In this document: positions 1 to 64,000 of the stretch, in pieces | Numbering within the stretch: position 1 is the first letter of the stretch | Layout: each line of letters opens with the position of its first letter | Source: Methanothermobacter sp. MT-2 | Lineage (GTDB): Archaea; Methanobacteriota; Methanobacteria; Methanobacteriales; DSM-23052 | NCBI GenBank assembly: GCA_003584625.1 | Contig: AP017647.1 | Coordinates: forward strand, 1,226,603 to 1,290,602 | Direction: 5' to 3' | DNA: 64,000 nucleotides | Program-made: the position numbers and the translations under genes | Notes under the pieces: model-generated | Database searches by the model: none | What the model saw: the letters and a program-made list of their open reading frames with translations, nothing else | What the model was told of the DNA's origin: nothing

Positions 1-22
1 TACTTCTATTCTCATAAAACAT
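1..22 (-). CDS. rps27e: 30S ribosomal protein S27e, N-terminal fragment
   Basis: Only the first seven codons lie inside the window (MFYENRS on the minus strand, ATG at 22-20). A GGAGG site sits seven bases upstream of the ATG, within the gap after the L44e stop. The assignment to S27e rests on the conserved archaeal order L44e-S27e-eIF2alpha and on the start resembling S27e proteins of Methanobacteriales. It is an inference, because the zinc-ribbon body is outside the window. Confidence 0.5.
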
Positions 23-34
23 TTTTGCAGCCTC

Positions 35-313
35 CTATGTGGTGAATTCAACTCTTCCAACGCGGAATGTTTTTCTTTTGGTATGGGATCTTCCACATTC
101 TTTACATTTTAAGCGTAAGTCTAATTTTTTCACGGGTTTGTTGCCTGATGGTAATGGTCTTGGGTATCCTCTATAGCCTGAGGTAACCCTCCTGAATTGC
201 CTCTGACCCCATTTTAATTCGCTGGCTTTGCGTCTTTTTGATTCTAGTACTTCATGGATTGTGTGTTTTCTGCAATGTGGACAGTAGGTTCTTCTTTCCT
301 TCGGAATCTTCAT
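35..313 (-). CDS. rpl44e: 50S ribosomal protein L44e (eL42)
   Basis: A 92-residue basic protein of the large ribosomal subunit that binds near the E site. The sequence begins with a CPHC pair (residues 11-14) and has a second pair CKEC near residue 70, the four cysteines of the L44e zinc ribbon. Length and the Lys/Arg-rich body fit the family. The ATG at 313 is preceded by a strong GAGGTGAT site. It is first in a minus-strand ribosomal pair with the S27e start 12 bases downstream. Confident family call. Confidence 0.96.
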
Positions 314-419
314 TTGTGATCACCTCAAAAATCATTTAGGAATGAGTGGAAAAATTAATCCTTCATCCATAATAACATTTTGTATGGATTCTTTATTTAT
401 AACTTTGCTAGTGTGGTAT

Positions 420-1016
420 TTAGTGTTCAATAAACCGTCCTTTGCCAGAATCTACGAATATCCTGGCTGTTATGGTTGGTAAACGGACAATATCTTGGGG
501 TTTGAATGGACCGTAAACTTTTTCGTCAACTCCTACAATTGCAGATGGTACCTCATCATATACTAGGATTGTTTTGATGTCATCTTCTCTTTTCTCTGAT
601 TTGTTGATGGTTGTTGATTTATCTTTTAGGATGGGAAATAGTCTAGAGCGGTGTTCGATTAAGAGATTGATAATTGATGAATATAATCTTTTTTCTTCAG
701 GGGTTAAATTAAGTGGAGTCGTATCTTGATCTAATTTTGGGTTTTTATTGAAAAGATTATAGGATCTTTGAACGTTCATGACTGCAATATCGGTTATTTT
801 GTGTTCCCTGCGTTCACATATTTCCATGGTTATCCTTTGAACATCCCTGAGAAGGTGGTGTCCTGTTGTATCTAATGGGTCCTTGCTTAAGTTATTTATG
901 AGTTTTTCCATGTAATCGTATGTCTTCTTATAAAAATCATCACCTACCTTTGCAAGGCCGCTTTCATTTCTTTCCTTTTTTTGTATCCTCCTAAGTTTCC
1001 TGAAGAAATCATCCAA
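420..1016 (-). CDS. gins51: Archaeal GINS complex subunit (Gins51 type)
   Basis: A 198-residue protein of the archaeal GINS complex, which with MCM and GAN/Cdc45 forms the replicative helicase. An N-terminal alpha-helical A domain (residues 1-120, rich in charged helices, with LTPEEKRLY near 105) is followed by a variable linker and a small beta-rich B domain at the C-terminus (VPSAIVGVDEKVYGPFKPQD). A-then-B order is that of the Gins51 (Sld5/Psf1) class. The start codon is TTG, with GGGGAT about nine bases upstream. It lies 20 bases after PCNA on the same strand, a replication pairing common in Methanobacteriales. No separate Gins23 gene is in the window. Confidence 0.88.
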   Translation of the reverse strand: MDDFFRKLRRIQKKERNESGLAKVGDDFYKKTYDYMEKLINNLSKDPLDTTGHHLLRDVQRITMEICERREHKITDIAVMNVQRSYNLFNKNPKLDQDTTPLNLTPEEKRLYSSIINLLIEHRSRLFPILKDKSTTINKSEKREDDIKTILVYDEVPSAIVGVDEKVYGPFKPQDIVRLPTITARIFVDSGKGRFIEH

Positions 1017-1036
1017 GCCTATTCATCCCCATGATT

Positions 1037-1771
1037 TTATTCTTCGGCTTCTAGGCGTGGTGCGAGTAGGAAGCTTAATTCACCTTCATCATTTGGCATT
1101 TTTAATGTTAACTTGAGGGGCATGTCATTCCCAAGGTTTATAATGGCCGTTTCACTGAATCGGTCGGCTTTGAGCATTTCTCTGATCTTTTCAAGCGAGT
1201 ATACGCTCCTTGCAGGTTCTTTTATTTTTTCACCATGGTAGTATTCTATCATGGCATCGCCAAATTCTCCTTTGGATGATACTATGAATTTTTCCTCGTC
1301 GACTTTGAAGGTGATCTTATCAGAGAATATGTCGATGTCTGCTATAGCATCCTTCAAGAGCGAGAATGGAACCTCTAATTCATTTTCATATCTTATCTCT
1401 GGAGGTTTGTGGGTTTCATATTCAATGTCTATCAGTCTTATCTTAAATTGGCGGGTAGCCTCCCCCTCAAAAGTTAATATTAGGTTGGCGTCGTCACTTG
1501 TGATTATTAGACGGTCACCTGCTTTCGCGCGTCTGAGAACCTTCATGAGTTCCTCTGTATCCACGTTAATCTTTTCAGGTTCGTCGCATTCGTATTCATC
1601 GAATAGTTCTTTTTTGAGTTCAAGATGTACAAAGGTTATATGGCTTCTGTCAAGAGCATCTAAGCGCATGCCTTCACTGTCTACTTGTATTTGGACTTCA
1701 TCAACAATTGATGATATGGCATCGAAACTTGTCCTTAGAATATTAGGATCATCTAATTCTGCCTTAAACAT
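1037..1771 (-). CDS. pcn: DNA polymerase sliding clamp (PCNA)
   Basis: A 244-residue homotrimeric sliding clamp that tethers polymerase, ligase and FEN1 to DNA. The two-domain PCNA fold is evident: an N-terminal half with [19 protein letters not shown] (residues 28-46), an acidic interdomain connector around residues 115-125 (YETHKPPEI), and a C-terminal FLLAPR-containing tail that binds PIP boxes. Length is normal. A very strong GAGGAGG site precedes the ATG. It is followed at 20 bases by the GINS gene. Confidence 0.97.
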
Positions 1772-1869
1772 TCATAGTCCTCCTCACATTTTATTTCACA
1801 CCAAATAAAAATTCTTTTTTTTTGTTGTTGGGGGTTCTCATATGGGATGTTCATCCTTGGAACTGGGGA

Positions 1870-2205
1870 TTATTCACTCTTATTTTTTTCATCCTTTTTA
1901 TCCTTTTCATTTTCAATAGCCTTCATTTGAGTATAGATGTCACCTAGGGGTGTTTTTGAAATTATTTTATCCTTCAGTACAACTACTATAATTAGGATTC
2001 CTAGTATCATGAGGAAGGTTGCTATGACAGCGTGCTCACCAAACACGACATTATCTGCTACTTTTTCAACTGGTGAATTCAGGTATACTATGCTTGCTAT
2101 AATGAATAGTAGGCCTAGTAAGAAGCCACCATATGAGATTATCTTATCTCTTTTGTCATGAGGAATCCCCTGGGTTTTTTTGAATTCTTTTATTATCCTG
2201 GGCAT
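1870..2205 (-). CDS. Small two-helix membrane protein, unknown function
   Basis: Not a family I can name. From the ATG at 2205 it has 111 residues: a basic N-terminus, two hydrophobic helices (about 24-43 and 59-79 from this ATG) and a highly charged Lys/Glu tail, so it is probably a membrane protein with a cytoplasmic tail. The ATG at 2205 has no ribosome-binding site. The same frame stays open and protein-like for 28 more codons to an ATT at 2289. That ATT overlaps the TAA of the TFS gene by one base and has GGAGG about seven bases upstream. The true product may therefore be 139 residues, starting at ATT and translationally coupled to TFS; the cytoplasmic N-terminus would then be rich in KK and IPIEEF. 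Confidence 0.7.
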   Translation of the reverse strand: MPRIIKEFKKTQGIPHDKRDKIISYGGFLLGLLFIIASIVYLNSPVEKVADNVVFGEHAVIATFLMILGILIIVVVLKDKIISKTPLGDIYTQMKAIENEKDKKDEKNKSE

Positions 2206-2284
2206 GTCTTTTTTCAGATTCTTGAATTCTTCTATGGGGATGTTCTTTTTCAGGCCATTAACGATTTTCTTAAAGGGTTGGCTT

Positions 2285-2599
2285 TTAATCGTATTCCCTC
2301 CATGTATATTTACATTTTGTGCACCTTAAGAATCTGGTTTCGGCTTCATCAGCCCTTCTTGTCTGTTGCATCCACCAGAAGGCTTCTTTGTTCCCACATT
2401 TCGGACATTCAACCTTTGTTGTGGGGAGAGTTTTAACATCTTCTCCAGTGAATATTACACTCTCCTTGCTTTCAATTTTTTCAGCTACCTTGTATTTATC
2501 TGATAATTCCTTTGTTATCTTCTTTTCATATCCGCATTTACATTTAAACTTTTTTTTGTCTGGGAACATTATAGCCCCGCATCTAGGACAAAATTCCAT
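2285..2599 (-). CDS. tfs: Transcription cleavage factor TFS (TFIIS-like)
   Basis: A 104-residue archaeal TFS that stimulates RNA cleavage by backtracked RNA polymerase. The N-terminal zinc ribbon is CPRC...CKC (residues 4-22). The C-terminal ribbon is CPKC...CTKC (about 64-97) and contains the diagnostic RADEAET loop, whose Asp-Glu pair reaches the polymerase active site. Length is exactly typical. A GGGAGG site precedes the ATG and an AT-rich TATA-like stretch lies near 2615-2625. It is upstream of the small membrane protein and downstream of a 238-base gap. Confidence 0.96.
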
Positions 2600-2671
2600 C
2601 TTCTTCCTCCCAAATTAATATAGATAGATCTTTCGGCTTTGTAGAAATCATTATTGAAGGTTGGTGATGGA

Positions 2672-2794
2672 TTAAGGAATGTGTTTATGAAGGTGAAGAT
2701 GTTTCATCACCTTAATACAGAGATAATCTTTAGGGATATCATTTTTTTCTATGAGACCCTCGTATCCTCTCCAGTATATTGTTTGGCCGTGCAT
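2672..2794 (-). CDS. Possible 40-residue ORF in the TFS-NUDIX gap
   Basis: The 238-base gap between the NUDIX gene and TFS has a minus-strand frame from ATG 2794 to TAA 2672. It encodes 40 residues that look protein-like: MHGQTIYWRGYEGLIEKND followed by IPKDYLC and a His-rich tail. There is no Shine-Dalgarno site, and a stop lies just upstream. It may be chance or the tail of a decayed gene. I do not recognise the family. Confidence 0.2.
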   Translation of the reverse strand: MHGQTIYWRGYEGLIEKNDIPKDYLCIKVMKHLHLHKHIP

Positions 2795-2837
2795 AGATTT
2801 GTATGTTTTCTACAGAGCCAATCTTTCTTGATATTAG

Positions 2838-3290
2838 TTAACCTCTATTCTGTACATTTTCTCCTTTTATATATTTTTTCCAGAGATTGTATGCATCCTT
2901 GAGTATTATGGCATGGTCAAATGCCAGTTTGATCTTCTTTAATTCTTCCCATTTAAACTTGGAAACTTCCTTGGCATCTGTATCTGCCCTTAACTTTCCA
3001 CCGATCTTGTGGGCTATGAAACATATGCTTATGATATGTCCACGTGGGTCACGTTCTGGATCTGAATAGACGCCTAGTAGATGATCTAATTCCACTTTTA
3101 ATCCTGTCTCTTCATAAGCTTCTCTTATGGCGGCTTCCTCAACTCTTTCACCATACTCCACAAAACCTCCGGGGAGCGCCCAAAAACCCTCATATGGATT
3201 TTTTTTTCTTTTGATGAGGATTATTGTGTCATCGGGGCAGAGTATAACAATATCAACTGTTAATAGAGGATTCTTGTATATTTTAATCAC
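2838..3290 (-). CDS. NUDIX hydrolase
   Basis: A 150-residue NUDIX pyrophosphohydrolase. The NUDIX box is complete at about residues 42-64: [12 protein letters not shown], then REAYEETGL, giving GX5EX7REUXEEXGU. The preceding [15 protein letters not shown] resembles archaeal ADP-ribose pyrophosphatases, but substrate cannot be deduced. It lies two bases after DUF99 in the Rpo11-DUF99-NUDIX operon. The formal start is GTG at 3290, but that GTG is part of the only GGTGAT ribosome-binding motif. The codon four bases beyond that motif is ATA, so the real start may be a non-standard codon. Confidence 0.9.
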
Positions 3291-3292
3291 CC

Positions 3293-3892
3293 TTAGGCGT
3301 TACCCTTTGATTCTCCTTTTTCAACCCCTGCGGCTATGAGATGGGCTGCTCTTATAGGCTCGGGGATCGCGCTCCTTGTTGTTGAAATTTTAACTATCTC
3401 AGTTGCATCCTTTAATTTTATACCCTTCAATTGGATGTAGATGGTCTCCTTTACTGTTACTGGATATATTTTACCAGCCCTTTTTATAGCATCCCATCGC
3501 CACTCCCAATCCTCAAACTTCTTTCTGAGTGCCCTTCTGATCTTTTCGAAGTCGGGTATTTTCCTTATAATCACTATAACTGGTAAACCTGTCTCTTTGA
3601 ATAATCTTTCTATGTCGATGACATTGAAACCGCCTAATGTTATCCCATCCAACATTATAACACCTAACTGGTCTAGGTGTCTTGAATTTTTAACCATTTC
3701 AATTATCTTAGATGTAGAATCAGTCCCATCAACCTTTATGTGGGTTGTTAAAACACCATCCAACCAGGAGCCGCCCCTAAAGATGGTGCCAACAACTAGG
3801 ACATCATCCTTACTATGGGGTGTGAATGGGGCGTCATCAATCCCCAAAATTCTTATCTCGGATTTTATCTTCCTGAATTTCTTCTCTTTCAT
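3293..3892 (-). CDS. DUF99 family protein (UPF0215, endonuclease V-like fold)
   Basis: A 199-residue member of DUF99, an archaeal family distantly related in fold to endonuclease V and of unknown activity. Characteristic features are [10 protein letters not shown] near the N-terminus, the [15 protein letters not shown] block (about 33-47), [18 protein letters not shown] (about 76-93) and the C-terminal [13 protein letters not shown] motif. The ATG overlaps the TGA of rpo11 (ATGA), so it is translationally coupled to an RNA polymerase gene. Function is not established. Confidence 0.9.
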
Positions 3893-4155
3893 GGATTAGA
3901 CTGTTTTTTTATAAGATCCTTGAATTCCCTGGATCTTTCCTTAAGCGTGTTCGCCGCATTTTTAAGGGATTCCTTGGGGTTATCCCCCCTTATATACATG
4001 TGGGGTTCGCCTATTATGGGATGGTCTATGGAGTATGCCACGGCTTTCACTGTCTTATCCTCAAGGAGTATTTTCCGCAGGGCATTGCAGAGTGTGTGGG
4101 TTTCCCCTTCAAATATTACTTCCAGTTCATCTTTTTCGTCTCGAATAATCTTCAA
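3889..4155 (-). CDS. rpo11: DNA-directed RNA polymerase subunit Rpo11 (L)
   Basis: An 88-residue subunit equivalent to eukaryotic RPB11 and the bacterial alpha N-terminal dimerisation domain; it pairs with Rpo3 in the assembly platform. The hallmark [17 protein letters not shown] (about 15-31) and [13 protein letters not shown] (about 45-57) are present. The start is TTG at 4155, with a GGGGGA site upstream; there is no ATG alternative. It overlaps the following DUF99 gene by four bases. Confidence 0.95.
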
Positions 4156-4170
4156 TTTATTTCCCCCATA

Positions 4171-4743
4171 TTATTTTAGCCTATAATTTCTGGAAAGCTT
4201 CCTTTTCTCCCTGTTTTCACAATTTGGACATATAACCTCGTTTTTACCTGCTTTTTTCATGAAGTGTCTGCAACGGGTGCACATGGCCTTTATCACACCA
4301 AGGTCCACTTGCATGGTTTGGAGATCTATACCAGTTACTCCCAATAGTCTACTTACCCTAGCCTCAACTATGTCACCTATCCTGAAGGCCTCTGTTAGCT
4401 TTGATAGGTAGCCATTAGTCACCTGTGAGATATGGATCGCGCCCATGAACGATGTTACAGGCCCCCTTGAACTACCCTTGATCTGATGTATTCTTACTAG
4501 GGCCCTTTGACCTTTTACTTCAATAACTTCTCCAATGATTAATGTACCTTCCTTTAACATTGGGGGTGTTTCTGTCTTTGCCGTGACTTTTATACGTTTA
4601 TTTTTCTCATCCCTTGTAACTTCGCCTACAAAGAGCGATTTTATTTCACCCTTTTCTTCGTATGTTCCCTCTGCTGGTACGAACTCTTCTATCACCGCCA
4701 GGGGATCTCCCGGAAAAACAAAATCCCCAGATTTCGCCTTCAT
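4171..4743 (-). CDS. csl4: Exosome RNA-binding subunit Csl4
   Basis: A 190-residue cap subunit of the archaeal RNA exosome. An N-terminal domain begins KSGDFVFPGDPLAVIEEF. A central S1 RNA-binding domain follows (about 62-145, with GAIHISQV and FRIGDIVEARV), then a C-terminal zinc ribbon (CTRC at about 154-157, CPNC at 171-174). The ATG has a clean AGGTGA site. It is 15 bases upstream of rpo11. Rrp4, Rrp41 and Rrp42 are not in this window. Confidence 0.94.
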   Translation of the reverse strand: MKAKSGDFVFPGDPLAVIEEFVPAEGTYEEKGEIKSLFVGEVTRDEKNKRIKVTAKTETPPMLKEGTLIIGEVIEVKGQRALVRIHQIKGSSRGPVTSFMGAIHISQVTNGYLSKLTEAFRIGDIVEARVSRLLGVTGIDLQTMQVDLGVIKAMCTRCRHFMKKAGKNEVICPNCENREKRKLSRNYRLK

Positions 4744-4833
4744 CAGTTCACCTCAAATGGTAGTTTAATAATTAAAAAATAGTGTGAATCTCTTCTAAAG
4801 CCTATTTTTCTTTTATCATATATATACTCTTGT

Positions 4834-5823
4834 CTAGAATAGGATTTCATCTAGGGTGTAATCCTCCCATCTCCTTTTATCAAGGACTATCTCCAATTCT
4901 ATGGGGGTTAAAAGTGGCTTATCATACAACTGATAATCATCTATGGGCATCCTTGGACAGGCAGAAACTACAAAAGCATCCAATTCCCTGAACGGGATGA
5001 GTAACTGTGGAGAAATATCATCCAAGATTATTATGAACGCCTCCTTACCAGAATCTTCAAGGATGTTCTTCAATTTTAGGGCTAGCTCCAGTCTTTCCTG
5101 GCCTTTTTTAGATGACATTATAATCCCCCATTTCAGCGCTTCCCTAGCCCTTGTAATAGCTGCGAATCTTATCCTCAAAATCCTATCAGCAAAATCTTCA
5201 ATATTCCTAGCCTTTCCAGTGTATGGGTCTGCTGCGATAACAGGTTTGCCTGTGAACAATCTTATACCAAGGGGGTGGAAATCTCCGCTTCCGATGAAAA
5301 GGTAGCTATCCACGTCTAAGTTTTTAACCGCTGAGAAATTGCAGCCAAGAACTTGACCTTTCATAGTGCCTACTCCAGGAGCTGATAAAACTAGTTTACC
5401 ATGATCCTCTAGGAATTTTATGGCATTATCAAGTAGGTGCAGGTGTTGGGTTATGGTTGCTATTCCGATCCTATCATATCCAGATAGTAATTTGAGGGAT
5501 GATCTGAGGGCTGGGATTATATCAATTTTGGAATATGCTTCTATGAAGATGACAGGAATGCTATAATCTAGTGGTAGTGGTGTGTGGCCATAATGTATTA
5601 GAAGATCAACTAGACCATCCATTTTAGTATCTGCAACATCACACGCCCCATAGCATGGATCGGCGGATATTATTATTGTTACTGATAATTCTTTTTCGAG
5701 TTCTTTGGCTAATTTCAGCGCATGGGGTTTAAGACCATCTGGGAATTGGAGTCCAATTATCTTGGGATTATATTTTTTCACTTTTTTTATTATCTTGGGG
5801 ATTTCGAATTCGTATTCTGCCAA
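4834..5823 (-). CDS. dph2: 2-(3-amino-3-carboxypropyl)histidine synthase Dph2
   Basis: A 329-residue non-canonical radical SAM enzyme that transfers the aminocarboxypropyl group of SAM to the target histidine of elongation factor 2, the first step of diphthamide synthesis. Three domains are recognisable, each giving one Fe-S cysteine: ADPCYGACDV (Cys57/61), LGCNFS (about 160) and SACPRMPIDDYQ (about 287). FPDGLKPHA near the N-terminus is also typical. The start is TTG at 5823, four bases after a GGAGGTC site and directly after the hpt stop, so dph2 is the second gene of the hpt-dph2 operon. Confidence 0.95.
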   Translation of the reverse strand: MAEYEFEIPKIIKKVKKYNPKIIGLQFPDGLKPHALKLAKELEKELSVTIIISADPCYGACDVADTKMDGLVDLLIHYGHTPLPLDYSIPVIFIEAYSKIDIIPALRSSLKLLSGYDRIGIATITQHLHLLDNAIKFLEDHGKLVLSAPGVGTMKGQVLGCNFSAVKNLDVDSYLFIGSGDFHPLGIRLFTGKPVIAADPYTGKARNIEDFADRILRIRFAAITRAREALKWGIIMSSKKGQERLELALKLKNILEDSGKEAFIIILDDISPQLLIPFRELDAFVVSACPRMPIDDYQLYDKPLLTPIELEIVLDKRRWEDYTLDEILF

Positions 5824-5824
5824 T

Positions 5825-6394
5825 CTAGACCTCCTCTGGGAAGCTTGTCACTATTCTACCATTGATGATGTCCACTTTTATCAGTGTGTCGATCTTGTAG
5901 CCTGTTTTCTCTTCTACAATCTTTTTGCCTTCGCCTTTTTCTATTATCACTATGACCTTGGCTACTTTTACATCCATTTGTTTAAGGGCTTCGAGTACTG
6001 CTAGTAGTGTTCCACCGGTACTTACAACATCATCTATGACTAGTAGTCTGTCACCCTTGTTGATGCCATTGATGTATAGTTCTCCTTCACTATATCCTGT
6101 GGTTTGATGGACTGCTACTTCACCTGGAAGGCCGTATTCGCGTTTTCTGACAACTACGAATGGTATTCTTGTTTTAAGTGATAATGCTGTGGCAAGGTGT
6201 ATGCCCATGGCCTCAATACACACTATCTTATCAACATTGAAAGTATAACGCTTTGTTATCTCATCAACCACCTCTTCTAATATATCTGGGGTTGTGAGCG
6301 GTATCCCATCAGTTATCGGGTGCACGAAATAGTTATAATCTCCCTTTTTTATGATAGGGGCGTTTTTCAGTGTTTTTTCCAGGTTTTCTAGCAT
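5825..6394 (-). CDS. hpt: Hypoxanthine/guanine phosphoribosyltransferase
   Basis: A purine-salvage phosphoribosyltransferase that makes IMP or GMP from the base and PRPP. The PRPP-binding motif [14 protein letters not shown] (about 119-132) and the flexible-loop region [14 protein letters not shown] are present. Overall organisation matches the archaeal Hpt/adenine-type family. I place the start at ATG 6394 (189 residues) because the in-frame GTG at 6403 lies within the ribosome-binding motif itself. dph2 follows two bases after its stop. It is divergent from srp54 across a 95-base promoter region. Confidence 0.92.
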
Positions 6395-6489
6395 TTTAAT
6401 CACGAAAAAGATAAACTTTTATCTCGATAAATATAAATCTAAAATGTCTAATATATATTAGTGTTACTGATTTTTCATGGTGACCGATC

Positions 6490-7821
6490 ATGCTAGGCAA
6501 ACTAGGTAAAAATCTTGCAAAGACTATGAAAAAATTAGCAGGGATGACCATAGTAGATGAAGAAGTGGTTAAAGAGGTTATAAAGGATATACAGCGCGCT
6601 CTAATACAATCAGACGTTAATATAAAACTCGTATTCAAATTATCTAAATCAATAGAGGAAAGGGCCCTCAAGGAGGAACCTCCGAAGGGTATAACCCCCA
6701 AGGAACACATCATAAGAATAGTATACGAGGAACTGGTTAAACTCGTTGGAGAAACCGCAAAACCCCTCAAAATAGATAAAAAACCCTATAAGATACTATT
6801 TGTAGGACTTCAAGGAAGCGGTAAAACAACCACCATAGGAAAACTAAGCCGCCACTTCCAAAAGAAAGGATTAAACACAGCCATAGTATGTACAGACACA
6901 TGGAGACCAGCAGCCCTTGATCAACTAAAACAACTCACAAATGAAATCAACATACCAGTCTATGGCCAACCAGAAAACAAAAACCCACTTAAAATCGCGG
7001 AAAAAGGACTTGAAAAATTCAAAGACTATGATATTATAATATTCGACACGGCAGGACGCCATAAAGAAGAAAAACACCTACTCAAAGAAATGGAAGAACT
7101 ATCCACCATAATAAAGCCAGATGAAACAATACTCGTAATTGACGGCACCATAGGCCAACAGGCAAAAGAACAAGCAAAAGCATTCTCCCAGAGCACTGAC
7201 GTTGGATCAATTATCGTGACAAAACTTGACGGATCAGCCAAAGGCGGGGGCGCATTATCAGCAGTCGCAGAAATAGGAGCCCCCATAAAATTCATAGGCA
7301 CTGGCGAAAAACTAGAAGATCTAGAGGTCTTCGACCCAAAAAGATTCATCTCCAGACTACTCGGAATGGGAGACATCGAAGGCCTACTAGAAAAAGCAGA
7401 AGAAATCGCGGAAGAAGAAAAGGTTAGTGAAAAGACGGTAGACGCCATCCTCACAGGCAAATTCACCCTAAGAGAGATGAAATCACAATTCGAGATGATG
7501 GGGAAAATGGGCCCGCTCCAACAAGTCATAAACATGATACCAGGACTTGATAAACTGCCGAAGAACGCCCCTGATACAACAGAAGAAAAAATCAAAAAAT
7601 ATCTCACCCTCATGGATTCAATGACAGAATACGAGTTGGATCACCCAGAAGTGATTAAACATTCAAGGATAAAAAGAATTGCAAGAGGCTCAGGCACTAG
7701 AAATGAAGATGTTAAAGAACTCCTAAAATACTATAAAGTTACAAAGAAGGCGATGAAAGGTCTTGGAAGACGGAACAGAGGAGGTCCGATGGGACAGTTA
7801 ATGAAACAATTCCTACGCTAA
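6490..7821 (+). CDS. srp54: Signal recognition particle 54 kDa protein
   Basis: A 443-residue SRP GTPase that binds 7S RNA and signal peptides and docks with FtsY. The N domain occupies residues 1-90. The G domain has [14 protein letters not shown] (about 104-117), [12 protein letters not shown] and [13 protein letters not shown]. The M domain starts near 300 and includes [13 protein letters not shown] and the [14 protein letters not shown]-binding helix. Length is normal. The start has GGTGA at good spacing, and a TATA-like TAATATATATT lies near 6450. The coding strand is strikingly A/C-rich (CCA, ACA, ATA codons). pus10 follows after nine bases. Confidence 0.97.
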
Positions 7822-7830
7822 GGGAGAAAC

Positions 7831-9024
7831 ATGGAAGAGAGACTAAAAAAGCTACTAGACATCACAGATGAGAGAATATGTCCAAATTGTCTTGGACGTA
7901 AATTTTCAGATATCATACCAGGACCTGGTAATTTTAAAAGGGCTGAAAGATTAAAAGAAACATTTAATTTAAAAATATCAAAGGAATGCAAAATCTGTAA
8001 AGGAATACTAGGAAATCTTGAAAAAACCGCAGATCACATTGGAAAAAAAATAGAAAAATTAGATCTTGAATTTTCAAGTCTACTAGTAGGAAGCACACTA
8101 CCAGAAGACATCATAGAATTCGACGAACACATAAACAAACTACTAGAAATCGAAGTTGAAAGCATAAAAAAAGAAGTTAATAGAGAACTTGGCAAAATCC
8201 TTAATGAAAAATTCAACTCCAACGTCGACTTCGAAAACCCTGACATCGTCATAAAAACCAACTTCAAAACACAAAAACCACAAGCATGGATACAGATAAA
8301 CCCCCTATTCATAGAAGGCCGATACAGAAAACTCAGAAGAGGGATACCCCAAACCAAGTGGCCCTGCAGAGAATGTAAAGGCCGTGGATGTCCAAGATGC
8401 AATTTCACAGGTAAAATGTACCCCACCTCTGTTGAAGAACTGGTCGCAGAACCAGTGCTCAAGGCAACTCAAGGTTCAATGTCAAAATTCCACGGAGCAG
8501 GAAGAGAAGATATTGATGTGAGGATGCTTGGAAGAGGAAGACCCTTCGTACTCGAAATTAAAGAACCAAAGATAAGAAAAATAAACCTTGAAGAAATCGC
8601 TGATGAGATCAACAAATTTGCCAAGGGCAAAATCGAAGTCGTAAACTTGAAATTCTCCACACGCAATCGTAAAGTAGAAATCAAAACTTCATCCCCATAT
8701 AAAATCTACAGGGCCAAGGTCAAATTAAAGGATGAAATCGAACCATCAAACTTGGACAAACTGAAATCTCTAAATTTGATTAAACAAAGAACCCCAAAGA
8801 GGGTTTCTCACAGAAGAGCAGACAAGATAAGGGAAAGAAGAGTAATGGATATTAAATGGGATATAATCGATTCCAAGACCCTTGAACTTATATTAAAAAC
8901 TGAAGGGGGGCTTTACATAAAAGAGCTTATCTCAGGCGATGATGGGAGAACAAAACCAAGTATAAGTGAAATACTTAACACTCCAGCAGAATGTGTCGAA
9001 CTTGACGTCCTAGAAGTTGGATAA
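7831..9024 (+). CDS. pus10: tRNA pseudouridine(54/55) synthase Pus10
   Basis: A 397-residue archaeal Pus10, which makes pseudouridine 54 and 55 in the T loop of tRNAs. Zinc-binding cysteines occur at the N-terminus (CPNC near 17-20, CKIC near 54-57) and in a second cluster (CRECKGRGCPRC at about 178-189). The catalytic region has SKFHGAGREDIDVRMLG with the active Asp. The C-terminus reads TEGGLYIKELISGDDGRT, as expected. Length is typical. It has a GGGAG site and follows srp54 closely. Confidence 0.95.
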   Translation: MEERLKKLLDITDERICPNCLGRKFSDIIPGPGNFKRAERLKETFNLKISKECKICKGILGNLEKTADHIGKKIEKLDLEFSSLLVGSTLPEDIIEFDEHINKLLEIEVESIKKEVNRELGKILNEKFNSNVDFENPDIVIKTNFKTQKPQAWIQINPLFIEGRYRKLRRGIPQTKWPCRECKGRGCPRCNFTGKMYPTSVEELVAEPVLKATQGSMSKFHGAGREDIDVRMLGRGRPFVLEIKEPKIRKINLEEIADEINKFAKGKIEVVNLKFSTRNRKVEIKTSSPYKIYRAKVKLKDEIEPSNLDKLKSLNLIKQRTPKRVSHRRADKIRERRVMDIKWDIIDSKTLELILKTEGGLYIKELISGDDGRTKPSISEILNTPAECVELDVLEVG

Positions 9025-9052
9025 CCCAAAATATAAAAAAAACCTTATAGGG

Positions 9053-9079
9053 GGGGTCTTATCAGGATTGGGAGACCCC
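9053..9079. terminator. Bidirectional hairpin between convergent genes
   Basis: GGGGTCT (9053-9059) pairs perfectly with AGACCCC (9073-9079) around a 13-base loop. It lies between the pus10 stop and the 3' end of the minus-strand membrane gene at 9101. A T-run follows on the plus strand at about 9102-9109. A shared terminator is the simplest reading. Confidence 0.5.
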
Positions 9080-9100
9080 ATAACATGGGTGGCTAACCAA

Positions 9101-9358
9101 TCACTTTTTTATGGTTTGGAAAAGTGCGAAGATGACCAGTAAATAGGCTATACTCCGGACTATTATAAGAGCCAATGAATTGCTGGGGTATCCTGCCAGC
9201 TGGGCCAAATGGGACACTCCAAAGAATCCGAAGGCTAATCCAATATAAAATAGGAGTGGATTTTCAAGTTTCCGGAACCCCCACCACCCCATTAACAAGA
9301 TTATTATACAAAATATCAGATTAATAACAAGTATTGGTTCGATTATCGCCACGTTCAT
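9101..9358 (-). CDS. Small integral membrane protein, unknown function
   Basis: An 85-residue protein made almost entirely of three hydrophobic helices (about 6-27, 34-53 and 62-82) separated by short loops. It carries a WWGFRKLENP cytoplasmic loop and a conserved-looking SHLAQLAG segment. No signal peptide or catalytic motif is visible. An ATG with GAGGTG-like bases upstream gives a plausible start. It stands alone between pus10 and the L21e promoter region. I cannot assign a family. Confidence 0.7.
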   Translation of the reverse strand: MNVAIIEPILVINLIFCIIILLMGWWGFRKLENPLLFYIGLAFGFFGVSHLAQLAGYPSNSLALIIVRSIAYLLVIFALFQTIKK

Positions 9359-9744
9359 TCACCTCTTATATTAATAGATAAATCCTATCTTATATTATTT
9401 GCGTTGACAATCTCGAAAACTTCCAATTTCGTTTCTTTCAGGAAAATTTCATAGGGTGCTCTGATGGTCCTAAAACAAGAAAAATATTATTTAAGGGCGA
9501 AAATTGTATAATCATACTGAGGGCTTTGACTCTCCACAATTTGATAATAGGTAAAGGTCAAAATTTGTCCATGTTCAGAAATTTTCAAAAGAGCATTTTT
9601 TTGGATATGATTCTTTATGAGTTAAGGGTAAAATTAGTTGCTTATAGTTATCATGGAGGGGAAAATATTTAGGTGAGAAGATAAATAAAATCAGTTTGCT
9701 TATATGATCATCCTAATTTTTTTCAAGATCATGGAGGTTTACAA
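9359..9744. promoter_or_regulatory. Intergenic region with the L21e operon promoter
   Basis: This gap of 386 bases is AT-rich and has no credible reading frame on either strand. The one clear signal is GCTTATATG at about 9697-9705, a good archaeal TATA box placed so that transcription would start near 9728, before the GGAGG at 9734-9738 of L21e. The minus-strand side must also hold the promoter of the 85-residue membrane gene. I see no RNA gene or repeat. Confidence 0.55.
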
Positions 9745-10032
9745 ATGAAAAGATCAAAAGGTTTCAGAAGCAAAACAAGATACAAGCTACAAAAGCCAAA
9801 AAGAGGTAGGGGAAATCCCATAACGAGAAAAATACAAAACTTCCAAGTGGATGACCTTGTACATATAATAATAGACCCTAGCATACACAGAGGGCAGCCA
9901 CATCCACGATTCCATGGTAAAACAGGGCGAGTAGTTGATAAGATGGGCAAATCTTATGTTGTTGTTATAAAAGATGGTAAAAAGGATAAAAAACTTATTA
10001 TAAGACCTGAACATCTCCAATTACAAGAGTGA
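9745..10032 (+). CDS. rpl21e: 50S ribosomal protein L21e (eL21)
   Basis: A 95-residue basic protein of the large subunit. The start [20 protein letters not shown] and the SH3-like core with [14 protein letters not shown] (about 51-64) are diagnostic. A GGAGG sits seven bases upstream of the ATG. It leads a plus-strand operon with Rpo4, DUF655 and RsmA, an arrangement conserved in euryarchaea. Confidence 0.96.
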
Positions 10033-10035
10033 TCC

Positions 10036-10374
10036 ATGATGATAGGTAAAAAAGTCCTTGAAACAGAACCAGTTACCATGGCAGAAGTTAAAGTCATACT
10101 TGAAAAATTCGCAGAAGAACATGAGTTCACATATGAACAGAATCTAGCCCTTGAGCATGTCAAAAAATTCTCAAAAATAGACCATGAAAACGCCCTTAAA
10201 TTGATAGAAGAACTCACAGAATTGCCTAATATAAAAAAGAAGCATGCTGTGCGACTTGCGGATTTCATGCCCGAGGATATTGCGGATATTCGTTTAATCT
10301 TTGCCAAAGAGAGGATACCTATAAAAAATGAAGACTTCAAAAATATCCTAAAAATAATAGAAAAGTACAGATAA
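10036..10374 (+). CDS. rpo4: DNA-directed RNA polymerase subunit Rpo4 (F)
   Basis: A 112-residue subunit homologous to RPB4. It forms the stalk with Rpo7 and helps promoter opening and termination. The helical HRDC-like C-terminal half (LTELPNIKKKHAVRLADFMP, then EDIADIRLIFAKER) is characteristic. The start is three bases after the L21e stop, with two possible ATGs in tandem; either gives a normal N-terminus. Rpo7 is not in the window. Confidence 0.93.
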   Translation: MMIGKKVLETEPVTMAEVKVILEKFAEEHEFTYEQNLALEHVKKFSKIDHENALKLIEELTELPNIKKKHAVRLADFMPEDIADIRLIFAKERIPIKNEDFKNILKIIEKYR

Positions 10375-10392
10375 TTTTTTGAGTTGGGTCTC

Positions 10393-10983
10393 ATGGAAGA
10401 ATATGCCATTATCCTAGACTATCTCCCCCTAGGATACGTGGAAGAAGGCCTAGGCGGCTTCAAAAGAAAACCAGTAGCCCAGGCCATAGGTAAAGACAAC
10501 TTCACACTCCTAGAATTAACACCAAAACCCGGAGTAGACCTTGAAATCCACGAAGAAGTCTATATAGGGAAAGGTAAAAGAGATAAGATAGCTAGGATAA
10601 ACAGGCGACTACGCCACAACGAACTAACAGCAACAGCAAGGGTTGAACTACCCTATGTCATCGAAGAAATCATAAGATCAAAGGAGGAAAAATTCATCAA
10701 ATTCTTTAACGAAGCAGGACCCATAACCACGAGACTCCACCAACTAGAATTGTTGCCAGGTATCGGTAAAAAGCACATGTGGGACATCCTCAAAGCACGT
10801 GAAGAGAAAAAGTTCGAAAGCTTTGAGGATATTAAAAAGAGGGTTCCCATGCTAGCAGACCCAGTTAAATTACTAGTTAAAAGGGTCTTAATGGAATTGG
10901 ACGTTGACAAGGCAAAACGGGGTAAACGAAAATATGTACTTTTCACAAGGCCGCCTAGACGAAGAGAAAGGCCGAAAAAATAA
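10393..10983 (+). CDS. DUF655 family RNA-binding-like protein
   Basis: A roughly 196-residue DUF655 protein. An OB-like N-terminal part (EEYAIILDYLPLGYVEEG and KPVAQAIGKDNFTLLEL) is followed by a helix-hairpin-helix segment (LELLPGIGKKHMWDILKARE at about 116-135) and a very basic tail (TRPPRRRERPKK). The fold suggests nucleic-acid binding in translation or tRNA metabolism, but no activity is established. I prefer ATG 10393 over the upstream TTG at 10384. It lies between rpo4 and rsmA and its stop is one base from the rsmA start. Confidence 0.88.
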   Translation: MEEYAIILDYLPLGYVEEGLGGFKRKPVAQAIGKDNFTLLELTPKPGVDLEIHEEVYIGKGKRDKIARINRRLRHNELTATARVELPYVIEEIIRSKEEKFIKFFNEAGPITTRLHQLELLPGIGKKHMWDILKAREEKKFESFEDIKKRVPMLADPVKLLVKRVLMELDVDKAKRGKRKYVLFTRPPRRRERPKK

Positions 10984-10984
10984 A

Positions 10985-11818
10985 ATGAGACTTGATTCGC
11001 TAGCAACTGAAACCAAAAGAATCTTAAAAAAATATAATCTACAATTAAATAAGAGGTTAGGTCAACATTACCTCATCGATGATTCTAAAAGGCATGAAAT
11101 TTTATCATATGCCAATTTGAAGGATGATGACATTGTATTGGAGATCGGTCCAGGGATTGGAACTCTCACAATCCCCCTAGCCTCCAAAGCAGGGAAAGTT
11201 ATAGCAATCGAAAAGGATAAAAGGATCGCCAGCATATTAAAAAAGAGACTAAATGGTTATGATAATGTTGAGCTGATCATTGGCGACGCCCTGAAAATAA
11301 AATTCCCAGAATTTAACAAGATAGTATCCAACCTACCATATAAAATATCCTCACCCATAACCTTCAAGTTCCTTGAATATGATTTTGATTTCGGCATTTT
11401 AATGTATCAGCGAGAATTTGCAGAAAGAATGATAGCCAAACCAGGGACTAGGGACTATTCACGCCTTTCAGTGGCTTTATATTTCATGGCGGACATTGAG
11501 ATCATAGATTATATTCCAAGGTGGGCTTTTCTACCCCCACCAAAGGTTGAATCTGCTATTGTTAAATTAACTCCCAAGGGAAAAATTAATGGGATCTTTG
11601 AAAGGACTTGCAGAGCCCTATTCCAACATAAAAAGAAAAAGGCAAAGAATGCTCTCATCGAATCATTCCATGAAATCAGTAACAAAGCAGATCCAAAAGA
11701 AGTAGTTGAGTTCATAGATCCTATCTTATTGGAAAAGCGAGTTTTCACTTTGGATCCCCTGGAGATACTTAGAATTTCAAATGAACTTAAAGAGGCGATT
11801 TCCAGGGTATCATCATAG
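10985..11818 (+). CDS. rsmA: 16S rRNA dimethyladenosine transferase RsmA/KsgA
   Basis: A 277-residue methyltransferase that dimethylates two adjacent adenosines in the 3' hairpin of 16S rRNA. It begins MRLDSLATETKRILKKYN. Motifs follow in order: LGQHYLIDD, SAM-binding VLEIGPGIGTLTIPL, IGDALK, and catalytic SNLPYKISSPITFKFL. The C-terminal RNA-binding domain contains FLPPPKVESAIVKL. The frame is open further upstream inside DUF655, but ATG 10985 gives the family's normal N-terminus and is one base after the DUF655 stop. Confidence 0.96.
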   Translation: MRLDSLATETKRILKKYNLQLNKRLGQHYLIDDSKRHEILSYANLKDDDIVLEIGPGIGTLTIPLASKAGKVIAIEKDKRIASILKKRLNGYDNVELIIGDALKIKFPEFNKIVSNLPYKISSPITFKFLEYDFDFGILMYQREFAERMIAKPGTRDYSRLSVALYFMADIEIIDYIPRWAFLPPPKVESAIVKLTPKGKINGIFERTCRALFQHKKKKAKNALIESFHEISNKADPKEVVEFIDPILLEKRVFTLDPLEILRISNELKEAISRVSS

Positions 11819-11893
11819 GTTATGCTCTAATATTATAGTATCTCCCATTCTAATCCGCAAACTTTAAATAACATGTAAACTATTTTTTACATT

Positions 11894-12322
11894 ATGATAA
11901 TTGCAAGACCTGAATGGTTTGGAATAAGAAAATATGGTGGCTGGGGCATCAGCATCAAAACTTGGCAAGGTGCAGTTTACATTGCAGGAGTCATCAGTTT
12001 CCTCATTCTCATCCAATTAACCCCACTCAACACACAACAAAGACTAATCATAACAGGAGCCTGGCTGACCTTCATATTCATCGATCTTTCTGATGTCATG
12101 TGGAAAGTCAAAAAAGACGAAAGAGAATACATCCATGAAGCAGTAGCAGAAAGAAACGCGGCATGGGCCATGATGACCATCCTTGTAATTGGCATACTCA
12201 CAGAACTATTCTACAATGCAATGCACAAAAGAATATACGTTGATCCATTCATGGTAACAGCCCTAATAATAGGAGCCATCACAAAATCCATAACATACTA
12301 TAAACTAGAAAGAGAATCCTAG
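11894..12322 (+). CDS. DUF2178-like membrane protein
   Basis: A 142-residue membrane protein with four hydrophobic segments (about 24-43, 51-69, 93-111 and 119-137). Between the second and third lies [19 protein letters not shown], the charged motif of DUF2178-type proteins. These typically sit next to a very small XRE regulator, as here: the HTH gene begins eight bases later. A toxin-antitoxin or stress role has been suggested for such pairs but nothing in this sequence decides it. TATA-like sequence lies near 11863-11875. Confidence 0.7.
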
Positions 12323-12329
12323 AGAGCCT

Positions 12330-12533
12330 ATGAAAAACAATATACGTATTCTCAGGGAAAAATTGGGTTTCACACAAGAAAACCTTGCAGAGAAGGTTGG
12401 AGTGACAAGACAAACAATCATAGCACTTGAAAAGGGAAGATACAATCCATCCCTGGAGTTAGCTTATCGTATAACAAAGGCGCTTAAAAAAGAACACATA
12501 GAAGATGTTTTCATCCTCGAAGATCAGCCATGA
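12330..12533 (+). CDS. Small XRE-family transcriptional regulator
   Basis: A 67-residue protein that is little more than one helix-turn-helix. It starts [20 protein letters not shown], with the recognition helix in [17 protein letters not shown] and [11 protein letters not shown] following. This is the YozG/Cro-like minimal XRE type that pairs with DUF2178 membrane proteins. Its TGA overlaps the ATG of the methyltransferase (ATGA). It probably autoregulates the membrane gene upstream. Confidence 0.9.
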
Positions 12534-13117
12534 TAAAATACAAGAACCTTAAAATCCAAACATGCAAAAACGTTTACGCCCCTGCAGAGGATACATTTCT
12601 CCTCGCAGACAACCTCAAAGTCAAAGAAGGCGACGAAGTCCTCGAAATAGGCACTGGAACAGGCATAATAGCCATAATCGCCGCTAAAAAGGCCAATGTA
12701 ACAGCTACTGACATAAATCATTATGCTATCAAATGCGCAGAAAAAAATGCTAAAATTAACAATCTAAAAATAAGAATATTACATGGAGACCTTTTTGAAC
12801 CTGTGAAAGGTGAAAAATTCGATCTCATACTCTTTAACGCACCATATCTCCCAAGTTCAGATGAGGACCTAACTAGTGAAATCATCGACAAGGCATGGGA
12901 CGGGGGAAAAACCGGCAGAATCATAATCGACCGTTTTTTGAAAAAGGTGAAAACACACCTAAAAAAAGGTGGGAGAATACAAATAGTGCAATCATCACTC
13001 TCAAACATAAAAAAGACCATGAAAAAATTAGAAGAAATGGGATTTGATGTGGAAATCACAGCCTCTGAAAAATTCTTTTTTGAAGATATAGTAGTTATAA
13101 CAGCCAAATCACCATAA
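12530..13117 (+). CDS. HemK2/Mtq2-type protein glutamine methyltransferase
   Basis: A 195-residue class I SAM methyltransferase. Motif I is [16 protein letters not shown] (about 38-53). The catalytic tetrapeptide region FNAPYLPSS (about 103-111) corresponds to the NPPY of HemK/PrmC, with Ala for the first Pro, as is usual in archaeal HemK2 proteins. The expected substrate is the GGQ glutamine of release factor aRF1 (inference from family). The last nine bases overlap the convergent dapF gene. Confidence 0.85.
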
Positions 13118-13972
13118 AAATATACCATCAAATACTAGGACAGCATCACCCTCCATATAAGCGCCTATTCCACCACCTCCCTTATAAACTTGAATATTAA
13201 GTTCACCACCAGGAAGATGGACAAGAACTTTATCATCTAACTTACCAACCTTGTTACCTGCAATGACAGTCGCCGTGGCACCAGTCCCACAAGCCAGGGT
13301 AGGCCCAACACCACGCTCCCATGTAACCATCCTAACCTCTGATGAACTCAAAATCTCAACAAAATGCACATTTATCCTTTCAGGAAAAACAGGATGTTTC
13401 TCTATAAGGGGTCCGAGCCCCTCCAAGTCCACAGAATCAACATCATCTACAAATATAATAGCATGGGGATTACCCACACTAACCGCTGTAAGTTTTATAT
13501 CCTGGCCATTAACTTTAAGATATCCTTCTATAAACTCGTCTTTTGATGCTTTCATTGGTATTTTCTCTGTTTTGAATGTTGCAAGTCCCATGTCCACGCG
13601 TGCAGAGACTACCTGCCCCTCACTAATATTTAAATCCACAATTTTGAGACCTGCAAGGGTCTCCACCTTAAGTTTTTCTTTTCTTATAATGGCATTATCA
13701 TATACAAACTTGGAAAAGCATCTTATACCATTACCACACATCTCGGCTTCGCTTCCATCCGCATTAAATATCCTAAACCTTATATCACCATCCCCAGCTG
13801 GGGGTTCCACGAATATAACACCATCAGCTCCGATAGAAAATCTCCGCTGGCAAACCTCTGCTGCAAAATCTGGTTTCTCATCCTCAGTTATGCACTCTTT
13901 TCTGCTTTCATCTATGATTATATAATCGTTACCAAGGGCGTGCATTTTGGAAAATAGTATCATCTTTGACAT
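13109..13972 (-). CDS. dapF: Diaminopimelate epimerase
   Basis: A 287-residue PLP-independent epimerase converting LL- to meso-diaminopimelate in lysine biosynthesis. The two catalytic cysteines are in [11 protein letters not shown] (about 74-84) and [10 protein letters not shown] (about 226-235). [12 protein letters not shown] at the N-terminus is typical. A GGTGGAG site precedes ATG 13972. It lies directly downstream of lysA on the same strand. Methanobacteria have no meso-DAP peptidoglycan, so the product goes to lysine. Confidence 0.97.
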
Positions 13973-13984
13973 TGTACTCCACCA

Positions 13985-15271
13985 TCATTTTTTTAGGAGT
14001 CTTGGCGGGATTATCTGACCATCTACAAGATCTGAGAAATCTTCCCTCTCCCTTATAATTTCAGTTTCACCATCCTTGACAAGGACTTCGGCTGGTCTTG
14101 GCCTTGAATTATACTGTGATGCCATGGAAAATGCATATGCACCAGCATTTAATATGGCTAGCAAGTCTCCTTCTTCAATTTTTGGAAGTTTCCGATCCCT
14201 TGCAAAAAGATCGCCTGATTCGCATAGATTACCGGCTATGTCAATTTTTTCCACTGGTTTTTCATCTGCTTTATTTGCCACGATTATATGATGGTATGAA
14301 CCATACATCGCGGGCCTTATGAGGGTGTTGAATCCCGCGTCAACACCAGCAAACTTCCTATAACTTTCTTTTATCGTGTTCACCCTTGTTAGGAGGTAGG
14401 CTGCGTCACCCACTATGTATCTTCCAGGTTCAAGATACATTGCAGGCTCCCCAAGTGAATATTCATCTAATTTTTCCATGAAAAGGCCTGTTATATTCTC
14501 TGCAAATTTATTGATGTCTAGTGGTTCCTCTTCTGGATGATATGGTATCCCAAGACCCCCTCCAAAGTCTATGAATTCAAATTTTGTCCCGGTTTCCTTT
14601 GAAACTTTACCTGCTACTTCCATGAGTTTTTCCACGGCTAACATGAATGGTTCAGGTTCGAGTATGCCTGAGCCTATGTGTGCATGGATTCCGATTGGTT
14701 GGAAGCCGAGTTCCTGGGCTAACCTGTAAACTTTGCTGGCTTTTTCTTCTCTTACACCGAATTTGCTGAGTTCTCCCCCGGTTATGCAATGTTCGTGGTG
14801 TCCGGCGCCTACCATGGGGTTTATCCTGATTGATATCTTAACATTTTCCGGATTTGTTATCTTTGAAAGTCTTAGAAGCTGTGATTCTGAGTCAATATTT
14901 ATCATAACCCTTGATTTGACTGCGAAGGATATTTCATCGTCTCTAAGATTATTCCCAGTGTATAGGATCTTCTCTGGTCTGAAACCTGCGAGTAGGGCCA
15001 TGTATATTTCCCCAGGGGAGACGGCGTCGATTCCGCTGCCCTCGTCTTCAAGTATTTTTAAAACTGTGAGGTTTGTGTTTGCCTTACATGCATATAATAT
15101 CTGGAAATTGGGATAATACCTGGTGAAGGCTTTATGGAGTCTCTGGTAGTTTTCTCTTATGCGCATTTCATCTATGACATAGAGTGGTGTGTCATAATTT
15201 CTTGCAAGTTTTACTGCATCTGCTCCACCAATGGATAAGTGGCCTTTATCATTAACCTTAACATTTAACAT
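13985..15271 (-). CDS. lysA: Diaminopimelate decarboxylase
   Basis: A 428-residue PLP enzyme that makes lysine from meso-DAP. The PLP lysine is in [15 protein letters not shown] (about 59-73). The glycine-rich [12 protein letters not shown] (about 221-232), [14 protein letters not shown] and the catalytic [10 protein letters not shown] (about 340-350) are all present. Length is typical. A GGGAGGT site precedes the ATG. It is transcribed into dapF (12-base gap) and is divergent from a NUDIX gene 39 bases away. Confidence 0.97.
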
Positions 15272-15310
15272 GATGAACCTCCCTTAGATATTTTTTGGAG
15301 TTTTGGGAAC

Positions 15311-15700
15311 ATGAAACCATTTATAGTAGTTGTGAGGGCGTTTATACTAGAAGATAATAGGATATTGTTACTTAAAAGGTCAGCGAATTCAGGGACGAAT
15401 CCAGGATTATGGGAGCTTCCAGGGGGTAAAATGTTAGATGGGGAAACACTTGACATGACATTGGAGAGGGAAGTTTATGAGGAAACTGGTCTTAGGGTAT
15501 GTCCTATAAAGGTTCTTGGCGCTTTTCAACAAGAGTTTCCATTTAAGGTTTCTGTGAATATTGTTTTTCATGTTAGAGTCAGGGGTGGTGTTTTAAGGTT
15601 AAGTGATGAGCATGATGCATATAAATGGGTGGATGAAATCGGCGATCTTAAGGTTTCTCCATGGCTTGCTGAGTTTAAGAGGTTTTATGGATTGAAGTGA
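15311..15700 (+). CDS. NUDIX hydrolase (MutT-like)
   Basis: A 129-residue NUDIX protein: [16 protein letters not shown] at the N-terminus, then the box [20 protein letters not shown] with TGL. The [11 protein letters not shown] strand and [13 protein letters not shown] near the C-terminus resemble MutT-like nucleotide sanitising enzymes. The substrate is unknown. Its last 26 bases overlap the 3' end of convergent argD, an unusually long tail-to-tail overlap. Confidence 0.9.
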
Positions 15701-16859
15701 AGATATTATCTAGGACTTCGATGACCCTGTCTATTTCATCTTTTTTTATTATGAGTGGTGGCACGAGTCTTATAACATTGTTAGCTGTGCAATTTATAAG
15801 CACTCCCATTTTTCTTGCCTCGTCCACTATTTTATCGCACTTTATTGTGAGTTCAACACCCAACATTAAACCATAGCCTCTCACGTCCTTTATGATGTCA
15901 TGTTTGTCCATTAGATCTTCTAGGCGCCCTTTAAAGTATCCGCCTAATTTTTTGGCATTCTCTGGCAGGTTTTCAGTTATTATAACTTCGATGGCTGCTA
16001 TGGCTGCCGCGCAACCCAATGGATTGCCCCCGAATGTCGATCCGTGATCTCCTGCTTTGAATGCTGATGCAACATTCTCATTTGCTAATACAGCGCCTAT
16101 AGGATAGCCTCCACCCATAGCCTTAGCTACTGTTGTTATATCGGGTTGTATGCCGAAAAGTTCTGATGCGAACATCGCTCCGGTTCTGCCGAAGCCTGTC
16201 TGAACCTCGTCGAGGATGAATAGGACGTCGTTTTCTCGTGCAAGCGCCTGAACATCCTCCAAGTAGCCTTCTGGTGGGACTACGACTCCTCCTTCGCCTT
16301 GTATTGCCTCCAGGATGATGGCTGCGGTATCATCTGTTATGGCTTCTGCCATGGCTTGGATGTCACCATAGGGTACGTGTTTGAAACCTGGTGGTAGTGG
16401 TTTAAATGGTTCCTTGTATTTGTCTTGTCCTGTTGCTGTTACAGTTGCAAGTGTTCTCCCGTGGAATGAATTCTCAGCGGCTATTATCTCACCTTTACCT
16501 GTATATTTCCTTGCAAGTTTTATAGCGCCTTCATTGGCTTCCGCCCCGCTATTTGCAAAGAATACCTTGTCATGGGGTGAAATGGAGGTGAGTAATTTCG
16601 CCAATTCTACCTGTTCTTTGTTGTAGTATATGTTAGAGCAGTGTATGAGTCTTTGTGCTTGGTGGCAGATTGCAACTGCAACCTTTGGATGTGCATGTCC
16701 TATACTGTTCACAGCGACACCTGCAAAACAGTCCAAGTACTCTTTACCATCTATGTCCCAGACACGAGCCCCTTTACCATGTGAGAGGACGATAGGCTGG
16801 CGAGAATATGTTTGCATGATATACTTTTTTTCAAGTTCAATTATTTCATCAGTATCCAT
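15675..16859 (-). CDS. argD: Acetylornithine aminotransferase
   Basis: A PLP aminotransferase of subgroup II converting N-acetylglutamate semialdehyde to acetylornithine. [20 protein letters not shown] and [18 protein letters not shown] lie in the N-terminal half. [15 protein letters not shown] holds the cofactor Asp and [15 protein letters not shown] holds the PLP lysine. From ATG 16859 (GGTGAT just upstream) it has 394 residues, normal for ArgD. The frame is open to TTG 16898, inside the preceding gene. Confidence 0.94.
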
Positions 16860-16894
16860 AATATCACCAGTAACATCATCTATGGGGTTTTTTA

Positions 16895-17404
16895 TCAAGG
16901 GATTATCTTTTTGAAATAATCATAGAGTGGATGTTTCTTGTTGATGGTATCCAAGAGAATCCCTCGAATCTTGTAAGAAGGATAGGATCCCTCAGCTGTC
17001 TTGATAATATAACCTTTTTTTACATCTTCCACTTTAAGAATCTTGTCATTTATTATTACATTTTCACCCTTTTTAAATCCTGAGGATTTTTCTCTAACTA
17101 TTATAAATCCATTAAGTTCAGGTTTCTTCATGATAAAGATTTTAGCTTCAAATCCCCTCTCATGAATCCTCTGGAGGATCCTATGGAGGAATTCCTCACC
17201 CCTTTCTTTTAGTATATAAGATTTTATGGTATCATCGAGGGCTTCTTTCATTCTAATCCATGCATCAGCCTCTCTGCACCCTATCCTGTCACGTGTGACG
17301 CGTTGAGGGCACCTCCAACAATATTTTTCATCCAGAGACTTGAGAAGTTTCTGATAGGATTCAACACACCTAGATTTGAACTCTTGGATAGTCTCTTTTA
17401 TCAT
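16895..17404 (-). CDS. Uncharacterised Cys-containing protein linked to Ogg
   Basis: A 169-residue protein I cannot assign. The N-terminal half is helical with a compact cysteine group, [15 protein letters not shown] (about 29-43), suggesting a metal or Fe-S site together with Cys13. The C-terminal half is beta-rich ([20 protein letters not shown]), like a small SH3 or KOW-type barrel. The start codon overlaps the stop of the glycosylase gene by one base, so the two are co-translated. A role in base-excision repair or nucleic-acid binding is a guess from context. Confidence 0.75.
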
Positions 17405-18270
17405 CAGACACCCCCAAAGATCCCAGACTTCCTTGCATAATCATAAAGATATAATTGCACATAACCTGCATATTCACCAAACTCCTCCCTTGCAAAATCC
17501 CTCAAATGCTTATCATCGACGCTGAAAAAGTGCTCCATTATCTTTTTTATCCATACATCAACAGGGAATGCTTCAAGTTTCCTGAAACCATAAAGTAGTA
17601 TGCAATCTGCAACTTTCGGCCCGATGCCTGGAAACTTCAAAAGTAGATGGAAAGCCTCATCATAATCCATAACATCCAATTTTGTCCTAGTTATCCTCCT
17701 AGATGTTTTTTTGATATATTTTGCACGATATCCTACACCAGCCAAACGCAGACTATCATCATCCAAATTGGCCAGAACATCAGGGGCTGGGAAACTATAA
17801 AATGTACCCTTGGAGAATGTATATTTTTGACCCCACAATCTTTTCATGTTATCTATTGCCTTGGTCCAACGCTTTATTGAACAATTCGCCGATGTTATAG
17901 ATGATATAATGCACTCAAAGATGTCTTTGGCCAGGAAGAGTCTAAGCCCCCTTGAGTAATCCACTATAGAATCAAGTGGTGGATAAGAATTTAAAAAATC
18001 ATAAAATCCCTCAATATCGAATTTAAGATCGAATATATGATTTAGCTTTTCTTTAACCTCTGATAAAGGTACTTTTTCTGGGGATTCTATTTTAACGTGG
18101 AGTTTATTATCTTCTTGTTTTATTGTTACAAGAGAAGGTTTGTTATCTATTATTAAAAGTTCACTGTAATATTTTCCATTTTTGTGCCATGGGGGTTGGG
18201 ATGTCTGGCCACTGTACATTGTAGCTTCAAGATCAAATTCCCTTGCCTTGATGTTGAAGGCCTTCTGCAT
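17404..18270 (-). CDS. ogg: 8-oxoguanine DNA glycosylase, AlkA/Ogg HhH-GPD type
   Basis: A bifunctional DNA glycosylase/lyase of the HhH-GPD superfamily. The C-terminal half has the helix-hairpin-helix LLKFPGIGPKVADCILLYGF (about 206-225 from ATG 18270) with the catalytic lysine, followed by AFPVDVWIKK with the catalytic aspartate. The N-terminal domain (YYSELLIIDNKPSL...) is the TBP-like domain of Ogg1 proteins. I prefer ATG 18270 (288 residues). The frame is open to TTG 18342, but those extra 24 codons derive from a 63-base duplication shared with the end of hisF. Confidence 0.88.
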   Translation of the reverse strand: MQKAFNIKAREFDLEATMYSGQTSQPPWHKNGKYYSELLIIDNKPSLVTIKQEDNKLHVKIESPEKVPLSEVKEKLNHIFDLKFDIEGFYDFLNSYPPLDSIVDYSRGLRLFLAKDIFECIISSITSANCSIKRWTKAIDNMKRLWGQKYTFSKGTFYSFPAPDVLANLDDDSLRLAGVGYRAKYIKKTSRRITRTKLDVMDYDEAFHLLLKFPGIGPKVADCILLYGFRKLEAFPVDVWIKKIMEHFFSVDDKHLRDFAREEFGEYAGYVQLYLYDYARKSGIFGGV

Positions 18271-18272
18271 CC

Positions 18273-18366
18273 CAACCAAATCCTTTATAGTCTCACTGGT
18301 ATCTTCAAATGCTTTTATGAGGTTCTTTCCCCCTTCAACCAAATCTTTTATAGTCTCACTGGTATC
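18273..18366. repeat. 31-bp near-perfect direct repeat at the hisF/ogg junction
   Basis: Two copies of a 31-bp sequence, at 18273-18303 and 18336-18366, differ at one base and are offset by exactly 63 bp, or 21 codons. The distal copy contains the last codons and stop of hisF. The proximal copy lies in the 5' extension of the ogg frame. The pattern indicates a local tandem duplication of the gene junction; the unit between the copies is the hisF tail plus the original intergenic bases. Confidence 0.9.
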
Positions 18367-19172
18367 CCCTTATCCTTTAAGTACCTTTTCACGGTAGGGA
18401 TTGGATATTCGTTAAAGTGGAATATGCTCGCGGCCAATGCAGCGTCAGCTTTACCAGTTGTAAAAGCCTCATACATATGTTCGGGTTCGCCGACTCCGCC
18501 TGATGCTATAACTGGGATGTCAACATTCTCGCTTACAGCCCTTGTCAGGGGAATGTCATAGCCTTTCTTGGTGCCGTCGCGATCCATGGATGTTAAGAGT
18601 ATTTCACCCGCGCCTCTCTCTTGGCATTCAATAGCCCATTCTATCGCATCAATTCCGGTGAATTCGCGGCCGCCATAAATGCTGCATTCATACCAGCAGT
18701 AACCATCTTCTACTTCTACTATGAAGCGTTCATCAGATTCTCTGGGATTTTCAAGGTATCTTCTTTTTGCGTCGATGGCAACGACACAAGCCTGGGATCC
18801 CACGATCTCTGATGCTTCATTAATCAGTTCAGGATTTTTTATGGCGGCTGTGTTCACTGAACATTTATCTGCGCCAGCTTTGAGCATTTTAACGAAATCT
18901 TCAGGCTTCCTTATACCTCCTCCTACGCATATGGGTACAAAGACATTCTCTGTAGTTGCTTCTACTACATGAATCATTGTTTCCCTTCTCTCATGGGAAG
19001 CTGTTATATCCAAGAATACTATTTCATCAGCTCCATCCTCATAATAACGGTTTGCGAGTTCCACAGGATCCCCTGCATATTTTATCTGTTTGAATTCAAC
19101 GCCTTTCACAACCCTTCCATGGGGTACTTGTAAGTCGCAGTCAAGACAAGGTATTATCCTTTTTGTAAGCAT
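18348..19172 (-). CDS. hisF: Imidazole glycerol phosphate synthase subunit HisF
   Basis: A 274-residue TIM-barrel cyclase that, with glutaminase HisH, forms IGP and AICAR in histidine biosynthesis. RIIPCLDCD carries the catalytic Asp near the N-terminus; the second catalytic Asp lies in [13 protein letters not shown] (about 190-202). [12 protein letters not shown] is the phosphate-binding strand. An insert near 140-165 is typical of archaeal HisF. TATATAAATAGGG lies upstream at about 19200-19213, and GGTGAT precedes the ATG. hisH is not adjacent. Confidence 0.97.
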
Positions 19173-19400
19173 CTTATCACCCTTATATCATCTTATGTTC
19201 CCTATTTATATATCCCCTAATTTGGGTTAATATTATGGGCTTTCTAATATTGGATGTTAAATCTACATTAATAATAATGATTCTATAGAAAGTTATGGAA
19301 GGATTATTTTTTTTGGGAAAAATTGGATCGAAAATTATTAGAAATGTGAGTTTCTTTTTTTGATTTTATCTGTGCTGAATTTCACTTCAAATCGAAAAAA

Positions 19401-19411
19401 ATTTATAAATA
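19401..19411 (+). promoter_or_regulatory. TATA box of tRNA-Arg
   Basis: ATTTATAAATA preceded by an A-rich BRE-like stretch (ATCGAAAAAA). It lies about 45 bases before the mature 5' end of the tRNA, which allows a short leader removed by RNase P. The remainder of the 280-base gap between hisF and the tRNA is AT-rich without other visible signals beyond the divergent hisF promoter. Confidence 0.6.
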
Positions 19412-19452
19412 TAAGAGACAGAAATAGAAACACGAACAAACTGATTTTTTCT

Positions 19453-19530
<78 letters not shown>

Positions 19531-19593
19531 TTTTTAATTAAATCGGCGGGAAGCCCCCTCCAATGCGTAAATGTGGTGGAATGAAAGCCAAAG

Positions 19594-19690
19594 CTTATAG
19601 ATAATAATTGCGAAAGATGAGGATGTGACAGCCTTGATATCTTGGCTGAGATGAGACCGTCTACTGGTAGACTAATCCTCATCATTGAAG
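19594..19690 (+). ncRNA. Candidate structured RNA downstream of tRNA-Arg
   Basis: In the 208-base gap between the tRNA and acr3 a three-way junction can be drawn. The closing stem is GATGAGGAT (19616-19624) with ATCCTCATC (19675-19683), nine perfect pairs. Inside are a hairpin CAGCC/GGCTG (19629-19633 with 19644-19648) and a hairpin GTCTA/TAGAC around CTGG (19659-19672). A TATA-like CTTATAGA lies at about 19594-19601, roughly 20 bases before the stem. I cannot match it to a known RNA family; box C/D and H/ACA signatures are incomplete. Confidence 0.35.
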
Positions 19691-19736
19691 CAAGGAAAAA
19701 ACCCACACGATAACGAGGGGATAGTTCACTTTCCCT

Positions 19737-20768
19737 TTATTTGTAATATTTTTTCTTTAGGAAAAGCGCGACATTCACAAGGCTTATAAGTACTGGGACT
19801 TCTATAAGGGGGCCGATTACCGTTGCGAAAGCGACACTTGATCCTATTCCAAAAACTCCTACTGCGACGGCGATTGCCAGTTCAAAATTGTTACTTGCCG
19901 CTGTAAAGGACAATGCAGATGTTTTTGGATAATCTACTTCCAATTTATATGCTAGATAGAAGGATACGAAGAACATGATTACAAAGTAGAGCATTAGAGG
20001 TATGGCAATGACTAAAACATGATATGGGAGCATTATGATTGTTTCTCCCCTTAGGCTAAACATGACAATAATTGTAAATAATAAGGCTATAAGTGTGATT
20101 GGGCTAATTTTGGGAATAAACCTGGTATGATACCATTCTTTATCTTTTAACCTTAATAGGGTGAATCTTGTGATTATACCTGCTATGAATGGAATTCCTA
20201 GGTAAATGAAGACACTTTTCGCTATCTGAAGTATGGTAACTTTTACAACACTTCCCTGGATACCGAAGAGTGGTGGCAAGACTGTGACAAATATCCATGC
20301 ATATACACTGTAAAATAAAACTTGAAAAATGCTATTGAATGCCACAAGTCCGGCTGCATACTCAGTATCTCCCCTGGCAAGCTCATTCCAGACAATTACC
20401 ATGGCAATACATCGCGCAATTCCAACTAAGATTAAACCAACCATATATTCAGGATATTTTGCTAAAAATGTAATTGCTAAAATGAACATTAATATGGGGC
20501 CTACTATCCAGTTTTGGAATAGAGACAACCCCAATACCCTAGTATTCCTGAAAACTTGTCCTAATTCTTCATATCTGACTTTAGTAAGTGGAGGATACAT
20601 CATTAAAATTAATCCAATAGCAATAAGAATATTTGTAGTCCCAATCTGGAACTGATTGATAAAAGAAGATACTCCAGGTATGAGATACCCTACCAATACT
20701 CCTAGTATCATTGCGGTGAATATCCAAAGGGTTAAATATTTTTCGAGAAATCCTAACCTCTGATTCAT
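19737..20768 (-). CDS. acr3: ACR3-family arsenite efflux carrier
   Basis: A 343-residue secondary transporter with about ten transmembrane helices that exports arsenite. The ACR3 signature regions are visible: [40 protein letters not shown] with the essential cysteine of helix 4, and [20 protein letters not shown] in helix 9. Length is typical for the prokaryotic family. No arsR or arsC gene adjoins it, so regulation is not evident. The ArsA-type ATPase at 30.4-31.4 kb is of the Get3 class and is not linked. Confidence 0.93.
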
Positions 20769-20887
20769 AGTTCCATGTATTTGAATATGCCAATATATAT
20801 ATTTTATGGCTATGCACTACACAGCCAAAAATTATTGAATAAAAGAGGAAATAAATTAGTATCTCTCTAAAAGAATCTTGGATCCTT

Positions 20888-21592
20888 TTACTTTCTGAAT
20901 TTTATAATTGTCGTTGAAAGGTAATTTCCATTCTTCATGAATCCCTCTCGGATCGTCTCATCTTTCATGCTACAATTTTGGATGGAAACTATCTTCTTCT
21001 CCCGCGGATCATCACCTATTATATCTCTTATTTCACTTCCAGATCTTGGACTCTTCATTATAATACAAGTATCTACATAGGATGCTATTTTCTTAAACCT
21101 TTCATCAACCCGTGGAACCACTACCAGTATCTCATCACCTTCTACAAGTGTCATGGAAGCGCTGGCAGCACAACCTGTAAATGATGTCACCCCAGGCACC
21201 ATCTCAACCTCGAAACCAAGACCTTCTATACGCTCTTGAAGATAAGAAAACGTACTATACAATGAAGGATCACCAAGTGTCACAAACGCCACATCATAGC
21301 CCTTTTCTATTTCATCGGCAACAAGTTTGGCAGCCTCATCCCAGTGCCATTCAAGCTCTTTAATATCCCTCGTCATAGGGAATACTGGCTCAATCAACCT
21401 GTAATTGTCCCTACTAGCAAGGATATCCTTGATGATTGAAAGGGCTCTACTTGGTTTATTCCTGGAAGATCTTGGCGCGCAGATTACAGGCACATCTTTT
21501 ATAATCTTAACAGCTTTGAGTGTGAGAAGTTCGCTGTCACCTGGCCCGACACCAACACCAATAAGCTTTCCTTCACCCAATCTAAACACCAA
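20888..21592 (-). CDS. cbiL: Cobalt-factor II C20-methyltransferase (CbiL-like)
   Basis: A 234-residue SAM-dependent tetrapyrrole methylase that adds the C20 methyl in anaerobic cobamide synthesis. LIGVGVGPGDSELLTLKAV, the VAFVTLGDPSLYSTF block (about 93-107) and VEMVPGVTSFTGCAA (about 120-134) are family motifs. The start is uncertain: TTG 21592 or the in-frame TTG 21580, which has GGTGT upstream. Other methylases of this superfamily are similar, but GDPSLYSTF with PGVTSFTGCAA fits CbiL/CobI best. It stands alone between acr3 and a divergent helicase gene. Confidence 0.88.
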   Translation of the reverse strand: MVFRLGEGKLIGVGVGPGDSELLTLKAVKIIKDVPVICAPRSSRNKPSRALSIIKDILASRDNYRLIEPVFPMTRDIKELEWHWDEAAKLVADEIEKGYDVAFVTLGDPSLYSTFSYLQERIEGLGFEVEMVPGVTSFTGCAASASMTLVEGDEILVVVPRVDERFKKIASYVDTCIIMKSPRSGSEIRDIIGDDPREKKIVSIQNCSMKDETIREGFMKNGNYLSTTIIKFRK

Positions 21593-21644
21593 AATTCTAT
21601 TAGCCTATACTATTATATATTTTCCACGATAATAAAAAAAGACA

Positions 21645-23363
21645 ATGAAAGAGACCATTATATGCCCTAAATGTGGGATGTTAAAGAAAAACTGCATATG
21701 TAAAGGGGGGCTAATATTCTCCGATGAAATCCAAAAAAGAAATCTTAAAAAAGAACATCCACACATCCCTGATAAGATCATAGAAAATTTCCCGTTTCCA
21801 CGACCAAGACCAGGCCAATTAGATATAATAAATGACATCTACGAGGCCATAGAAGAAGGCTACAAATATATTATATTAGAAGCCGGGACTGGAACAGGAA
21901 AATCAGCGATAGCAATAACCCTTGCGCGGATATACCAACCAGCGTATATCCTCACAATGACAAAACAACTCCAGGATCAATATGCCAGGGAATTTAGGAT
22001 CCCAACTGTCAAGGGACGGTCAAATTTTTATTGTAAAAGTGACGATTTTGAATCTACCTGCGACATTGGAGTGTGCCAGACCACACCATCATCTGAGAAT
22101 TTCCAATGCCCTTATGGTGTCAGTCGCGGTGAAACACTATTCTTCAAGGAAGCTTTCAAGGATTCTCATGGGAACAAAATCTATTTCAAGTCAAGGGAAC
22201 ATTGCCAGTATTGGGAACAAAAAGCCCATGGAATAAACAGTCCCATAACCCTCATAAACTATGATTACGCCTTCCTAGAATTCAATTATGTCGGCCACTT
22301 CGGAAAAAGGAAATTAATGGTATTAGATGAAGCCCATAATATAGAAAACAAACTCATGCAAAGACTCGAGGTTAATCTCTCCAATAAAAGGTTGGAAAAG
22401 GATATAAAAAAGAGAATACCCGCTGAGATGTTCGAGGAAGATGATCCCAAAGAGTGGATACTTCCAATCGATGCAATATCCCAGGATTACAAGGATCTTG
22501 ACAAGAGCCAGATGTCTAAAAGGCGAGCTAATAGGATGAAAAGGATGATAAAACGCCTAGATGAACTTAAAAAGAATCTGGAGAAAGAACCTGAAAATTG
22601 GGTTATCAACACAAACCATGAAAAGGTATCCTTCAAGCCACTTCAAGTCGATAAATATGCTCCCCGTTATCTTTTTTCCCATGCTGACATATGCTTGTTT
22701 ATGAGTGCAACAATACTCTCAGATAGGATGTTCTGCAAATGGCTCGGCATAAACCCTGAAGAATCATTCTTTTTGAAAGTTGACAGTCCATTCCCTGCCT
22801 CTAGACGGCCAATAGAATTAAAACTTATCGGGAGAATGTCAAAAAATAGGATAAAGGACACAGCACCAAAAACAATCCCCATATTAAAAAGGATATTAGA
22901 AAGGCACAAGTATGATAAAGGACTTATACACACTCATAATTACCGCTGCCAGAAATTCATATTAAAGAATATCCCTGATGATCGCCTTATAGGACATAAA
23001 ATTCACAATCGCGAAGAGATGTTAAAATATTTTGAAGAAAGTGAAAAACCTCTTGTACTCGTAAGTCCATCAATGAGCGAAGGCGTTGACTTACCCTATG
23101 ACAAATGCAGATTCCAAGTAATTTACAAGATACCATTCCCTTATCTCGGTGACAAGCAAGTTAACATGCGCCAAAAAAGGGACAAGAAATGGTATGCTTA
23201 CAAGACTGTCATGACCTTAATGCAAGCCTACGGAAGAGGTATGCGCGCCCACGACGATGAATGTTACACCTACATCCTAGATGCAAATATAACAATGCTA
23301 TTCAGAAGCCCATTATACCGCTCGCTCTTGCCACAATTCTTCAAAGAAGCCATAATAGAATAA
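21645..23363 (+). CDS. XPD/DinG-like Fe-S helicase with N-terminal zinc knuckle
   Basis: A 572-residue superfamily 2 helicase. An N-terminal CPKC...CIC element (Cys7, 10, 17, 19) is followed by Walker [17 protein letters not shown] (about 77-92). A four-cysteine Fe-S insert between motifs I and II includes [17 protein letters not shown] and later cysteines. Then come the DEAH box VLDEAHNIE and motif [22 protein letters not shown]. It probably unwinds DNA 5' to 3' in repair. Shorter than eukaryotic XPD. No Shine-Dalgarno site precedes ATG 21645; TATATAT at 21613-21620 places the transcription start at the ATG, so it is likely leaderless. Confidence 0.9.
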
Positions 23364-23430
23364 ACAACTGAAAAAAGAACATTTTAAACAAGCCTCTTCT
23401 TCCATAAAAAAATAAAAAATTGTGGGGGGG

Positions 23431-26256
23431 TTAAACTTTGAAGCCGCCTTTCAGGAACCCGAATATTGCCAAGCCAACTAGTATAATGCCTCCGATAACC
23501 CCATAGATGTACCATCCAGCACCCGTTGACTTAGTACCTGGAGAAGCCCTTGTAACCTCATAAGCCTTGCCCTGTCCACTTCCAGGACCGGAAGCAGCAG
23601 CTGAAACACTAGTGGCGCCTGAAACAGCACCCACAAAGGAACCAACGAAACCAGGAAAAACACCACCAGAAGTACTTGAACCACCAGGAACACCAGGAAC
23701 ACCTGGAGTACCCGGAGTACCCGGAACACCTGGAGCGCCTGGAACACCTGGCACGCCGGGAGTGCCTGGAACGCTTGGTATTAGATCAGAGAGTTGACGA
23801 GCTGGTAATCCTATAATGTATTGGATGGCATTGCCTGAAGGTGAACCGGCAGCGCCTGAAAGTATGGAGTTCAATTCGTCTTTTGTAATATATTTTACTT
23901 GTGCTTCATTAGCTACTATGTATGGTGAACGCACACCGGTAGGTTCTTTTCCCTTGTACCAGTCTATATAAGCTCTAAGACCATTTGCCCCACTTTCGAA
24001 GCCTGGCCCTTTGTATGTGATTATCACTGCTTTTCCTATGTTTAATTTTTCATCCCAGATTATTAGTATGCCTTCCATTTGTCCGCCTTCAACGGAAGAT
24101 GATCTTGTATTAAGTAGTCTTTGGTTGTAGTATGTTCCTTGTCCTGGTGATACACCTAGGAGTAATAGTAGTCCATCATCTTTGCAATAGTCTGTTGTTG
24201 TTACATAGATGTACTTTTCATTTTCTCCTCTTGGATAATTTTCGTATATGTAGTCTGCTATGAGATATGACGGTGATACTCCTGGACAGACATGGTTATG
24301 GAATAGATAGACCATTAGCATGTCAAATGGTGGATCATAGGACCATGCGTTTGCAATTGTAACTATGCCATTCCAGTTTTTAAACACCCTGGACACTGTT
24401 GGGTTAGTGTAATTCCATCCAGCTCCTATATCATATACCGGTCCTCTGGTATCGTTTGATATTATGAATCCGCTGATTGGATCATAGATTAGTTGTACAG
24501 CATAGAGTATCTTGTCTTCTTCTGTGATGTTAAATGAGAATTTTCCAAATCCTCCAGGCTTGCCTATGATATTTGTAGCGTAGCTTCCGTCTTTTAATAT
24601 GAATGTGAACCATAGTTGACTCCAAAGTGCACTGTGGACTGGTAGTAATGTTTTTCGGCTTAATCTTGACCCTAGCATTTCATAGATTCCGTCCCATATT
24701 GGACTTGTATCTTGGCCGTTTAGGCGTGCGTAGCCTGCTGATGTTAACACGAGGAGTTCAAGGTTGTCTTTTTCTAGTTGTATGCTTGCTTGTTTTAATA
24801 ATTCTTTTGCTATGTTGGCGGCTTCGATACCTATTCCTTTTAGTTGGTCATATGTTAAGTTGCCTTTTGTGTATGTTTTATTTTCTGGTGTTGCATTTAC
24901 AAGGTTGCTCTGGCTTAGGATGTATTCCATGTCCAGTCCATGGGCGTCTTGGACTGTTGTGCTTCCCACTCCACCTGCAAGGTAATTGACTTGTTCTTCT
25001 GTGAGGTTGTCGAACGTGTAGAGTATTTTTACTAGTGATTCTGGGTTTGTTATTAGTTTTTGGACTGCCCATGCGTTGAATTTTAGTTCTGTTACTGTGT
25101 CTTCTTCTACTGTTGCATTTGTTTCTCTTTTGAATTGTTCTGTTAATTCTGTCCAGTTGTATGTCATGATAATGAGTGTTCCTTTTTGTGTGTTTGAGTT
25201 CCAGCGTATGAATCCTACCATGTTGGGATCGTCTGTGGTGTTGTATCCAACATATGCTCTTTTCCCTGGAGTTGCATCCATTGCATATACGAAGACGTCA
25301 TCGTCAGATCCGCCAGGAACTCCAATAACTATATAGCTAGTCGATTCAGCTCCTCCCGTACCTGTGCTTGGCGGATAGTATTTGAGTAGTGTTTCTATCA
25401 TTGCGTAGCCGCTTATTGTTCCGAGGCATACGTGTCCGTGGAATGCTGCTTCTCTTAGTATGTCTGCTGGTAGTCCTAGTGCCCAGGCGTTGGCTAGGCT
25501 TGCTATTGGGAATGTGTCGTTTCCTAGTTTTTGGGTGAGGTTGTTCCATTGTGCTCGTGTCATGTTCTGGGAGATTGTTCCAATGTAAGTTGGTGTTAGA
25601 CTGGCGTTTTTGAAGTATGCTAGGATTAGGTCGTTTCCTTTTTTGGTTATGAATGCGAAGTCTAATGTGTCTAGTCTTGTTTTTCTGAGTAGTAGTAGGT
25701 TGCCTTTACCAAAGCTTATGGTTCCATTTGCTTGGTTGAGTATGCCCTCGAGTACGTCTTCTGATGTGTTGTTTTTGTAGTATGCGCTGCCTGCTGTTGT
25801 TATTACTAGGATTTGTCCTGTTTTAGTGAAGTTTAGGATCTGGTCTGCTTTTTGTGTTATTTCTCTCCCTATTTTGTAGGCTTCTGTGGCTTGTAGTGTT
25901 ATTTGTAGGTGTGCGTAGTATTTTGGGTCTTCTGGGTTGGTTGGGTTTTTGGTTAGTGTGAGTTCTTGTGTTTTTGTTTGGTATCCTGGTGCTTTTATTG
26001 TTATGTTGAATTTTGTTTCTGGTTGTGGGTGTTGGAATGTTATTTTTGTTATGTTGGCTGCTGGGTCGAATATTTTTTGATAGTTTATTGGTCCGTTGGA
26101 GTCTGTCAATTCTATTGTTGGGTTTATTTGATCTTCTGGGTATTCGTAGTTTACTTTTATGCCTATTTCACATGTGCTGTTTTCAGCGGCCGAAACCGCG
26201 CCCATAGAAACCATGAAAACCACTAGGAACAGTAGGATCATGATATTCCCTCGCAA
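23431..26256 (-). CDS. Secreted membrane-anchored protein with two FmdE-type domains and a collagen-like stalk
   Basis: A 941-residue surface protein. A signal peptide (hydrophobic 5-22, then SAAEN) is followed by an Ig-like beta domain (about 25-120). Two homologous large units follow, each with a beta region (VITTAGSAYY and VLTSAGYARL) and an FmdE core: FHGHVCLGTISGYA at about 272-285 and FHNHVCPGVSPSYL at about 652-665. Residues 831-859 are nine Gly-X-Pro triplets. A Gly/Ser/Ala-rich spacer, a transmembrane helix (IYGVIGGIILVGLAIFGFL) and a short basic tail end the protein. Cytoplasmic FmdE proteins are linked to formylmethanofuran dehydrogenase; what a secreted double version does is unknown. 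The His-x-Cys core in each unit suggests metal binding outside the cell. Confidence 0.88.
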   Translation of the reverse strand: MRGNIMILLFLVVFMVSMGAVSAAENSTCEIGIKVNYEYPEDQINPTIELTDSNGPINYQKIFDPAANITKITFQHPQPETKFNITIKAPGYQTKTQELTLTKNPTNPEDPKYYAHLQITLQATEAYKIGREITQKADQILNFTKTGQILVITTAGSAYYKNNTSEDVLEGILNQANGTISFGKGNLLLLRKTRLDTLDFAFITKKGNDLILAYFKNASLTPTYIGTISQNMTRAQWNNLTQKLGNDTFPIASLANAWALGLPADILREAAFHGHVCLGTISGYAMIETLLKYYPPSTGTGGAESTSYIVIGVPGGSDDDVFVYAMDATPGKRAYVGYNTTDDPNMVGFIRWNSNTQKGTLIIMTYNWTELTEQFKRETNATVEEDTVTELKFNAWAVQKLITNPESLVKILYTFDNLTEEQVNYLAGGVGSTTVQDAHGLDMEYILSQSNLVNATPENKTYTKGNLTYDQLKGIGIEAANIAKELLKQASIQLEKDNLELLVLTSAGYARLNGQDTSPIWDGIYEMLGSRLSRKTLLPVHSALWSQLWFTFILKDGSYATNIIGKPGGFGKFSFNITEEDKILYAVQLIYDPISGFIISNDTRGPVYDIGAGWNYTNPTVSRVFKNWNGIVTIANAWSYDPPFDMLMVYLFHNHVCPGVSPSYLIADYIYENYPRGENEKYIYVTTTDYCKDDGLLLLLGVSPGQGTYYNQRLLNTRSSSVEGGQMEGILIIWDEKLNIGKAVIITYKGPGFESGANGLRAYIDWYKGKEPTGVRSPYIVANEAQVKYITKDELNSILSGAAGSPSGNAIQYIIGLPARQLSDLIPSVPGTPGVPGVPGAPGVPGTPGTPGVPGVPGGSSTSGGVFPGFVGSFVGAVSGATSVSAAASGPGSGQGKAYEVTRASPGTKSTGAGWYIYGVIGGIILVGLAIFGFLKGGFKV
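23681..23769 (-). repeat. Collagen-like Gly-X-Pro coding repeat
   Basis: A 9-base-unit repetitive stretch encoding nine consecutive G-(T/V/A)-P triplets between the second FmdE unit and the membrane anchor. Codons vary at third positions (GGA/GGC/GGT, CCA/CCT/CCC/CCG), so the protein pattern, not the DNA, seems to be selected. Confidence 0.9.
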
Positions 26257-26401
26257 TTTAATTCCACCTCCCTATTTTCTAATCACACAAAAAATTATAC
26301 CATCATAATAATATATAAACATATATTATTACACTTTCCCGCCAAATTTAAATACAAAGTAATAACAAAGTTTTTGTAGAGTCTATTGAAAATAGATTGG
26401 A

Positions 26402-26898
26402 GTGATAATAAATAAGATATTGCTAATTTTCATGGTCATTCTTGTCCAAGGACAGCGATTGGATTCAAAATTGGTGAAAATTGTAACTGAGAACTTTGAA
26501 AGATCTGAAGATTGGGGGGAGATCGTTGTAGAAAACAGTTACTTAGATGCAATACAATTCAGGACCAGATGCAAATTCAGGCAAAGAAAACCTACTATTC
26601 AAAGATCATGGGAAACATGTCTACAGCCTCATAGATCGAAGAACAAGAAAAAGTATCAGAACATGCTTAAATAAAAGCATAAAAAGAATTAATGGACAAA
26701 TTCAAAAAACAAGAGGGAAGAATTACCCGAAAAAAATCCTTGAAATGGATCCCTATGAATTTTTCACAGTCAGAAAAGTGAAGATGAAACCCCAAAAAAA
26801 GCAAGGATCTACAATTCATTAAAATGCGCAGAATGCAACGAATTAGTAGCAGAACACCACACAATGACAAAAAAATGGCAGAATATGTATACTTGCTC
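26402..26898 (+). pseudogene. FmdE-family protein, multiply frameshifted
   Basis: No single frame is open, but pieces of one FmdE protein follow each other in three frames. FHGHSCPRTAIGFKIGE (26428-26478) ends in a stop. The next frame gives NFERSEDWGEIVVEN...DAIQ. A third gives NSGKENLLFKDHGKHVY (26573-26626 region). The end gives KCAECNELVAEH (26822-26857) and a last cysteine in YTC, the zinc-ribbon tail of FmdE. At least three indels separate them. It lies head-to-head with the intact double-FmdE surface gene. This is a decayed gene rather than sequencing noise, because several lesions and lost residues are spread over the whole length. Confidence 0.75.
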
Positions 26899-27148
26899 AA
26901 AAAAAAAACAAAAGATCCCCACTCACTTGTATATACAGTTAAAAACTAGTTCACCTTTTTTTGTAATGGCACAGAAAAAAATCCTTTCAATACCTAGTTA
27001 ACCACAATATATAAGCATTGTCCAGCACACCCTCCAATGAACTCGTATATAATCATCTAATAGTTTTTCTGATAAAGCATTTTCAAATTTCGCAATCTGT
27101 ACCATATAATAATATATATATAATAAAATCCATACAATATTATAGTTT

Positions 27149-27156
27149 AGGAGGTG
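27149..27156 (+). promoter_or_regulatory. Strong ribosome-binding site of the DUF4013 gene
   Basis: AGGAGGTG six bases before ATG 27162, with an AT-only TATA region at about 27105-27125. Together they fix the true start of the frameshifted gene that follows. The rest of 26899-27148 is AT-rich and holds no other feature that I can see. Confidence 0.8.
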
Positions 27157-27161
27157 TAAAT

Positions 27162-27880
27162 ATGAATGTTGGCGAAATTGTGGGCGAAGCCCTTGATTAC
27201 CCAGATCGAACTTAAAGAAAGTCTTAACATTGGGAATACTCATCATAATAAGTTTTCTGATAATCCCAATATTCCTTGTTTATGGGTACATTCTAAGGGT
27301 TATTAAGGCCACAGTAGCTGGTTTTGATGAGCTTCCGGACTTTGATGAATGGGGTGACATGTTAATCGACGGACTCAAAGTTTTTGTTGTAGCCATAGTC
27401 TATATGATAATACCAGTGATAATCTTAATTGCTAGTTATTTCCTAGCCATGTCAAATCCTATTGTTGCGCTTATTGGTATAGTAATAGGGGGTATCCTGG
27501 CCATTATATTTGGACTGTTATTGGCAATCGCAATAGCTCATATGGCGTTCAATGACAGTTTAGGAGCAGCTTTCAGCATCGGGGAAATATTGAATGTTAT
27601 ATCAGAGATTTCATGGTTAAAGTATATCATTTGGATCATAGGCGTTACAATAATTAATACAGGTGCATACAGCGTGACCATGGGTGTATTAAACATTATC
27701 TTACTACCAATCGCCGGTCTATTTGGGATAGCAGCAATAACTCAGATGACCCCAGAAATCGCATCAGCAGGATTTATACTTGTGTTAATAATCATGCTGT
27801 TGGTTTTTGGCCTCTTTGTGGTTCCTTACCTTCTGATCTTCTGTGCTAGGGCACTTGGCCGGTTATATTCAGATAGATAA
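27162..27880 (+). pseudogene. DUF4013 family membrane protein, single frameshift near the start
   Basis: Starting at ATG 27162 the product reads MNVGEIVGEALDYPDRT and stops. In the frame one base away translation resumes as RSNLKKVLTLGILII and runs to 27880. DUF4013 proteins of methanogens begin with an MNIGEI-like segment followed by a YPxSNxKK motif, so one base is missing in the CCAGATCG segment near 27203-27208. The rest is intact: about five hydrophobic segments and a GFDELPDFDEWGDM loop (the DUF4013 signature). Either a very recent mutation or a sequencing error; promoter and ribosome-binding site remain perfect. Confidence 0.75.
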
Positions 27881-28073
27881 ACTCCAATTCCCACTTTCTT
27901 TTTTTTGGTTGATATACTGTGTTTATTAGAATATATGGTTATAATATCCGCTTCCTTTAAGGATATGCTGTTGTGGGTTTTTTTTGATTTGAGGCTTGTA
28001 TTTTCTTTTAGATCTACTTGGGAGTGGGGGGTGTGTCGCTCATTTATGTGTTTGGAGTTTTTTTTTGGATGGT

Positions 28074-28871
28074 CTATTGTGGCAGGTGTCTTTTATAAGA
28101 TTGGTAGTTTTTTGTTGATCTTTTTTTGAGTGTGCCGTCTGGGAATACTGTTATCCATGTTTTTTTCTTTGGGGGTTTGCTTTCCCTTCTGCAGCTTCTG
28201 CTTATCACAACATTTTTGAGGTGTTTTTTCGCGAATTTATAGGCTTTTTCAATTTCTTTGATTGTTGGGTTTCTTGATATTCCATGTCTTGTTTTGAAGT
28301 CGTTGATGCGATATTCTATCTGGGGGTTGATGGATGCTATATATTTGGCTATTTTTTTTATTTCGTCTTCTTCGATGAATCCTGGGATGTATAATGTTTT
28401 TATTATTAGTTTTGCGTTTTCTTGGATTGTTTTTATATTTTTTAAGACTTTTTTATTGGAGTATCCTGTGTACCATTTGTGTTTTTTATCATCTAATGTT
28501 TTAAGGTCTACCATGAATTCTCTGACGCCTTTTTTGACAAGTTCTTGTATGTAGTCTTTGTCGAGTAGATATGCGTTGGTTTCTAGGATGATATGTGCAA
28601 AATTTAGTTTTGAAACTAGTCTTATAAGGTATTCTTTGTCTAGTGTGGGTTCTCCCCCTGTTATAATGATCTCTTCTGGGAGTTTTCCATAGTATTTTAG
28701 GGAGGATTCTTTTAGTAGCTTTACAAGTTCTTCCACAGTTAAGGGTTTGCCTGTGGGTTTTCTCGCGTTGCTGAAACATCCTCTACAATGGAAATTACAA
28801 TCTGATATTGTTATCCAGGCTCTGTGTTTGATCTCTGATAGTGTGATAAATGGTATTTTTCTGTGTTTCAA
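28074..28871 (-). CDS. Radical SAM protein, PflA-like
   Basis: A 265-residue radical SAM enzyme. The cluster motif is CNFHCRGC (about 24-31; CxxxCxxC), then IIITGGEPTLDKEYL (GGE motif, about 63-77), and TNAYLLDKDYIQEL (about 98-111). The core resembles pyruvate formate-lyase activases and anaerobic NTP-reductase activases. SRSCRR near the C-terminus may supply another cysteine. The target protein is unknown. The start is probably TTG 28871. The coding strand is strongly A/C-rich. A 67-residue protein is encoded just upstream on the same strand. Confidence 0.85.
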   Translation of the reverse strand: MKHRKIPFITLSEIKHRAWITISDCNFHCRGCFSNARKPTGKPLTVEELVKLLKESSLKYYGKLPEEIIITGGEPTLDKEYLIRLVSKLNFAHIILETNAYLLDKDYIQELVKKGVREFMVDLKTLDDKKHKWYTGYSNKKVLKNIKTIQENAKLIIKTLYIPGFIEEDEIKKIAKYIASINPQIEYRINDFKTRHGISRNPTIKEIEKAYKFAKKHLKNVVISRSCRRESKPPKKKTWITVFPDGTLKKRSTKNYQSYKRHLPQ

Positions 28872-28880
28872 GGGGGTTCC

Positions 28881-29084
28881 CTATTTTATGTTTTTTATTA
28901 TATCTATTGGAACTTTGATTTCTCCTGGTTTGTAGTTTTGGGCGATCCATGAATTAACTATGGTACACAAGAATAGGATATCATGTCCTTCATTGGATTT
29001 TTTCACGATTTCTTCTTCAAGTTCCTTCTTATTTTCTATTTTCAGTTCATAAACCTTTTCTATAAGGTCTAGTTCTTCTATCAT
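28881..29084 (-). CDS. Small acidic protein upstream of radical SAM gene
   Basis: A 67-residue protein beginning MIEELDLIEKVYELK at ATG 29084. It has a very good GGTGGAG site and a TATA-like TTATATAATAATATG further up, so it is expressed from its own promoter. A helical Glu/Lys-rich first half is followed by HDILFLCTIVNSWIAQNYKP. No recognised domain. Its stop is ten bases from the radical SAM start, so the two are probably one operon; it could be a partner or substrate of that enzyme. Confidence 0.7.
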   Translation of the reverse strand: MIEELDLIEKVYELKIENKKELEEEIVKKSNEGHDILFLCTIVNSWIAQNYKPGEIKVPIDIIKNIK

Positions 29085-29210
29085 TTTCTCCACCAAAGAA
29101 AAAAAGATAATATCATACATATTATTATATAATTTAAAGGTATTTAGCTCTACTAGGTCTTGTTAGAGAAGTTATTCACCCCCCCTATTTAGAAGGTTTT
29201 CTGTGGGGTT

Positions 29211-30236
29211 TTATTCGAACATTTTTCTCATGCAGCGTCTTATTGTCCCTTCAGCTGCAACACCACCCATAAGGTTTTTAAGTTCTTTTGTAAGCGCTTG
29301 GGCGGCTACAAGATCTGTGTGTTTTATTTCACCCTTTTCAATCCATTTCTTCACATCCTCGTCTAGGTTGGAGAGTATGTTGAGCGCGGCATCTAGTGCC
29401 TCTTGTTCTTTGAGTAAGTGCATTGAAGTCGCGCTTTTGACTAATAATTCTGGGTTTATTGCTTTTAGCATTCCATCAACGCCTGAAGATTCCACGAGAG
29501 ACGCTACTGTCTGGAGTGTCATGAGTATCTGTTTTTCAACCATCTCCACAGGAGCTTTGATAACCTGGGTGCCAACATAGTAATAATCAAGCACGCCTGA
29601 AAGTGTCACTGCTGTGACAAGGGATCCCATATCTGCAACTGTACTTGAAACGTCAGCAGGGACAACATAGGCTGTTTTACCGCAACTTTCCGCGAGATCG
29701 ACACATTTTTGTATTTGTTCATCAGTTGCGATTTCAAGGCCGCTTGTCGCATGTCCACCAATCACATAATGGCCATGTTGAGGAGTTCCGGGTACGGCGG
29801 CTGGATGTAAGGATACAATACCAATATCTTGTCTTTCTCTTCTGAGCTCTCTTTCAAGAACATAATACAATACGACTGGAGAGACTGTGCAAGTGTTTGA
29901 TATAACCGCCCCGTCTGGAAGATGAGATATTATGTTTTTGGCTATTTCGAAGGTTTTCTTACCGAATGGTGTGAAGAGTGCTGCGATTTCGGCATTAGAA
30001 GCGGCTTCCACATCATCCACTGTAACTTTAACCCCGGCATCTTCCACCATCTTCCAATGATCATCTTCTAGTATGCTTTTGTTTGGTTCTGCGAGGATGG
30101 TTTCGTGTCCAGCTTCTGCGAATTCTATGGCCATTCTACTACCACCAAATGGGGGCTCTCCACCAAACTTTTCAGGTAAGTTTAAATGTTTAACATAAAG
30201 ATCTTGATTACCAGCACCGAAAACTGCTACTTTCAT
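29211..30236 (-). CDS. hmdII: Hmd paralog HmdII
   Basis: A 341-residue paralog of the [Fe]-hydrogenase Hmd. The N-terminal Rossmann motif AVFGAGNQDLY and the HLPDGAVISNTCTVSP segment contain Cys116, equivalent to the iron-binding cysteine of Hmd. SLHPAAVPGTPQHGHYV and the C-terminal helices (VADMGSLVTAVTLSGVLDYY) match HmdII of Methanothermobacter closely. HmdII can bind the FeGP cofactor but is not an active methylene-H4MPT dehydrogenase; a regulatory role through aminoacyl-tRNA synthetases has been proposed for Hmd paralogs. A GAGGTTGG site precedes the ATG. Confidence 0.9.
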   Translation of the reverse strand: MKVAVFGAGNQDLYVKHLNLPEKFGGEPPFGGSRMAIEFAEAGHETILAEPNKSILEDDHWKMVEDAGVKVTVDDVEAASNAEIAALFTPFGKKTFEIAKNIISHLPDGAVISNTCTVSPVVLYYVLERELRRERQDIGIVSLHPAAVPGTPQHGHYVIGGHATSGLEIATDEQIQKCVDLAESCGKTAYVVPADVSSTVADMGSLVTAVTLSGVLDYYYVGTQVIKAPVEMVEKQILMTLQTVASLVESSGVDGMLKAINPELLVKSATSMHLLKEQEALDAALNILSNLDEDVKKWIEKGEIKHTDLVAAQALTKELKNLMGGVAAEGTIRRCMRKMFE

Positions 30237-30363
30237 ATTACCAACCTCTTGTTGATGTATGTTACATTATCCCGGGTTTATTTTATAAATTTTTATCTCT
30301 CAACAGAAAAAAAACTTTTAATCTTGGGTTGGAGAATCAAATGGGGGGGAGTGGAAGATTATG

Positions 30364-30386
30364 TGGAGGGTGTGAATGACCCTCCA
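30364..30386. terminator. Hairpin downstream of arsA-type ATPase gene
   Basis: TGGAGGGT (30364-30371) and ACCCTCCA (30379-30386) form eight perfect pairs around a seven-base loop, 16 bases after the ATPase stop on the minus strand and before the hmdII promoter region. No long T-run follows, so the hairpin may stabilise the 3' end rather than terminate. Confidence 0.45.
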
Positions 30387-30402
30387 TTCTCTGTAAAAAC
30401 TG

Positions 30403-31419
<1,017 letters not shown>

Positions 31420-31567
31420 TTATTTTATAAGTGGATTGTATAACCTATATATATTAAAATTTCTATCAAAAAAAAGGTTTTCCTCCTATGCGGATCTTCT
31501 CTATCTGAAGTTTTTGAACATGCAAAAAAAAGGAGGAATTTATTCTAGGGATTTTGGTGGTAGTAGA

Positions 31568-32359
31568 ATGAAGGTTGATCTTCCCCCAGTTGATGAAAAT
31601 GTAATATCCCAGATAAAAGAATTTATAAAAGAGAAGGTTGAAAAGGCGGGAGCTGATGGTGTGGTTTTAGGTTTAAGTGGTGGGGTTGATTCGACAGTAA
31701 CAGCCTATCTTTGCAAGGATGCTCTGGGCTCTGATAAAGTTTTGGGGATTATAATGCCCACAAGCACCACAAGTTCCATTGACATTAAGCACGCCCGTAT
31801 GGTTGCTGGAATCCTTGGCATAGAAAACGAAACAATAAATATAGACCATCTAATTGAACCTTTCAAGTCCCTTTGCCATCATAAAAGCACAAAACTTGCA
31901 AAGGGCAACCTTAAAGCCCGGATGAGGATGATGATATTATATTATCATTCCAATTCACTGAACAGGCTTGTAGTAGGCACAGGGAACCTCACAGAACTTC
32001 AAGTCGGCTACTTCACAAAATATGGTGATGGTGGAGTGGACATTCTACCCATAGGCTGCCTATACAAAGGCCAGGTTAAAATCCTAGCAGAGAAACTTGG
32101 AGTGCCAAAGGAGATAATAGAAAAAACACCCACAGCAGGCCTATGGTATGGGCAGACCGATGAAGAAGAACTGGGAATAAAATATCACACCCTTGATAAA
32201 ATATTATATCTAATGATAGACCATCGCCTAGATGATCAGATGATAAGTGAAAAAATAGGAGTACCCATAAGGGAAGTTAAACGTATAAGGAGTATGGTCA
32301 AAAGATCTCGTCATAAACTAAACCCTCCTGAGATCCCGAAGATCATCCTAAGGGGATGA
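31568..32359 (+). CDS. nadE: NH3-dependent NAD+ synthetase
   Basis: Makes NAD from nicotinate adenine dinucleotide, ATP and ammonia. The PP-loop [19 protein letters not shown] (about 36-54), [19 protein letters not shown] and the [16 protein letters not shown] segment (about 195-210) are characteristic. The frame is open to 31436, but ATG 31568 has GGTGGTAG upstream and gives the normal 263 residues. A TATA-like TATATATTAAAA lies near 31446-31457. The TGA overlaps the ATG of cutA. Confidence 0.95.
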
Positions 32360-32676
32360 TGGAAATGTTCACCATAATCTATATAACAACATCTGGGGAA
32401 GAAGAATCAAAAAGAATAGGTAAAACACTAGTTGAAGATAGGCTAGCAGGATGCGTGAACATAATACCCTCCATAAGATCATTTTATTGGTGGAATGATG
32501 AGATAGAAGAGGATGAAGAATCCGTGCTAATAGTTAAAACCATTGAAGAGAATGTTAAAGAAATTATAAAAAGGGTTAAAGAATTACATAGTTATGAAAA
32601 TCCGTGTATCATCCATATCCCAATCAAGGGAGGATCAGAAGATTACCTCAAATGGCTATTAGAGGAAATAAGATGA
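32356..32676 (+). CDS. cutA: CutA1 divalent-ion tolerance protein
   Basis: A 106-residue trimeric ferredoxin-fold protein. [40 protein letters not shown] and [17 protein letters not shown] are the conserved blocks. Bacterial homologs affect copper tolerance, but the molecular role is uncertain. Two in-frame ATGs overlap the nadE stop. leuS follows within 20 bases, giving a nadE-cutA-leuS operon. Confidence 0.93.
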
Positions 32677-32694
32677 TAATCTGGTGGTGATCCA

Positions 32695-35520
32695 GTGGAT
32701 ATCGAAAAGAAATGGCAGAAAAAATGGGAAAACGCGGGGATCTTCCAAGCCAACCCCGACAGCGACAAAAAACTATTCCTGACAGTTGCCTATCCCTATC
32801 CAAGTGGCGCCATGCACATAGGACATGGAAGAACCTATACTGTACCAGACGTATATGCAAGATTTAAACGCATGCAAGGTTACAATGTACTGTTTCCAAT
32901 GGCATGGCACGTGACAGGCGCCCCAGTTATCGGAATAGCTAAGAGAATCCAGAGAAAAGACCCATGGACATGGCGAATATACCAGAAAGTCCACAAGGTC
33001 CCCCCAGGCGAACTGGAAAAATTCTCAAACCCCGAATACATCGTAGAATATTTCAGCAAAGAATACAAGCGTATAATGAAGGCCATGGGCTACTCAATCG
33101 ACTGGAGAAGAGAATTCAAGACAACAGACCCCCAATATCAAAAGTTTATCGAATGGCAGATAAAAAAATTAAAAAAGAAAGGATTAGTACGTAAAGGGGA
33201 ACATCCAGTAAAATATTGCCCAGAATGTGAAAACCCAGTAGGAGACCACGACCTCCTAGAAGGCGAAGGAGTGGCCATAAACCAACTCACCATACTCAAA
33301 TTCAAAATAGAAGATTCATACCTTGTAGCCGCAACATTCAGGCCAGAAACAGTCTACGGAGTCACAAACATTTGGATAAACCCAAGAGAAGAATACATCA
33401 AGGTGGAAGTAGATGACGAAAAGTGGATTATAAGCAAAAAATCATATAAGAACCTATCAGAACAAAAAAAGGGCATGGAAATCATAGAATTGGTCAACCC
33501 GGAAAATCTGGTGGGTTCTAGTGCTAAAAATCCCATGACAGGAAGCCAACACCCCATACTACCCGCATATTTCGTCGACCCAGAATATGGTACAGGAGTA
33601 GTGTTCTCAGTCCCAGCACATGCACCAGCAGACTACATCGCACTACAAGACCTAAAAAACAACAAAAAATTACAAGAAAAATACAATCTAAAGGACCTCA
33701 TCAAAGAGATAAAACCAGTTAATGTAATAACAATTAAAGGCTACGGAGAATGTCCAGCCTGTGAAACCATAGAAAAATTCAAGATAAAAAACCAAAAAGA
33801 CCCAAAACTGGATGACGCCACAAACGAACTCTACAAAATCGAACATGCAAAAGGTAAAATGAGCCAACACATCCCAGGATATAATGGAATGCCAGTAGCA
33901 GAAGCCCGTGAAAAAATAGCAAAACAACTAAAATCTGAAGGAAAAGCCGATGAAATCTTCGACTTCTCAGAACATCCTGTAATCTGCAGATGCGGCAGCC
34001 GTTGCATCGTGAAAATAATGGAAAACCAATGGTTCATAAAATATTCAGACCCAAAATGGAAAAAAATAACCAGAAAATGCCTCAACTCCCTCAAAATAAT
34101 ACCAGAAGAAGTGAAGGCAAACTTTGAATACTACATCGAATGGTTAGATGACTGGGCCTGCGCAAGGAGGATAGGTCTTGGAACACCCCTACCATGGGAT
34201 CCAGAATGGATAATAGAACCCCTAAGCGACTCCACAATCTACATGTCATATTATACAATAGTCCCACACCTGAAAAAGTTACCAGCCAAAACCTTAGATG
34301 ATGAATTCTTCGATACAATTTTCCTCAACAAAAACAATAAACAGACAAAAGAAACCCATAAAATCTCTGAAGAATTCAATTACTGGTACCCTCTAGATTG
34401 GAGGTTATCAGCAAAGGATCTTATAGGTAACCATCTCACATTCCACCTGTTCCACCATTCTGCAATATTCCCACCATCCAAATGGCCCAAGGGTATAGTA
34501 GTATTTGGCATGGGCCTTCTTGAAGGAAAAAAAATGTCATCATCAAAGGGAAATGTTGTACTATTATCAGACGCCATAAAAACCCATGGAGCAGATGTTG
34601 TGAGACTATTTCTAATGTCATCTGCAGAACCATGGCAAGACTTCGACTGGAGGGAAAAAGAGGTTATAGGCACGAAAAGACGCCTTGAATGGTTCAAAGA
34701 ATTCGGGGAAAAAATCTCCAAGATAATAGGCTCGAAAAAATTGTTAGATTCTAAAATACCAGAACCTTCATCTTTTATCGCCAAGTGGATGATGGCCAGG
34801 ATAAACCTCAGGATAAAAGAGACTACAAAGGCCCTTGAAAAATTCCAGACAAGAAGGGCCGTGCAGGAAGCGTTTTTCCTCCTTAGGAAGGATGTTGACC
34901 ATTACATGAAACGTGTTAAATATAATGTCGATGAAGAGGCCCGGGCTCTTCTCAAGTACCTGATTGGTGTGTGGATCCGTTTAATGGCCCCTTTCATTCC
35001 ACATACTGCAGAGGAGATGTGGGAGAAATATGGTGGTGAAGGTTTTGTATCAGAGGCCCCATGGCCAAGATTCCATGAAGAATTTATAAGTGTAGAGGTT
35101 CAAAGGGCCGAGGAGATGGTTCAGGGTACTGTTAAGGATATATTGGAGATAAAAAAGATTCTAAGTTTGAATCCGGAGAAGGTACATGTATATGTTGCCC
35201 CTGAGTGGAAATGGAGGATATTAGAGCTGGCCGCTGAGATTGGTAAACCTGATATGGGGGCTTTAATGGGACGTGCCGTCTCTGAGGGAATACACGAGGA
35301 TAAAAGGGAAATCGCAGATTTTATAAAAAGGATCCTCAAGGATGTTGTAAGAGGAGAGTATACAGGACGCATTGACGAATATAAGATATTATCTGATGCC
35401 AAGAGCTACATGGAAGATGAAGTTGATGCAAAGGTGATAATTCACAAGGATGCTGAATATGATCCAGAGGGTAAGGCTAAAAATGCCATCCCTTACAAAC
35501 CTGCAATCTACCTTGAGTGA
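32695..35520 (+). CDS. leuS: Leucyl-tRNA synthetase, archaeal type
   Basis: A 941-residue class I synthetase. [20 protein letters not shown] contains the HIGH signature (about 42-46 region). An editing (CP1) domain follows (about 180-420) with zinc cysteines [12 protein letters not shown] and CRCGSRC. The KMSKS loop is [12 protein letters not shown] (about 609-620), then an anticodon-binding domain and archaeal C-terminal extension. Length is normal. Start is GTG 32695 with GGTGGTG nearby. Base use changes within the gene: roughly the first two thirds are A/C-rich, the last third is G/T-rich. Repeat copy A begins at its stop codon. Confidence 0.96.
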
Positions 35521-35737
35521 CCTCCCCCCCATGCATGGGGGCTTCCCCAAACATGAAACTTTGCAAATTTGAGGAGTTCACACCCATGTTTCACGCCCCC
35601 TCTGGGACGGTCACCAGGCCCCCACACTTCCCAAGGAGTGGGCTACAACCCATAAAAAAAATGGTATTTAAATTTACTTATCCCCCCTATTGTATACTTA
35701 CTTTCGGGGGGTTTTTTACAAAGTAACAGGGGGATAA
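35517..35737. repeat. Repeat element copy A (about 220 bp)
   Basis: Near-identical in layout to 47698-47897. The leuS-side end starts with GTGACC, whose TGA is the leuS stop. Next comes a GC-rich palindrome CCCCCATGCATGGGGG, then a conserved core (GGGACGGTCACCAGGCCCCC and GGAGTGGGCTAC), an A-run hairpin (CCAT/ATGG on the minus strand), a conserved ATTTAAATTTACTTAT, GTATAC, and AAGTAACAGGG...ATAAA at the far end. On the minus strand TTTAAATACC is TATA-like and would start a transcript into the GC-rich core. Possibilities are an IS200/IS605-derived miniature element (hairpin ends, no terminal inverted repeats) or a duplicated non-coding RNA gene. Confidence 0.75.
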
Positions 35738-35739
35738 AT

Positions 35740-36492
35740 TCATATTATTGTATTTTTGAGGGTTCCTATACCCTCTATGGATGCTTCAATTTTGTCTCCT
35801 GGTTTCATGGGCCCGACGCCTGGGGGTGTTCCAGTTGCGATGATATCTCCCTTTTTTAGAGTCATTATGTTTGATACGAATTCCACAAGTTCATATACAC
35901 TAAATATCATGTTTTGAGTGTTTGAGTATTGTTTAATTTTTCCGTTTAACTGTAGGGATATTTCAAGTCTATTTGGGTCGATTTCAGTTTCTATCCACGG
36001 TCCTATGGGACAGAATGTATCAAAACTTTTGGCACGTGTCCATTGACCATCTTTTCTTTGAAGGTCTCTGGCTGTAACATCATTTAAGATGGTGTAACCT
36101 GCTATGAAATCCCCGGCATCTTTGTTGTTCACGCTTTTAGCCTTTTTTGATATTATTATCGCCAATTCCACTTCATAGTCAACTTCCTGTGACATTTTCG
36201 GGTATATTATGGGGTCACCATCTCCTATGATGCTACTTGGGGGTTTCAGGAAGATTATGGGTTCTTTGGGGATTTCCATGCCTAGTTCTTCTGCATGGTC
36301 TCTATAATTGAGGCCTACACATATTATCTTCGAGGGTTTTACTGGTGGTAGTATCTTCACATCATTGATTGTGTATGTTCTTAGACTTCTTGGGTTGCTG
36401 GTGAGGTAATCTTTGGCTGGGATTTCTATGATTTTTCCATCTTGGATGAAACCATGTCTGGGTTTGTTGTGTTGGAATCTAAGGAACTTCAA
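35740..36492 (-). CDS. Fumarylacetoacetate hydrolase family protein
   Basis: An FAH-superfamily enzyme of about 250 residues. ICVGLNYRDHAEELG, the metal ligands in YEVELAIIISKKAKSV (Glu pair) and GYTILNDVTARDLQ, and the C-terminal GDIIATGTPPGVGPMKPGD are all present. Members are hydrolases, isomerases or oxaloacetate decarboxylases/tautomerases; the exact activity is not clear. The upstream GTG at 36501 is inside a GGTGAT motif, so TTG 36492 four bases beyond is a likelier start. It lies 2 to 12 bases downstream of hisG, depending on the start, in one transcription unit. Confidence 0.88.
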   Translation of the reverse strand: MKFLRFQHNKPRHGFIQDGKIIEIPAKDYLTSNPRSLRTYTINDVKILPPVKPSKIICVGLNYRDHAEELGMEIPKEPIIFLKPPSSIIGDGDPIIYPKMSQEVDYEVELAIIISKKAKSVNNKDAGDFIAGYTILNDVTARDLQRKDGQWTRAKSFDTFCPIGPWIETEIDPNRLEISLQLNGKIKQYSNTQNMIFSVYELVEFVSNIMTLKKGDIIATGTPPGVGPMKPGDKIEASIEGIGTLKNTII

Positions 36493-36503
36493 TTTTATCA
36501 CCT

Positions 36504-37367
36504 TTATTGTATGATTCTTTCAATTGGTACCACGAGGATGTCCCTTGCACCGACACGTTTAAGTTCATTCACAACTCTAAAAACGTCTTTTTCATTCACT
36601 ACAGCATGTACTGCCACCATACCATCATCTGATAGGACTTTGGATACTGTGGGGCCTGTCATCCCTGGCATGACTTTCTTCACGGCTTCGAGTTGTTCTT
36701 TGTTAACGTTTAGCATGACAAGTTTTTTACCCTGGGCGTCCAAAACTCCCCTGATAGCTGTTCTAACTTCTTCGATGAGTTTTCTTTTTTTGTGGTAGCT
36801 TTCAGGGTTTGTTATGAGTTTAACTGAAGTTTTTAGGATTGTGTCCACGATACGGAGGTGGTTCATCTTTAATGTTGTACCAGTACTTGTCAGGTCTGTT
36901 ATAAGGTCTGCAACTCCTATGAATGGTGCTATCTCTGTTGAGCCGCTGAGTTCAACTATCTCCGCGTTTATATTCTTCTCTTTTAGGTATTGGTGTGTGA
37001 GTTTTGGGAATTCTGTTGCTATGATGGATCCGTCTTTTATATCCCTGGGAGTTTTTATTTTTGAATCTTCAGGGGCTGCTAATACAAGTTTTGCTTTACC
37101 AAATTTGAGATCTTCCAAGATTTTAACATCGCTCGCTCTTTCCTTTATAAGGTCTAGGCCTGTTATTCCAAGATCTGCAGCGCCATCAGCAACAAACTCT
37201 GGGATATCAGTGGCGCGGGTGAACATAACATCAATGTTTGGATGTTCTGTTTGTGAGAATAACCGTCTTTTCAAGGTGTCCTTTAATCCTATACCTGCCT
37301 TTTCTAATAATCTTAGTGTAGGTTCACTTATCCTTCCCTTTGATGGTATTGCCATCTTAATCCTCAT
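36504..37367 (-). CDS. hisG: ATP phosphoribosyltransferase, long form
   Basis: The first enzyme of histidine biosynthesis, condensing ATP and PRPP. The 287-residue length is that of the long HisG with a C-terminal ACT-like regulatory domain (about 210-287, LKRVGARDILVVPIERI), so feedback inhibition by histidine is expected and HisZ is not needed. AIPSKGRISEP, VADGAADLGITGLDLI and DLTSTGTTLKMNHL are catalytic-domain motifs. GGTGAT precedes ATG 37367. hisF lies 17 kb away, so the his genes are dispersed. Confidence 0.96.
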   Translation of the reverse strand: MRIKMAIPSKGRISEPTLRLLEKAGIGLKDTLKRRLFSQTEHPNIDVMFTRATDIPEFVADGAADLGITGLDLIKERASDVKILEDLKFGKAKLVLAAPEDSKIKTPRDIKDGSIIATEFPKLTHQYLKEKNINAEIVELSGSTEIAPFIGVADLITDLTSTGTTLKMNHLRIVDTILKTSVKLITNPESYHKKRKLIEEVRTAIRGVLDAQGKKLVMLNVNKEQLEAVKKVMPGMTGPTVSKVLSDDGMVAVHAVVNEKDVFRVVNELKRVGARDILVVPIERIIQ

Positions 37368-37448
37368 ATAATCACCAGATAATATAGTTTTTTTGAGTGT
37401 GATAACATTATATTAGATTCTACTTTAACTTATATTGGGGGTGAATGG

Positions 37449-38744
37449 ATGGAAACACAAAACATTCTAATAAAAGATGCCCAGATTCTAGACGTCCATG
37501 GCCAAAGGAAAGGTTCTGTACTTATAGAAAATGATAAAATCGTGGAAATATCTCCTAGTATTGATCCGGGGGATGCTGATAAGATAATTGATGGTAGTGG
37601 TAAACTCTTAATCCCGGGACTTGTGAATACGCACACCCATCTTTCTATGACGCTTTTCAGAGGATTTGCTGATGATCTTAAACTTGAAACTTGGCTTAAC
37701 GATTATATTTGGCCCCTTGAAGCACACCTTAATGGTGAATATTGTTATGCTGGGGCCCTTCTTGGTTGTGTGGAAATGATAAGGTCTGGGACAACCACAT
37801 TCAATGACATGTATTTTTATATGGATCATGTGGCTGAGGCTATCAAAGAGACTGGTCTACGTGCCATGATAAGTCATGGTATGATAGATTTTGATGATGT
37901 GGAAAAGAGGAAGGCTGAAATAAAAGAATCAAAAAGGATAATTAGAAAATGTCATGGTATGGCTAATGGGCGTGTAAAGGTTGCATTGGGGCCTCACAGT
38001 CCATATACATGTTCCAGGGGCCTCTTAGAGGAGGTGAGGGGTCTTGCTGATAAATATGGTGTTCTTGTACATATTCATGTGGCTGAGACAGAAGTTGAGG
38101 TTCAACAAGTGCTTGAAAGGTATGGTAAGAGACCCTTTGTTTATTTGGATGAGATTGGTTTTCTTGGCGAGGATGTTATCGCTGCCCATGCTGTGTGGCT
38201 TTCATCATCTGAGATTCGTATTTTAAAGTCAAGGGGTGTTAAATTGTCACACAATCCTGTGAGTAACATGAAATTGGCTTCTGGTGTCGCGCCTGTTGAA
38301 AAACTTGTAAGGGAGGGTGTGTGTGTTTCACTTGGGACTGATGGGGCTGCATCTAATAATAATTTGGATCTTATAGAGGAGATGAAGATAGCGGCACTTT
38401 TACAAAAGATAAAAAATATGGATCCAACAAGCCTAGATGCTGGGAAGGTTTTTGAAATGGCCACGTTAAATGGGGCGGCTGCTTTGGGACTTGCTAAGGA
38501 GATTGGAAGTGTGGAAGTGGGTAAGAAGGCGGATATTGTGCTTATAAACACTAGGAAGAGTCATCTCACTCCTTGGAGGAATCCTATTTCGCATCTTGTA
38601 TATTCGGCTTCTGGCTGTGATGTTGAGACAGTGTTATGTGATGGTGAAATTCTCATGGAGGACAGTAGACTAGAAGCTGTTGATGAGAAATATGTTATTG
38701 AAATTGCGGAGAATGCGGCTGAAGAGTTGGTCTCTAAGGCATGA
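37449..38744 (+). CDS. dadD: 5'-deoxyadenosine deaminase
   Basis: A 431-residue amidohydrolase that deaminates 5'-deoxyadenosine, also SAH and MTA, recycling the by-product of radical SAM enzymes. Metal-binding NTHTHLSMTLFRGFADDL (about 58-75), HSPYTCSRGLL, VHIHVAETEVE and SLGTDGAASNNNLDL (about 295-309) are the family's active-site blocks. The GAS(N/H)P-like SHNPVSNMKLASG motif is present. Its stop is immediately adjacent to the convergent tfrA stop, with no gap. Confidence 0.92.
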   Translation: METQNILIKDAQILDVHGQRKGSVLIENDKIVEISPSIDPGDADKIIDGSGKLLIPGLVNTHTHLSMTLFRGFADDLKLETWLNDYIWPLEAHLNGEYCYAGALLGCVEMIRSGTTTFNDMYFYMDHVAEAIKETGLRAMISHGMIDFDDVEKRKAEIKESKRIIRKCHGMANGRVKVALGPHSPYTCSRGLLEEVRGLADKYGVLVHIHVAETEVEVQQVLERYGKRPFVYLDEIGFLGEDVIAAHAVWLSSSEIRILKSRGVKLSHNPVSNMKLASGVAPVEKLVREGVCVSLGTDGAASNNNLDLIEEMKIAALLQKIKNMDPTSLDAGKVFEMATLNGAAALGLAKEIGSVEVGKKADIVLINTRKSHLTPWRNPISHLVYSASGCDVETVLCDGEILMEDSRLEAVDEKYVIEIAENAAEELVSKA

Positions 38745-40394
38745 TCATCTTTTAATAAAGTATGGTTTTCTATTTTTATTTAGCACAATACTCTTTTTCC
38801 ATTCATCCCTCATTTCCGGGTGATCCTTTCTGAAGTGGGATCCCCTGCTTTCTTTGCGTATTAGGGCCGATCTTGTTACGAGTGATGCTGTTTTGAGCAT
38901 GTTCTCGATTTCAACAGCCTCTTGGAAGTACTTGTTGAATCTGCCACCTTCTGGGACGTCTATCCTCTGAAGTTCTCTTTGAAGAGATCTTATGGTGGAT
39001 AAGGCTGATCTAAGGGATTTTTCTTCTCGTATAATGGCAACGTTCTCCCACATGGTATCATGTAACCTTCTCTTAATCTCTGCTGGTCTCAGGTCACCTT
39101 CCCTAACCTTACTCTTTAACTTGTATTCCTGGGCCTCAACATAATCCTTGTTGAGTTTGAGATCTCCTTTAAGAGCGTTCTTCGCGGCTGAGATACCTGC
39201 ACGTCTCCCGAAAACTTGGGTGTCTGCAAGAGCGTTCCCACCTAACCGGTTAGCGCCATGAACTCCCCCGCTAACTTCCCCGGCTGCGAAAAGATTTTTA
39301 AGATTTGTACGACACCATGGGTCTATTCTAACACCACCCATGAAATGGTGAGCTGTTGGAGCAACTTCCATTGCCTCTTCGCGTATGTCCACACCCACAT
39401 CCAAGAATTGTAGGAACATTGTCTCTAACTTTTCTTCTATCACATCATCTGGAAGATGAGTCACATCTAAGTAGACGCCACCATTTTCTGTTCCCCGACC
39501 TTCCATGATCTCATTATAGATGGCCCTTGCGACAACATCCCTTGTTGCAAGCTCCAACCTGGGATCATATCTTTTCATGAAACGTTCGCCATCCTTGTTC
39601 CGGAGTATACCACCCTCACCCCTCACAGCCTCGGTTACAAGAACGCCCCTACGAGATTCTGGCCACACCATGCCTGTGGGGTGGAATTGGACTTGTTCCA
39701 TGTCAATGAGTTCTACACCAGCATCCCATGCTATGCTAAAACCGTCACCACCCTTCTGCAGAGTATTTGAGGTTACAGGATAAATGTGTCCAGCCCCTCC
39801 ACTCGCGAGTATAGTGGATTTAGCATTAAAACATATGAACCTTGAATCCTTTAATGAGATTCCAAGGGCTCCCTGGACGCTTTTTTCATCCTCGTCGAGT
39901 ATTAGTGAGGTTATCATCACCTCATCTAATGTTTCTATATCTCTTCTTGTTATCTCTTCTTTGAGTGCTGTTATGATCTCATGTCCTGTCCTATCACCCT
40001 GATAACAGGTTCTACGATATGTTTGACCCCCGAATGGGCGCTGATCAAGAATCCCAGACTCTTGTCTATCAAAGAGAGCCCCATAACTTTCAAGGTCTAT
40101 AAGCCGATCAGGCGCCTCATCAACCAGGATCCTTACAAGTTCAGGATCATTTAGGAACCCACCACCCTCTAGCGTGTCCTGGTAGTGGATTTCGGGGTTG
40201 TCCTCAGCATCCACAAAACCGAAGGCCGCATTATAACCGCCTTCAGCCATCCCTGTGCATCCTGATTTAAATGATAGACCCTTTGATACTATAAGAGCTT
40301 CAAGACCATGATCTGATACTTCAATGGCCGCGCGACTACCAGCGCCACCAGAGCCTATTATTAGAACATCACATTGATACACTTCGCTTTCCAT
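38745..40394 (-). CDS. tfrA: Thiol:fumarate reductase subunit A
   Basis: A 549-residue flavoprotein of the succinate dehydrogenase/fumarate reductase family. In Methanobacteriales TfrAB reduces fumarate with coenzymes M and B, giving succinate for biosynthesis and the CoM-S-S-CoB heterodisulfide. FAD-binding DVLIIGSGGAGSRAAIE, SGCTGMAEGGYNAAFG, the FGGQTYRRTCYQGDRTGHEI active site and TAHHFMGGVRID are present. No tfrB (Fe-S, CCG-domain) gene is in the window. There is no ribosome-binding site: AAATATATAGG at about 40412-40424 is 20-30 bases before the ATG, which suggests a leaderless mRNA. Confidence 0.93.
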   Translation of the reverse strand: MESEVYQCDVLIIGSGGAGSRAAIEVSDHGLEALIVSKGLSFKSGCTGMAEGGYNAAFGFVDAEDNPEIHYQDTLEGGGFLNDPELVRILVDEAPDRLIDLESYGALFDRQESGILDQRPFGGQTYRRTCYQGDRTGHEIITALKEEITRRDIETLDEVMITSLILDEDEKSVQGALGISLKDSRFICFNAKSTILASGGAGHIYPVTSNTLQKGGDGFSIAWDAGVELIDMEQVQFHPTGMVWPESRRGVLVTEAVRGEGGILRNKDGERFMKRYDPRLELATRDVVARAIYNEIMEGRGTENGGVYLDVTHLPDDVIEEKLETMFLQFLDVGVDIREEAMEVAPTAHHFMGGVRIDPWCRTNLKNLFAAGEVSGGVHGANRLGGNALADTQVFGRRAGISAAKNALKGDLKLNKDYVEAQEYKLKSKVREGDLRPAEIKRRLHDTMWENVAIIREEKSLRSALSTIRSLQRELQRIDVPEGGRFNKYFQEAVEIENMLKTASLVTRSALIRKESRGSHFRKDHPEMRDEWKKSIVLNKNRKPYFIKR

Positions 40395-40476
40395 AATCTA
40401 TAATCTACCTATATATTTATTATAAGTGTTGGTATAGACAGATTGAAATATTAGGGAATGATATTGAGGGTTGGAT

Positions 40477-42072
40477 TTGAAAAGGAAAGATGTGATAAAA
40501 TTAGCTAGGAAGGATTTTGAAAGGGCATGGGTTGAAACTGGCAAGTTAATTAGGAAACCTCACCATGACATGGAATATCCCCGTCTAAGGTTTAAAATGG
40601 GAAGGCCACACATCCTCTATGATACTATATGGAGGTTAAGGGATGCTTATCTTAAACTAGGATTTGATGAGGTTGTTAACCCTATATTCATTGATGAAGA
40701 ACATATCTACAAGCAATTCGGGCCTGAAGCCCCAGCGATACTTGACAGATGCTTTTATCTTGCAGGACTACCCAGGCCAGATATTGGGTTGGGCCTTGAA
40801 AAGATAGATGAGATTAAGAAATTGGATGTTGAAGTCGATGATGAAAAGATAAGTAATTTGAAGGAAGTTTTCAGATCATATAAGAAGGGTGTTCTTGCAG
40901 GTGACGATCTAGTAATGGAGGTTTCATCAGCTCTTGGTGTGAGTAATGATACAGGTCTCAGGGTTCTTGAAATGGTTTTCCCTGAGATAAGAGATTTAAA
41001 TCCTCTAGCTACAAAGAATACGCTGCGTTCTCATATGACATCTGGTTGGTTTATAACATTACAATATTTACATGACAAGTATAAGCTCCCATTAAAATTG
41101 TTTTCAATAGATCGATGTTTTAGAAGGGAGCAGAGAGAGGATTCAAGCCATCTTATGACATATTATTCAGCCTCTTGTGTAATGGTTGATGAAGAAGTGC
41201 CATTAGATGTTGGGAAAGCCGTATCAGAGGGTCTCTTGGAATATTTCGGGTTTTCAAAGTTTAAGTTTCTACCTGATGAAAAAAAATCGAAATATTATAT
41301 TCCTGGGACGCAAACAGAAGTTTATGGATACCATCCAAAACTCAGGGAATGGGTTGAAATCGCAACCTTCGGCTTATATTCACCCATAGCACTCTCAAAA
41401 TATGGGGTGGATAAAGACGTGATGAACCTCGGATTAGGGGTTGAAAGACTTGCAATGATACTATCCCAGGAGAACGATATAAGAGAGATGGTCTATCCCC
41501 AAATATACAGGGAATGGGAGCTTTCAGATAGGGAAATTGCAAGTATGCTCAGGATAAACTTATATCCTGTGACAGAAGATGGAAGAAAACTCATGGAAAA
41601 GATCATAAATGTCTGGAGAAAACATGGATCCGAGCTTTCACCTTGCAGTTTCACAGTATATGATGGTGAATTCCTAGGAAGAAATATCCATGTAGAAGCT
41701 GTTGAAGTGGAAGAAAACACTCTTCTTTTGGGTCCCGCGGCCACTAACCGCATCTTCATCTATGATGGGAACATACTAGGAGTTCCTGATGATGAGAAAC
41801 TTGACACAAAACTTATAAAAAAGGCCAGAAGAAATGGTATAGATACCAGGATAACCTATATGGATGCTCTTGCAGCCGAAGCCGCATATAAGATCGAAGA
41901 GATGGTGGTAACAGGCTCAGATACTGTTAAGGTTAGAAGTGCCATTGCACGTTCACTTTCAGACCTCAACTTGAAATTAGACAAGGTTGCTATGAGATAT
42001 ATCACAAGTAAAAACAAGGTAATAGACCTCAGAGGCCCCACATTTTCAACAATAAAAGCCAGGATAAAATAA
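40477..42072 (+). CDS. sepS: O-phosphoserine--tRNA(Cys) ligase
   Basis: A class II synthetase that charges tRNA-Cys with phosphoserine, later converted by SepCysS; this replaces CysRS in many methanogens. HHDMEYPRLRFKMG, the motif 2 region IDRCFRREQREDSSHL and motif 3 GLGVERLAMILS identify it. The C-terminal domain ends LRGPTFSTIKARIK. The start is TTG. The TTG at 40477 has GAGGG at better spacing than TTG 40471 and gives MKRKDVIKLARKDFERAW. First gene of a four-gene operon, divergent from tfrA. Confidence 0.95.
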   Translation: MKRKDVIKLARKDFERAWVETGKLIRKPHHDMEYPRLRFKMGRPHILYDTIWRLRDAYLKLGFDEVVNPIFIDEEHIYKQFGPEAPAILDRCFYLAGLPRPDIGLGLEKIDEIKKLDVEVDDEKISNLKEVFRSYKKGVLAGDDLVMEVSSALGVSNDTGLRVLEMVFPEIRDLNPLATKNTLRSHMTSGWFITLQYLHDKYKLPLKLFSIDRCFRREQREDSSHLMTYYSASCVMVDEEVPLDVGKAVSEGLLEYFGFSKFKFLPDEKKSKYYIPGTQTEVYGYHPKLREWVEIATFGLYSPIALSKYGVDKDVMNLGLGVERLAMILSQENDIREMVYPQIYREWELSDREIASMLRINLYPVTEDGRKLMEKIINVWRKHGSELSPCSFTVYDGEFLGRNIHVEAVEVEENTLLLGPAATNRIFIYDGNILGVPDDEKLDTKLIKKARRNGIDTRITYMDALAAEAAYKIEEMVVTGSDTVKVRSAIARSLSDLNLKLDKVAMRYITSKNKVIDLRGPTFSTIKARIK

Positions 42073-42686
42073 TGTACTGGAATCAACTTATAGATACAAT
42101 GGTGTGCTTGCAATGTGAATGGTCGAAGAAAGTCGTGAAAAAGGATGTTATTTCACATTTTAAATATATATGTGGTGCTGACATCTCATTCACAGTAGCT
42201 AATAAGGGGATAGCAGCGGCCGTGATAATGAACACCCATCTAGAAGTTGTTGAAAAGGCATATAAAAAAGTTGAATTACCCATACCATACATAAGCGGAT
42301 TTTTGGGGTTCAGAGAAGCTGAAGCCATCCTAGATGTTTTAAATGGATTAGAAAATCCATTTGATGTTCTCATGGTTAATGGGAACGGCACATTACACCC
42401 AAGAGGCTTTGGATTGGCAAGCCATGTTGGAGTTCTCCTAGGGAAACCAACCATTGGCATCACCAGAAGACCTATAAAAGAAGCTGAAAGGGATAATTCA
42501 CTCCTAAAAATAAAAGGGAAAGTTGAGGGTAAAATAGTCAATGGGATAATTGTAAGTGTTGGGCATAAAATAACCTTAAAAACTGCTGTGAAAGTAGTTA
42601 AAAACACAAGCATATATAAGATGCCAGAGCCTCTGAGACAAGCACACATACTCTGCACAAAAAAGGCCAAGGAGGAATTAAAATGA
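42072..42686 (+). CDS. nfi: Endonuclease V homolog with an altered catalytic Asp
   Basis: A 204-residue member of the endonuclease V family (cleaves near deoxyinosine or in inosine RNA). GADISF contains Asp37, IPYISGFLGFREAEAIL contains Glu82, LHPRGFGLASHVGVLLGKPTIG matches the family core, and SVGHKITL has His165. At the position of the essential Asp110 of the E. coli enzyme (usual VDGHG/VDGQG) this protein has VNGNG, Asn103. It may be inactive, have changed metal use, or be an RNA-binding derivative. The ATG overlaps the sepS stop (TAATG) and its own stop overlaps ribK (ATGA). Confidence 0.88.
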   Translation: MYWNQLIDTMVCLQCEWSKKVVKKDVISHFKYICGADISFTVANKGIAAAVIMNTHLEVVEKAYKKVELPIPYISGFLGFREAEAILDVLNGLENPFDVLMVNGNGTLHPRGFGLASHVGVLLGKPTIGITRRPIKEAERDNSLLKIKGKVEGKIVNGIIVSVGHKITLKTAVKVVKNTSIYKMPEPLRQAHILCTKKAKEELK

Positions 42687-43081
42687 AAATCAAGGGCACA
42701 TTAACATCAGGTTCGGGTGAAGGAGCCTATTACATGTCAAAAGAATTATATTCTCACCAATTCAAGGAAAAACTGGGATTCGAACCATACCCAGGAACCC
42801 TCAATATTATAATCCAAGACAAGGATATACCCTCCATAAAAGAATGCATACTACACGCAAAGAAAATAAAAGGAAAAGAAAAGTTCGGTGATGTCCTCTA
42901 TATGGAAGCCGCGCTCAATAATAAGATTAAAGGCGCCATAATATTCCCAGTTAAAACGCATCATCCACCCAGGATACTTGAATTCATAGCACCAGTTTAT
43001 ATTCGCCAAACACTTAAATTAAAGGATGGAGATACCGTCACAATATTAGCTGATTGTGAAAAATATGATCAAAGGTCGTGA
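42683..43081 (+). CDS. ribK: CTP-dependent riboflavin kinase
   Basis: A 132-residue archaeal riboflavin kinase (former DUF120) that makes FMN with CTP as phosphate donor. GTLTSGSGEGAYYMS (about 5-19), the FEPYPGTLNIII block (about 34-45), and the C-terminal HHPPRILEFIAPVYIRQTLKLKDGD region are the conserved parts. It forms a riboflavin/FMN pair with ribB, six bases downstream. It overlaps the endonuclease V gene by four bases. Confidence 0.94.
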   Translation: MKIKGTLTSGSGEGAYYMSKELYSHQFKEKLGFEPYPGTLNIIIQDKDIPSIKECILHAKKIKGKEKFGDVLYMEAALNNKIKGAIIFPVKTHHPPRILEFIAPVYIRQTLKLKDGDTVTILADCEKYDQRS

Positions 43082-43086
43082 TTACA

Positions 43087-43776
43087 ATGATCAAAGAAGC
43101 GCTGAAATCACTAAAGAAAGGTGAAATAATACTTGTCTTTGACGCTGCAAACAGAGAAAGAGAAACAGACATGATATTAGCCGCTGAACTCGTAACACCC
43201 GAACATATAAAAATACTTAGAAATGATGCCGGAGGCCTAATATGCGCCCCAGTATCATCAGAAAACGCCGAAAAGCTTGGAATACCATTCATGACTGATA
43301 TAATGCAGGTTGCAAGCGAAAAATATAAAGTGCTCAAAAGGTTATCACCACATGACATACCCTATGATGAAAAATCCGCATTTTCCATTACAATAAACCA
43401 CAGAAAAACATTCACAGGGATAACAGATAATGACCGGGCCCTGACGATAAAAGAACTCGCACTATTATGCAAAAATAATAAACATGAAAAGTTTGGAGAA
43501 TTTTTCAGATCCCCAGGTCATGTTACACTATTAAGAGCCGCCCCGGGCCATGTACTAAATAGGAAAGGGCATACCGAGATGAGCATAGCCTTAATGGAGA
43601 TGGCTGGCCTGACAGGTGTTGCTGTCTGCTGTGAAATGATGGATGACAATAATGGCAATTCATTGAGTATTAGTGATGCTCAATTGTATGCCAATGAACA
43701 TGATCTGGTTTTCCTTGATGGTTCACAGGTCATCAAAGCATACAAAGAATATAAAGGGGTTATAAACCCTCCTTAA
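43087..43776 (+). CDS. ribB: 3,4-dihydroxy-2-butanone 4-phosphate synthase
   Basis: Converts ribulose 5-phosphate to the four-carbon riboflavin precursor plus formate. The acidic metal-binding motif DAANRERETDMILAAE lies near residues 20-35. FRSPGHVTLLRAAPGHVLNRKGHTEM contains the histidines and glutamates of the second half-site. I favour ATG 43087 (229 residues) over the GTG at 43078 that overlaps the ribK stop. The last 17 bases overlap the convergent amidotransferase gene. Confidence 0.95.
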   Translation: MIKEALKSLKKGEIILVFDAANRERETDMILAAELVTPEHIKILRNDAGGLICAPVSSENAEKLGIPFMTDIMQVASEKYKVLKRLSPHDIPYDEKSAFSITINHRKTFTGITDNDRALTIKELALLCKNNKHEKFGEFFRSPGHVTLLRAAPGHVLNRKGHTEMSIALMEMAGLTGVAVCCEMMDDNNGNSLSISDAQLYANEHDLVFLDGSQVIKAYKEYKGVINPP

Positions 43777-45256
43777 ATTTCCTGTCTAGAACTTCTATTG
43801 GAATATAACCCTTAAATGAAGGTTCACGCGCCAATGAGAATATCTCCGAAACATTAATGTTTTCTTCAACTGTTTTCAGGGCTGTGAGACAGAAATCTTC
43901 GAGTCTGATTTCTATCTCTGGGGTTCCCCCCCTTTCACTAATGTTAACCTTAGGGAGCTTATAGATGAAATCGCAGTCTAGAGCATGTCCTATGAAATCC
44001 GCGGCCTTCCTGAATATTTCATCGTCATAGACTCTGTTGAGTATAACAGCTTTTATGTCTATGCCCAATTTTCTCATAAGTTTTCCATGTGCTACTATAT
44101 CGAGTGCAGCTGATTCTATACCACCTTTACTACAATTTGAAACTAATATGACTGGTATGTTAGCGGCAAATGCGATCTCGGCTGATGAATATGGAACTTT
44201 TTCGTTAAGCAGCCCTGTCACACTACTCATAACACCTTCTATGATAACAATATCATATGATGAATCTTTTAACCTGTTGATAACATCTTTTAGTGGCATC
44301 CATCCTAGGTCGGCTATTTTTATCGATGAATATTCTTCCATTTTTTCTTTCACAAGGTAAAGTGCTGGTACTATATCCCTAACATCGGGTCCCACTTTTA
44401 GAATTCCAACATGGAATCCCTTCTTGCGGAGTGCGCCTGCAATACCCGTGGTTATAAATGTTTTACCAGAACCAGAACCTGTACTTGCCACCATTATCAT
44501 CAGCGGATACTTAGATTTTCTCCTCCCACCATCTGGAACCCTGATTTTAGTGTTAATGGCCAATTCAGATTTTATCTTTTTAATAAGGATATTGTTAAGT
44601 TCCAAAGCCTTCTTTTTGTCCTTTTCGTTCGCATCTAAAAATTTTAGGATGTTTTCAACGAGTCTTGGATTGTAATCTAAACAACCATGGATTAGTGTGC
44701 CTACAACATTCCCATCATCGTTACAAACCCCTGATAGGATCTCCCTAGGATTATCTTTATAGTCGCTTCTTTTTATCTTTGAGTAGAATATGGGCTTTGC
44801 ATCTCCTTTTATCTCTCCGTAGGTATGGCAATGAAATCCTTGGATAGTGGTGCCAACAAGATCCTTTGTCATGAAGGATTCGCCCACTACAGAGGCTTCA
44901 ACCCTATCATTGCTTATCATAGGCTCAAAATTAACATTTAGAAGGCCTAAACCTTCCCTTTTAATGGGATAAGGTGATCTTCGGCCTATATTGGTTTCTT
45001 TTCCTAGTACTTGGAATCCTGAGCATATACCTATAATGAAACCGTCTTTTGAGATTTTTTTGACTTCAAGGGCGAAATCTGGGTTTATTGAACCAGATTC
45101 TATTATGGTGCCGCCTGGAATTATCAGACCATCTAGTATCTTGTGGGCTGGTTCGCCTTTGATTAGACCGTTTTCTTTAACGATATCTGTTGGTAAGTTG
45201 CCGAAGTCTTCAAATGCCGGTACTGAACCTTTTAGGTATGCTAATCCTATCCTCAT
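43760..45256 (-). CDS. CobB/CobQ-like protein with domains in reversed order
   Basis: A 498-residue protein with a class I glutamine amidotransferase domain first and a BioD/CobQ-type ATPase domain second. The GATase has GLIIPGG, the nucleophile elbow GIICSGFQVLG written as FIIGICSGFQ (Cys78), and TLIHGCLDYNP (His190). The ATPase begins near 250 with Walker A ASTGSGSGKTFITTGIAG (about 257-274) and has IVIIEGVMSSVTG and VILVSNCSKGG. True CobB, CobQ and CfbB have the ATPase first. Substrate is unknown: a cobamide-, F430- or cell-wall-related carboxylate amidation would fit the family, but no neighbour decides it. Confidence 0.82.
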   Translation of the reverse strand: MRIGLAYLKGSVPAFEDFGNLPTDIVKENGLIKGEPAHKILDGLIIPGGTIIESGSINPDFALEVKKISKDGFIIGICSGFQVLGKETNIGRRSPYPIKREGLGLLNVNFEPMISNDRVEASVVGESFMTKDLVGTTIQGFHCHTYGEIKGDAKPIFYSKIKRSDYKDNPREILSGVCNDDGNVVGTLIHGCLDYNPRLVENILKFLDANEKDKKKALELNNILIKKIKSELAINTKIRVPDGGRRKSKYPLMIMVASTGSGSGKTFITTGIAGALRKKGFHVGILKVGPDVRDIVPALYLVKEKMEEYSSIKIADLGWMPLKDVINRLKDSSYDIVIIEGVMSSVTGLLNEKVPYSSAEIAFAANIPVILVSNCSKGGIESAALDIVAHGKLMRKLGIDIKAVILNRVYDDEIFRKAADFIGHALDCDFIYKLPKVNISERGGTPEIEIRLEDFCLTALKTVEENINVSEIFSLAREPSFKGYIPIEVLDRKFKEGL

Positions 45257-45262
45257 TTTTGG

Positions 45263-46639
45263 TCATCTTTCAAGTATTGATCTGATCTCTAACATTGTTT
45301 TCATGATCTTCCAATCTTCTAGGGGTTTTGCCTGTAACTGTAAACCTACTGGGATCCCCTTAACGTCACCTACTTTCATGTTAGCGGCTGGTATCCCTGC
45401 AAGGTTAGCTATAACAGTTAAAACGTCATATGAGTACATTTCCATGGGTGTGAGTGTTGTTCCAATCTTGTGAGGTAATTTGGGTACGGTCGGTCCTAAT
45501 ATGACATCCACATTTTTTAAAATGTTTTTTATTTCTCTTCTTATGAGTGAGCGGGCTTGGAGGGCTCGCCTATAATATTTGCCTGAGAATTCTTTCTGGC
45601 TTATATATGATCCGATTTGTATCCTTCTTAGGACTTCTTCGCCGCAGACATCCTCAATCTTGTACCCGTATTTTCTACCATCATATTTTCTTGTGGCGGA
45701 AAAGAATTCCACATAATTTATTAGATAATAGGTTGGTAGGCAAAGGTCAATGTATCTAAAGGGGAGTTCAACCACTTTAAAGCCTTCTTCCTTGACTAGG
45801 TCAATGGTATCATCTATTATATCAACTATAGGATCATCTGTAACTTCCTGGAACTCTCTCACAACCCCAAAGGTTAAATCATGGCCCTCTTCTTCATTGA
45901 ATAGTTTGGTGAATGATGTCCCCTCAAATTTTATCGTTGTAGGATCCCTGGGATCATAACCGCTTATAACATCAAATAGGATAGCCAGACCATATAGGTC
46001 ATTTGCCAGGGGCCCTATCTGGTCGAAGCTCATGGCAAGATCAAGCAGACCCTGCCGGGATACGAAACCATAGGTTGGTTTGAATCCGTAGACTCCACAA
46101 TGCGATGCTGGGTTTCTTATGGAGCCACCTGTATCTGATCCAAGCGCCAAGTCGCATAGTTCAGCTGCTATTGCAGCTGCGCTACCCCCACTTGAACCTC
46201 CTGGGATTCTTCCCTTTGCCGCGGGATTGTCTGTCACGCCAAAATAGGATGTTTCTGTTGAGCTGCCAGCCGCAAACTCGTCCATGTTAGTCATCCCAAT
46301 GATTATACCATCTTCTTTTTTTATTCTTTCTATGACAGTGGCATCATAACTTCCCAGGTAATTTTCAAGTGTTTTAGAAGCTGCCGAAACTGTGAAATCT
46401 TTAACATTAATATTACTTTTCACACCAATTACTAGACCTGCTAATCTACCAACATTCTCACCCTTCGATATTCTTGAATCGATTTCAGCAGCCTTTCTAA
46501 TGGCATATTCACGATTAACCTCTATAAAAGCATTTATCCCTGGATCTTTTTTTTCTATGGTCTTGAGGAAACTTTCAACATTTTCTTCTGCTGTTAGTTC
46601 ATGACCTTTGATCGCTCCAAGTTTACTAGTAATATCCAT
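45263..46639 (-). CDS. gatA: Glutamyl-tRNA(Gln)/aspartyl-tRNA(Asn) amidotransferase subunit A
   Basis: The amidase subunit of GatCAB. The Ser-cisSer-Lys triad is visible: LAGLVIGVKSNINVKD (Lys), PGGSSGGSAAAIAA and LGSDTGGSIRNPASHCG (serines). IDLCLPTYYLINYVEFFSA and the C-terminal NLAGIPAANMKVGDVKGIPV are typical. ATG 46639 follows AAGGTGT at good spacing and gives 458 residues. gatB and gatC are elsewhere. Since archaea also use GatDE for Gln-tRNA, this complex may serve Asn-tRNA. It is seven bases upstream of the domain-swapped amidotransferase. Confidence 0.93.
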   Translation of the reverse strand: MDITSKLGAIKGHELTAEENVESFLKTIEKKDPGINAFIEVNREYAIRKAAEIDSRISKGENVGRLAGLVIGVKSNINVKDFTVSAASKTLENYLGSYDATVIERIKKEDGIIIGMTNMDEFAAGSSTETSYFGVTDNPAAKGRIPGGSSGGSAAAIAAELCDLALGSDTGGSIRNPASHCGVYGFKPTYGFVSRQGLLDLAMSFDQIGPLANDLYGLAILFDVISGYDPRDPTTIKFEGTSFTKLFNEEEGHDLTFGVVREFQEVTDDPIVDIIDDTIDLVKEEGFKVVELPFRYIDLCLPTYYLINYVEFFSATRKYDGRKYGYKIEDVCGEEVLRRIQIGSYISQKEFSGKYYRRALQARSLIRREIKNILKNVDVILGPTVPKLPHKIGTTLTPMEMYSYDVLTVIANLAGIPAANMKVGDVKGIPVGLQLQAKPLEDWKIMKTMLEIRSILER

Positions 46640-46714
46640 CGATAACACCTTAATAGTGATAAATTATCATACACATATAAGATTTTATCCACATAAGCCG
46701 TTTATGGTGAGCAG

Positions 46715-47701
46715 ATGAAAAAAACTCTACTACTAAGAAAAAGTGACATCAAAAACCTCATAGACATGAATGACATCCTAAAAGCTGTGGAAAAGGCATT
46801 CAAAGAATATGCTCTCGGCAAGGTCCAAATGCCCCCAAAAAGTTACCTGTTCTTTCCTGAGGGCGATTTCAGGATAATGCCATCATACCTAGAATATTCC
46901 CAGGTGGCCGGTGTCAAATGTGTTAATTCACACCCAAAAAATCCAAAAAAATATTCCCTACCCACTGTAATGGCCATCATAGAATTAATAGATCCCACGG
47001 ATGGCTTCCCACTCACAATAATGGACGGCACTTGGATCACCGATATGAGAACTGGGGCGGCCGGCGGCATATCAGCAAAATATCTTGCAAGACCAGACTC
47101 AAAAAAACTTGGTATAATAGGGGCTGGTAGACAAGCACGCACACAGCTTATGGCCATCAAAAACGTGTTGGATATTGAGGAAGTTACTGTATATTGTCGC
47201 ACACCATCAGCTAGAGAGAAATTTGCAAAAGAAACATCCAAGAAATATAATATAGATGTTAAACCTGCGAAAACGGCCCGGGAAGCTGTTAAAGGCAAGG
47301 ATATAATAGTCACAGCAACCCCTTCAACCAAACCTGTCATAGAATTGGAATGGACACCCCCAGGCGTCCATATATGTGCGATAGGTGCTGACGCTCCCGG
47401 CAAACAAGAACTGGATCCAAGGATCCTCATAGAGGGGCGGATTTTCGTCGATTCATGGGAACAAGCCTCCCATAGCGGTGAAATAAACGTACCCCTCAGG
47501 GAGGGTATAATATCCAAGGAGGATATAAAAGGTACTCTGGGCCAAGTCATAATAGGTGAAGTCCCTGGAAGGACTAGTGAGGATGAAATAACAATCTTTG
47601 ATTCAACAGGCCTTTCAGTACAGGATATGGCAACAGCATCATTAATATATGAGAGAGCATTAAAAGAAAAAAGAGGAATCCCCATAAACTTCATGGGGTG
47701 A
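46715..47701 (+). CDS. ala: Alanine dehydrogenase, ornithine cyclodeaminase/mu-crystallin family
   Basis: A 328-residue NAD(P)-dependent enzyme of the archaeal alanine dehydrogenase type, reversibly aminating pyruvate. QMPPKSYLFFPEGDFRIMPS, GVKCVNSHPKNP with the substrate lysine, and LTIMDGTWITDMRTGAAGG are followed by the Rossmann motif LGIIGAGRQARTQLMAI (about 130-146). DSTGLSVQDMATA lies near the end. Related ornithine cyclodeaminases are the main alternative. Divergent from gatA. Repeat copy B begins at its stop codon. Confidence 0.9.
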   Translation: MKKTLLLRKSDIKNLIDMNDILKAVEKAFKEYALGKVQMPPKSYLFFPEGDFRIMPSYLEYSQVAGVKCVNSHPKNPKKYSLPTVMAIIELIDPTDGFPLTIMDGTWITDMRTGAAGGISAKYLARPDSKKLGIIGAGRQARTQLMAIKNVLDIEEVTVYCRTPSAREKFAKETSKKYNIDVKPAKTAREAVKGKDIIVTATPSTKPVIELEWTPPGVHICAIGADAPGKQELDPRILIEGRIFVDSWEQASHSGEINVPLREGIISKEDIKGTLGQVIIGEVPGRTSEDEITIFDSTGLSVQDMATASLIYERALKEKRGIPINFMG

Positions 47702-47897
47702 CCCTCCCCCTGGGGGCTTGCAAAGTTGAGGAGTTCATCTCCCCTGTTTCACGCCCCCCTCCCGGGGACGGTCACCAGGCCCCCACACACTTCCCGAGGA
47801 GTGGGCTACCTTATGAAAAAAAGGTAGTATTTGAATTTACTTATATCCTTGTATACTTCTCTTTCAAGTGTGGGGGTAAAAGTAACAGGGAGATAAA
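47698..47897. repeat. Repeat element copy B (about 200 bp)
   Basis: Second copy of the element at 35517-35737, in the same orientation. GTGACC again contains the stop of the preceding gene. The end palindrome is CCCCCTGGGGG here, shorter but still paired. The core GGGGACGGTCACCAGGCCCC and GAGGAGTGGGCTAC is nearly identical. The A-run hairpin has changed sequence (CTACCTT/AAGGTAG) but kept pairing. ATTTACTTAT, GTATACTT and AAGTAACAGGGAGATAAA match copy A. Copy B lacks a segment of about 16 bases found in A after the first palindrome. Conservation of pairing with changed bases argues that the hairpins matter. Confidence 0.75.
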
Positions 47898-47946
47898 AAA
47901 AATTATATCAAAAAAAAGTATAGATTATAGTGTAGGAGATGTTCTA

Positions 47947-48102
47947 ATGGAATCTTATATTAGCAGTATTTTAGTTCGGATGGATCATGTTTGTGAGAGG
48001 ATGAAGATTCTCAGCAGGACTAGGGTGCTTAAAAGGGAGGATATTGAAAAAATAGATTATCACTTGACCCAGATCATGAAGGTACTTAATGAGTGCGCCT
48101 AG
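47947..48102 (+). CDS. Small helical protein, unknown function
   Basis: A 51-residue protein beginning MESYISSILVRMDHVCERMK at ATG 47947, with GGAGAT upstream and an AT-rich promoter region just after repeat B. It is predicted to be two amphipathic helices (the second DIEKIDYHLTQIMKVLNEC), as in small coiled-coil or dimerising proteins. The same frame is open back to 47698 through the repeat, but that part is not protein-like. It lies ten bases before the lysE gene and could be co-transcribed. Confidence 0.65.
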   Translation: MESYISSILVRMDHVCERMKILSRTRVLKREDIEKIDYHLTQIMKVLNECA

Positions 48103-48111
48103 CGTGGTTAA

Positions 48112-48738
48112 ATGCTAGATGTTCTCATTTTCGCCGCAACCTCCTTTATGATTGGACTTTCAGGTGCCATGGCCCCAGGCCCCCTTTTAACGGTCACGAT
48201 TTCTGATTCCCTTAAGAAAGGATTCAGGACTGGGCCATTGTTAGTGTTGGGTCATGTTATAGGGGAGGTTTTTATTATTTTGCTTATATTAGCCGGTTTG
48301 GGGTGGTTGATAGCTTCTTCTTTGGCATCCACTTTGATAGGTTTGGTGGGTGGGGTTGTGATGATATTCATGGGTTTAAGTATGATGAGGGATACTAGTC
48401 TTGAAGTTGAGGTTGGTGGGTTTGAGGATTTTGGTTCTGTATCTAAGGGTCTTGTGACTAGTGTTTCAAATCCGTATTTTTTTATATGGTGGGGTACGAT
48501 AGGCGCTGCATTGATGCTTAAAGGCATGGAAGTGGCGAAATTGGCGGGTTTGGCGGCTTTTCTTATTGGGCATTGGTCTTCTGATTTTGCATGGTATAGT
48601 ATTGTGTCATTTTTCTCTTCTAGGGGTAAACTGGTATTGAGGGGTGGTTACAAGTTTATAATAGTGGCTTGTGGCATTTTTCTTATTGTAGTTGGGTTAT
48701 ATTTTATTGTCACATCTTCACTAACCCGAATAATATAA
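48112..48738 (+). CDS. LysE-family exporter
   Basis: A 208-residue membrane protein with six hydrophobic segments. The N-terminal GLSGAMAPGPLLTVTISDSL (about 15-34) and GFRTGPLLVLGHVIGE are the LysE/RhtB signature; FETLV-like SVSNPYFFIWWGTIGA (about 117-132) is the second conserved block. The exported substrate, usually an amino acid, is unknown. It follows the 51-residue gene closely. Confidence 0.9.
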   Translation: MLDVLIFAATSFMIGLSGAMAPGPLLTVTISDSLKKGFRTGPLLVLGHVIGEVFIILLILAGLGWLIASSLASTLIGLVGGVVMIFMGLSMMRDTSLEVEVGGFEDFGSVSKGLVTSVSNPYFFIWWGTIGAALMLKGMEVAKLAGLAAFLIGHWSSDFAWYSIVSFFSSRGKLVLRGGYKFIIVACGIFLIVVGLYFIVTSSLTRII

Positions 48739-48766
48739 GGCATATTGTAACCTATAATTTTTTTTG

Positions 48767-49558
48767 ATGAGGAAAGCTATTGTATTTGATAATTCGGGAA
48801 CTCTCACTGAAAGATACCGGGCTATTAAAAAAATTGAGACAGGTAAAATCTGTGATTTTGTAAGTTCATTAGATCTGGTGGATTATAAGAGGAATAGGGC
48901 TCTTGTGGTCCTCCAGACAGATCCTGCATCTTGTATAATTAATGCTAAGCCAGACCAGACCATATACAAGTTCATAACACGGAATAATATAGATTTAGGT
49001 ATAAGCTATTCAAATATTGATATAACTAAGGAAGAGATTTTAAACATCCTAAAAAATGATAACTCCCAAGTGAAGGATATACAGGATACTATAAGGGCTG
49101 TTTTAGATAAAGGCTATGATATTGAGATATGTAGTGGTTCAGGATTCATAATCAACATGGAGACCAGGATGGTTGAATTTACCTTAACAGCTGGGGGTAA
49201 ATTATTCCCAGGAGTCCTAGAGGTTATATCAGAGCTTAAAAAGAGGAATATGGACATTTATGTTGCTTCTGGTGACAGGAAAGGTGCCCTGGAGAAACTT
49301 GCAATCACAATTAATATACCAACTTCAAATGTCTTTGCTACAGTAGATACAAAAGGAAAGGCCCTTGTCATAAGAAAGCTCAAGAAAAAGTATGATAAAG
49401 TCATGATGGTTGGAGATGGTCTCAATGATATATTAGCGCTTAAAGAAGCAGATTTAGGTGTTTTAACCCTCCAACAGAGCAAAGTTAATGATAGGCTTTT
49501 AGAAGCTGCTGATGTTGTCATATATAATATAAGGGAACTTCTAGATGTGAAATTTTGA
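48767..49558 (+). CDS. Soluble P-type-ATPase-like HAD phosphatase (MJ0968 type)
   Basis: A 263-residue HAD-superfamily protein. Motif I is VFDNSGTLTE (catalytic Asp near residue 8), motif II DIYVASGDRKGALEKLA, motif III a lysine in the KKKYDKVM segment, and motif IV MVGDGLNDILALKEADLGV. The layout and the RALVVLQTDPAS segment resemble the soluble P-type ATPase-like phosphatases of methanogens such as MJ0968, which have no membrane part. The natural substrate is unknown. There is no ribosome-binding site; TAATATAAGG at about 48731-48740 is some 30 bases from ATG 48767, so the mRNA is probably leaderless. Confidence 0.85.
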   Translation: MRKAIVFDNSGTLTERYRAIKKIETGKICDFVSSLDLVDYKRNRALVVLQTDPASCIINAKPDQTIYKFITRNNIDLGISYSNIDITKEEILNILKNDNSQVKDIQDTIRAVLDKGYDIEICSGSGFIINMETRMVEFTLTAGGKLFPGVLEVISELKKRNMDIYVASGDRKGALEKLAITINIPTSNVFATVDTKGKALVIRKLKKKYDKVMMVGDGLNDILALKEADLGVLTLQQSKVNDRLLEAADVVIYNIRELLDVKF

Positions 49559-49568
49559 AACTTGTGAT

Positions 49569-50324
49569 TTATAATCTTTTTATTAGTTTTTGTATTCTTG
49601 ATTTGCTTTTTAGAACATTCTGATAATTGTTAAGTTCTATTATACCCTTTTTCACGTGTTTGAGTAGGTTTAAGTTGAGGGTGCCTTCTCCAACTGGTAG
49701 GTGTTCATCCTTTTTACCATTATTGTCATTTATATGATGGTATGCTATATTTTCAATTTTAAAGAATTTTTCAAGGTCTTCTGTTGTATTGGCATGGCCA
49801 ATGTCTACTGTAGCGAAACAGTCACAGGCTTTGATGAATTGTTCATGTTCTATTGGATTGTTGCAAAGATAGGAGTATTTTCCTGGCATGTTTTCAATGG
49901 AAAGTTTAACTTCAAGGTCATCCGCGTAAATGGAGCATTCTTTTAATGTTTCCTTCGCGAATTCCATGGCCATTTTCCTTATTCTATCATCTTTTCTGTG
50001 TATGAGTCCTGGGTGGGTTGTTATGGTAGTTGCATTGATATGATAGGCTAAGTCTATGGTTTCCATTGTCTGTTTTTTGGTTTCTTCTCTGATCCCCTGG
50101 TTTATGCTGGCGGGGTTAAGGTCTATTGTAGGTGCATGTAGGAACAGTTCAACATCATAGGATTCAAGGGTTTCTGGGAACATTTTATCTTCTAGTAATC
50201 TTCTGGGCCAATATGGGCCTTCGCAGAGTATTTCTATGAGTTGGAAGCCGTCTTTTGATGCTATTTCCAACATTTCTTCGAGTGATTTCATGAATAATGC
50301 TAGGGTGGAAAATCCAAGTTTCAT
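49569..50324 (-). CDS. TIM-barrel sugar-phosphate isomerase/AP endonuclease-2 family protein
   Basis: A 251-residue protein of the xylose isomerase-like/endonuclease IV superfamily. It begins KLGFSTLALFMKSLEEML. Metal-site blocks are LFLHAPTIDLNPA, ITTHPGLIH, LSIENMPGKYSYLCNN, ATVDIGHAN and YHHINDNNGKKDEHLPVGEG. These could bind one to three metals, as in Nfo or sugar epimerases. Too short and different to be called Nfo. It is convergent with the HAD gene (10-base gap) and divergent from padR. Confidence 0.85.
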   Translation of the reverse strand: MKLGFSTLALFMKSLEEMLEIASKDGFQLIEILCEGPYWPRRLLEDKMFPETLESYDVELFLHAPTIDLNPASINQGIREETKKQTMETIDLAYHINATTITTHPGLIHRKDDRIRKMAMEFAKETLKECSIYADDLEVKLSIENMPGKYSYLCNNPIEHEQFIKACDCFATVDIGHANTTEDLEKFFKIENIAYHHINDNNGKKDEHLPVGEGTLNLNLLKHVKKGIIELNNYQNVLKSKSRIQKLIKRL

Positions 50325-50360
50325 GTTGAATCACTTTTATTTTTTTGGGGATAAATTTAT

Positions 50361-50381
50361 ATATATCAAAAACTGATATAT
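50361..50381. promoter_or_regulatory. Inverted repeat in the padR/TIM-barrel divergent promoter
   Basis: ATATATC (50361-50367) and GATATAT (50375-50381) are perfect inverted arms around AAAAACT. The repeat overlaps the TATA-like TTTATATATATC and lies between the two divergent starts (50324 and 50414). It is a plausible PadR operator, giving autoregulation of the exporter operon; no other candidate operator is visible. Confidence 0.5.
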
Positions 50382-50413
50382 CACAAAACTTATATATTGT
50401 GGAGTACACCCCT

Positions 50414-50803
50414 ATGAAAGACTACAAAAATCACCTAATAAAAAGTTTCATGAGAGGATTCGGGAAAACAATAATCCTACTCATGATAAATAAAAAAAGA
50501 ACCCATGGATACGAGATAATGAAAAAACTCCACAAATTCTATTCAATAAGAGGCGTATCCAACAAAATAAAACCACCAGGCCCAAGTATAATCTACCCAA
50601 TACTACACGAACTCGAAGATAAAGGCCTTATAAAAGGCGAATGGGAGCTTAAAGGCGGTAAAAGAGTGAAATACTACAATATAACACCCCAAGGCGAAGA
50701 AACAGTCAAAAAAATCAAATATATAATGGAAAATCATGTCACGAAGATCTGGGAAGAATTCTGGGAAGACATACCACCAAAAAGAAAGGATGTGAACAGA
50801 TGA
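50414..50803 (+). CDS. PadR-family transcriptional regulator
   Basis: A 129-residue winged-helix regulator. KTIILLMINKKRTHGYEIMK (helix 1-2), PSIIYPILHELEDKGLIKGE (recognition helix) and the wing KGGKRVKYYNITPQGEE are classic PadR; a C-terminal dimerisation helix follows. ATG 50414 has GGAG nine bases upstream. The stop overlaps the ATP-binding protein start (ATGA). PadR proteins usually repress a neighbouring transporter and respond to its substrate. Confidence 0.92.
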   Translation: MKDYKNHLIKSFMRGFGKTIILLMINKKRTHGYEIMKKLHKFYSIRGVSNKIKPPGPSIIYPILHELEDKGLIKGEWELKGGKRVKYYNITPQGEETVKKIKYIMENHVTKIWEEFWEDIPPKRKDVNR

Positions 50804-51819
50804 AATACGCCATAGAAACCTTCAATCTAACAAAAAAATATGGAGACTTCACAGCAGTCAACAAACTAAACATGAAAATAGAAAAAAAGACAATATTCGG
50901 ATTCCTAGGCCCCAATGGAGCTGGTAAAACAACCACGATAAAAATGCTCACATGCCTCATACCACCCACAGAAGGCACAGCCAAAGTCGCAGGATACGAC
51001 ATAATAAAAGAACCAGACGGTGTAAGACAAAAAATAGGAATGGTACCACAACTTGTAAGCCTATACAAAGACCTTACAGTAAGAGAAAACGTGGAATTAT
51101 GCGCCGATTTTTATGGAATGCCACCAGAATTAAAAGAAGAGAGAATAAACGAACTCATGGAAATGGTCGACATAAAATACGCAGAAAACAAACTTGTAAG
51201 ACACCTATCAGGCGGACAACAACAAAAAGTCTCCCTAGTAGCCAGCCTAATACACCAACCAGAAATCCTATTCCTGGATGAGCCAACCATTGGCCTAGAC
51301 CCAACAACCAAAAGAGTACTATGGGATCTCATAGGCGAACTAAACGATGAAGGACACACCATAATACTCTGCTCACACGACATGTACGAAGTAGAATTAC
51401 TCTGCGACCACGTAGGCATAATAAACCAGGGAATCCTCGCAGCCTTCGACACCCCCCAGGCACTTAAAGACACCGTAATCAAAGAAAAAGAGTCAAAAAT
51501 AGCTAAAATATTAAAAAGGATAGAAGAAGAAGGTGGAAAAACCGGAATGGTTGAAAGAGAAGGTAAAGAAATAAGCGTATTCATAGTTAACCTCACAGAT
51601 AAAATCATCAATGAAATAAGGAAACTACCAATGACAATGGAAGTTAAAAAGCACCACAGTAACCGTATAACAATAAAAATAAACGAAAGCTCAAACAACG
51701 GCGTTAACGCAGTTATAAAAACCATCCTAGACAATAACGGGATTATAAAATCTATCTCAACAAAGGACCCAAGTTTGGAGGATGTATTCATAAAAGTAAC
51801 ATCCAAGAAGGTGGAATAA
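50800..51819 (+). CDS. ABC transporter ATP-binding protein (DrrA-like)
   Basis: A 339-residue ABC ATPase. Walker A GPNGAGKTTTIKMLT (about 38-52), Q-loop VPQLVSLYKDLTVREN, signature HLSGGQQQKVSLVASL (about 134-149), Walker B EILFLDEPTIGLDP and the switch CSHDMYE are intact. The C-terminal extension (about 230-339) is the DUF4162-like domain of drug or antibiotic exporters. Partner of the permease three bases downstream. Coding strand A/C-rich. Confidence 0.95.
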   Translation: MKYAIETFNLTKKYGDFTAVNKLNMKIEKKTIFGFLGPNGAGKTTTIKMLTCLIPPTEGTAKVAGYDIIKEPDGVRQKIGMVPQLVSLYKDLTVRENVELCADFYGMPPELKEERINELMEMVDIKYAENKLVRHLSGGQQQKVSLVASLIHQPEILFLDEPTIGLDPTTKRVLWDLIGELNDEGHTIILCSHDMYEVELLCDHVGIINQGILAAFDTPQALKDTVIKEKESKIAKILKRIEEEGGKTGMVEREGKEISVFIVNLTDKIINEIRKLPMTMEVKKHHSNRITIKINESSNNGVNAVIKTILDNNGIIKSISTKDPSLEDVFIKVTSKKVE

Positions 51820-51822
51820 ACC

Positions 51823-52977
51823 ATGGAAACAAAAAAAGTCATGTGGATGATCAAAAAAGACCTACTAGAATTATGGAGGCACAAACCACGCCTAATATCC
51901 ATAATACTATTCCCAATAATCGCCATAGTATTCTTCGGTTATGGAATGGGAGGTTCACTAGAAAACATTCCCATAGCCATTGTCGAACAAAGCCACGGTC
52001 CAGTAACAGACCAGACAGTAGACGCCATAAAAAATATGAGCTTGTATGACGTCAAAGAAGTGACATCAGATCCAGACCAAGGAAAAGAGATGGTCAACTC
52101 GGGCAAAGTTAAAGCTGCTATTATACTACCACCAGATTATGACAACCTAGAAAGTAAACAAGCCCCAACAGTCATCCTATATGTAGATTCATCAGACCAA
52201 CTCGCAACCCAAGCAATTGTACCAGCAACACAAATATTATTCACAAGGATATCAGGAGAAATCGGAATCAAAAAAATGCAAATAGAAAGCCCACTGGGTG
52301 TCATGAACCAAAGCTCCAACACACTTCAAGATATTGTGAACACCATAAACTTCGAAGTTGATAAAATATATGGAGACGTAAAATACATGGATTTCCTAAT
52401 CCCTGGCATACTTGCAATGACAGTAATGTTCGCATGTATGGGTGGTATGGGACGTTCAATAGCGGGTGAAAGAGAAACAGGAGAACTTGCAAGACTCTTC
52501 ATGACACCAACAAGTATAGCAACTGTAGTCGGTGGCAAAATAGTATCAAAACTCATAACAGAAACAGGAAGGGCGCTAATATTACTTATATTTGCCATTG
52601 TACTCTTCGGCATAACAATAAAAGGGAGCATGCTTTTAACCATACTCCTACTCGTATTAACCGCCTTATGTTTCGTGGGCTTTGGTATAATGATATCCTC
52701 AAGGGCAGAAACGCAAGAAGATTACATGCAGATAATGATGCCATTCCAGATGCCCATGATGTTCGTATCAGGAGTCTTCTATCCAATAGAAACCATGCCA
52801 TGGTTCTTCCAAAAATTAGCATACGTCTTTCCATTGACATATGCGAATGACGCCCTAAGGGCTGTGATACTAAAAGGAGCTGGCATAACCGAAATATCGT
52901 TCGACATATTAATACTACTCGCATTCACCCTCGTATTCTTTATGGTGGGTGTGATGAGATTTAATAGAGACATATAA
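51823..52977 (+). CDS. ABC-2 type exporter permease
   Basis: A 384-residue membrane subunit. One N-terminal helix (SIILFPIIAIVFFGYGMGG), a large extracellular domain (about 45-195) and five C-terminal helices with the signature GERETGELARLFMTP (about 220-234) and FVSGVFYPIETMPWF match ABC-2 (DrrB/YhgE-like) permeases. With the ATP-binding protein it should form an exporter of lipophilic compounds or polymers; the substrate is not known. Confidence 0.93.
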   Translation: METKKVMWMIKKDLLELWRHKPRLISIILFPIIAIVFFGYGMGGSLENIPIAIVEQSHGPVTDQTVDAIKNMSLYDVKEVTSDPDQGKEMVNSGKVKAAIILPPDYDNLESKQAPTVILYVDSSDQLATQAIVPATQILFTRISGEIGIKKMQIESPLGVMNQSSNTLQDIVNTINFEVDKIYGDVKYMDFLIPGILAMTVMFACMGGMGRSIAGERETGELARLFMTPTSIATVVGGKIVSKLITETGRALILLIFAIVLFGITIKGSMLLTILLLVLTALCFVGFGIMISSRAETQEDYMQIMMPFQMPMMFVSGVFYPIETMPWFFQKLAYVFPLTYANDALRAVILKGAGITEISFDILILLAFTLVFFMVGVMRFNRDI

Positions 52978-52990
52978 AGAGGTTGATATC

Positions 52991-54193
52991 ATGAAAAGGA
53001 TGATCATAGGATTCATAATATTATCAATTATCCTAAGCCCTGTTTCTGCTGTTGACTGGCCAATGTTCCATGGGGGCCCGGAACATACTGGTTTCCTAGA
53101 GGAGCCAAGCGATTTCGCCCCACATACATGGACAATTAAGATAGGGCCAGTTAAAGGTTCTTTGGCGATATTTAACAAGGTGGCGTATATCGGATCCTTG
53201 GATGGGAAAATATATGCGATAAATCTTGAAGATGGTATGATACTCTGGGATTACAAAACTGGCGGCGACATAGTATCTTCACCCGCAATAAAAAACGGAA
53301 CTTTATTTATAGGTTCAATGGATGGCTATCTTTACGCTATGGATACAAAGACTGGTGAATTGAAATGGAAGTTTAAAACAGGTAACTCCATAGAATCTTC
53401 ACCTGCGGTTTCAAATGATACTGTTTATATAGGGTCAAATGATTGCCGTGTTTATGCCATAGACATAGAAACCGGTGGAAAAAAATGGGATTTATATCTA
53501 GGCGATTCAATAAAATCTTCACCGATACTTGTAAATGATACATTGTATGTTGCAGCGACAAATGGGAGATTATATGCAATCGGAACTGTGAACGGAACTG
53601 AAATATGGAATTACACTACAGGAGATGCGATATATTCAACGCCGGCTTTTTATAATGGTATGGTTTATGTTGCTTCAAATGATGGTAATCTTTATGCATT
53701 TAATGGTAGTGATGGGACCATGGAATGGAAATACAATCTCGGTAATAAAGTGTATTCATCCCCTACCATAGATGAAAAAGACAACAGTTTATTCATAGGA
53801 TCAGATAACGGCAATTTCACTTGCCTTGATACTAGGGATGGGCAATTAAAATGGTCATATCAAACTGGAGGACCTATAAGATCCACACCAGCCCTTTTTG
53901 ATAATTTTGTGGCCTTCGGATCAGATGATGGAACATTATATATTTTAAATAAATATAGCGGGAAAGAGGAGTGGAAATTTTCACCGGGCTACTATCTGTT
54001 TAATTCACCAATAAGATCTTCTCCCGTAGTCTATGGTAAAACAATATATTTCGCATCAGAAAACGGGTACTTGTATTCTGTGGATAGTGAAAAAAAGGAA
54101 GGTCCAACCCCAGTATTTGCATATTATATCCTGGGGATATCCATAATCTTAGTTGGAGTGATAATAGGCATTAGAATACTGAGAAGTAGATGA
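52991..54193 (+). CDS. Secreted PQQ-like beta-propeller protein with C-terminal anchor
   Basis: A 400-residue protein. The signal peptide (IIGFIILSIILSPVSA, cleavage near residue 20) is followed by a WPMFHGGPEHTG opener. Eight repeated blades of about 40 residues follow, each with a pattern like VYIGSNDCRVYAIDIETG then KKWDL. A transmembrane helix (YYILGISIILVGVIIGI) and RILRSR tail end it. The PQQ-enzyme repeats here build a scaffold; cofactor residues are not evident. As fourth gene of the PadR-ABC operon it may be an external adaptor or substrate-binding platform for the exporter. Confidence 0.88.
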   Translation: MKRMIIGFIILSIILSPVSAVDWPMFHGGPEHTGFLEEPSDFAPHTWTIKIGPVKGSLAIFNKVAYIGSLDGKIYAINLEDGMILWDYKTGGDIVSSPAIKNGTLFIGSMDGYLYAMDTKTGELKWKFKTGNSIESSPAVSNDTVYIGSNDCRVYAIDIETGGKKWDLYLGDSIKSSPILVNDTLYVAATNGRLYAIGTVNGTEIWNYTTGDAIYSTPAFYNGMVYVASNDGNLYAFNGSDGTMEWKYNLGNKVYSSPTIDEKDNSLFIGSDNGNFTCLDTRDGQLKWSYQTGGPIRSTPALFDNFVAFGSDDGTLYILNKYSGKEEWKFSPGYYLFNSPIRSSPVVYGKTIYFASENGYLYSVDSEKKEGPTPVFAYYILGISIILVGVIIGIRILRSR

Positions 54194-54280
54194 TTTATAA
54201 AATCATCTAAAAGATAAACCTTGGTCGGGGTATCATGAAAAGAATTGAAATTGGGGTTTAGTAATCCCCCGACCGACCAA
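54188..54280. terminator. Two hairpins between convergent genes
   Basis: AGATGATTT (54188-54196) and AAATCATCT (54200-54208) form nine perfect pairs across the propeller gene's stop codon. A second, larger inverted repeat pairs TTGGTCGGGG (54221-54230) with CCCCGACCGACCAA near 54267-54280, with a two-base bulge. They separate the PadR operon from the convergent alba gene and probably end both transcripts. Confidence 0.55.
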
Positions 54281-54302
54281 ATTTAAAAACTGAAAAAATT
54301 TT

Positions 54303-54575
54303 TTATTTTCTTAATTGGATTTCAATTGCTGAAACATTTGTAGCTGTTCCTTCGTTACCAATGATCTCCTCTGTGGAAATATCAATGTTGGCAACATCGA
54401 TGTCCGGTATGAAGCGATTTTTCACAATCTCGGCGACATCAACAGCCCGGCTTATAGCTCGCCCACGGGCTTTTAATATCACTTCATCAGCTCCGCCGTT
54501 CATTTGGGTTACAACGGCCAACACATAGTTCATTACAGGTTTGTTTCCAATGTATACAACATTCTCCTCTGACAT
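54303..54575 (-). CDS. albA: Alba chromatin protein
   Basis: A 90-residue DNA/RNA-binding chromatin protein. [20 protein letters not shown] (about 4-23) and [21 protein letters not shown] are the Alba signatures. The lysine acetylated in Sulfolobus Alba is not present in the same context (GNKPVM retains the Lys). ATG 54575 has GGAGG at seven bases; the preceding GTG 54578 is closer to it and less likely. Confidence 0.95.
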
Positions 54576-54708
54576 CACTTAACCTCCAATAGAATGACTC
54601 ATACACATTTCATTTTTTAATATTATATAAAGTTTATTGTAAGAAAACATTTCAATTAAAATATTGAAAGTCTACTTGTTTAAATCATCGAAAACCTGAC
54701 TAGATAAA

Positions 54709-56097
54709 TTAAGATGAAAGGATTGTATTTATTGTTACAGAATTTGGTAGTTTTCCGTTGGTGTTGTAGAAGTTTATTATTTTGGCGTAGGTGTAGATCA
54801 GGCTTGGATAGTTTATTTTTCCTATTGTTGTGGTGGCATAATTTGGCGATCTTCCATTGGTTTCCATGTATTTTTTGATGTTTTGTGCTACCTGTAGGTA
54901 TGTTGTTTTTGTGAGTGTTCCGGTTGCTGTGATTGTCAGTGGATTAGTTGGTGGTTTGTAATTGTTTATGGTTACATTCATCTTCTTGTTATCGTTGAGG
55001 TTTATTACTGTGGTGGAGGCGGCATATAGGTAATCGTTTAATGTTACATTTTTATTGTTTACCGTGATTTGGGAGGGTATTTTGCCTGTTTTTACTGTCT
55101 GATCCACTATAGTCCCAGAAGTAGCGCATATTTCATTATATGTTAATTTTGATGAAATTGTGGCGATTTTGGTAAGTGTTACATTACCAAGAAGTTTTTT
55201 TGTAGGTATCTTAGGTAATGATGATGCGCTTATAAATTTTCCAAGGAATACAATATTATCAGGATTTCCTCTTTTTCTGCCTATGAGTCCTCCGCCATCA
55301 AATGTCGCATAAATTTTTACAGATGTTGAATTTTCTCCGACAATTGTGTCATATACAATTATGTTGCGTCTGTTTAATCCCCAGTAATCGTTTCCTGCAA
55401 TATATACAGCTGCTGTTACTGGATCTGATCCCCATTTTGAATATAAACCTTCTCTGTAATAACTTGGACTATTAGGGACACATATATAGTCACCAGGATT
55501 TAAGTGGAATACATTCACCCTCGAAGAACCGCCATAATATATTGCAACACCCACATCTCCATTAGGGCTTCTGATAACAAAGTGACCTAATCCAATTTGT
55601 TTCAAAAGACTATAAACCCTGTTAATATCTGTATTGATAATTTTCCCCTTCATAACTATTTCGCCAGCTATTTTCTCAATAGCCTTATTGACAGAGGGTA
55701 CATCAGGGCCCCCGGTTCCCATCATCCAGCCCCCATCCGATATTATTGTATGGAAAAAATAGCCATTATTTGTCTTGTACTCTTTGATGGTTTCGTGTCC
55801 ATACCAATTTATTTTTTCGATGTATTGAGTGGCAGCATAGGTTGAGTCTCTTCTAAAGGCAAATATAGCGCTTGTATTATTCACATTTACGATTACAGAA
55901 CAACATCCAGAATCAATTTTTTTATTTGATAAATATTCTATATTCCAATCCTTTGAACCTCTATCTTTACATATGGTGGTATTTCCACATTTATGGGCGG
56001 ACCAGCCAACATGAACTGTCTGGGCATGAACTGTCTGGGCCGCTAAAAATACTACAATAACTATATAAATATAAAAATAAGCGTGTTTTGATTTCAT
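54709..56097 (-). CDS. Secreted protein with pseudomurein-binding repeats
   Basis: A 462-residue exported protein. The signal peptide is [18 protein letters not shown]. The N-terminal body (about 35-300) contains cysteines ([13 protein letters not shown]) and a predicted beta-rich domain with [19 protein letters not shown]. The C-terminus has pseudomurein-binding repeats: [19 protein letters not shown] and the tandem block [49 protein letters not shown]. It should attach to the pseudomurein wall. The N-terminal module resembles DUF3344/transglutaminase-associated wall proteins only weakly, so its activity is not assigned. Confidence 0.85.
56011..56040. repeat. Exact 15-bp tandem duplication in a signal-peptide region
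   Basis: Two adjacent identical 15-base units (ATGAACTGTCTGGGC on the plus strand) encode AQTVH twice in the minus-strand protein, right at the expected signal-peptidase site. It looks like a recent slippage duplication and is harmless to the frame. Confidence 0.95.
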
Positions 56098-56206
56098 GTC
56101 CCATTTCTATATATATCCTTACATATATATGTTACCAAGAGCAGTATGAGACATCAACTTAGAAAAAAGATTATTGCTGTGAAAATCAGATCAATTCAGA
56201 ATTTAG

Positions 56207-57397
56207 TTATTTTTTAATCAATTTAAGTATTTTTCGCGAAATGGAAAGCGCGCCTTGAAATCCCCATGTTAATTCTCTCCCGTGCATCACATCCAAGACG
56301 GGAATTTCAAGATCATAAGAAAAATAGGACTCTCCCAAGCCCCCTAATATGATGTCGGGCTGTTCTTCTTTTATAAATTTTTCAATTTCTCCGAGTTCTG
56401 GTTCTATGAGTATTCTTGGTTTTGCGTCTCCAATGGCCCATTCAAGTTCTTTTAGCGTATATTCTCCTATCAGATCTATTGATACTAGTACTGGTATCAT
56501 ACCAAGTTCTCTGACAAATGATGCTAATGCTATGGCTCTTGTGGGTCCTGCGATTATAGCGACTTTGTAGCCGTCGAGTTTCTCGCTGAAATAATCAATA
56601 TTGGGTTTTAGTTTATCATATTCTTTTTGGATTGGATGATTTAAGCCGAAGTAGTCTAGGAGCGTTTCAAAGAAATTTAATGAATTTAGAAATCCGATAG
56701 GGAATGGATAATAGGTGAATGGGATTTTAAATTCGTCTTCAAGGATTTTACATGGCATGATACCTGAAATGTCACAAAATGAATAATTTAGGTGGGCTTT
56801 TGGAATATTCTTTATGTCTTCGATGCTGCTGCCACTTGTAAGTACACAGTTTATATTTATACCCATCCTTTTGAGGGTTTTTTTAAGTTCTAAAAGGTCC
56901 GGACCCCCTCTGAAAACTCCTATAAGGTTTATTGAGGGTTTCTTAGATTTTAGTGTTGTGTGGTGTGGGATCGTGATGTCTTCTATGAGGGTCTGCAGGA
57001 CTTCCTCGTATCCTCCGCTTTGATCTGATTCAAAACCTCCTGCACTTATAGTTATGATCTCGGCTTTTATATCACCTTTTAATTCCCTTGCGACTTTTTG
57101 GATATCTTCTCCGATTATGCTTGTTGAGCAGGAAGATAAAACAGGGATGAGGTCAGGTTTATATTTTTTATCCACAGTTATGATCGTTTCTTTCAGTTTA
57201 TCTTCTGCACCAAAGACCACGTCCTCTTGTGACAATTCGGTCGAACATATGCGTATCCTTGAACCGCTTCTAATACTTAGAAGGTATCTTATGTGGTATG
57301 CGCAGCCCCTTGGACCATGGATGACTGGTATTGTGTTTTTTATGCCTATAACAGCTCTTATAGCCCCGAAAAGTTTGCATGTGGACATTGGCTCCAT
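56207..57397 (-). CDS. Orphan nitrogenase component 1-like protein (NifD/NifE-like)
   Basis: A 396-residue member of the oxidoreductase/nitrogenase component 1 family. The P-cluster-like cysteines are at Cys7 (STCKLFGAIRAV), Cys32 (VIHGPRGCAYHIRY) and Cys90 (PVLSSCSTSIIGEDI); the ELSQEDVVFGAEDKLKETI block is also typical. No NifH, NifK or ATPase partner is nearby, so it is not part of a nif operon. It could be a CfbD-like F430 enzyme or another nitrogenase-like reductase or scaffold. ATG 57397 follows AGGTGG; a GTG at 57406 is possible. It is downstream of the LeuA-family gene with almost no gap. Confidence 0.75.
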   Translation of the reverse strand: MEPMSTCKLFGAIRAVIGIKNTIPVIHGPRGCAYHIRYLLSIRSGSRIRICSTELSQEDVVFGAEDKLKETIITVDKKYKPDLIPVLSSCSTSIIGEDIQKVARELKGDIKAEIITISAGGFESDQSGGYEEVLQTLIEDITIPHHTTLKSKKPSINLIGVFRGGPDLLELKKTLKRMGININCVLTSGSSIEDIKNIPKAHLNYSFCDISGIMPCKILEDEFKIPFTYYPFPIGFLNSLNFFETLLDYFGLNHPIQKEYDKLKPNIDYFSEKLDGYKVAIIAGPTRAIALASFVRELGMIPVLVSIDLIGEYTLKELEWAIGDAKPRILIEPELGEIEKFIKEEQPDIILGGLGESYFSYDLEIPVLDVMHGRELTWGFQGALSISRKILKLIKK

Positions 57398-57409
57398 CTG
57401 AGCCACCTA

Positions 57410-58945
57410 TCATTTCAAGGTTAGTATTTTGTTTATTGCGTCGAGTACGGCTTCTACACTTGCCATTACAATATCTTCTCTTGTTGATCTTCCTGTTGCT
57501 TTGTTACCTTCTTTGTCGCTCATCACAACAAATACTTCGGCAAGTGCATTTGTGCCGCCTGTTATGGCCTCTATATTATACTCCTCTAATTCTATATCAG
57601 CAGTTTCACTTACTAGACTATGTATTGCGTTTATGGCGGCGTCAACTGGTCCTACTCCTGTCTTTGCCGCTGTTTTGACTTCGTCTTTGATTCTGAGTTT
57701 TACTGTTGCTGTTGGCATCACGCTTTCGCCTGTCATCACTGTTATCCCTTCTAGTTTAACTATCTCTTCGGGTGCGCGTCCTAGGATTGTGATGGCCATG
57801 GCTTTAAGATCTGAATCTGTTACCCGTTTACCTTTGTCTCCGAGTTCTTTAACTTGTTCATAGAGCATTTTGAATTGTTCCTCGTCCATTTCTATTCCAT
57901 ATTCTTCTAGTTTGGATTTTATTGCTCTTGCACCTGTATGTTTACCTAGTACTATTCTTCTTTTATGTCCTACCATTTCTGGTTTTATGGGTTCGTATGT
58001 TTCGGCTTTTTCTGTCACTCCATGGACGTGGATCCCTGCTTCATGGGCAAATGCGTTTTCGCCTATGATAGCTTTGTTGGGTGGCATTTTAACTCCTGTG
58101 ATCTTTGAGACAAATTCTGAAATGTCAACGAGTCTTGTTGTCTCTATATCTATTGGTATGCCATAGTGTATGATTAGTGACATGACAACCTCTTCTAGGG
58201 CAGCGTTCCCTGCCCTTTCTCCTAGACCGTTTATTGTTACATGTACTTGACTTGCGCCGGATTCTACCGCAGCTAGGGAATTTGCGACTGCTAATCCGAA
58301 ATCGTCGTGGCAGTGGACGCTTAGGGGTATTTTGAGGTTTTTATTTAGTTTTCCTATGAGGTGACTCATGGCGCGTGGTATCATGACTCCTACAGTGTCT
58401 GGGACGTTTATGATATGGGCTCCAGCATCCTCCACGGCCTTGTAGATTTTGAGTAGGTAGTCAAATTCTGTTCTTGTAGCGTCTTCGGCTGAAAATTCTA
58501 CTTTAACTCCATGATCTTTTGCATATTCAACTGCAAATATTGCCTTTTGGATTATCTCTTCTTTATCCATTTTTAGTTTGTATTTCCTATGTATGGGTGA
58601 AGTACCAATGAATGTGTGGATATAGTCTACACCGCAATCTAGTGCGGCGTCAAGATCTCCTTTTAATACTCGTGCCAAGCCACAGATGTTTGAGTGTAGT
58701 GAGAGTGATACTATTTCTTTAACAGCATTTTTTTCACCTGGAGAGGCGGCTGGAAAACCGGCTTCGATGGTGTTCACTCCCAGTTGATCCAATTTCGTGG
58801 CTATCCTGATTTTCTCATCTACTGTAAGGGCTACTCCTGGTGTTTGTTCACCGTCCCTTAATGTGGTGTCAAATATTTTAACCTTTCTTGGGAGTTTCAT
58901 TTCATTTTTCACTTCATCTATGTATTTCATTTCATCTGTGGACAT
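57410..58945 (-). CDS. leuA: 2-isopropylmalate synthase family protein
   Basis: A 511-residue DRE-TIM metallolyase. [19 protein letters not shown] (about 24-42), [32 protein letters not shown], and [15 protein letters not shown] are the catalytic motifs. A C-terminal LeuA allosteric domain (about 390-511, [16 protein letters not shown] and [20 protein letters not shown]) indicates feedback control. Leucine synthesis is likely. Homocitrate synthase (AksA) and citramalate synthase (CimA) are alternatives that sequence alone cannot fully exclude; AksA usually lacks this regulatory domain. A GAGGAA site precedes the ATG. Confidence 0.88.
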
Positions 58946-59060
58946 GGCAATTCCTCAAAGGGCTGATCTGTAATAGTGGATCCTCTGAGAGGAAATCGTT
59001 GATTATACTATTTTATCTGAAGTTTATAAACTTTCTTCATTATCCATGAAATGTGGGGGT

Positions 59061-59867
59061 TTATGTGGCCATGCAGAGGCTTAGGAAATTTCTCAGTCCA
59101 GGGGCAAGCCCCAGGATGAATATACTGAGTTTCAGAGTGTTTCTCACATACTTATCCTCAAAACCGTCAATAAGATATAATACACTTAATATTATTAATA
59201 TTTTTAATGGGAACATTACAAAGGCTGTGTTGGTAAGTTGTGTGAGGAATGTTGGTAGTACATGCTGTTCCCAGTAACCATAGAAATCAACAGCGACGAA
59301 TGTGGTTGAAGCATCAAATAAATGGGCTGATAGAACGGTTAAATTAAGCTTATCTTCGAGAAGACTCCACTTTAACCCTAATATCCAAAATATGCCTGTG
59401 AAAGCAGACCATATGGCTAATATGCCAAGGAATGGTGTGAGATTAAAGGGTTTTAGGTATATGATGTTTGGTATGGAAAGTATGAGACCAACAAATAAAA
59501 TGACACGTTTATAATCCCATCCGAATTTCTCCTCCATTTTAACAGAGGCTAAAAGAGTTGCTATTGTAGTTAAACCAACTATAATATAAATTCCTGGTGT
59601 TACAAGAAAAAGGTTAAGTGGATAAACACCATTATCTACCAGGGCTCTTGCACCAGACCCTACAAATATGAAGGGGAGCACTGGCAGAAAAAGATCCCTA
59701 GGATCCTTTTTAATCCACTTAAACATTCTTATTATAAGTAGCACTATAATGCCCAAAACTAAACCAAATACTATAGTATTGAATAGGGTGTAACCTGGGT
59801 GAAGATAGAAGAAATTTTCTTGCAAAAATTTTATAAGGGATTCTATGATGTCTTTATAGGTTAACAT
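59061..59867 (-). CDS. DUF63 family membrane protein
   Basis: A 268-residue integral membrane protein with about seven hydrophobic helices. The DUF63 landmarks are FFYLHPGYTLFNTIVFGLVL near the N-terminus, VGSGARALVDNGVYP, and HLFDASTTFVAVDFYGYWEQ (about 181-200). Archaeal family of unknown function. No ribosome-binding site is visible, and the start is three bases after the PHP gene stop, so it probably depends on coupling. Confidence 0.88.
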   Translation of the reverse strand: MLTYKDIIESLIKFLQENFFYLHPGYTLFNTIVFGLVLGIIVLLIIRMFKWIKKDPRDLFLPVLPFIFVGSGARALVDNGVYPLNLFLVTPGIYIIVGLTTIATLLASVKMEEKFGWDYKRVILFVGLILSIPNIIYLKPFNLTPFLGILAIWSAFTGIFWILGLKWSLLEDKLNLTVLSAHLFDASTTFVAVDFYGYWEQHVLPTFLTQLTNTAFVMFPLKILIILSVLYLIDGFEDKYVRNTLKLSIFILGLAPGLRNFLSLCMAT

Positions 59868-59870
59868 TGT

Positions 59871-60521
59871 TCAAATTTTTTTAATTTTTTTCTTAATCAC
59901 TTCTTTTAATATGAGGGATAAGGGCGTTCTACACCCCATAGGCTTGGTTTTACCCTTTTTTATGGCGTTAAGGATATCGTCTGTATCTGGCTCAGAATCT
60001 ATTTGGGTGAAGCAGCTTCCAATGGCAGCTACAAAGTGCGCGTCGCTGGAGCCTATCATGGGAAGGTTCTTTTTTTTAGCGAACTTTTCAGCCCTCCAAT
60101 TTGAATAACCGAAAATGTAACGGGAATTTAATGTTTCTATTGCATCTGCATTTAAATTTTGGATTTTCACGAAGAGGCCTTCCCTGTACCTTACAAAGGG
60201 ATGTGGTATTATGGCAACAGCTGCTTGTTCATGTATCTTATCAATGGCTTCATGGGGTGTGACACCCTTCTTTATTTCATCTTGGATTCCAAGGGCTACA
60301 ATATGCCCCTTTGATGTGCTTATCTCCATAGCTGGTATTACTATGATGTTTTTGAAATTTTTGGCCTCTTTTTCAGCTATCTTTGAACCTTGTATAGTAT
60401 CATGGTCTGCGATTGCTATCGCATTAAGTCCTATGGAGATTGCCTTTTTGAGTATTTGGTTTGGTGTTCCTGTCGCATCACCAGAATATATGCTGTGAAT
60501 GTGTGGATCTATTATTATCAT
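59871..60521 (-). CDS. PHP-domain metal-dependent phosphoesterase
   Basis: A 216-residue PHP protein. The four motifs are clear: IDPHIHSIYSGDATGT, AIADHDTIQGSKIAE, VIPAMEISTSKGHIVALG with IIPHPFVRYREG, and IGSSDAHFVAAIGSCFTQ. These bind a trinuclear metal site. Family members hydrolyse phosphoesters such as histidinol phosphate or nucleotides, but length and order do not match HisK clearly. The start overlaps the DUF1786 stop (ATGA). Confidence 0.9.
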   Translation of the reverse strand: MIIIDPHIHSIYSGDATGTPNQILKKAISIGLNAIAIADHDTIQGSKIAEKEAKNFKNIIVIPAMEISTSKGHIVALGIQDEIKKGVTPHEAIDKIHEQAAVAIIPHPFVRYREGLFVKIQNLNADAIETLNSRYIFGYSNWRAEKFAKKKNLPMIGSSDAHFVAAIGSCFTQIDSEPDTDDILNAIKKGKTKPMGCRTPLSLILKEVIKKKIKKI

Positions 60522-61546
60522 GGATGTTTTCCTCGATGGTAGATTACACTGTTTATAAGGCCAACGGGTCCTGTCATCATCACATCCCCTGCTGGGGCGG
60601 CGTGATATACTGGGAGGCTTGTCTTGTCGACTAGTTTGCGTTGGGGTCCTGTTACTACTATTTTTTCAAATTTTTTTATGGCTTTGATTATATGTGCTCC
60701 GTGGCCGCCGTCTTTGTGTACTTGGGAGTGTGTGAGGGTTCCGTTGACTAGTTTATTAATGAGTTTTTCGATTTTGTTGGGGTTTAACATTTTTGTGTGG
60801 TGTTCCATGAGTCCCATGATCTTCCCATTTTTGATGGTTGCGGCTAATGTATGGCCATTGCCAACGTCTAGGACTGTGAGTTTGTTATATTTTTTTATTT
60901 TTGGGTCTTGGAGTGTGCCGGCTATTGCTGCGAATTTGGAGTCCATGAGGAGTGGTTTGTATTTTTTCAGACTTTTTTTGATTGAGTTCATTCTTGTGAA
61001 GTATTCTGGGATTTTATCTGGGTATGCGAATTCTTCGGGTGGTGTGGGCTTTTTGAGTTTTTCTTTTATTTTGTGGAATCTGAAGTTTCTGTCACCCATT
61101 TTTGTTGAGTATCCATGATCTTGGACTGCGATTGCGAGATGATCAAATTCTAAGTTGATGTCTAGGTTTGATAAGGCGGATTTTAGGGCTTTTATGTTGA
61201 CATCTGCAAGTTTGATTGTTTTTAGGTTGCTGGGGTTTTCTTTTGATATTTTTATACCCATATTTTTTACTTTTTGGAGGTTATCTTTTATTGTTCTTGC
61301 TGCTTCTGGTGTTGTGAATACTTTGTATCCTTTTTGGAGGTGTTCTCTGATTGCGAATGTTATTGGCCCGCCGCCCATTGTGTGACCTGTTAGGAATATG
61401 TCTTGGTTGATTTTTCTTATTTTATTGGCGAGTATTTTTGTGGGGGATGGTAGTACCATTTTGATGGCATTTTCGATATTATGTTTTGAATCATATAACA
61501 TTATGTCTTGGGTTCCTACTCCTATGTCAATTGCGAGGATTTTCAT
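60518..61546 (-). CDS. DUF1786 family protein (ASKHA-like)
   Basis: A 342-residue DUF1786 protein. IDIGVGTQDIMLYDS at the N-terminus and TVLDVGNGHTLAATIKNGKI (about 224-243) look like the two phosphate loops of the actin/Hsp70/sugar-kinase fold. TGHTMGGGPI and HKDGGHGAHII are other conserved blocks. Biochemical role unknown. First gene of a DUF1786-PHP-DUF63 operon. The sense strand is poor in G and T. Confidence 0.85.
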   Translation of the reverse strand: MKILAIDIGVGTQDIMLYDSKHNIENAIKMVLPSPTKILANKIRKINQDIFLTGHTMGGGPITFAIREHLQKGYKVFTTPEAARTIKDNLQKVKNMGIKISKENPSNLKTIKLADVNIKALKSALSNLDINLEFDHLAIAVQDHGYSTKMGDRNFRFHKIKEKLKKPTPPEEFAYPDKIPEYFTRMNSIKKSLKKYKPLLMDSKFAAIAGTLQDPKIKKYNKLTVLDVGNGHTLAATIKNGKIMGLMEHHTKMLNPNKIEKLINKLVNGTLTHSQVHKDGGHGAHIIKAIKKFEKIVVTGPQRKLVDKTSLPVYHAAPAGDVMMTGPVGLINSVIYHRGKHP

Positions 61547-61704
61547 GGGGATAATATTAGGATATGATATCTAAAAAATGTGGTTATGAATTTGAGGTTT
61601 GATTTTTTGTGGTCCACTCCCATGTATATTTTTGTACAGCAAAGCTTTAAATAATGCCTTGTAGATAATTTTGATATCAATGCCAACATATGAAAGGTGA
61701 TTAA

Positions 61705-63006
61705 ATGAACAAGATAATACTAGGCGAGAAAGAATTACCAAAAAAATGGTATAACATCAACCCAGATTTACCAGTACCATTACCAGGACCAAAAAACCCC
61801 AAAGAAAAAGACAATATAGGCAAATTGCCTCAGATGTTCTCAAGCGGCGTGCTAGAACAGGAAATGTCCATGGAAAAATGGATAAAAATCCCCAAAGAAG
61901 TTAGAAAAATTTACAAGAGAATAGGAAGACCAACACCACTATTCAGAGCAAAAGGCCTTGAAGAAATGATAGACACCCCCGCAAAAATATACTACAAAAG
62001 GGAAGACTATTCACCAACAGGAAGCCACAAACTCAACACAGCAATAGCACAAGCATACTATGCAAAAAAAGACGGCGCGGAAAGACTAACAACAGAAACA
62101 GGAGCAGGACAATGGGGAAGCGCGCTTTCACTCGCATGCTCACTAATGGGCCTAGAATGCAAAGTATACATGGTAAGAGTATCATACAACCAAAAACCTT
62201 ATAGAAAAACCATAATGCAAATCTATGGAGCGGAAATCGTACCATCACCAAGTAAAGACACAGAATTCGGACGCAAAATATTAAAAGAAACTCCAGAACA
62301 CCCAGGATCTCTCGGTATAGCAATATCAGAGGCCATAGAAGAAGCATTACAAAACGAGAAAGCATATTACTCCCTTGGAAGTGTATTAAACCATGTTCTC
62401 TTACACCAGACTGTCATAGGACTAGAACTCAAAAAACAGCTTGAAATCGCAGGAGAAACACCCGACATCATAGTTGGATGTGTAGGTGGAGGGAGCAACT
62501 TCGGAGGAACAATATTACCCTTCGTGAAAGATAAAATAGATGGAAAACTCGACTGCGAATTCATTGCAGCAGAACCTGTAGCATGTCCAACACTCACCCA
62601 AGGAGAATACCGCTACGATTATGGTGACACAGCAGGATTAACACCACTACTCAAAATGTACACTCTAGGACATGATTTCATACCTCCATCCGTACATGCA
62701 GGCGGATTACGATACCATGGAATGGCACCGCAAATCGCGCTACTAGTAAAGGAAAACATAGTAAAAGCACAGGCAGTTGATCAAAAATCAGTGTTCGAAA
62801 GTGGTGTGACATTTGCAAAGGCAGAAGGAGTCATACCAGCACCTGAAACATGCCACGCCATAAAAGCAGCAATCGACGAAGCCAAAAATTGTAAAAAGAC
62901 CGGTGAAGAAAAAACAATAGTGATCAATTTCTCAGGACATGGCCTACTAGACCTCCAAGGATACGATGATTACATTGCAGGTACTCTGCCCAAAAACAGC
63001 AAATAA
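61705..63006 (+). CDS. trpB2: Tryptophan synthase beta chain 2
   Basis: A 433-residue TrpB2-type PLP enzyme that makes tryptophan from indole and serine without a tight alpha partner. [20 protein letters not shown] contains the PLP lysine (about 108). [15 protein letters not shown] and the phosphate-binding [12 protein letters not shown] (about 256-267) are present, with [14 protein letters not shown] near the end. Length exceeds TrpB1, as usual for TrpB2. GGTGAT precedes the ATG; GCTTTAAATAATG near 61644-61656 is the likely TATA region. No other trp gene is adjacent. Confidence 0.95.
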
Positions 63007-63335
63007 TCACACCCCCCCCAAATTATCCTTTTTTTAATTTCTCGCTAGGAAAACTTTATCACACAGATTTATGATAACCTCAAATTGTACTACTTTTTAT
63101 ATCTTGAATTATAGAATATTCAAAAAAAAGAGAGAGTCTCAGGGGTATGGAATACCCAGCCCAAAAAACATCCCAGAACAGCTATGATGATAGAATCTCT
63201 ATAAAATTTTTGAAGCCCTCACTAAAAATACTCTTAAGATCCTAGGATAATAAGCCCCTCCATACCCTAAAGTAGAAAATAATATGACAAATAAAAATAT
63301 CATATAAGCAATAATTCACAAATTGGAGGATTTGA
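63007..63335. other. Intergenic region with possible structured RNA and fae-hps promoter
   Basis: These 329 bases hold no convincing reading frame. TTTTTATATC at about 63093-63102 is a TATA-like box. Some 25-30 bases further a structured stretch begins: AGAGA (about 63129-63133) can pair with TCTCT (63196-63200), and GGGTAT/ATACCC (63143-63148 with 63152-63157) make a perfect hairpin. A separate TATA-like ATCATATAAGC at about 63298-63308 fits fae-hps. The first TATA with the hairpins might be an unrecognised small RNA or a long leader. Confidence 0.35.
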
Positions 63336-64000
63336 ATGTATAAGATTGGTGAAGCACTAATCGGGAAAGGCAATGAAGTCGCCCATATAGATCTTATAAT
63401 AGGAGATAAAGAAGGTATTGTAGGCTCGGCCTTCGCAACAGGACTTACAAATATTTCACTTGGCCACACACCATTGATTTCAGTTATACGACCAAACTTA
63501 ATGACAAAACCTGCAACGTTAATGATTCCAAAAGTGACCATTGGAAATTTGGAAGATGCTAATAAGGTATTCGGACCGGCTCAAACCGCTGTTGCAAGGG
63601 CGGTTGCAGATGCGGTTGAAGAAGGAGTAATACCCAAAGAGAAAGTTGAAGACCTAGTCATAATTGTAAGTGTTTTCATCCATCCAGAGGCAAAGGATTA
63701 CCAGAAAATATACCATTATAATTATGGTGCGATGAAACTGGCGATAAGGAGGGCTATGGAAGGATATCCATCAATCGAAAAGATTCTTTCTGAAAAAGAT
63801 AGGGGTGTGCATCCAGTCATGGGATTCAAACCTATAAGATTATGGAACCCACCATACCTACAGGTTGCACTGGATCTTGAAAGTATTGAGGAAATGGAAA
63901 GAGTAGTGGATGTTCTCCCACCCCGTGAAAGAATACTACTCGAGGCGGGCACGCCACTCGTTAAAAAGTTTGGTGTAGGTATTGTAAACAAGATAAGGGA
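63336..64000 (+). CDS. fae-hps: Bifunctional Fae-Hps (formaldehyde-activating enzyme/hexulose-6-phosphate synthase), 5' part
   Basis: An open frame starts at ATG 63336 (GGAGG six bases upstream) and runs off the window after 221 codons. Residues 1-160 are Fae: [59 protein letters not shown], and IFIHPEAKD-like [18 protein letters not shown]. The second domain then begins with [19 protein letters not shown], the start of Hps. In methanogens the fusion supplies ribulose 5-phosphate (reverse RuMP) while trapping formaldehyde with H4MPT. Truncated only by the window edge. Confidence 0.95.

Follow-up and report, generated by a model that had tools for sequence, protein, structure and literature searches.

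A double-FmdE surface protein of Methanobacteria, a candidate for transition-metal capture

The function of the FmdE domain is unknown. Its crystal structures hold a metal, Zn or mixed Zn/Ni, through the two histidines and one cysteine of an FHGHxC motif and a further cysteine about 40 residues on; the authors of these structures suspected metal transport (PMC2954224). In Porphyromonas, the iron-regulated hmuYRSTUV cluster ends with four genes, for a CobN, a permease-like, a MotA/TolQ/ExbB and a DUF2149 protein (PMC10434189; PMC13227078), and membrane-anchored CobN-like proteins of Bacteroides take part in heme iron use (PMC6460266). In an inventory drawn up in 2011 for the Methanothermobacter model species, the identity of the Ni2+ transporter was uncertain, and we found no surface metal-binding protein named there (PMC3087415).

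Here we analyze a double-FmdE protein encoded in a 64,000-nucleotide stretch of Methanothermobacter sp. MT-2 DNA (the window). We propose, with a probability of roughly 0.6, that it is a membrane-anchored surface protein that captures transition metals via its paired FmdE domains and forms the outermost part of metal acquisition in Methanobacteria. What is new here is the genome context of the family; a search of the open-access literature found no paper on an operon of surface FmdE with CbiM and CobN-like genes.

Architecture and ligand residues of the protein

The ORF is present at the coordinates given by an earlier, sequence-only reading of this DNA, starts with TTG behind GGAGGTG and encodes 941 residues. 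Its domain order is a hydrophobic signal, a beta-sandwich, two units of alpha/beta domain plus FmdE, nine Gly-X-Pro triplets and a C-terminal TM helix. The features, all on the minus strand, are as follows:

23431..26256, minus: surface double-FmdE protein, 941 aa (ORF, Pfam, hydropathy)
26188..26256, minus: predicted N-terminal hydrophobic signal, residues ~1-23, ending ...AVSAA/ENST (hydropathy; recurs in homologs)
25894..26178, minus: N-terminal beta-sandwich (Ig/transthyretin-like) domain, residues ~27-121 (AF2 secondary structure; weak Foldseek matches)
25492..25884, minus: alpha/beta companion domain, copy 1, residues ~125-255 (half-versus-half alignment, AF2)
25036..25443, minus: FmdE domain, copy 1, residues 272-407 (Pfam)
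25426..25440, minus: HGHVC of copy 1, with H273, H275 and C277; fourth ligand position S317 (homolog alignment; ligand set from PMC2954224)
24382..24864, minus: alpha/beta companion domain, copy 2, residues ~465-625 (half-versus-half alignment, AF2)
23887..24339, minus: FmdE domain, copy 2, residues ~640-790 (profile search of genome, half-model, Foldseek)
24286..24300, minus: HNHVC of copy 2, with H653, H655 and C657 (homolog alignment)
24184..24186, minus: C691, fourth ligand of copy 2, invariant (homolog alignment)
23686..23766, minus: nine Gly-X-Pro triplets, residues 831-857, genus-specific linker (triplet count)
23554..23568, minus: KAYEV motif ahead of the TM helix, common to CobN-like surface proteins (motif comparison)
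23449..23514, minus: predicted C-terminal TM helix, residues ~915-936 (hydropathy)

Hydropathy marks residues 5-23 (mean KD 2.64) and residues 917-935 (KD 2.44, followed by a short basic tail), with 20 NxS/T sequons between the signal and the TM segment. Both hydrophobic segments recur in homologs, in support of the signal peptide and TM anchor of the sequence-only reading, and together with the hydropathy this recurrence predicts a secreted protein held by its C-terminal helix. The internal duplication that it had also claimed is confirmed by BLASTP of one half against the other (E 5e-10, 213 aa, 24% identity); the repeat unit is an alpha/beta companion domain ahead of each FmdE domain.

By score and by fold, the protein belongs to PF02663. 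The Pfam FmdE model matches the ORF twice, with 91.8 bits against a cut-off of 22.9, and in a search of the genome each copy alone exceeds that cut-off (52.8 and 44.1 bits). Both HxHxC cores, H273/H275/C277 and H653/H655/C657, are invariant among 28 aligned homologs, so the two cores read from the translation stand, and these ligands are not lost in those 28 homologs. The same reading's view of the copies as probable metal- or ligand-binding units holds insofar as both keep HxHxC, but the two sites are not equivalent. In all 28 aligned homologs, copy 2 has a fourth cysteine (C691, in CxxD), whereas copy 1 has S317 (in SxxD) in place of the fourth-ligand Cys. As judged from the alignment, all four ligands are in place in copy 2, whereas copy 1 deviates from this set in a fixed way. 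The two FmdE copies in one chain could form an intramolecular pseudo-dimer.

AlphaFold modelled residues 25-830, using 39 homologs, with a mean pLDDT of 88.4 and a pTM of 0.90, and in this model the ectodomain is predicted to be one compact unit. Foldseek gave mixed beta-sandwich matches and a weaker FmdE match for the full model, and a clear FmdE match when the second half was modelled alone (pLDDT 85.7): its top three PDB matches are 2glz_A, 2glz_B and 2gvi (prob 0.99-1.00, E 2e-3 to 5e-3), and every other PDB match listed has a prob of at most 0.12. The N-terminal domain weakly matches carboxypeptidase D and pilin beta-sandwich domains, and searching PDB sequences with a profile gave no relative. 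Structure prediction, proposed earlier as a check, gives a compact ectodomain whose second half matches FmdE structures 2GLZ and 2GVI.

The longest Gly-X-Pro run is exactly nine triplets, the number originally counted, but its description as a collagen-like stalk serving as a spacer does not carry over to the family. Five genes of the genus have runs of 9, 4, 7, 4 and 2 triplets, and outside the genus the run is absent, with Asn/Ser/Gly-rich linkers in its place. Given this restriction to the genus, the spread from 2 to 9 triplets and the other linkers found elsewhere, the run reads as a genus-specific, length-variable and dispensable linker, not a defining stalk. The Pfam Collagen model scores 16.7 bits on the ORF, under its cut-off of 27.2, and ‘collagen-like’ is therefore a description of composition only. 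At this length and with such irregularity, the linker probably could not work as a collagen stalk, and we reject such a stalk as the key feature.

Family matches occur in 67 of the 151 genomes of the order and full-length members in 51 (a count of strong matches), with a further full-length member in one genome (G151) of another order in class Methanobacteria. In a scan of 84,980 species' genomes, the full-length relatives carry Methanobacteria titles, apart from a few metagenome bins labelled bacteria, which we took to be misbinned contigs. None of the 47 other FHxHxC-type ORFs among the matches listed in this pattern-limited scan has a hydrophobic stretch at the N-terminus or repeats the motif. 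The double-FmdE surface protein is a Methanobacteria-wide family. The proposed search for the architecture in other methanogens therefore finds it across the class, with the Gly-X-Pro part limited to the genus, and ‘unusual in archaea’ is right against archaea at large but not within this class, where the protein is common. There are several paralogs per genome, and one paralog group (L038, L043, L054-L056) is without both HxHxC motifs. In the window genome, a surface FmdE-like paralog without HxHxC (G000:C1:724309-726350; L038, L147) is split into two frames.

Gene neighbourhoods and the upstream palindrome

Around the gene, the window holds the following:

20888..21592, minus: CbiL, cobalt-factor II/precorrin-2 C20 methyltransferase (TIGR01467 over cut-off)
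21645..23363, plus: DinG/XPD-like helicase gene (convergent with the surface gene and retained beside its orthologs; name from sequence reading)
26305..26332, minus: promoter palindrome GTAATAATATATGTTTATATATTATTAT around the TATA-like TTTATATA (the inner 26 bp, 26306-26331, are a perfect 11-4-11 repeat)
26416..26872, plus: disrupted divergent gene for a cytosolic FmdE + zinc-finger protein (remnant with frameshifts/stops)

CbiL is linked to the window's ortholog group in eight loci, and the helicase gene is probably an incidental neighbour. The cytosolic FmdE + zinc-finger gene is intact at the same place in five loci (G001, G144, G146, G148, G149), and the window genome has an intact FmdE paralog at 756 kb. 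Since no transporter gene adjoins the surface FmdE protein in the window locus, the assignment of this copy, which lies near cbiL and the lost cytosolic FmdE gene, to cobalt/nickel handling would follow from homology. Elsewhere in the window, an ORF at 54709-56097 (minus) encodes a secreted protein whose C-terminus, by eye, resembles pseudomurein-binding repeats.

Among relatives, a gene for the cobalt/nickel transporter CbiM lies within 6 kb in 24 of 54 homolog loci, where gene density predicts 0.023 per locus (binomial 5e-25 against the density estimate, a figure that overstates certainty because related loci are not independent). The gene order in many genera is surface-FmdE, cl3, CbiM, cl2, CobN-like, DUF2162, ExbB and DUF2149, complete or partial and sometimes divergent. 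Several CbiM-bearing loci are without CobN, and 22 of the 54 loci, among them every locus of the window's ortholog group, have no core gene within 6 kb. In genomes of at least 90% completeness, CbiM genes average 3.0 per genome with the family versus 2.17 without it, and 3.0 versus 1.90 in the largest genus (p 2e-8). The small proteins cl3 and cl2 (10840-11343 and 12048-12515 in L139, and homologs), secreted or anchored and usually near CbiM, have no confident Pfam match; after the signal, cl3 starts with an AHPGHG-type sequence and cl2 with SHGVDVT, both His-bearing.

Other placements also involve metals. Directly upstream of one member (L137; G002) are TupABC-like tungstate transporter genes, whose best NCBIfam models include TupA, TupB and WtpC, under equivalog cut-offs. 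In L148, the counterpart of the window genome's split, ligand-less paralog lies next to fmdECB and molybdate transporter genes, with the ModA and FmdB/C models over cut-off. These independent placements, with CbiM, TupABC-like and fmdECB/molybdate genes, agree with metal acquisition, and give strong backing from genome context to the ‘metal capture’ suggested by the sequence-only reading, capture itself being our interpretation. We considered and rejected a role with formylmethanofuran dehydrogenase: no fmd/fwd genes were recognised near the window copy, and fmdECB is next to the ligand-less paralog only.

CobN-like, ExbB and DUF2149 genes co-occur in the relatives' loci and, together with DUF2162, at 355-362.5 kb of the window genome, a locus not linked to the window gene. 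Against PDB, the CobN-like protein of L143 scores 378 bits with the heme dechelatase HmuS and 364 with CobN, a small margin, and that of the window genome 316 and 279 bits. The C-terminal anchor of the latter is related to that of the FmdE protein. A [YF]E[VM] motif precedes the TM helix in 46 of 70 CobN-like and 7 of 11 FmdE surface proteins, versus 8 of 235 other long ORFs; it lies about 20 residues ahead of the helix (window 23554-23568; L242 3-5603; L143 1903-7026) and is possibly a sorting or anchoring signal. A further CobN-like gene (G000:C1:750890-753891; L196, L198-L202) has several in-frame stops and is apparently a pseudogene.

The palindrome recurs as GTAATA-N16..19-TATTAC, with the TATA-like sequence inside it and at most one mismatch, upstream of 39 of 67 family genes (58%) versus 8 of 298 other genes of the loci (3%), and upstream of 6 of 13 linked cbiM and 5 of 11 DUF2162 genes that have their own upstream space; the loci are related, and these figures overstate certainty. 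The obvious guess is that a repressor binds it. The exact palindrome of the window occurs once in its genome. The palindrome gave no clear sign of a genome-wide metal regulon: across 11 genomes the strict pattern was no more frequent than a reversed-pattern control, and non-family sites were not obviously beside metal genes. One non-family site (L238), read by eye, lies beside a mobB/moaA-like pair.

A model for metal capture and its rivals

Methanogens need nickel (F430, hydrogenases), cobalt (corrinoids) and tungsten or molybdenum. Relatives of the protein lie in cobalt, nickel or tungsten uptake clusters, and the protein is therefore probably part of scarce-metal collection. In the mechanism that we infer, it would be secreted and then held at the membrane by its TM helix. 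Copy 2 would bind a divalent metal at its H-H-C-C site, with Co2+ and Ni2+ as the likeliest candidates, and copy 1, with H-H-C and Ser, may be a weaker, different or transfer site. The next step would be transfer of the metal to the membrane, with CbiM from the neighbouring gene as the recipient in many relatives, and with possible help from the two small His-start proteins and from a surface chelatase of CobN/HmuS type accompanied by DUF2162, ExbB and DUF2149. The scaffold is probably re-used for different metals, because some members sit with TupABC-like genes, or with fmdECB and a molybdate transporter. Counting against the model are the window locus, where no transporter gene is adjacent, the 22 loci that have no core gene nearby, and the palindrome, which did not lead clearly to other metal genes across genomes. 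An extension that we offer only tentatively is a surface counterpart of Hmu in which environmental tetrapyrroles lose their Co, Ni or Fe to a membrane-anchored CobN/HmuS-like dechelatase and the double-FmdE protein takes up the metal and hands it on to a stand-alone CbiM, with tungstate/molybdate variants.

A related explanation is that the protein binds not an ion but a metal-bearing organic ligand, a cobamide or an F430-type or heme tetrapyrrole, as the hemophore-like partner of an Hmu-like system in which demetallation takes place outside the cell, by the CobN/HmuS-like protein. The cassette of CobN-like, DUF2162, ExbB and DUF2149 genes does parallel hmuSTUV (PMC10434189; PMC13227078), its CobN-like member scores best with HmuS, a large cleft opens at the metal site of FmdE dimers (PMC2954224), and cbiL lies near the window copy. 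However, the commonest partner, CbiM, is an ion transporter component, several CbiM loci lack CobN, and HxHxC with the fourth Cys is already a full ion site, and we consider this explanation doubtful.

It is less probable still that the FmdE domains are surface thiol, thioester or redox enzymes, with the metal serving structure or catalysis and the gene neighbourhood a sign that the protein depends on metal rather than captures it. The circularly permuted thioredoxin-like fold of the FmdE core and the unknown ligand found 1.8 A from the fourth Cys in Ta1109 (PMC2954224) would fit such an enzyme, but copy 1 lacks that Cys in every aligned homolog and we saw no redox partner genes in the homolog neighbourhoods; nothing that we found points to the surface redox function raised by the sequence-only reading. 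The least likely of these explanations is a structural envelope or adhesion protein with FmdE domains as relics. Its large size, its many sequons, the several paralogs per genome and the loss of both HxHxC motifs in one paralog group are what such a protein might display; yet the ligands are invariant across genera in the main group, the metal-transport operon and promoter element are conserved, and even the ligand-less paralog adjoins fmdECB and a molybdate transporter.

Gene order and the promoter element link this class-wide surface family to CbiM and the Hmu-like cassette, which makes it a testable target for FmdE function and for methanogen metal uptake.

Comparison with known systems

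The closest known proteins are the PF02663 structures 2GLZ (DSY1837), 2GVI (Ta1109) and 3D00 (SYN_00638), which have the same domain by Pfam and fold and the same HxHxC plus fourth Cys as copy 2. Known FmdE proteins are intracellular, small, dimeric and without a signal peptide, whereas here two copies lie in one secreted, anchored chain, which has an extra companion domain for each copy, no zinc finger, and Ser for Cys in copy 1.

In the CbiMNQO and NikMNQO ECF transporters the shared element is CbiM, the commonest neighbour in our clusters, with its N-terminal His motif kept. Unlike those systems, the clusters have no recognised CbiN, Q or O, and contain cl2, cl3 and surface FmdE instead. 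The TupABC/WtpABC and ModABC oxyanion transporters adjoin one member (G002) and the ligand-less paralog; they are of ABC type with their own binding protein, unlike the FmdE clusters.

The likeness to the Bacteroidota Hmu system (HmuYRSTUV) lies in the CobN/HmuS-like, ExbB, DUF2149 and permease-like genes found in one cluster. Neither HmuY nor a TonB receptor, for which a monoderm archaeon would lack the outer membrane, was seen in the methanobacterial clusters, which have the double-FmdE protein and CbiM instead. The term ‘Hmu-like’ describes a resemblance of the partners and makes no claim of membership in that system for the FmdE protein.
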